From positions 1-26,066 of the IMG/VR virus record IMGVR_UViG_3300042691_020912: a DNA stretch of 26,066 nucleotides; one strand, given 5' to 3'. How positions within the stretch are numbered: the stretch's first letter is position 1; each line of letters starts with the position of its first letter. This stretch comes from a virus. Positions 1 to 26,066 of this stretch are shown here, piece by piece. The position numbers were made by a program, and so were the translations under genes. The notes under the pieces are model-generated. The model was given only the letters and a program-made list of their open reading frames with translations. It was not told the DNA's origin and searched no databases.

Positions 1-46
1 GAATGTAACTTCAGCTAAGAATCTACGAATCATCGCTACATCCTAA
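1..46 (+). CDS. 3' end of an upstream structural gene (partial)
   Basis: An open frame enters from the left edge (codon start at base 2) and ends at TAA 44-46. It encodes only the last 14 residues, NVTSAKNLRIIATS. The stop is followed after one base by the ATG of the next gene (TAATATG), the same junction seen at 6725 and 14650. That match is the main reason to believe this is a real gene end. The family cannot be named from so few residues. Its position before tail-fibre genes would suit a baseplate or fibre-attachment protein, but this is inference. Confidence 0.5.
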   Translation, partial: NVTSAKNLRIIATS

Positions 47-47
47 T

Positions 48-275
48 ATGGCTGCAAAGAAAAAAATCAAGGTAAAAGACAGACCAGATCTTGTAAGAGA
101 TTCATTTTCTAAGGCGATCATCAACGTTGATCGCAATGGATTTGCTCAATACAAGGCTCGCAAGAAATTACTTAAAGCTAAGGATGACCAGATCAAGGAA
201 CTGAAGTCTCAGGTTGCTGATATTCTTAAGCAACAAGAGGAAATTTTGAAGCTCCTCAAAGCTACTAATAAATAA
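48..275 (+). CDS. small basic coiled-coil virion protein
   Basis: This gene encodes 75 residues. The N-terminus is very basic (MAAKKKIKVKDRP). A middle segment, DLVRDSFSKAIINVD, resembles small proteins found beside fibre genes in marine T4-like phages. From about residue 42 to 70 a strongly charged helix with leucine/isoleucine heptads (IKELKSQVADILKQQEEILK) predicts a coiled coil. It probably oligomerises and takes part in the tail or fibre base, but no biochemical role is known to me. The start follows the previous stop by one base and has no Shine-Dalgarno. The last codons and stop contain the ATAAATA box of the next gene. Real gene is likely; function is inferred from context. Confidence 0.75.
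   Translation: MAAKKKIKVKDRPDLVRDSFSKAIINVDRNGFAQYKARKKLLKAKDDQIKELKSQVADILKQQEEILKLLKATNK
267..274 (+). promoter_or_regulatory. T4-type late promoter box (AATAAATA)
   Basis: AATAAATA differs from the T4 late consensus TATAAATA only at the first base. It lies in the last codons of the 75-residue gene and overlaps its TAA stop. Six nucleotides separate the box from the ATG at 281. If initiation follows T4 geometry (about 6 nt after the box), the fibre mRNA would begin right at the start codon. Confidence 0.6.
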
Positions 276-280
276 AGTAA

Positions 281-1552
281 ATGATTGAAGATTCATCAGA
301 GCTTACGCAATTTCAGACATTCGTTACGACAGGTGTAAAGACGACTGATACTTTCAATGCCTGGAGAAAGAAGACTAACGGCATAGTTCAACTCTTTTCT
401 TTGCTTCAGGAAAACAGTGCGGATGTCGAAAGTCCTGTCACGTTTGATTACACGAATGCAACTATTCGTATTAAGACTGACGGCATTAAGACAATCAATA
501 TCGAGAACTCTGCAGTCACTGGAGACAAGATTGCAAATCTCACAATCACTGAAGGTAAGCTTGCAGCTAACTCTGTCACTGAAGCAAAGATCGGGGCAGC
601 ATCAGTCACTGAATCAAAGATCGGAACAGGAGCTGTCACTGAAGCAAAAATTGGGACTGCCGCAGTCACTACCTTCAAAATTGGTAATCTTGCTGTCACT
701 GATACGAAACTTGCAACTAATGCTGTCACTGAATCAAAGATTGCAAATGGTTCTGTCACAGTTGACAAAATTGGAACGTCTGCGGTTACAAATGAAAAGA
801 TTGCCGATCTTGCTGTCACAGAGACAAAGATCGGCATTGGTGCTGTCACTACTGCAAAGATTGCAGCTCTTGCAGTTACTGAAGCAAGAATTGGCAATGG
901 CGCAATCACAGAAATCAAATTGGGCACATCTGCAGTTACTGAACTAAAAATTGCAAATTCTGCCGTCACGACAGACAAGATCGCAAATGATTCGATTACT
1001 GCTAATAAATTAAATGGCGGACAATCTGGCGCAGCTCCAATCTTTGCTGCACGAGCATATGTTTTCTTTAAAGCAAATGCTGATGACAATCAAAACGGTA
1101 ACTTTACTCGCACTCCGTCCAATGGAACAATTGTGGACGGAGTCCCAGGTCATAATCTGCAGGTAGGTCATGCTATTTTCCTTGAAAGAGTAAGCGGTGG
1201 TAGTTTTAATAACGGAAAGTATGTCGTAACTGAAGTTCTTTCAGCATCATCTTTCAGAGTTAATCATAATGGAAGCGCTTCAACTGGTGTAGTATCAGCT
1301 AAGTTCTGGCGGCTTATTAAGACTGGAAATGTCTCTAGTGTTACGCGTTCAGCAAACAATGCTGCACAATTTGTCATTAACTTTACTACTCCAATGCCTA
1401 CTAACAATTTTGTTATCAATGGTAATTGTAACTGGGCTGATTATGTCTATGACGACGAATCATCTGGTGAAGGACGAGCAAACACTACACAATTTGCACA
1501 TGTCCGCTCTTATTACAATAATCCACAAAAGGTTCTAATAACCGTTTACTAA
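281..1552 (+). CDS. tail fibre protein with 10-residue AVTxxKI repeats
   Basis: This 423-residue protein has three parts. Residues 1-77 form an N-terminal segment containing DTFNAWRKKTNGIV, resembling the attachment region of fibres in marine T4-like phages. Residues 78-247 are seventeen consecutive 10-residue repeats of the form AVTEAKIGTG. Residues 250-423 form a beta-rich C-terminal domain that includes NNAAQFVINFTTPMPTNNF, a pattern typical of fibre tips. AVTxxKI repeats are common in trimeric phage fibre shafts, so a trimeric rod ending in a receptor-binding domain is the likely structure. There is no signal peptide or membrane segment. A late box ends 6 nt upstream. Family-level assignment is good; the host receptor is unknown. 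Confidence 0.85.
   Translation: MIEDSSELTQFQTFVTTGVKTTDTFNAWRKKTNGIVQLFSLLQENSADVESPVTFDYTNATIRIKTDGIKTINIENSAVTGDKIANLTITEGKLAANSVTEAKIGAASVTESKIGTGAVTEAKIGTAAVTTFKIGNLAVTDTKLATNAVTESKIANGSVTVDKIGTSAVTNEKIADLAVTETKIGIGAVTTAKIAALAVTEARIGNGAITEIKLGTSAVTELKIANSAVTTDKIANDSITANKLNGGQSGAAPIFAARAYVFFKANADDNQNGNFTRTPSNGTIVDGVPGHNLQVGHAIFLERVSGGSFNNGKYVVTEVLSASSFRVNHNGSASTGVVSAKFWRLIKTGNVSSVTRSANNAAQFVINFTTPMPTNNFVINGNCNWADYVYDDESSGEGRANTTQFAHVRSYYNNPQKVLITVY
512..1021 (+). repeat. seventeen 30-bp coding repeats (AVTxxKIxxx)
   Basis: Seventeen contiguous in-frame units of 30 bp encode AVTEAKIGTG-like decapeptides. The units keep A/S-V/I-T at positions 1-3, K/R at 6 and I/L at 7, and vary at positions 4, 5 and 8-10. 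DNA identity between units is moderate, so the array looks old and selected at protein level. Array length would set fibre shaft length. Confidence 0.9.
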
Positions 1553-1561
1553 CGTTTTTAC

Positions 1562-3112
1562 ATGGCTGAAACAATCGCAAAACTCGTAATCAAAAGAACT
1601 TCAGACGCAAACGAAGTTCCTCCAGTCGATTTGCTTGCTTACGGCGAGCTTGCAATCAATTTCACTGATGGCAGACTTTACTATAAGAATGCGTCAAACG
1701 AGATTGAGACGATTGGTATTCGTCAGCCTGCATCACGAACAGCAAACCAAATCTTCACTGGTCAGAACACGTTCACTGCTACGAACACCTTTACTGGATC
1801 AAACACGTTCAGTAATAATAACACGTTCTCTGCAAATAACACGTTCAGTTCCTCAAACACGTTCTCTGCAGGAAATACATTCTCAGGCTCTAATACTTTT
1901 AGTGCATCAAACACGTTCTCTGCCGGAAATACGTTCTCAGGCGCGAACACGTTCAGTAATAACAACACGTTCTCAGGATCGAACACGTTCTCATCAACAA
2001 ATACATTCAGTGGGAACAATACTTTCTCCGGCGCGAATACTTTTTCTGGCGCACAGACGTTCACTAACCTAATGACAGTTAAGGCTGTCGCAATGACGCC
2101 GTTAACTCTTACAGATGGAACAATCGTTTGGGATGGTTCACTTGGAAATCTTGCATCAGTTACACTTACCCAAGCATCAAATCTTAATGGAATTGGAAAT
2201 GTTGCTCCTGGCACATATGTTCTTCGAGTCATTCAGGATGGCACAGGTGGTCACGCATTAACATTCGGTGAAAACTTCAAGTCAGTGAATGGTGATGTAA
2301 TTGAAGTAGCGGCAGGCGCAGGTTCAATTTCTATTCTTACAATCCTTAACAGTGGAGGTTCCGATCTTTACGTGATGGGACAAGCAAACTTTATTTCGTT
2401 TGGTTCAGCTCCTCCATTTGAAGGTGACGTTCCATTCACAGTGATTGTGTCAGGAATTACTCCTACATCACCAACTAATCTTAACGGTACCTATGAACGT
2501 ACTGGAGACGAGAATGATTTGCCTGCATGGCAGCTTCTCATTGATCCGCTTAACCGTGTTGTAATTCATGCTGATAGTGAAGGCTATTACTTCATTGATG
2601 TTCAAGATCGAGCAGTTGATACTGATCCTTGGACAACTATTGCTACTCATTATGAAATCACGACAATTGGTGGGGACGTGACAGTCGGTCCTTGGGTTGA
2701 ATCTGGAATTGAATACACAGGTGATGTTGAAGTTACTCCTGATGTCGTTACTCCTGCATATGTGCTAACGAACGAAGGAACGTCTGCTGTCATCTACTTG
2801 TATCCTAAGGATGATGCGGTTTGGTATAGCGACCCTGTTGCTCCAGGAAATGCGTATGCAGCTATCAATGGCGGATCTAAGTTACTTCTAGTGGATGCTG
2901 ATGGAACAGGATATTGGGAGCTTGGTATTGAAGCATCGAATGGAATTGGTGAATTCATTGCATTCCAATATCATGTTGACCTCATAACAACAGCACTCCC
3001 AGTTGGACCTCTTGGTGGATATGGTTCTATCGTAACTCCAGCAACACCACCTGATTACAATAACCCAACTATTGGAGCAGCGAACTACACAGTTACTGCG
3101 TTTACTCCATGA
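1562..3112 (+). CDS. tail fibre protein with NTFSxx hexapeptide repeats
   Basis: This gene encodes 516 residues. Residues 1-52 (LVIKRTSD..GELAINFTDGRLYY) resemble the small N-terminal anchoring domain of the Mtd type that many phage fibres carry, and a related copy starts the gene at 5969. Residues 69-164 are sixteen hexads of the form NTF(S/T)xx, predicted to form a slender beta-structured shaft. Residues about 190-280 (GTYVLRVIQDGTGGHALTFG) match a widespread fibre beta-sandwich module. The remaining 230 residues are beta-rich with no family I can name, and probably form the distal domain. Its stop overlaps the next start (ATGA), suggesting translational coupling. No Shine-Dalgarno and no late box precede it, so it is presumably read from the promoter at 267. 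Confidence 0.83.
   Translation: MAETIAKLVIKRTSDANEVPPVDLLAYGELAINFTDGRLYYKNASNEIETIGIRQPASRTANQIFTGQNTFTATNTFTGSNTFSNNNTFSANNTFSSSNTFSAGNTFSGSNTFSASNTFSAGNTFSGANTFSNNNTFSGSNTFSSTNTFSGNNTFSGANTFSGAQTFTNLMTVKAVAMTPLTLTDGTIVWDGSLGNLASVTLTQASNLNGIGNVAPGTYVLRVIQDGTGGHALTFGENFKSVNGDVIEVAAGAGSISILTILNSGGSDLYVMGQANFISFGSAPPFEGDVPFTVIVSGITPTSPTNLNGTYERTGDENDLPAWQLLIDPLNRVVIHADSEGYYFIDVQDRAVDTDPWTTIATHYEITTIGGDVTVGPWVESGIEYTGDVEVTPDVVTPAYVLTNEGTSAVIYLYPKDDAVWYSDPVAPGNAYAAINGGSKLLLVDADGTGYWELGIEASNGIGEFIAFQYHVDLITTALPVGPLGGYGSIVTPATPPDYNNPTIGAANYTVTAFTP
1766..2053 (+). repeat. sixteen 18-bp coding repeats (NTFSxx)
   Basis: Sixteen head-to-tail hexapeptide units are seen, each beginning NTF and followed by S or T and two small residues (AT, GS, NN, AN, SS, AG, GA). 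The underlying AACACGTTC-type 9-mer recurs almost unchanged in many units while the following bases vary. Repeat number could therefore change by slippage or recombination. Confidence 0.9.
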
Positions 3113-3600
3113 TCTTAATTCCGTTTGGCTTTACTCAGACAGGCGTGACCGGAAGTGTCCCAGTGAATACTGTGGCCCCTCTGGTTTTTGTTGTTGATGC
3201 TGAAACCCGCCAAGTTGGATACACCGCAGGAACATGGACAGGAGCCACGACAGTTGAGTTTGCGTGGTATATGAATAATGTCTTGCAGAGCGAGACAGGA
3301 TCAACATTCATTGCGACATACGACCAAGATGTAAAGGTAGTTGAGACGGCGACTAACGACTTTGGAATTGCAACACAAGATTCCAATATTGTTAACATTC
3401 CATCTCCTCCACAGTTTGATGCAGCGTCGTTTAATTACACGCTAACTGGACAGATGGCCGACACTGCTATTAGTAATGAAACAGATGCAGCGTCGTTTAA
3501 TTACACTGTGACAGGACGTAATGAAGATTCTATTTCAGAAACAGTACCTACGCAAGACACAGCATCGGTCTATTGGGAAGTATTTGGATCTTACGTGTAA
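3109..3600 (+). CDS. small beta-rich repeat protein, probable fibre-associated
   Basis: This 163-residue protein starts within the stop of the preceding fibre gene (ATGA overlap), so it is likely translated by reinitiation. Residues 20-100 have the spacing of an immunoglobulin-like fold, with alternating hydrophobic strands (TTVEFAWYMNNV, DVKVVETATNDFG), but this is a visual impression only. The last 60 residues hold three repeats spaced about 22-24 residues apart: DAASFNYTLTG at 104, DAASFNYTVTG at 126 and a diverged DTASVYWEVFG at 150. It could be a chaperone, an adhesive cap or a decoration for the fibre encoded just upstream. I do not recognise a named family. Confidence 0.7.
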   Translation: MILIPFGFTQTGVTGSVPVNTVAPLVFVVDAETRQVGYTAGTWTGATTVEFAWYMNNVLQSETGSTFIATYDQDVKVVETATNDFGIATQDSNIVNIPSPPQFDAASFNYTLTGQMADTAISNETDAASFNYTVTGRNEDSISETVPTQDTASVYWEVFGSYV

Positions 3601-3603
3601 CAT

Positions 3604-4761
3604 ATGAAAGCAAGAGTTGGTGGCATTCTAAAAGGATTTAGCGTTCATCGAGCAGATGGAACAGTGGAGCGTTATGATCAGCATCTTCATAACGTAATGA
3701 ACGACGACATTCTTACTGATGCTGCTCTATTTGCATCTGCTATAGGTGTGGGAGGAGCTACATATCGTTGGGATACTCCTTTTGCTATTGTTCCTTGTCA
3801 GCTTAAGGTAAAAGAACAACTCGTAGGTACTTATTCTCAATCTGGGAACATAATTAGCAGAGTTAGCGGTGAAGATCTTACTGCAGGTACTTATTTTTGG
3901 GAATCAATTGGTACTGCAATGATGGCATACGGAGGTGGAACTGGTTCTCAGAGTGTTCATGGAACTGCAACAGTCCCTGCAGGAACAGATAATCTTTGGA
4001 TCATTCGCACTTCGTTTTCTCCGAACTCCGGATTTTTGCAACCTATTGAAAGCGGGACTAATACAGCTGCAACTAGAGTAACTACGTACCTAGGAGCTGG
4101 AGTGTTTTCTTCAAAGAACACAACACTCATTGTGTCAAGAATTTACACAGGAACATACACAATCAAAAGTATTTCATTCACTGGTCCTAACACAATTCAG
4201 TGTAATACATTTGATCTTCCTTCACCAATCGTTCTTAACCCTGGAGATCGGATCGTCGTAGGTATTGGTGACTTTGAAGTAACATACACACTTGATGCAT
4301 ATCAGCCTCGAGCATTAGGAACGTGTCCTATCACTGGCATTACTACTTCTTGTGTAGTTCAGCGTTGCTTTAGATTTAACTCGTCAGTAGAAAATCATTG
4401 CAATGACACTCAGAGTGCTACACGAATTTGGTTACTTGATGACGCAAACAAGTTGACGCTTCCTCCAGATGTTGGTTTGATTAGTGCAATCATCTCACCC
4501 CCAACAACAACTCTTCTAACAATTACGTCAACAGGCAGCTCTATTGCACCTTCACGAACTAATCAGTTCATTCGAGAAAACAAAGGCGTTGGAACAATTT
4601 CATCAACACAAACAGGAGTGAAACAAGTCGTGTGGGGAAACACAACAATGGTGTTTGGTATTCTTGAATTTGATACACCACAAACTCTTGAAGCAGGAAA
4701 GGTTTTAACTATTGGAGGCAGACTTTGGATAGAGCAAGATTTAGATCTTTCTACTCCGTAA
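3604..4761 (+). CDS. virion structural protein, paralogue A of a tandem pair
   Basis: This 385-residue protein begins MKARVGGILKGFSVHRADG and ends with VVWGNTTMVFGILEFDTPQ followed by a short tail. It is clearly homologous along its length to the next gene. Shared features are the start (VGGILKGF.hHR..G..ERYD..LHN), a central FDLPSPIVLNPGD..GDFEV segment, Y-Q-P followed by NCPI/TCPI-type residues, and the closing GILEFDTPQ. The middle is rich in Ser, Thr and Gly, typical of extracellular beta proteins. No signal peptide, membrane segment or catalytic motif is visible. The setting between fibre genes suggests a tail-fibre or baseplate-associated structural protein. The start follows the previous stop by three bases and lacks a Shine-Dalgarno. 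Confidence 0.72.
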   Translation: MKARVGGILKGFSVHRADGTVERYDQHLHNVMNDDILTDAALFASAIGVGGATYRWDTPFAIVPCQLKVKEQLVGTYSQSGNIISRVSGEDLTAGTYFWESIGTAMMAYGGGTGSQSVHGTATVPAGTDNLWIIRTSFSPNSGFLQPIESGTNTAATRVTTYLGAGVFSSKNTTLIVSRIYTGTYTIKSISFTGPNTIQCNTFDLPSPIVLNPGDRIVVGIGDFEVTYTLDAYQPRALGTCPITGITTSCVVQRCFRFNSSVENHCNDTQSATRIWLLDDANKLTLPPDVGLISAIISPPTTTLLTITSTGSSIAPSRTNQFIRENKGVGTISSTQTGVKQVVWGNTTMVFGILEFDTPQTLEAGKVLTIGGRLWIEQDLDLSTP

Positions 4762-4767
4762 GCTTAA

Positions 4768-4775
4768 GATAAATA
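4768..4775 (+). promoter_or_regulatory. T4-type late promoter box (GATAAATA)
   Basis: GATAAATA sits in the 19-nt gap between the two paralogous genes, with 5 nt between the box and the ATG at 4781. T4-like geometry would place transcription start on the A of the start codon. It would allow paralogue B to be expressed independently of paralogue A. Confidence 0.6.
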
Positions 4776-4780
4776 CAAGT

Positions 4781-5965
4781 ATGAACGCACGTGTAGGAGG
4801 TATTCTCAAAGGCTTTACGATCCATCGAAAGAATGGGTCTATTGAACGTTATGACAAGCCATTGCATAACTATATCACCTTTGGTGGTATCGCAACTCTT
4901 TTACAATATGCAGGGAACGCTTCTTCTGGCACTATTTCTCCATTTAGTTCGCTAACTCTTCGGATTTACAATCAGCAGTTGCCAATCAAATTGACTGGCA
5001 GCTATGACATAGTAAATGCGACTGGTCAAGCTATCGGAGTAGGGACTGGACCTTGGAATCGCATTCGTATCAACTCTGGAACTTCGTTTAATGCATCTAC
5101 AATTTTATTGACTAGCACAGGTGATTATGCATTCGTAACAGCGACCTCAAGTAACATTCGAGTTCTTTCAGTAGATTCCCTTGACATTATTGGAAAAGAC
5201 CTTTATGTTCTAAGAAGTTCATTTGACGTTCCATCAGTTCAGAGCGGAACTTCGCCTACAAGAACTGTTACTTATTCTGCAGGTGTTTTGCGTTCAGTAA
5301 ATAATCAGATTGCTACATTAACTTCAACTACGAATAACACAATTTATTCAATTGGATTTACTTCGGCCACTGAATCAGTAGGTCACATCTTCGACCTTGA
5401 GACTCCAGTAGTACTTGGGATTGGAGATGTACTTTCTGTGGGTGTAGAAGATTTTGAAGTTCTAATTACATATGATTCATATCAACCAAAAACATTCACT
5501 GCAGGGAACTGTCCTATTGCTGGATTTCCTACTGCAACTGGTCGATATCAAAGAATGTTTCCTGTGATTAGTAATACTTCTCCACCTACAATTGAATCAG
5601 GGGGATCAGGAGCTGTGATTTATCTAGTTCCGAATGGATCGCATATTGCGATTCCTGACTTACAGTACCCATCTTCTACTCCGACGACTAGTGCAGCATT
5701 TGCGACTAAGGAAACAATCACTTGTGTAACTGAAGTACAGGGTAACACACAAACAAATAACATTGAGGAGTTTCGTAAATGGTTTGGTCAAGTAGTTACT
5801 GGAGGAGCAAATATCAAACAAATCGCCTGGGGAACAACAACATTTGATAGAATTCTAGGAATCCTAGAATTTGATACTCCACAAAACATCCCTGCAGGAA
5901 AGATTCTTTCAATTACACAGATGGCCAAAATTGTTCCAGATTTTGTCATTCCAACAATTCCATAA
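4781..5965 (+). CDS. virion structural protein, paralogue B of a tandem pair
   Basis: This 394-residue protein begins MNARVGGILKGFTIHRKNG and is a diverged duplicate of the preceding gene. N- and C-terminal segments are best conserved: KQIAWGTTTF, GILEFDTPQ and a final KIL/KVL segment. The Ser/Thr-rich middle differs much more and needs several gaps to align. Such conserved ends with a variable middle suit a protein anchored in the tail and exposed to the host, but this is inference. It has its own late box 5 nt upstream. The C-terminus is slightly extended relative to A (VPDFVIPTIP). Confidence 0.72.
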   Translation: MNARVGGILKGFTIHRKNGSIERYDKPLHNYITFGGIATLLQYAGNASSGTISPFSSLTLRIYNQQLPIKLTGSYDIVNATGQAIGVGTGPWNRIRINSGTSFNASTILLTSTGDYAFVTATSSNIRVLSVDSLDIIGKDLYVLRSSFDVPSVQSGTSPTRTVTYSAGVLRSVNNQIATLTSTTNNTIYSIGFTSATESVGHIFDLETPVVLGIGDVLSVGVEDFEVLITYDSYQPKTFTAGNCPIAGFPTATGRYQRMFPVISNTSPPTIESGGSGAVIYLVPNGSHIAIPDLQYPSSTPTTSAAFATKETITCVTEVQGNTQTNNIEEFRKWFGQVVTGGANIKQIAWGTTTFDRILGILEFDTPQNIPAGKILSITQMAKIVPDFVIPTIP

Positions 5966-5968
5966 TTT

Positions 5969-6727
5969 ATGCCTGAAGAAGCATCACTCGTTATCACTAA
6001 CTCGGGCATTCCAAATGCAGTGCCTGAACCTGGATTTATTGCCTTTGGCGAACTTACGCTGAACTGGGCTGACTCCATCATTTACTTCAAAAATAAAGAA
6101 GGAGCGATTCAACAGATTTCTGTTGGCGGTCTAACTCCTATTCAGTTAACTGAAAGACTTCCTGTAAATGAAGGACCTTGGTTTACATTTCCATTTCCTG
6201 GCACTCCTGCAAATACTGCATACATTCCAGTTAAGAAAGCCGATGGAGATTTGCCTCGTTTGAAAATTGGTCTTATTGCAGATCCAGGTCCAAACTATGT
6301 TCTTATTGAAGATGATGTCGACATCACGGTCGGTGTTGTTGCAGGAACTACAATGAACGAAATCATTGCTCTAATTCGCAATGATGAAGATGCAAATGCT
6401 TTAATTCGTATCTTCAATTCACCAGGAAGTGATGGAACTGGCGTCGTGACAGGTTCTCTCCCGCTTGTTGCAGCTGCGTCATTCAATAACGTAAATAACA
6501 AAATTGGTGATAGAGCTGAATATGTAGGCCAAGTTTTATTCGTTGATCATTCGGACACAGTCGTTGGATTCCAACAAATTTCTGAATGGGTCGCTGCAAC
6601 AATCAATCCAACAGTGTGGATTCCAAGAACACCTGGTATCATTTGGAATCGCGATACTAGCTTATGGGAAATTCAATATTCACAGGATGGTATCTTCCAA
6701 TCATCAGTTCTTCCAGATCAAATCTAA
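5969..6727 (+). CDS. fibre-base protein with Mtd-like N-terminal domain
   Basis: This gene encodes 252 residues. Residues 5-52 (LVITNSG..GELTLNWADSIIYF) align with the N-terminal domain of the hexad fibre at 1562, which is the small anchoring domain found at the start of many phage fibres. The remainder (residues 60-252) is a mixed domain with no repeats and no motif I recognise. It ends in a Trp-rich stretch (IIWNRDTSLWEIQYS). It may be an adaptor that carries the long YadA-like fibre encoded immediately downstream (1-nt gap, TAATATG junction). Start is the first ATG after the previous stop; no Shine-Dalgarno is present. Confidence 0.72.
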   Translation: MPEEASLVITNSGIPNAVPEPGFIAFGELTLNWADSIIYFKNKEGAIQQISVGGLTPIQLTERLPVNEGPWFTFPFPGTPANTAYIPVKKADGDLPRLKIGLIADPGPNYVLIEDDVDITVGVVAGTTMNEIIALIRNDEDANALIRIFNSPGSDGTGVVTGSLPLVAAASFNNVNNKIGDRAEYVGQVLFVDHSDTVVGFQQISEWVAATINPTVWIPRTPGIIWNRDTSLWEIQYSQDGIFQSSVLPDQI

Positions 6728-6728
6728 T

Positions 6729-8786
6729 ATGAAAAAGACATTACTCATTTTACTTGCATGTGCAAGTTCACTTTTCGCTCAGACGAAATCAGTATCTCCA
6801 ACTGGAGGTGGACTAAACGCTACCGATAATCCTGCATTCCGAACCGCACTTGGTGGAACAACTGTAGGTCAGAATCTATTCACACTGACGAATCCGTCCG
6901 CAATTACTTTCCCAAGAATCAATGCAGACAACACTGTAAGCTCATTATCTGCAACAGATTTCAGAACAGCAATTGGTGCATCTGCTTCATTCACGACGTC
7001 AGCTGGACTTGCAGGTCTGCTCTCTGATGAGACAGGCACCGGTTCATTTGTTCTTGCATCAAGTCCTACACTAACAACACCGGTTATTAACCTGGGCACA
7101 AATGCTACAGGTGATATCTATTACAGATCAGCAGGTGGTTTGTTTACGCGTCTACCAATTGGGTCTGCAGGACAGGTTCTTTCTGTGGCAGGTGGCATTC
7201 CTTCTTGGGCAACTGATGCAGGAGGTGATGTTACTCTTGCGGGTAGTCAAATTCTAACGAACAAAACTCTTAGCACAGGGACAGTATTTTCATCTCCACC
7301 AACAATGACTCTTGGGTCTGATGCAACTGGAGACGTTTACTATCGTAATGCAGGTGGTCTTCTGACAAGACTCCCGATTGGGTCTGACGGTCAGTTCCTT
7401 TCTATTGCTGCAGGTATTCCGACATGGGCATCTGGAGCTGCGCCTGATGTAACATTGAGTAATTCAGTTACACTTACGAACAAGACTCTTGGATCTGGCA
7501 CAGTTATTACTGCAGCTACAATGACTCTTGGCTCAGACGCAACTGGTGATATCTATTACCGTAATGCAGGCGGACTCCTTACTCGCCTTGGACCAGGTTC
7601 GGATGGTCAAGTTCTAACTCTTGCTTCAGGCATTCCTTCGTGGGCAGCTGCAGGTGGCTCTTTAACAAATTGGACCGAATCAGTTAATACTGCTGCTCCT
7701 AACGCGACCGTTCCTGCGGTCAGATTCTTAGCAACGAATGCTGCAACAAATGTTGACGCTGTGATTAGCCCAAAGGGCACAGGTGCAATTCTTGCTCAAG
7801 TACCTGATAACACCACAACAGGAGGTAATAAGCGCGGTGCAAATGCAGTTGATCTGCAGACATCAAGAACTTTAGCAACGCAAGTGGCGTCTGGTGCAAC
7901 CTCACCGACTGTCGTAGGCGGAAATGGAAATACTGCCTCAGGGTCAAACTCATCAACAGTTGTTGGTGGTTCAGGTAATACTGCATCTGCTAACTTGTCT
8001 TCTGTTTTGGGTGGCAGCAGCAATACTGCATCTGGAACTTGGGCAACTGTTGTGGGTGGCAGCAGCAATACTGCTTCAGGAACAAATTCTTTTGTGACAG
8101 GATCAGCAAACTCAGCAGCCGACTATGCATTTTCTTCAGGTAGATCAAATGCTGCATCAGGCGCATATTCTGCTCTACCTGGTGGACAAAACAATACATC
8201 ATCAGGAAACTATTCTGCAATTCTTGCTGGATATCTTAACACAGCTACAGCTGACTATGCCACAGTTATCGGTGGAAATGACTCTGATGCAAATGGAGTT
8301 TACTCGGTTGTTAGCGGTTTAGAAGCTGATGCGCGTTCACTTCGTGGAGCTGTTGTAAGAAGCATTGGAAAATTTCAAAACACGGGAGATAATCAAACAA
8401 TGAACTTCATCGTTCGCCGACAAACCACAGATGATACTCCTGCAGTATTAACCTCAGACGGTTCTGCTCCTGCAGCAACGACACGTATCGCTATTACAAC
8501 TAACAGTGCATATCGTTTCCGTGGAATGCTAGTTGGTCGAACAAACGGTGGTGTGAATAAAACTGTTGCATTCTCTGGTGCAATCAAGCAGGATGCAAAC
8601 GCTGCGTCAACCGCGATGATTGGTTCAGTTACATATGATACTCTTGAAGATGCTGGTGCTGCTACCTGGGTTGTTTCTGTAGGAGCAAATACGACAGATG
8701 GTTCTCTTGACATCACCGTGACAGGAGCTGCAGCAACGACAATTCGTTGGTCAGCTACAGTCGAGACTATTGCCGTCAAGTACTGA
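6729..8786 (+). CDS. large YadA-like tail fibre with N-terminal signal-like peptide
   Basis: I chose the ATG at 6729, one base after the previous stop. A longer frame is open from 6543 but only overlaps the upstream gene. The 685-residue product starts with a classic secretion-like segment (MKKTLLILLACASSLFAQ) that also holds a possible lipobox, LLAC. Three copies of a 40-residue module (LGSDATGDIYYRNAGG..GQVLS..GIPSWA) lie at 122, 195 and 267, about 72 residues apart. Residues 393-537 are YadA-head-type repeats (VVGG..NTASG). The C-terminal domain from 540 (FIVRRQTTDDTPAVLT..IRWSATVET) resembles the tip of fibres in many Gram-negative phages and prophages. A trimeric, receptor-binding fibre is likely. 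The signal-like N-terminus is odd for a phage virion protein. Confidence 0.85.
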   Translation: MKKTLLILLACASSLFAQTKSVSPTGGGLNATDNPAFRTALGGTTVGQNLFTLTNPSAITFPRINADNTVSSLSATDFRTAIGASASFTTSAGLAGLLSDETGTGSFVLASSPTLTTPVINLGTNATGDIYYRSAGGLFTRLPIGSAGQVLSVAGGIPSWATDAGGDVTLAGSQILTNKTLSTGTVFSSPPTMTLGSDATGDVYYRNAGGLLTRLPIGSDGQFLSIAAGIPTWASGAAPDVTLSNSVTLTNKTLGSGTVITAATMTLGSDATGDIYYRNAGGLLTRLGPGSDGQVLTLASGIPSWAAAGGSLTNWTESVNTAAPNATVPAVRFLATNAATNVDAVISPKGTGAILAQVPDNTTTGGNKRGANAVDLQTSRTLATQVASGATSPTVVGGNGNTASGSNSSTVVGGSGNTASANLSSVLGGSSNTASGTWATVVGGSSNTASGTNSFVTGSANSAADYAFSSGRSNAASGAYSALPGGQNNTSSGNYSAILAGYLNTATADYATVIGGNDSDANGVYSVVSGLEADARSLRGAVVRSIGKFQNTGDNQTMNFIVRRQTTDDTPAVLTSDGSAPAATTRIAITTNSAYRFRGMLVGRTNGGVNKTVAFSGAIKQDANAASTAMIGSVTYDTLEDAGAATWVVSVGANTTDGSLDITVTGAAATTIRWSATVETIAVKY
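7092..7646 (+). repeat. three ~72-residue fibre shaft modules
   Basis: Three tandem in-frame copies start at residues 122, 195 and 267 of the YadA-like fibre. Each has the block L-G-(S/T)-(D/N)-A-T-G-D-(I/V)-Y-Y-R-(N/S)-A-G-G, then G-Q-(V/F)-L, then G-I-P-(S/T)-W-A, with a linker rich in LTNKTL. Copies 2 and 3 are closest to each other. The G-Q-V-L..P-S-W module is common in phage fibres. Confidence 0.85.
7905..8339 (+). repeat. YadA-head-like beta-roll repeats
   Basis: Residues 393-537 of the fibre contain about nine units of roughly 14-18 residues built on VVGG-x-x-N-T-A-S-G. Similar units form the left-handed parallel beta-roll head of trimeric autotransporter adhesins. A direct 21-base recurrence of the GGTGGCAGCAGCAATACTGC type is visible near 8010 and 8056, indicating relatively recent local duplication. 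Confidence 0.8.
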
Positions 8787-8790
8787 TTTG

Positions 8791-8798
8791 AATAAATA
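8791..8798 (+). promoter_or_regulatory. T4-type late promoter box (AATAAATA) with a true leader
   Basis: AATAAATA ends 29 nt before the ATG at 8828. Unlike most boxes here it should give a leader of roughly 24 nt. That leader is C/A-rich (CTCCAACCAACTAAACACCC) with no Shine-Dalgarno. It shares the flank TTTGAATAAATA with the box at 9364. Confidence 0.65.
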
Positions 8799-8827
8799 CT
8801 GGTGTAACTCCAACCAACTAAACACCC

Positions 8828-9289
8828 ATGAAACTATCCCGACTATCACTACCATTTGATTCACCAACTCGTATTGCTTCAAAGGCAGGCCGCGTTCTTT
8901 TTGATGTTGTTGCAGGTATTCTAACCGCACGTGTTCCCGAAGGAGCATTCACAATCGGTGCAGAAAAAGTTGTCAATGACACTGCAGTAAGCACTACTGC
9001 AACTCAGTCATGGCACAATGCATATGTTCGTAAGAGCTTTGCTACTGCATGCGATATCATCATTCCTGAAGAAAGCGAAGATCTACAGTTGCTTCCTGGT
9101 ACTTCATTCATCGTAAGAGTTGTTGGCGCAGGTACCTGCACGATCACTGCTGAAAATACCGATGACGACCTCGTAACTCTAAACGGCACTGCTGCTCTTG
9201 TGCAAGGCGACGTTGCAAAGGTTATTCGTATTGCTGAAAACGAATGGGACATCATTCCTCTCCATGTCGTTGCTCAGACTAACGCATAA
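8828..9289 (+). CDS. 153-residue beta-rich structural protein, single-gene unit
   Basis: This gene encodes 153 residues. Residues 85-145 (LLPGTSFIVRVVGAGTCTIT..VTLNGT..VIRIAENEWDII) match the pattern of a small beta-barrel module common in phage fibre and virion proteins. Residues 1-60 are unassigned, and there is no signal peptide or membrane segment. The gene stands alone between a late promoter with a real leader (8791) and a strong intrinsic terminator (9316-9348), the only such unit in this window. That isolation suggests a product needed in a different, probably larger, amount than its neighbours, for example a head or tail decoration protein or an abundant fibre subunit. Function is inferred, not shown. 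Confidence 0.75.
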   Translation: MKLSRLSLPFDSPTRIASKAGRVLFDVVAGILTARVPEGAFTIGAEKVVNDTAVSTTATQSWHNAYVRKSFATACDIIIPEESEDLQLLPGTSFIVRVVGAGTCTITAENTDDDLVTLNGTAALVQGDVAKVIRIAENEWDIIPLHVVAQTNA

Positions 9290-9315
9290 TATCTGAGTTC
9301 CTCCGAACCCTAACC

Positions 9316-9348
9316 AAAAAGGTGCGTTCCTCGTGTTCGCACCTTTTT
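9316..9348 (+). terminator. strong rho-independent terminator
   Basis: An 11-bp perfect stem is formed by AAAAAGGTGCG (9316-9326) and CGCACCTTTTT (9338-9348) around an 11-nt loop, and is followed by GTTTTTG. The A-tract/T-tract flanks make it potentially bidirectional. It lies 26 nt after the stop of the 153-residue gene and just before the next late box at 9364, so it insulates the two units. Confidence 0.9.
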
Positions 9349-9363
9349 GTTTTTGCTCATTTG

Positions 9364-9371
9364 AATAAATA
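9364..9371 (+). promoter_or_regulatory. T4-type late promoter box (AATAAATA)
   Basis: AATAAATA starts 16 nt after the terminator stem and ends 9 nt before the ATG at 9381. It would restart transcription for the membrane protein and fibre genes that follow. The predicted leader is only about 3-4 nt. Confidence 0.6.
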
Positions 9372-9380
9372 GAACTAGGT

Positions 9381-9875
9381 ATGCCACATCGAATTCTTCA
9401 ATACGCTATCAGTAATTTCCCTGTGAATGTGACATCCCTTGTCGAGGGAACAATGCTTTCTATCCTTGCGATATGGAAAGGAACTGCAACGATCATCTCT
9501 GATGATGCCTGGGAAAAGCTTACAGGTCCTCACGGTCTTGTATTTGCTTTAATCATTGGCATCATTATCATTTGGTCTAAGTCAGTTCGTGATGACGCAG
9601 CACGTGAGCGCAGACACAAGGAAACAATCAAGACTCAACAAGAACACTTTCAGAAGCTAATTGATCTAAACGAAAAGACTGCAAATGACTTGAAGATTCT
9701 AACTGTTGCTTCAACTAAAGCTCAGATGTCTGCGACAAATGCAATCATTTCGATGGACCATAATATCATTCGGCTTACGAATGAGTTATCAGATCAAGCA
9801 AGAATCTCTGTAAGACGTAAGGCGAAAAAGGCAGCAGCTCGCGAAGCGAGAGAAGCTGCTGAAACAGAATCATAA
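9381..9875 (+). CDS. membrane-anchored coiled-coil protein, holin-like layout
   Basis: This gene encodes 164 residues. A strong transmembrane segment lies at residues 51-66 (LVFALIIGIIIIWSKS). A weaker hydrophobic stretch precedes it at 20-40 (VEGTMLSILAIWKGTATII). The segment after the membrane span is highly charged (RDDAARERRHKETIKTQQEH), then a long helix with heptad character, and a basic/acidic Ala-rich tail (RRKAKKAAAREAREAAE). One span followed by a charged helical tail is the layout of BhlA/UviB-type holins and of some membrane-tethered structural proteins. It is the only clear membrane protein in the window. It sits among fibre genes rather than beside an endolysin, so the holin call is tentative. 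It has its own late box and no Shine-Dalgarno. Confidence 0.7.
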   Translation: MPHRILQYAISNFPVNVTSLVEGTMLSILAIWKGTATIISDDAWEKLTGPHGLVFALIIGIIIIWSKSVRDDAARERRHKETIKTQQEHFQKLIDLNEKTANDLKILTVASTKAQMSATNAIISMDHNIIRLTNELSDQARISVRRKAKKAAAREAREAAETES

Positions 9876-9877
9876 GT

Positions 9878-11407
9878 ATGGCTAATTTCTATCGAGACAT
9901 ATTCATCAATAAGGGTGATGACTTCAGCGAGATTATTGATATCTCGGTTCCGTTTGATGAATATGATTTCACAGGAACAGTTAGATCATCAGTTGAATCT
10001 AACATTGGAATTCCAATTTCCTTTGAAGCCGTAGAGACTGATACGCGCAAGATGCGTATCTCAATTCCTAGCGAGCTTACAGCAACGCTTCGTCGTCGCC
10101 GTGGTGTCTATTCTATCCTTGCGACAAACAAGATAACTGAAGATCAGTTTACGGAACGTCAAGGTACTGCTCACTATTCTCAAGCACCTTCCTTTGTTCC
10201 TGCAGAACCTCCGCCACCAAACTATGTAGTTCAACTTGAAAACATTGAAGGTGCCGGAAGCGCTGCAGGTGCCGACATTGAAGACTTCGCGACAGCTGCT
10301 CAGGGTGAGCTTGCCGAATCTGCTTTACAAGCTGCTTCAGTGACAGGTGCAGTCCCTGTTGAATCCCTTGATGATAAAGAGTTCCTTCTTAAAGGTTCTC
10401 CAATTGATTCTGTCACTTGGACTAAGCTAAAGGAATTACTCCAACTCTATTTTGACGAAATCTACGGAGGAGGACAAGAGCTTGTCCTTGCAGAAAACTT
10501 TGATGATCTATTCTTTCCTGTTGAAGTTCCTGAATTAGGTACACCTGGCTTTATCTCAAATGATAGTAAATTCGTAAAGTACATTGGTAATACTGGAGAA
10601 GGACGCATTGGTCATATCATCTCTGGTCTTCCAGTTCCTGAAGCAAATGGAAAGTATGCATTGACAGGAACTGAAAACTTTCGTAACTATTACTATTCAG
10701 AAAATGGATTCTCCCTATCAAACGACATTCAGATCGTAGATGATCAGGAGCAAAATCGTTTCGTCTTTCGTAATGATAACTCTGACATCATTGCTTACTC
10801 CAACATCAATAGCTACAGCTATCCATTTGCGAATGAATTGACTTGGTATGACGCAAGTGATGATTCTGAAATTGCAGTAACCTTTGCTGACTGGGTTCCA
10901 GGTTCTTACTATTCATGGCAAGTTGATGTTGCTGACTTAGTTCCTAACTTTCAGAGCGGCATCTGGATTCGTAATGAATATGGCTGGCAAAGAATTCCTG
11001 AACATCTAGAAGGCTTTTTCAATTCTTGGTCAATTGAAATGGCTAAGGACAGTCTTTTAGTAAATGACCTCCTTGTACTTTCTCAGGACGACTTTAACAA
11101 TGGAGGATACTATTCATCTCCTAAGTTAATCTATGTTCGAGAGACTGGACAGCTGTATTCATTGAATGAATCACTCCCAACAAGCGATGCTAAGCCAATT
11201 CAAATCAAGCAGATTTACCGTCATGACTTTGACGGATTAAATAGCTATAACTATCTAGGAAAAGCAGTATTTGGTTCTCAAGAAGCTGATGCTGTCTGGA
11301 CAGTAACTCGGTTAACAATTGCAAGCAATGGATCGGTAACATCGGAACCTGCATTCACCTTGATTTCTTGGAATGACCGAGCAAACCCTCTCAATTACAA
11401 TTCTTAA
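9878..11407 (+). CDS. fibre/appendage protein with N-terminal virion-attachment domain
   Basis: This gene encodes 509 residues. Residues 1-105 (MANFYRDIFINKGDDFSEII..) resemble the N-terminal domain of many marine T4-like and podoviral structural proteins that begin with an (F/Y)-x-x-x-(I/L)-x-I-N-x-G-D-x-F pattern, thought to attach appendages. A proline linker follows (PAEPPPPNYVV, 108-118), then a helical joint with the familiar phage sequence ATAAQGELAESALQ (138-151). The remaining 350 residues form a Tyr-, Asn- and Trp-rich C-terminal region with no recognised family, suitable for carbohydrate or surface binding. Start follows the previous stop by two bases. It is probably cotranscribed from the box at 9364 with the 821-residue protein downstream. 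Confidence 0.75.
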   Translation: MANFYRDIFINKGDDFSEIIDISVPFDEYDFTGTVRSSVESNIGIPISFEAVETDTRKMRISIPSELTATLRRRRGVYSILATNKITEDQFTERQGTAHYSQAPSFVPAEPPPPNYVVQLENIEGAGSAAGADIEDFATAAQGELAESALQAASVTGAVPVESLDDKEFLLKGSPIDSVTWTKLKELLQLYFDEIYGGGQELVLAENFDDLFFPVEVPELGTPGFISNDSKFVKYIGNTGEGRIGHIISGLPVPEANGKYALTGTENFRNYYYSENGFSLSNDIQIVDDQEQNRFVFRNDNSDIIAYSNINSYSYPFANELTWYDASDDSEIAVTFADWVPGSYYSWQVDVADLVPNFQSGIWIRNEYGWQRIPEHLEGFFNSWSIEMAKDSLLVNDLLVLSQDDFNNGGYYSSPKLIYVRETGQLYSLNESLPTSDAKPIQIKQIYRHDFDGLNSYNYLGKAVFGSQEADAVWTVTRLTIASNGSVTSEPAFTLISWNDRANPLNYNS

Positions 11408-11412
11408 TACTT

Positions 11413-13878
11413 ATGGCAATTCGATATGCAGTAGCAAATGGTAACTGGTCAGATGTGGCTACATGGGATGGCGGCGTGTCTTTACCAACACACGGCGATA
11501 CTGTCTATGCGAATAACAGAACCGTGACGATTGACCAGGCGGTTGATATTGGTGACACTGGCATCTCTGTGAACGCAGGATCATTTATTGTCGGTCATTT
11601 CTATGTGATCACTTCGATTGGAACAACCAACTTCACAACGATTGGTGCTTCTGCAAATACAGTTGGTCTTCCTTTCATTGCTACTGGAGTAGGAACTGGA
11701 ACTGGAACTGCCGATGCCCGCGGTTGCCTTTTTAATGCTGCAGTCGTTTCACCAGCAATCACTGCAGGTGGCGGCTTTACTGTTGCGAATAACTTTAACA
11801 TTCGTTCATCTATTCTTGGTGGACATACTACATCAACATTAACTATTTCTGGAAACTCTTCTCTAACAATCACTGGTATTGTTGGAATGGCTAGAGCGTC
11901 AGGAGCAGCGGTTAACGTAACTACAGGTGGCACGATTAACTTTGTTGGAGATGTGTATGGCGGAACTGGCGGGTCTGGTGCTGCAGTTAACTTTGCTTCT
12001 GCAATCACAATTTCAACTACTCTAACTGGAAACATCATTGGAGCAACAACATCTGGTTCTCGTGCATTCACGGTTGGATCAAATGGAACAGTGACGATCA
12101 ATGGAAATATCACCGCAGGAACTACTTCTAACACATCAGGTTTGTATTTGACGACTGGTGTAACTACGACAGTTGTAACTGGTAATGTTACTGGAGGAGG
12201 CTCGGGTTCAGCTGAAGGTATTCTTTTCACAGCAGCAGCAGGAAGTACATTAACCGTAAATGGTAATCTGTCTGGAGGAACTGCTGGTCCAGGTATTTCA
12301 AATAATGCTGCTAGCGGAACAGTTACGATCAATGGTAATTCGCAGGGAGGTAATGGAGGACTTGGCTTTTCAAATAGTGCAGGGACCGCCACAATCACAG
12401 GAACGGTCACTGGTGGTTCTGGTTCAGGATCACACGGCCTAACAATTGGTGGAGGCACAGTTATTATTAGTGGACAGGTGACCGGAGGTTCATCTGCTTC
12501 ATCCGCCGGCGTTAGTGTAACTGCAGGCAGCATTACAATCAATAATAACGTTCTTGGCGCAACAGGGCCAGGAGTTAGCACCGCAACAACCGGAACAACA
12601 CTTATCGTCAATGGTAATGTCATAGGTAGCGCATTGAATAACGGAATCACCTATGATGCAGGAAGCTCTATCGTTACTGTCACGGGTAATGTTACTGGAG
12701 GAACTGCTACAAACATCTATGGTATTGCGTTTAATGCTAACGCAGGAACATTAACAGTCAACGGAAATGTCACTGGTGGCTCAGGAGCAAATGCATTTGG
12801 TATTTCAGGTCCTGCTACTACAAATGCGGGAACGATTATCATTAACGGTAACGTTACTGCTACATCTACTTCAAATGCAATAAGAAGCACTAGCACATCC
12901 GCTGCAAATTTGCTTTCATTCAACGGAAATATCATTGATCATGTAAGTGGTATGAAAGCGATTGCTATTCCTCGTTGGTATTACACAAGCACTCCATCAA
13001 ACAAATCTATGACTGTCTCAATTGGTGGACTATCAACATACACCATGTATTCTAACGATACCTGGAATAGTTCATATCCTGCAGTAGGAAATGTTAGAGC
13101 AGGTCTTTCATATGGTGCGGGTGGTGTTCTTACTGGAACTCTTAATGTTCCGCCTGCCGGATCAGTTGCTCTTGGAGTTCCAGTTGACAACACGACAGGT
13201 ACTGCATACCTAACCTCAGGAAGTCTTGAGTCTGGTGTAAGAAGTGCTCTTGGAGTTGCTGCTGCCAACCTAGATACACAGATCGCTAACATTCCAAGCG
13301 CGGTAAGAACTAACCTTGCAACTGAACTTGCACGAATTGATGTTGCTGTTTCTTCAGTAGGAGGAACTGCTCCTACAGCCGAAGAAGTTGCAGATGCAGT
13401 CCGTTCTGAGCTTGCAACAGAGCTAGGAAGAATCGATGCTGCAATTTCTACTCGCCTTTCCGAAGCAGGTTACACTGCACCTCCTACAACATCAGCAATT
13501 GCGACAGCAGTTGAAGCTGCTCTACTTAATGAAGGAGATGGTCAGCAACTCATTGATGCAATCCTGCAAGTTATCAATATGAACCTTGATCTACCTGCAC
13601 TTGAACTTACAGCAATTGCCAATGCGGTTCGTTCAGAACTTGCAACTGAACTTGCCCGAATCGACGCTGCTATCTCCTCGCGTTCAACATTGACTGCAGG
13701 AGGAGTTCGTACTGAGCTTGCAACTGAACTTGCAAGAATTGATGTTGCTGTTTCATCTGCAGGTGATCCTGCTACAATCGCCGAAGCAGTAAGAACAGAA
13801 CTTACGCCTGAGCTTGCGCGCGTAGCGAACTGTTCTACAGTTGATACGACAGGCGCTCAGCTTGCTGCAATTCTCTAA
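11413..13878 (+). CDS. 821-residue beta-solenoid appendage protein
   Basis: Residues 1-50 (MAIRYAVANGNWSDVATWDG) match a domain that opens many phage appendage proteins. Residues 56-101 (VITSIGTTNFTTIGASANT..) form a separate mobile module known from marine phage proteins, here inserted within that domain. Residues about 115-515 form a repetitive beta-solenoid with a recurring TVNGNVTGGSG unit. Residues about 585-605 contain VALGVPVDNTTGTAYLT, a conserved phage motif. Residues 631-804 hold five VR(S/T)ELATELARIDAAIS helical repeats, predicted to form a coiled-coil stalk. The end, VANCSTVDTTGAQLAAIL, is typical of the same family. The organisation suggests a long trimeric appendage. Its stop overlaps the gp13 promoter. 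Confidence 0.8.
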   Translation: MAIRYAVANGNWSDVATWDGGVSLPTHGDTVYANNRTVTIDQAVDIGDTGISVNAGSFIVGHFYVITSIGTTNFTTIGASANTVGLPFIATGVGTGTGTADARGCLFNAAVVSPAITAGGGFTVANNFNIRSSILGGHTTSTLTISGNSSLTITGIVGMARASGAAVNVTTGGTINFVGDVYGGTGGSGAAVNFASAITISTTLTGNIIGATTSGSRAFTVGSNGTVTINGNITAGTTSNTSGLYLTTGVTTTVVTGNVTGGGSGSAEGILFTAAAGSTLTVNGNLSGGTAGPGISNNAASGTVTINGNSQGGNGGLGFSNSAGTATITGTVTGGSGSGSHGLTIGGGTVIISGQVTGGSSASSAGVSVTAGSITINNNVLGATGPGVSTATTGTTLIVNGNVIGSALNNGITYDAGSSIVTVTGNVTGGTATNIYGIAFNANAGTLTVNGNVTGGSGANAFGISGPATTNAGTIIINGNVTATSTSNAIRSTSTSAANLLSFNGNIIDHVSGMKAIAIPRWYYTSTPSNKSMTVSIGGLSTYTMYSNDTWNSSYPAVGNVRAGLSYGAGGVLTGTLNVPPAGSVALGVPVDNTTGTAYLTSGSLESGVRSALGVAAANLDTQIANIPSAVRTNLATELARIDVAVSSVGGTAPTAEEVADAVRSELATELGRIDAAISTRLSEAGYTAPPTTSAIATAVEAALLNEGDGQQLIDAILQVINMNLDLPALELTAIANAVRSELATELARIDAAISSRSTLTAGGVRTELATELARIDVAVSSAGDPATIAEAVRTELTPELARVANCSTVDTTGAQLAAIL
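13303..13824 (+). repeat. five copies of an 18-residue helical repeat
   Basis: The unit VRTELATELARIDVAVSS occurs at residues 631, 663, 739, 765 and 793 of the solenoid protein, the last copy diverged (VRTELTPELARV). Spacing is irregular (32, 76, 26 and 28 residues). Copies 1 and 4 and copies 2 and 3 are most alike, which suggests duplication of a pair. Such units usually trimerise as coiled coil. Confidence 0.85.
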
Positions 13879-13884
13879 TAAATA
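13877..13884 (+). promoter_or_regulatory. T4-type late promoter box (AATAAATA) for the neck operon
   Basis: AATAAATA overlaps the TAA stop of the solenoid gene (13876-13878) and ends 6 nt before the gp13 ATG. It should drive gp13, gp14, gp15 and gp16. T4-like spacing would place the RNA start immediately before the ATG. Confidence 0.65.
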
Positions 13885-13890
13885 CGAAGT

Positions 13891-14652
13891 ATGGCTAAAC
13901 CAACAACACGACAAGGACTCATTGATTACTGCTTACGCCGACTAGGTGAGCCTGTCGTTGAAGTTAACCTTGATGATGAGCAAATTGAAGATCGTATCGA
14001 TGAGGCACTTCAGTTCTATCAGGAGTATCATTCTGATGCTGTTGTTCGTACTTTTGTCAAGCATCAGATCACTCCAACTGATATTACAAACAAGTACATC
14101 ACGCTGCCAGAAGCTCTCATTTCAGTCTTTCGAGTTTTCCCATTGACTACAGCATCTGTTGGTGGCTCCGACATGTTCTCACTGAAGTATCAGATGCACA
14201 TGAATGATCTGTATGCGCTGAATCAGGGTGGGCAAGGCGCTCTTCTAAATTATGAAATGACTAAGCAATACATGAGCACGATTGACATGACTGTCAACGG
14301 TATGTCTCAACAGATTACATTTCAGCGTCATATGAATCGTCTAACGATTGAAGCTGACTGGGATGAGCTTGGTCTAAGAGAAGGTATCTACATCATTCTT
14401 GAAGGTTATCAGACACTTGATCCTCAGGCATATCCTGACATCTACAATGACATGATGCTTAAGAAGTATGCGACAGCATTGCTTAAGCAGCAGTGGGGTC
14501 AGAACCTAATCAAGTTTGAAGGTATGCAACTTCCTGGTGGAGTAACTCTAAATGGTCGTGCGATTCTTGACGATGCAAAAGAAGAACTCGCTAAGATTGA
14601 AGAAGAGTTCGATTCTAAGTATTCATTCCCTCCTGACTTCTTCGTAGGATAA
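13891..14652 (+). CDS. 13: neck protein gp13 (head completion)
   Basis: This gene encodes 253 residues. It begins MAKPTTRQGLIDYCLRRLG, followed by ALQFYQEYHSDAVVRTFVKHQ, a pattern I recognise from gp13 of cyanophage-type T4 relatives. In T4, gp13 joins gp14 to complete the filled head so that the tail can dock; T4 gp13 is larger (309 residues). The region EADWDELGLREGIYIILEGYQ and the acidic C-terminus (AKEELAKIEEEFDSKYSFPPDF) also fit this family. The gene is first in a compact neck/terminase run (gp13-14-15-16) in T4 order, which supports the call. It ends one base before gp14 (TAATATG); an AGGA at 14646 inside its last codons could help gp14 initiation. Confidence 0.9.
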   Translation: MAKPTTRQGLIDYCLRRLGEPVVEVNLDDEQIEDRIDEALQFYQEYHSDAVVRTFVKHQITPTDITNKYITLPEALISVFRVFPLTTASVGGSDMFSLKYQMHMNDLYALNQGGQGALLNYEMTKQYMSTIDMTVNGMSQQITFQRHMNRLTIEADWDELGLREGIYIILEGYQTLDPQAYPDIYNDMMLKKYATALLKQQWGQNLIKFEGMQLPGGVTLNGRAILDDAKEELAKIEEEFDSKYSFPPDFFVG

Positions 14653-14653
14653 T

Positions 14654-15583
14654 ATGCCACGCAACATTTACATTTCGCACGGAACTACTTCCGAGCAGAA
14701 TCTCCTTGCCGATATCATCGAAGAATCAATTGCGATCTATGGTCACGATGTCTTTTACATTCCTCGCAAGATTGTAAAGCTTGACGGTGTTCTAAACGAA
14801 GACACACTATCAAACTTTCCTGATGCATACATGATTGAAATGTATGTTGAATCAATTGATGGATTTGAAGGAGACGGTAAACTAATCACTAAGTTCGGTC
14901 TTGAAATTCGAGATCAGCTTACTCTTATCTGTTCGGTCCGCCGATGGAATCAGCTTGTTGGTCGCTTTGGTTATCCTGAAGAACAGGTTAAGCCGCGTGA
15001 AGGTGATCTTATTTACTTCCCAATGTCAAAGGGTCTATTTGAGATCAAGTACGTTGATGATAAGAAGCCGTTCTATCAGTTGAACAATCTACCTATGTAT
15101 CGAATGACTCTTGAATTGTTCGAATACAACAATCAGAAGCTTGATACTGGCATCACTGAAATTGATGACATTCAGTCGTACTCCTCTCAAGGATTTACAA
15201 TCGTTGCGGAATATGATGTTGGTGTAACTCAGAAATTCGCAAGACATGATACATTGGTTCTTACGTTTGGTTCTGGCATAAACGGTTCATGTGAAGTCCT
15301 TAGAACAGAAGAGACTGCTGACCCGCTTAAAGACAAGGTTTTCATTGGTCCAATCACCTATGATAATGGTGTCTTCCGTCCTATTGCGCCAGGAACAGTC
15401 ATGCTTAATGAAACCACTCTAACGTCAGCTACGATTGATTCAGTTGCTGTCCTAGGAATTGCATCTGACGATGACATCAATCGAAACGATAAGGTTGAAA
15501 GAAATAGCACATTTGAACTTGAAGGAAATGCATTCATTGACTTCAGTGAGGCAAATCCTTTCGGTGAAATTCAGTTACCATAA
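14654..15583 (+). CDS. 14: neck protein gp14 (head completion)
   Basis: This gene encodes 309 residues. It begins MPRNIYISHGTTSEQNLLAD, then SIAIYGHDVFYIPRKIV and FPDAYMIEMYVESIDGFEG. The block EGDLIYFPMSKGLFEIKYV followed by FYQLN is strongly reminiscent of T4 gp14. Together with gp13 it forms the neck under the portal. T4 gp14 is 256 residues, so this version is longer, mostly in the C-terminal half (residues 170-309), which has a beta-rich texture. The stop overlaps the gp15 start (TAATG), consistent with coupled translation. No catalytic motif is expected or seen. Confidence 0.92.
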   Translation: MPRNIYISHGTTSEQNLLADIIEESIAIYGHDVFYIPRKIVKLDGVLNEDTLSNFPDAYMIEMYVESIDGFEGDGKLITKFGLEIRDQLTLICSVRRWNQLVGRFGYPEEQVKPREGDLIYFPMSKGLFEIKYVDDKKPFYQLNNLPMYRMTLELFEYNNQKLDTGITEIDDIQSYSSQGFTIVAEYDVGVTQKFARHDTLVLTFGSGINGSCEVLRTEETADPLKDKVFIGPITYDNGVFRPIAPGTVMLNETTLTSATIDSVAVLGIASDDDINRNDKVERNSTFELEGNAFIDFSEANPFGEIQLP

Positions 15584-16356
15584 TGCTTAACGACTCATAT
15601 TATTACAATGCAACCGTAAGAAAGACAGTAGCTGTCTTCGGTTCTCTTTTCAATAACATCTACACTGGTAAGATGGTATCTGGAAAGTTGACGCAAGTAA
15701 CTCGAGTTCCGTTGTCATATGGTCCGCGAGAAAGATTCCTTGCAAGAATTGAGAATGCCGACAATGTTGCTGATGCTGACGTAGCGGTTAAGCTTCCACG
15801 TATGTCATTTGAGATTACTTCAATCTCGTATGATCCTACTGCAGTTCTTAATCGAAACAACAAGAGAACATTTACTGTTCCTGGAGAGAACGGAGAAAAG
15901 GTTGTTGTTCGCCAAGGTGTTCCTTACATCATTGGAATGCAGTTATCTGTTCTTACGGATAATCAAGATACGGGTCTGCAGATCATTGAACAGATTCTTC
16001 CGAACTTCCAGCCAGATTACACGATCTCAGTTAAAGACATGGAAGGTCCAGGAACTAAGACTGATGTTCCTATCGTCCTGTCAGGTGTTACTCTTTCGGA
16101 TGATTATGAAGGTGACCTTGAAGGTTCTCGTCGTTCTATCATCTATACTCTTGATTTCAATATCAAGGTTCGTTTTGTTGGATCAGTGACCGAAAAATCC
16201 AAGATCATTAAGGATATCACTGTCAATCTATCGTCAGGTAATCCGTGTGATGGAACTGCACAACCTGACACTGCAATCAATATTGCGCTGGGAGATCCAA
16301 TCAATGATACTCCTGACAACTACACTGTAATCACAACCTTTGGATTCGATGGCTAA
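15583..16356 (+). CDS. 15: tail terminator / sheath stabiliser gp15
   Basis: This gene encodes 257 residues. It begins MLNDSYYYNATVRKTVAVFG and continues SLFNNIYTGK, then VPLSYGPRERFLARIE, a highly conserved signature of T4-family gp15. gp15 caps the tube and sheath of the finished tail and makes the contact with the neck. T4 gp15 is 272 residues, so length is normal. The central PRMSFEITSISYDPTAVLNR and the segment with GMQLSVLTDNQDTGLQIIEQ also fit the family. It starts within the gp14 stop (TAATG) and overlaps the gp16 start by 8 nt (ATGGCTAA), so gp14, gp15 and gp16 appear translationally coupled. Confidence 0.92.
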   Translation: MLNDSYYYNATVRKTVAVFGSLFNNIYTGKMVSGKLTQVTRVPLSYGPRERFLARIENADNVADADVAVKLPRMSFEITSISYDPTAVLNRNNKRTFTVPGENGEKVVVRQGVPYIIGMQLSVLTDNQDTGLQIIEQILPNFQPDYTISVKDMEGPGTKTDVPIVLSGVTLSDDYEGDLEGSRRSIIYTLDFNIKVRFVGSVTEKSKIIKDITVNLSSGNPCDGTAQPDTAINIALGDPINDTPDNYTVITTFGFDG

Positions 16357-16819
16357 GTCCCGTGAAGAAATGCTAAGTGCATTGGAGCAGAATATCCCTA
16401 AGGAGGAAATTGTTCCAGCACAAAAAAATGAGATCATCATTGGTCCATCTGACACTGAACTCGTAAAGGATTCAGAGGAAGACTTCGCGTTCGCGCGCGA
16501 GAATGTTCGCAAACTAATCACTACGAGTGATGAAGCGCTTACAGTCATGATCAATCTTGCGACTGACTCTGAACATCCACGAGCATTTGAAGTTCTTGCG
16601 AATCTAATCAAGACTGCTGCAGATGTCAACAAGCAACTCATTGATCTGTCAAAGGAACGTAAGAAAATTTTGCGTGATGGAAATCCCGAGAAGAAAGGAA
16701 CTTCTATTGCTGGCAATGTAACGAATAATGCTATCTTCGTCGGAACTACATCGGACCTACAGAAGAAGCTTAAAGAAAAATCACTACAAACGGTTCTTGA
16801 TGTAGAAGAAGTTGTTTGA
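16349..16819 (+). CDS. 16: terminase small subunit gp16
   Basis: I start this gene at ATG 16349 (MAKSREEMLSALEQ), overlapping the gp15 stop by 8 nt. A TTG at 16340 is in frame but less likely, because every other gene here uses ATG. The product is 156 residues; T4 gp16 is 164. The core DFAFARENVRKLI..SDEAL, then DSEHPRAFEVLANLIKTAAD and VNKQLIDLSKERKKI, matches T4-family small terminases. gp16 forms a ring that stimulates the ATPase and regulates the nuclease of gp17 during packaging. In T4 gene 17 follows directly, but here four genes (16832-19158) come between, which is unusual. Confidence 0.9.
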   Translation: MAKSREEMLSALEQNIPKEEIVPAQKNEIIIGPSDTELVKDSEEDFAFARENVRKLITTSDEALTVMINLATDSEHPRAFEVLANLIKTAADVNKQLIDLSKERKKILRDGNPEKKGTSIAGNVTNNAIFVGTTSDLQKKLKEKSLQTVLDVEEVV

Positions 16820-16825
16820 TAAATA
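16818..16825 (+). promoter_or_regulatory. T4-type late promoter box (GATAAATA) for the inserted cassette
   Basis: GATAAATA overlaps the TGA stop of gp16 (16817-16819) and ends 6 nt before the ATG at 16832. It gives the genes inserted between gp16 and gp17 their own promoter, and could also serve the large terminase, which has no box of its own. Confidence 0.6.
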
Positions 16826-16831
16826 CAATTT

Positions 16832-17155
16832 ATGATAGTAGAACTACCAATTAACGGCATCATTACAGCAGATGGAGATTACGCTCCAGCAAAAGGATAT
16901 CATCCTGGCCGACCAATTTCAATTGAAGCTACTGGTGAATTCGGTGGAGCTACCGTAGTCACAGGCTTTGTTTCTTCTGACGATCCTGCGGCGTTTGTAA
17001 TTGATGTCGGTGATGATGGTCTATCTCGTCCTAAGTCAGCTCCAGGCCGTTGGATTTCTTCACGTCCTGCGAGTGGAAAACCTGCAATTCGTGTCACAAA
17101 CGCAACAGGAACAACAGAAATTTTAATCAAGATAGTTGATCTACTTCCAAGATAA
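16832..17155 (+). CDS. small beta-rich structural protein in the gp16-gp17 insert
   Basis: This gene encodes 107 residues with predicted beta strands and many Gly, Pro and Asp turns. Segments such as EFGGATVVTGFVSSDDPAAF and RVTNATGTTEILIKIVDLL resemble a short all-beta protein type that phages place beside fibre or decoration genes. In those proteins a GGAT strand and a final GATGTT-like strand are typical. There is no signal peptide or membrane segment. It is the first gene of the insert, with its own late box 6 nt upstream, and its stop overlaps the next start (TAATG). It may form the base for the spike-like protein two genes downstream. The precise role is unknown. Confidence 0.68.
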   Translation: MIVELPINGIITADGDYAPAKGYHPGRPISIEATGEFGGATVVTGFVSSDDPAAFVIDVGDDGLSRPKSAPGRWISSRPASGKPAIRVTNATGTTEILIKIVDLLPR

Positions 17156-17343
17156 TGGCAATCATTGGGTCAGTTCTGAAGGAGAATGTTGTCAAAGACA
17201 TTCGTGATGTGCATAACTTTCGTGTTGCAAAATCATTGCTTGTTGCAGTTCCATCAGAGGAAATCCAGACAGTCTTAGAAACGGTTCTCTTTTCAGATGA
17301 TAGCATAATGCAATTCTCTGATGATACCTTAGTCGAATGGTAA
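17155..17343 (+). CDS. 62-residue protein of unknown function
   Basis: This small frame encodes 62 residues. It starts in the stop of the preceding gene (TAATG) and ends 4 bases before the next one, and this coupling is the best evidence that it is real. The N-terminal half has amphipathic helical character (VLKENVVKDIRDVHNFRVAK). The C-terminus holds a short imperfect duplication, LFSDDSIMQFSDDTLVEW. I know no family for it. Gene order suggests an adaptor or assembly factor for the beta-helix protein downstream. Confidence 0.6.
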   Translation: MAIIGSVLKENVVKDIRDVHNFRVAKSLLVAVPSEEIQTVLETVLFSDDSIMQFSDDTLVEW

Positions 17344-17347
17344 ACAA

Positions 17348-18703
17348 ATGAAATTTACAACATCACAAGTCGTCGCAGATAGTGCAACAAAGATTCCCGC
17401 CGAAGCAACTGGAGGAACAAAAGGCTACACGACTCCAGCCGCAATTGCAGGAGCAATGCCAGCTAATGCTTTAACAATTGCTCAGGTAAGTGGACTACAA
17501 GCTATCATCAATAATCTGAATGCTAAGTTCACTAACGTTAAGATTATTAACAATAAGAGTGATCTTCCTACTCCTGCATTAGGAGTAATTACACTTGATC
17601 CAAATGTTACATACATCATCACGGATACAATTGACTTGACCGGAGATCGTCTAGAAACATCTGGCACAGTTAATTTGTTTGGATATTCATCTGAGGTTTC
17701 ATTCATTACTTCAACTGATTTAGATCCTGGTGTTCCACTTTTAACATCTGAACATACAATCGTAGTTAAGAACATCACATTCCATGATGTTGACACATGC
17801 CTTGCAATTGATGGAAATACTAATTTAGTTGCTCTTGACTGGGAACATGTCAACTTCGTCAACATTCCACATGTCGGTATTATTGATTCGTGTGATAACT
17901 TCATTCTCAATACATCTGCATTCCTTGGTGCCCAAGATCTTTTATTCACTGGTACGATCGGTACTGTAGGACTTAACAATTCTCTTTTTCGAGGATTGAA
18001 TTCTGCAGGAAGCATTTTTCGATTAGACGCATCTACAGTTATTACACGACGATTCCGCATCATCTATTCATCAATCATTGTTCCTGCAGCTGCAACAGGA
18101 ATTAACATTGATGCTGCTGCATCAATTCCAACTGAAGCTTACATTCTAGACACAGTAAACTTCAGTGGAGCAGGAACATATTTGACTGGAGTTACATACA
18201 CATCTGAAAAAGCTTTATTTAGAAATTGCGTTGGAACAATCAACACAACTGCAATTGCTAACATGTTCATGAAGGGTAATGTTATCCCAACTGACATTTT
18301 AGTACCTGGTGATTTCTATCAGGTTGCAGGAATTACTGAAACTGATGGACAAAACCAAAAGTTTACTCATATTTTAGCGCGTAATGCAATGAGATATGAC
18401 TCAACAATTCCGCGTCTATTTAGAATTCAATGTACTTTTTCAGAGACAGCTCCTAATAATAACATCATTGGTTTTTACATTGGCGTTAAGAAAGGTGGAG
18501 GAACTCATACTCCTGTTGTCGATCGTATTTTAGAAAGTGAAGTTTATGTTACATCGAACGGCACACGTCCAGATATTGGAGTTTGTCAAGCGTTAGTATT
18601 CCTTGAACAGAATGATGAAGTTTATCTTATTACTGAAAATGAAACTAGTGTTGGTGATGTGACTGTTAGTTACTTTAACATGATCATTGAACGAACTAAC
18701 TAA
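17348..18703 (+). CDS. right-handed beta-helix tail-spike-like protein
   Basis: This gene encodes 451 residues. The N-terminal 60 residues (VVADSATKIPAEATGGTKGY..) form an attachment segment. Residues 65-300 show the short alternating strands and Asn/Ser/Thr-rich turns of a right-handed parallel beta-helix. They begin with the lead-in KSDLPTPALGVITLDPNVTY and continue with ITFHDVDTCLAIDGN and GTIGTVGLNNSLFRGLN. The helix resembles phage tail-spike proteins that bind or cleave polysaccharide, but I cannot identify catalytic acids with confidence. Residues 315-451 (PTDILVPGDFYQVAG..VTVSYFNMIIERTN) form a separate jelly-roll-like C-terminal domain, likely for trimerisation or binding. Its stop overlaps the DUF1353 start (TAATG). 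A spike gene between the terminase subunits is out of place for T4-like order. Confidence 0.78.
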   Translation: MKFTTSQVVADSATKIPAEATGGTKGYTTPAAIAGAMPANALTIAQVSGLQAIINNLNAKFTNVKIINNKSDLPTPALGVITLDPNVTYIITDTIDLTGDRLETSGTVNLFGYSSEVSFITSTDLDPGVPLLTSEHTIVVKNITFHDVDTCLAIDGNTNLVALDWEHVNFVNIPHVGIIDSCDNFILNTSAFLGAQDLLFTGTIGTVGLNNSLFRGLNSAGSIFRLDASTVITRRFRIIYSSIIVPAAATGINIDAAASIPTEAYILDTVNFSGAGTYLTGVTYTSEKALFRNCVGTINTTAIANMFMKGNVIPTDILVPGDFYQVAGITETDGQNQKFTHILARNAMRYDSTIPRLFRIQCTFSETAPNNNIIGFYIGVKKGGGTHTPVVDRILESEVYVTSNGTRPDIGVCQALVFLEQNDEVYLITENETSVGDVTVSYFNMIIERTN

Positions 18704-19158
18704 TGAAGCGATTTGCGAAGACACCTTCGAATAAGAGAGCCTTTCCAGATAAACTCAAATTTGAGGATGCTGGAATGCGCGGAAATTCGCGTTGTCTTCG
18801 TTTAACTGCAAGATTTCGTTATCGTTCTTCTAAGGGAGTCATTGAGGTTCCTGAAGGATTCATTACGGACGGCGCAAGTATTCCTCAGGCATTCTGGAAT
18901 ATCCTTTCTCCTTTTGGAGAATACTTTGCGGCCGCAGTTATTCATGACTTTCTTTATTCGCTTGCTTCTGAATACAAGTTTACTCGTAAGGAGATTGACT
19001 TGATCTTTAAAGAAGCTATGTACAATGATGGTGTCGATTGGTTAACTCGTGAAATTGTTTATCGTGCAGTTCAGCTGTTCGGTGGATTTAGTTTCAAGAA
19101 ACCAAAAGAAGACCCAGTGATGATTGAACCAGATGATACCGACACCAACACCGAATAA
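18703..19158 (+). CDS. DUF1353 family protein
   Basis: This gene encodes 151 residues. The DUF1353 (PF07087) signature is clear: EGFITDGASIPQAFW (residues 51-65), then AAVIHDFLY (77-85), then EIDLIFKEAM (97-106). Asp56, His81, Asp82 and Asp99 are the conserved polar residues. They look like a metal-binding or hydrolytic site, but the family's activity is not established to my knowledge. DUF1353 genes are common in phages and prophages, often near structural or lysis genes. The last 15 residues are acidic and overlap the start of the large terminase by 26 nt. The start lies in the stop of the spike-like gene, so the insert and the terminase form one translation-coupled chain. Confidence 0.83.
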   Translation: MKRFAKTPSNKRAFPDKLKFEDAGMRGNSRCLRLTARFRYRSSKGVIEVPEGFITDGASIPQAFWNILSPFGEYFAAAVIHDFLYSLASEYKFTRKEIDLIFKEAMYNDGVDWLTREIVYRAVQLFGGFSFKKPKEDPVMIEPDDTDTNTE

Positions 19159-20740
19159 TCCGGACCACGGCTATAACGGCAACCCGCGCGTAAAGAAGGA
19201 CGGAGTTGATCAAGTTTACACTCAATACGAACTGGATGAATACATTAAGTGTTCGCAAGATCCAGTTTACTTCATTGAGAACTACGTTAAAGTAATCAGC
19301 CTTGATAAGGGCTTGACTCAATTTAAGCTGTATGGTTATCAGCGAAAGATGGTCGAGCATTTCAATAACAATCGCTTTAGTATTGTTCTTGCGTGCCGTC
19401 AGTCAGGTAAATCAGTTACATCTATTGCGTGGCTGCTTTGGTTCGTTCTTTTCCATGGAGAGAAGCAAGTTGGTATCCTAGCAAACAAAGGTGCCACAGC
19501 TCGCGAGATGCTTTCTCGATTGACGCTAATGCTTGAAAACATTCCGTTCTTCTTGCAACCAGGCTGCCAAGAACTTAACAAAGGTTCTATCAAGTTCTCA
19601 AATAACTCAAAGATCATTGCTGCCGCAACAAGCTCAAGCTCTATTCGTGGTCTGTCTTTGAACGTTATCATGCTTGACGAGTTTGCATTCGTCAACGATG
19701 CGTCTACATTCTATACATCAACCTATCCTGTAATTTCGTCAGGTACTGAAACGAAGGTTATCATTACGTCCACACCAAACGGCATTGGTAATATGTTCTA
19801 TCGTCTTTGGGAAAAGGCGGTGCAAGGAACGAATGAATTCAAGCCGTTCACGATTAAGTGGTGGGATGTTCCTGGACGAGATGAAGCATGGAAGGCTCAA
19901 ACGATTGCGAATACATCGGAACTTCAGTTCTCACAAGAGTTCGAAGTGTCATTCATCGGTTCAGCAAATACTCTAATTGCATCTGATGTTCTATTAGGCT
20001 TACAAGCCGGAACTCCACAGAGACTCTATCAGCAGGTTCGTATCTATGAAGAATCTGAACCTGGTAAGACATATGCAATGATGGTCGACGTCTCAAAAGG
20101 ACGAGGACAAGACTTTTCGACCTTCACTGTCATTGAGACTTCTACGACTCCATTTAGACAAGTCGCTGTCTTCAAAGACAATCTAATCTCTCCACTCTTG
20201 TTTCCAGATATCATTGTTCGTCTTGCGAAGATGTACAATAATGCTCTAGTTCTTATCGAGAATAATGATGCAGGACAGATCGTTTGTAACTCTGTTTATC
20301 ATGAATATGAATATGAGAATACTTTCGTTTCATCATCGGTTAAAGCATCAGGAATTGGTGTGACAATGACAAAGAGAGTCAAGCGAATTGGATGTTCAAA
20401 CCTGAAAGACTTGATTGAATCTGGCAAGCTGCAAATCTGCGATGTCGATACTATCTCTGAGCTAAGCTCGTTTGAAGCTAAAGGTGGATCATACGAAGCA
20501 GGTGGAAACGCACATGACGACCTAGTCATGAACCTAGTTCTATTTGCATGGTTCGTTTCGACAGATATCTTTAAGGATACAAGCGATGTTGATCTGCGCA
20601 ACCTTCTCTATTCAGATCGACTTAAGGAGATGGAAGATGATGTAGTTCCGTTCGGAATCATTACGAATTCACGCGAGATGGCTAATCAAGACGCATACGA
20701 TTCTATCATTGCAGCCAATAAAGAGTGGAATATGCTTTAA
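19133..20740 (+). CDS. 17: terminase large subunit gp17 (packaging ATPase and nuclease)
   Basis: I start at ATG 19133 (MIPTPTPNNPDHGYNGN); an in-frame TTG lies three codons earlier. The 535-residue product has both terminase domains. In the ATPase, the Walker A-like LACRQSGKS spans residues 86-94, Walker B VIMLDEF spans 178-184, and the coupling motif TSTPNG is at 212-217. In the RNase H-like nuclease, the acidic residues are Asp319 (MVDVSKGRGQD), Glu376 (LIENND) and Asp462 (AHDDLVMN), equivalent to the T4 Asp401-Glu458-Asp542 set. gp17 docks on the portal, pumps DNA and cuts concatemers. T4 gp17 is 610 residues, and the difference is mainly at the N-terminus. The start lies inside the DUF1353 gene, and no late box or Shine-Dalgarno precedes it. 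Confidence 0.96.
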   Translation: MIPTPTPNNPDHGYNGNPRVKKDGVDQVYTQYELDEYIKCSQDPVYFIENYVKVISLDKGLTQFKLYGYQRKMVEHFNNNRFSIVLACRQSGKSVTSIAWLLWFVLFHGEKQVGILANKGATAREMLSRLTLMLENIPFFLQPGCQELNKGSIKFSNNSKIIAAATSSSSIRGLSLNVIMLDEFAFVNDASTFYTSTYPVISSGTETKVIITSTPNGIGNMFYRLWEKAVQGTNEFKPFTIKWWDVPGRDEAWKAQTIANTSELQFSQEFEVSFIGSANTLIASDVLLGLQAGTPQRLYQQVRIYEESEPGKTYAMMVDVSKGRGQDFSTFTVIETSTTPFRQVAVFKDNLISPLLFPDIIVRLAKMYNNALVLIENNDAGQIVCNSVYHEYEYENTFVSSSVKASGIGVTMTKRVKRIGCSNLKDLIESGKLQICDVDTISELSSFEAKGGSYEAGGNAHDDLVMNLVLFAWFVSTDIFKDTSDVDLRNLLYSDRLKEMEDDVVPFGIITNSREMANQDAYDSIIAANKEWNML

Positions 20741-20752
20741 CTTTTGGGTATT

Positions 20753-20760
20753 GATAAATA
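20753..20760 (+). promoter_or_regulatory. T4-type late promoter box (GATAAATA) for the tail sheath
   Basis: GATAAATA lies 13 nt after the gp17 stop and ends 60 nt before the sheath ATG, the longest leader in the window (about 55 nt). The leader is pyrimidine-rich (CCTCTTCTTATTATG) and contains a small open frame at 20787-20813. A dedicated promoter suits a protein needed in over a hundred copies per virion. Confidence 0.7.
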
Positions 20761-20786
20761 ATCTTCGATTGAATCCTCTTCTTATT

Positions 20787-20813
20787 ATGTCTCCATATCA
20801 CCACCCTAACTGA
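20787..20813 (+). other. 8-codon open frame in the sheath leader
   Basis: ATG at 20787 opens a frame encoding MSPYHHPN and closing at TGA 20811-20813, 7 nt before the sheath ATG. It may be a leader peptide that feeds ribosomes to the sheath start by reinitiation in a message without Shine-Dalgarno, or it may be chance. There is no direct evidence of translation. Confidence 0.25.
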
Positions 20814-20820
20814 AAATCAC

Positions 20821-23373
20821 ATGGCATTCCAAATTTCACCTGGGATCGAAATCAACGAAATCGATCAAACTAACGTTGTGCCAGCTGTTGCGACTACTGT
20901 CGGAGCATACGCTGGACACTTCAACTGGGGTCCTGTTGACGAAATCGTCACCGTAGGATCAGAAAAGGAACTTGCAGATAACTTTGGTGCTCCTACCAAA
21001 AGCGGTTCAGCAAGATCATTCCTCACAGCCGCAAGCTACCTTAAGTACAGCAATTCGCTACGAGTCTCTCGAGCAATTGGTGCAGGTGCTCTAAACGCTG
21101 CAGATTCTAACCCAGTTCTAATCAAGAACAAGGATCAGTTCGATTCTCTAACTGGACTTGATTTCATCTTCTCTGCTCGCTTCCCAGGCGCACTTGGAAA
21201 CAGCATTAAGGTCTCAATGGCCTATGTGACAGGAGAAGGAGATGGTGCATATGACGCATGGACATACAAAGATCTATTTGCTTCTGCTCCAAACCGTTCT
21301 ATCACTGCTCAGGCTGCAGGCATTGCAACAAACGATGAAATTCATCTCGTTGTTATTGACGAACTCGGTCTTATCACTGGAACAAAAGGTACTATCCTTG
21401 AGCGATATGAAGGTCTTTCCCTTGGTTCAAATGCAAAGACTGAAGACGGAACAAGTCTTTTCTACAAGGACGTTATCAATAACACGTCTTCATACATCTA
21501 CGTTAACACCCTAGATTCTATCTTCCCTGAAGCAGATACCGAAATCACTCCTGACTCTGTCTTCGCAGTTGAAGGTACTTCAGTTAATGATATCGCTTCT
21601 CTTGTTCTTCCTTTCAACCAAATCGTAACGACTACAGTTCAATACGGCGCAGGTGAAGAATCAGTCACGATTACTTCTACTCCTCAGCCAGTTACTGTTA
21701 AGTCTAACTTTGAAGGAGAAATCGGTAACTTCGCAAAGATCAATGTTCGCCATCTCGCAATCGGAGATGCTCCAGCAGTTGCCGCACGTGGTTACATTAA
21801 CTATGGAGTTCCTGTTAATGATGACACTGTTATCGTTGAAGGAAATACATTCACAAAGGTAGCTGCTACTCCAGGAGTAACCGAATTCACTTCTATCAGT
21901 GAACTTGCTGCTCTTATTGGTGCAGTAACTGATCTTTCAGCAACTGTCTACGGTAACTACATCGTGATTGAAGCCGAAACTGCTGGTGCAGCGGGTAATG
22001 CATACACGCTTGCAGTTGGCGAAACAAACGCAGGTACTCTTGCAGTCTCTGGAGAAACACTTGAAGGTGGTAAAGAAGAAGACGCAGACAACTACCTTAC
22101 GGTTTCTATCGATGACCTTGCTCCTGCAGATGGTTTCGTAACTTGGGATGTAACTGTTGCTGTTGATACTCTGGTTGTCGGCCCAGTCACAACGAATACA
22201 ACTGCAGTTTCACTAGCAGATATCATCAAGGAAATCGAACTTGAATACATCATCCTTGGAAACGGAGACGTTCCTGAGCTAACATACTTCGTTGGTGGAG
22301 AAGCAGTAACTGCAGTCGATACTGAAGCTTCTGCTGTTCTTGACATCGAAGAACTTCTTCCATACGCTGTATCTCAAGAAGTGCTAAAGGTTATTCCTTT
22401 CTCTGGTGGTGATACTGTTTCGTTCAATGATGAAACACTGGTCTCTACATTCACACTAACAAGTGGAGCTGATGGTTCAGTTGTTCCAGGAAACGTCGTA
22501 ACTGCTCTTGAGCACTTCGTCGATCCTGACACTATCTCAATCGACTTCCTCTTCGGTGAATCTTTTGATTCAGGACAAGATGTTGTAGACAGCAAGTTGT
22601 ATGAAGTTGCAAATTCCCGTAAGGATATCATTGCAGCAATCTCTGCTCCACTTTCTGTCGCTACTCTTTCTTCAAATACACTGAAGAAGCAAGCAGTTAT
22701 CAACAAGTTCGACGCAGGAACATACAGCTCAACTAGCTTCGTCGTATTTGACCAGACTCCGGTTTACACATACAACAAGTATGCTGACACCTACGTTTGG
22801 ATTCCTGCAGCAGGTCACGTCGCAGGTCTCTGCGCTAACTCTGACCTTGTTGCTGATCCTTGGTTCTCACCTGCAGGCTACAACCGTGGTCAGCTCAAGG
22901 GAGTTATCAAGATTGCATACAACCCAACACGCACTGATCGCGATGACCTCTACAACAAGAGAATCAACTCGATCATCAGCGTTCCTGGTCAAGGTGTAAT
23001 CCTCCTTGGTGACCGTACCGCTCTATCCAAGCCATCCGCATTCGATCGAATCAACGTTCGTCGTCTGTTCAATGTCCTTGAGAGAGCAATTGCAACGGCT
23101 GCTAAGTTCCAACTCTTCGAGCTTAACGACGAATTCACTCGCGTTGCGTTCAAGAATACGATTGAACCATTCTTGAGAGATGTTCAAGGTCGTCGTGGTA
23201 TCACTGAGTTCCTCGTGGTCTGCGATGAAACGAATAACACGCCTGAAGTCATTGATCGTAACGAATTCGTTGGCGACATTTACGTGAAGCCAACTCGCTC
23301 AATCAACAACATCAAGCTTAACTTCATCGCAACAAGAACGGGAGTTGACTTCCGAGAAATTGTCGGTGCTTAA
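20821..23373 (+). CDS. 18: tail sheath protein gp18, enlarged
   Basis: This gene encodes 850 residues, against 659 for T4 gp18. The start, SPGIEINEIDQTNVV..GAYAGHFNWGPV, is the conserved sheath N-terminus. The C-terminal part (residues about 640-850) holds WIPAAGHVAGLCANSD, PWFSPAGYNRG, RTALSKPSAFDRINVRRLFN and the closing TRTGVDFREIVGA, all typical of the contractile core. The extra length lies in the middle (about residues 265-545). There a beta-rich module from 328 to 418 (DDTVIVEGNTFTKV..AETAGAAGNAYTLAVG) resembles a small domain found in many phage virion proteins. Such insertions project from the sheath surface. The gene has its own late promoter with a leader and ends in TAATAAATA, which forms the tube promoter. 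Confidence 0.96.
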   Translation: MAFQISPGIEINEIDQTNVVPAVATTVGAYAGHFNWGPVDEIVTVGSEKELADNFGAPTKSGSARSFLTAASYLKYSNSLRVSRAIGAGALNAADSNPVLIKNKDQFDSLTGLDFIFSARFPGALGNSIKVSMAYVTGEGDGAYDAWTYKDLFASAPNRSITAQAAGIATNDEIHLVVIDELGLITGTKGTILERYEGLSLGSNAKTEDGTSLFYKDVINNTSSYIYVNTLDSIFPEADTEITPDSVFAVEGTSVNDIASLVLPFNQIVTTTVQYGAGEESVTITSTPQPVTVKSNFEGEIGNFAKINVRHLAIGDAPAVAARGYINYGVPVNDDTVIVEGNTFTKVAATPGVTEFTSISELAALIGAVTDLSATVYGNYIVIEAETAGAAGNAYTLAVGETNAGTLAVSGETLEGGKEEDADNYLTVSIDDLAPADGFVTWDVTVAVDTLVVGPVTTNTTAVSLADIIKEIELEYIILGNGDVPELTYFVGGEAVTAVDTEASAVLDIEELLPYAVSQEVLKVIPFSGGDTVSFNDETLVSTFTLTSGADGSVVPGNVVTALEHFVDPDTISIDFLFGESFDSGQDVVDSKLYEVANSRKDIIAAISAPLSVATLSSNTLKKQAVINKFDAGTYSSTSFVVFDQTPVYTYNKYADTYVWIPAAGHVAGLCANSDLVADPWFSPAGYNRGQLKGVIKIAYNPTRTDRDDLYNKRINSIISVPGQGVILLGDRTALSKPSAFDRINVRRLFNVLERAIATAAKFQLFELNDEFTRVAFKNTIEPFLRDVQGRRGITEFLVVCDETNNTPEVIDRNEFVGDIYVKPTRSINNIKLNFIATRTGVDFREIVGA

Positions 23374-23379
23374 TAAATA
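23372..23379 (+). promoter_or_regulatory. T4-type late promoter box (AATAAATA) for the tail tube
   Basis: AATAAATA overlaps the TAA stop of the sheath gene (23371-23373) and ends 33 nt before the tube ATG. The predicted leader of about 28 nt is A-rich (AGAAAACAAAATTT just before ATG) and lacks a Shine-Dalgarno. Confidence 0.7.
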
Positions 23380-23412
23380 GCAATTAGAAAACTCTAACAG
23401 AAAACAAAATTT

Positions 23413-23949
23413 ATGGCAGGACTAGACAGTTTCAAAGCAAAGCTTAAGGGCGGCGGTGCAAGACCAAACCTCTTCAAAGTTAACATTCCGTTTCCTACCG
23501 CGACTGGTGGAAGTTCCGAATTGGCATCGTTCATGATTAAAGCAGCATCACTACCTGCCTCAATCATCAACCCAATCGAAGTTCCATTCCGTGGAAGAAA
23601 GCTAAAGGTCGCTGGTGACCGAACATTTGAACCTTGGACAATCACAGTTATCAACGATACGAATATGGAAATTCGTAATGCGTTTGAACGTTGGATGGAT
23701 TTGATTAACGCAAACTCCGAAAACGTTTCTGCATATGTTGGTAACAATGCATTGAACTATTACTCAAATGCACTTGTTCATCAGCTTGATCGTGATGATT
23801 CAATCACGAAGACATACGAGATGATCGGAGTATTCCCAACTAACATCTCAGCGATTGACCTTAACTATGAAACGAACGACACCGTTGAAGAATTCACTGT
23901 TGAACTAAACTATCAATATTGGACTTCGCAACGCGCAGGAATTTCATAA
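23413..23949 (+). CDS. 19: tail tube protein gp19
   Basis: This gene encodes 178 residues; T4 gp19 has 163. It begins MAGLDSFKAKLKGGGARPNLF, followed by FKVNIPFP, then FMIKAASLPASIINPIEVPF. Next comes GRKLKVAGDRTFEPWTITV and a stretch with NAFERWMDLIN. All are hallmarks of T4-type tail tube proteins. The fold is a beta-barrel that stacks into hexameric rings forming the inner tube, inside the sheath encoded just upstream. The order sheath then tube and their likely high expression both fit. The gene is bounded by a late promoter with leader upstream and by a 15-bp hairpin 22 nt after its stop. Confidence 0.96.
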   Translation: MAGLDSFKAKLKGGGARPNLFKVNIPFPTATGGSSELASFMIKAASLPASIINPIEVPFRGRKLKVAGDRTFEPWTITVINDTNMEIRNAFERWMDLINANSENVSAYVGNNALNYYSNALVHQLDRDDSITKTYEMIGVFPTNISAIDLNYETNDTVEEFTVELNYQYWTSQRAGIS

Positions 23950-23971
23950 GCTTGGTAATCTAACACTCATC

Positions 23972-24019
23972 TTATCCCGATGGAATGGCTGTTTCACATG
24001 TCATATTCCATCGGGATAA
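23972..24019 (+). terminator. 15-bp hairpin after the tube gene, overlapping the portal promoter
   Basis: A perfect 15-bp inverted repeat pairs 23972-23986 (TTATCCCGATGGAAT) with 24005-24019 (ATTCCATCGGGATAA) across an 18-nt loop. It lies between the tube stop and the portal start, where a terminator or RNA-processing hairpin would be useful. The following tract (ATAGTTTTG) is a poor U-run, so termination may be partial. The 3' arm contains the first part of the portal late box. Confidence 0.65.
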
Positions 24020-24022
24020 ATA
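24015..24022 (+). promoter_or_regulatory. T4-type late promoter box (GATAAATA) for the portal
   Basis: GATAAATA begins in the 3' arm of the hairpin and ends 7 nt before the portal ATG at 24030. T4-like spacing puts the RNA start one or two bases before the start codon. The overlap means read-through RNA from the tube gene would fold over the box sequence, whereas new initiation would not. Confidence 0.65.
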
Positions 24023-24029
24023 GTTTTGT

Positions 24030-25616
24030 ATGAAGATATTCGGTTTCAGTTTAACAAAGGACAGAGAGCCATCAACAGCTGTTGATGATAAGCCGCTCAA
24101 AACATTTGCTCCATCGCTTGATCATGATGGAACTGCTGTCATTTCTTCAGCAAATGGCGCTGGATATTATGGTCACTATGTCGACATTGATGGAACAGCA
24201 ATCAAGAATGAAGCTGATCTAATCATCAAGTATCGTCAAGCTGCGGCTCAGCCTGATTGTGATTCTGCGATCATGGATATTGTCAATGCTGCAATTGTGT
24301 CCGACGATAATTCAGCACCAGTCAGTCTTATCATGGATGACCTGCAGGGTTTCTCTGAAGACATCAAGAAGAAGATCATTACTGAATTTGAGAACGTAGT
24401 TTCTCTACTGAATTTCACAGAGAATGGTCATGAACTATTCCGTCGTTGGTATGTTGATGGCCGAATCTATTTCCATGTCATTGTTGATGATAAGAAAAAG
24501 AAGGTAGGTATCTCTGAAATTCGAGAAATCGAATCTACGAAGATTAAGAAAGTCCGAGAAGTAACTACCAAGATTGATAAAGCAACTGGAGTTAGAACCA
24601 CTGCAACGACAGATGAATACTTCATCTATAATGAGAACAATGTAATTGATTCTTCAGTTGGTCATGTCGGAAATGCAATCAAGATCACGCCAGATTCTAT
24701 CATTTACGTTCCTTCTGGTCAGCTAGACGAGAAAAGAAAGTCTGTCATTTCGCATCTTCATAAAGCGCTTAAGCTTGTCAATCAGCTAAGCATGATGGAA
24801 GATTCGCTCGTGATCTATCGTATCTCGCGCGCGCCAGAACGCAGAATCTTCTATGTTGACGTAGGTAACTTGCCTAAGGGTAAGGCTGAAGAATACGTTC
24901 AGTCTATCATGTCTAAGTATCGAAACAAGTTGGTGTACGATGCACAGACAGGTGAGATCAAAGATGACCGTCGTTCAATGTCAATGCTTGAAGACTTCTG
25001 GCTACCTCGTAAAGAAGGTGGCAAAGGAACTGAAATCACTACTCTTCCTGGTGGCGATAACCTTGGTCAGATTGAAGACGTTCTCCATTTCCAGAAGAAA
25101 CTCTATCGTGCATTGAACGTCCCAGTTTCTCGCCTTGAATCTGAGACTGGATTCAATCTTGGTCGTGCTACAGAAATCAGCCGAGATGAAGTTAAGTTCC
25201 ACAAGTTCATTGCAAGACTTCGTCAGAAGTTCTCATATGTTCTACTTGATGCTCTAAGAATCCAACTCATTCTTAAGGGAATCATTACCGAAGGAGACTG
25301 GAAAAAGATTCGCGAGAACGTTTCGGTTGACTATGCTGAAGATAACTACTTCAGTGAACTGAAGGAATTTGAAATCCTTCGTGAACGTCTAAACATTCTC
25401 AACGAAGTTTCAAACCATGTTGGTAAGTACTACTCCAACAAGTGGGTCCGTTCTAATATCCTTCGTCAGACAGAACAAGACATTGAACGAATTGATAAGG
25501 AGATTGCCGAAGAAGAACCTGATGAACCAGAGGACGAAGGAGACATGGGCGATGAAGAAGACGCTGATGGAGACTCTGATGGCGGTAAATTTCCAGCAAA
25601 ATTTCCAGGAAAATGA
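24030..25616 (+). CDS. 20: portal protein gp20
   Basis: This gene encodes 528 residues; T4 gp20 has 524. Signature segments include DLIIKYRQAAAQPDCDSAIM near residue 63 and FRRWYVDGRIYFHVIVD near 140. Later segments are VIYRISRAPERRIFYVDVGN, MSKYRNKLVYDAQTGEI, EDFWLPRKEGGKGTEITTLP and LNVPVSRLE. These are among the most conserved stretches in T4-family portals. Twelve copies form the ring at one head vertex that starts capsid assembly and docks the terminase and neck. The C-terminus ends in an unusually acidic tail (EEEPDEPEDEGDMGDEEDAD) followed by a basic stub, KFPAKFPGK. Start ATG lies 7 nt after a late box, with no Shine-Dalgarno. Confidence 0.97.
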   Translation: MKIFGFSLTKDREPSTAVDDKPLKTFAPSLDHDGTAVISSANGAGYYGHYVDIDGTAIKNEADLIIKYRQAAAQPDCDSAIMDIVNAAIVSDDNSAPVSLIMDDLQGFSEDIKKKIITEFENVVSLLNFTENGHELFRRWYVDGRIYFHVIVDDKKKKVGISEIREIESTKIKKVREVTTKIDKATGVRTTATTDEYFIYNENNVIDSSVGHVGNAIKITPDSIIYVPSGQLDEKRKSVISHLHKALKLVNQLSMMEDSLVIYRISRAPERRIFYVDVGNLPKGKAEEYVQSIMSKYRNKLVYDAQTGEIKDDRRSMSMLEDFWLPRKEGGKGTEITTLPGGDNLGQIEDVLHFQKKLYRALNVPVSRLESETGFNLGRATEISRDEVKFHKFIARLRQKFSYVLLDALRIQLILKGIITEGDWKKIRENVSVDYAEDNYFSELKEFEILRERLNILNEVSNHVGKYYSNKWVRSNILRQTEQDIERIDKEIAEEEPDEPEDEGDMGDEEDADGDSDGGKFPAKFPGK

Positions 25617-25668
25617 AAAATTGTTAGTCAATTTCACTTAAACCACACCTTTTAGAAATCAAGCAAAT

Positions 25669-25676
25669 AATAAATA
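25669..25676 (+). promoter_or_regulatory. T4-type late promoter box (AATAAATA) for the prohead core genes
   Basis: AATAAATA lies in the 66-nt gap after the portal gene and ends 6 nt before the ATG at 25683. The flank is very A/T-rich (AAATAATAAATAACTATT). It should drive the small core protein and gp21, and probably the scaffold and capsid genes beyond the window. Confidence 0.65.
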
Positions 25677-25682
25677 ACTATT

Positions 25683-25844
25683 ATGAAAGCAACTACTAAG
25701 ATTGTTAATGCTGTTGCAAGCGATGATATCGCTGCAGCTAATGAAGCTTTCGCATCTGCAATTAAAGAGAAGGTGAATACAGCTCTCGACATCAAGAAGA
25801 TCGAGCTTACTTCACGAGTCTTTGATAAAGCAACTGGAAAATAA
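25683..25844 (+). CDS. small prohead core protein, gp67-like
   Basis: This 53-residue frame encodes MKATTKIVNAVASDDIAAAN, continuing EAFASAIKEKVNTALDIKKI and ending LTSRVFDKATGK. The sequence is almost entirely amphipathic helix. It lies exactly between portal and prohead protease, where T4 has genes 67 and 68 (small internal scaffold proteins) and cyanophages have a similar short helical gene. It has a late box 6 nt upstream and its stop overlaps the gp21 start (TAATG). This supports a real gene despite its size. The gp67-like label rests on position, length and helical character, not on strong sequence identity. As a core protein it would be cut by gp21 during head maturation. Confidence 0.72.
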   Translation: MKATTKIVNAVASDDIAAANEAFASAIKEKVNTALDIKKIELTSRVFDKATGK

Positions 25845-26066
25845 TGTTACTCATTACCGAACATACTGAAGACCAAATTTCGTGCATTGTCGAAGGCAAT
25901 GACTCGAAAAAGAACATCTTCATTGAAGGTGTTTACATGCAGGCTGAGAAAGAAAACAAGAATCGCCGAATCTATCCGCGTTCTGTTCTTTCTGCAGCTG
26001 TAGATAAGTATGTTACTGAGTATGTTAAAACTGGTCGTGCTGGTGGAGAACTTAATCACCCATCAG
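25844..26066 (+). CDS. 21: prohead core protease gp21 (5' part)
   Basis: The gene starts at ATG 25844, in the stop of the small core gene, and runs off the window after 74 codons. The visible N-terminus has the family pattern IFIEGVYMQAEKENKNRRIY followed by P, then GRAGGELNHPS. T4 gp21 has equivalent segments (YIEGIFMQAEVVNRNKRLYP and ALGELNHP). His72 in ELNHP corresponds to the expected catalytic histidine of this serine-protease family; the serine and third residue lie beyond the window. gp21 matures the prohead by cutting scaffold, core and capsid proteins. T4 gp21 is 212 residues, so about one third is seen. Confidence 0.93.
   Translation, partial: MLLITEHTEDQISCIVEGNDSKKNIFIEGVYMQAEKENKNRRIYPRSVLSAAVDKYVTEYVKTGRAGGELNHPS

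Follow-up and report, generated by a model that had tools for sequence, protein, structure and literature searches.

The gene P0001, at positions 6729-8786 of a 26-kb virus record, encodes a tail fibre that starts like a bacterial secretory protein. In the textbook view the virions of tailed phages are assembled wholly in the cytoplasm, and the question raised by this locus is what a secretion signal does on such a fibre. In the following, the window is the whole stretch of 26,066 nucleotides that was analysed, SP stands for signal peptide, SP-fibre for a fibre carrying one, and L numbers denote loci.

Gene start, predicted signal peptide and fibre modules of P0001

The gene and its parts are as follows.

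6729-8786, + strand: SP-bearing tail-fibre gene P0001, 685 amino acids, with homologues among phage fibres.
6729-6779, + strand: predicted Sec signal peptide, residues 1-17 (MKKTLLILLACASSLFA), with cleavage before Gln18, from a heuristic SP scan.
6807-6980, + strand: common fibre shaft module (NATDNPAFRTALG...INADN...SATDFRTAIG), residues 27-84, found inside viral fibres that mostly have no SP.
7056-7661, + strand: three 'LGSDATGDIYYRNAGGLLTRL...GQVLTVASGIPSWA' shaft repeats, residues about 110-311, repeat family D1, from homologue matches.
7878-8309, + strand: YadA-like left-handed beta-roll repeats, residues about 384-527, from Pfam LbR_Ice_bind and an AlphaFold2 strand ladder.
8400-8783, + strand: C-terminal beta domain, presumed receptor-binding tip, residues about 558-685, also on the non-SP fibres of L003-L008 and on Cyanophage Cy-LDV1 gp10.

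The N-terminus reads MKKTLLILLACASSLFAQTKSVSPTGGG in the ORF translation. We take the ATG at 6729 as the natural start because the preceding gene has its stop at 6727 and no further in-frame start codon occurs before 7140. Residues 1-17 consist of a basic n-region, a hydrophobic core without charge and a small-residue cleavage site, after which Gln follows. All SP calls were made with our own heuristic, which passes 39 of 4120 shuffled fibre N-termini; it assigned the start of P0001 to the SPase I type, with a small residue at -1. The Sec-signal-like start described in the original prediction was therefore confirmed. The lipoprotein (SPase II) start suggested there from the LLAC motif was rejected, since Cys11 comes too early in the protein and the heuristic assigned the SPase I type.

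The SP is fused directly onto fibre shaft modules, at a shaft-module boundary. Residues 27-84 are a shuffled module, and the three repeats at about 110-311 are of the GDIYYRNAGG type. Given this shuffling and the shortness of the SP, little could be learnt from a tree of the first 60 residues, which the original prediction had proposed as a check. The beta-roll, with a repeat length of about 15 residues, matches LbR_Ice_bind (PF21300) at 1.7e-7, above the cut-off of that family. The AlphaFold2 model, which is of low confidence overall (mean pLDDT 48), has a regular strand ladder at 384-457, and the top Foldseek match of this low-confidence model was the tail fibre gp42 of Klebsiella phage Kp9 (E 9e-6). 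YadA-head repeats had been proposed for the body of the fibre. A beta-roll at 384-527 is indeed present; Pfam gave LbR_Ice_bind only, with no YadA_head match in P0001 and no C-terminal YadA membrane anchor at E <= 0.1. P0001 resembles the YadA-type trimeric autotransporter adhesins in combining an SP with a YadA-like beta-roll head, and differs from them in having neither of these two Pfam matches.

Fibres of L003-L008 share the C-terminal half of P0001, beta-roll and tip, at 40-45% identity, and gp10 of Cyanophage Cy-LDV1 at about 31%; unlike P0001, all of these have N-termini without a signal peptide. No known virion anchor was recognised in P0001, and the N-terminal motif of the neighbouring window fibres is absent from it.

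Predicted late transcription unit and host

The window encodes a terminase (phrog_2), a sheath (phrog_23) and further T4-like structural genes according to PHROGs, and P0001 lies in the late structural/tail module, among fibre, terminase, sheath and portal genes. The terminase has its nearest named relative in phage C48C1 (59%, Kyanoviridae), followed by Synechococcus myoviruses at about 48%. The surroundings of P0001 are listed below.

4769-4775, + strand: late promoter core of T4 type, ATAAATA, with 6 nt from its last base to ATG 4781; the genes at 4781, 5969 and 6729 are its predicted targets.
4781-5965, + strand: first gene of the late unit of P0001, a paralogue of gene 3604-4761.
5969-6727, + strand: upstream fibre gene without SP, with a weak PHROG tail-fibre match at its N-terminus.
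8792-8798, + strand: ATAAATA, the next late promoter core, directly 3' of the SP-fibre gene.

The T4 late-promoter core ATAAATA occurs 10 times in the window, always on the coding strand, where 3.7 copies are expected over both strands. Nine of the 10 are wholly or almost wholly non-coding, and non-coding DNA makes up 2.6% of the window. With the cores at 4769 and 8792 on either side of it, P0001 shares one unit with the genes at 4781 and 5969, and late expression is accordingly predicted for it. A late unit shared with two fibre genes would fit a virion or lysis-stage role better than early exclusion. None of the 6 other fibre-region genes of the window has an SP.

An SD-like (Shine-Dalgarno) motif was found for 1 of 21 window genes, compared with a fraction of 0.14 in sampled Bacteroidota phages and 0.58 in C48C1. 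Few SD motifs together with Gln at +1 point weakly to a host in the Bacteroidota, or in another lineage that uses Shine-Dalgarno weakly. Against genome contigs P0001 gave 7 weak matches only, so that no prophage host can be named.

Signal peptides on fibres of other phages

The viral scan with P0001 gave 80 loci. The best relative, in L002, has an SP-like start too (MKIRLVYIITATLCGCVSAQ), though under the threshold of the heuristic, and there is an overlap between this start and the stop of the tail-type gene before it. Fibre-like ORFs were defined as those of at least 250 amino acids with G+A+S+T+N of at least 48%, and compositionally ordinary ORFs were used as control. SPs were found in 22 of 206 fibre-like ORFs versus 3 of 333 other long ORFs (L002-L160; 15 loci; Fisher P = 2e-7), and the false positives of the heuristic on a T4 gp15-like family raise the control count, not the fibre count.

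SP-fibres often stand in tandem, directly 3' of tape-measure or baseplate genes, and several loci have an SP on every fibre-like ORF or on almost every one. Their PHROG neighbours are baseplate (L011, L060), tape measure (L040, L062), structural protein (L057, L062, L125) and major head protein (L020, L150). Many unrelated phages have SPs on N-termini of the phage type. Among the close T4-like relatives examined, none has an SP-fibre upstream of the neck genes. With tblastn, four SP-fibres of viral contigs found no close SP homologue in cultured phages, and the structural neighbour in L062 found no match there either.

Two of these loci deserve a separate remark. The fibre module of L148 (3246-16226) has six SP-like starts, and one of its fibres has a standard-looking motif (DLSKGHTFTDGDTVHASDLNTLV) right after the SP. 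In L002 (9614-11985) the SP-fibre ends the tail module and is directly followed by host-like genes (a prepilin-type protein and another), a layout similar to that where a Verrucomicrobia-like prophage ends.

The signals of SP-fibres look functional, judged from their sequence. When cleavage sites were placed by hand, Gln was at +1 in 32 of 44. In an unbiased test, [AGS]Q was present at residues 14-27 of 19/31 SP versus 47/330 non-SP fibre-like ORFs (P = 2e-8). Gln at +1 is the 'Q rule' of Bacteroidetes SPase I substrates, which has been noted for phages of P. gingivalis (PMC10367356). The genes concerned, in Nixviridae prophages, are likewise phage genes whose SPase I signal peptides bare a Gln; they were described not as tail fibres but as being of unknown function and expected to be modifiers of the host envelope (PMC10367356).

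At least 4 cysteines were found in 18 of 31 SP-fibres compared with 43 of 216 non-SP fibres (P = 2e-5). This richness is as expected for folding under oxidising conditions; P0001 itself has no Cys after its signal. An even Cys count was considered as a disulphide signature and rejected, with 19/24 even in SP-fibres and 68/108 likewise in non-SP fibres, and abundance alone was used. When mature SP-fibres were compared by BLAST with Met-start N-termini of non-SP fibres, a clear match was obtained for L040 only, where the mature N-terminus of one SP-fibre corresponds to the Met-start N-terminus of the adjacent non-SP ORF (53%, E = 1e-4); those of L062, L148, L057 and L060 resemble standard fibre starts by eye only.

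Cultured phages of Cellulophaga offer the closest parallel. In phage phi10:1 the tail genes are followed by five SP genes in a row, gp091-gp095. For gp091-gp094 GenBank gives the status structural, 'based on experimental MS/MS proteomics analysis', as it does for all four SP-bearing proteins gp101-gp104 of phi19:1; this virion status is that of GenBank record notes, and secreted protein may have co-purified with the virions. Similar SP tail genes are present in phi19:3, phi46:3, Nekkels_1 and Ingeline_1, so that three ICTV families are covered overall. These phages share with P0001 the Sec SP, the Gln at +1 and the position of the tail proteins in the tail module. They differ from the window in having unrelated tail types and bodies (pectate lyases), and in having SP genes in tandem rather than one among non-SP fibres. 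A near-identical SP, MKHTxxIVLFFILSLGLNAQ, is found in several phages in front of bodies that differ from one another; two such genes are neighbours in phi46:3. Conversely, phi17:2 and the crAss-like phi14:2 carry the pectate-lyase domain of phi10:1 gp093 behind N-termini lacking an SP, and there too it is virion-borne by MS/MS. The same lyase thus occurs with or without SP, and SP and non-SP N-termini are therefore interchangeable modules on one enzyme in those phages. No SP was found on fibre genes of the Bacteroidota phages 11b, phi38:1, crAss001, B124-14 and P12024S.

SP-bearing tail fibres as a class were not found described among open-licence papers, which contain passing mentions only. 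The lyases of Ingeline and Nekkels are stated, without comment, to carry 'signaling peptides' (PMC8776804), and a missing signal peptide has been counted in favour of a phage origin for receptor-type proteins of phages (PMC6199706).

Predicted export and proposed virion attachment

Because of its SP grammar, the Gln at +1, the recurrence of SP-fibres and their tandem runs, P0001 is well supported as a predicted exported protein of the Sec/SPase I type, as had been proposed from its N-terminus. The accompanying view that virion fibres lack such signals did not stand, given the eight SP-bearing tail proteins of phi10:1 and phi19:1 recorded as structural by MS/MS in GenBank; because of these records, 'exported' and 'virion fibre' are not alternatives.

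Our preferred explanation, held tentatively and at close to even probability, is that P0001 is a late fibre that is exported by Sec, cleaved, and joined to virions at or after lysis. The protein would be made late in infection, exported through SecYEG and cut by SPase I after Ala17, baring Gln18; it would then fold and trimerise in the periplasm, and the mature fibre would dock onto tails once lysis ruptures the envelope. The fibre may also mask receptors on the dying cell and on debris while it is outside the cytoplasm. Fibres of T4 and tailspikes of P22 are able to join particles in vitro. We infer virion attachment of P0001 itself from the recorded presence of SP-bearing tail proteins in virions of other phages; on this reading the opening of the envelope would let the mature fibre join particles. 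Late export would account economically for the SP with its grammar and for the late operon.

The main rival, which we regard as unlikely while taking it seriously, is an exported decoy or shield, i.e. a non-virion protein that blocks receptors on the producer cell or debris against superinfection or re-adsorption. Exported phage receptor blockers exist, for example T5 Llp; Llp and phi80 Cor go to the envelope as predicted for P0001, and are small where P0001 is a large late fibre. That P0001 is the sole SP protein amid several ordinary window fibres, that close T4-like relatives have no SP-fibre, and that a receptor-binding-type C-terminus is shared yet no known virion anchor is present, all agree with a decoy. 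Its place in a late operon with fibre genes argues against this and weakens the block to superinfection suggested in the original prediction. The recorded structural status of the phi10:1 and phi19:1 proteins is a further objection, and loci with SPs on all or nearly all fibre-like ORFs would keep few or no fibres for the virion.

It is improbable that the hydrophobic N-terminus stays uncleaved and is not used by Sec, being buried in the tail or serving as a membrane-active anchor of a fibre assembled in the cytoplasm. Tailed-phage assembly is otherwise cytoplasmic, and the SP-bearing proteins recorded in virions are compatible with such an anchor; a structural helix needs neither the conserved cleavage-site grammar nor the Gln at +1, and the Cys richness of mature SP-fibres also speaks against it.

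We give slightly less credence still to the capture of a host adhesin, or an accidental fusion, in which the 5' end of a host secreted-protein gene was placed on fibre DNA and the product, if working, is a surface adhesin. Secreted proteins with a P0001-type shaft or beta-roll are present in Bacteroidota host genomes (L161 at 5874, L271 at 1066), and the join at a shaft-module boundary suits this origin. The capture of a host 5' end had been raised before, and what remains of it is a possible source of the SP, the body being made of phage fibre modules. P0001 has no outer-membrane anchor domain, and because SP-fibres recur in many unrelated phages, stand in tandem runs and have sequence-similar SP modules common to several Cellulophaga phage families, they appear to be kept by selection. 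A mis-called start or assembly chimaera is very improbable and already largely refuted, for although the window is a metagenomic fragment and P0001 has no Shine-Dalgarno motif, the start is bracketed at 6727 and 7140, 20 of the 21 window genes likewise have no SD-like motif, and like architecture occurs in cultured phage genomes.

Beyond this locus we consider it possible, rather than probable, that such fibres form an undescribed and widespread class in tailed phages from several bacterial phyla, made as Sec precursors, folded in the periplasm and docked at burst. Were this class real, oxidative folding and processing would take place in the periplasm, attachment to fibre-less particles only at cell burst, and the last step of virion assembly outside the cytoplasm. 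If many environmental phage fibres are Sec substrates, assembly order, disulphide use, debris shielding and host-range evolution have to be rethought for those phages, and a pipeline that annotates SP-fibres as host adhesins would be in error. A direct test of the idea is possible in the cultured Cellulophaga phages.

Some further observations concern the window and its T4-like relatives. In L185 (1618-2421), one such relative, a non-fibre SP protein (MKKLTLIAMLMAASAFA followed by AEQLNEVRVVANRNAP...) is encoded upstream of the neck genes. In the window a membrane protein, possibly a holin or a tail-linked membrane protein, lies between fibre and neck genes (9381-9875), and short hydrophobic proteins (MEPEKSMLKEFINGGWLIPLIGAAAM...) occupy the equivalent position in T4-like relatives. 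The fibre at 281-1552 has tandem 'AVTEAKIGTGAVTESKIG' repeats of about 12 residues each, a common fibre motif (phrog_892). The ATAAATA cores at 268, 4769, 9365, 13878, 16819 and 24016, and those in L171-L250, stop just 6-10 nt short of a start codon; in the T4-like relatives this distance peaks at exactly 6 nt, with 87 of 169 within 6-10. Such spacing predicts leaderless late mRNAs, whereas in the SD-rich C48C1 the distance is 21-38 nt instead.
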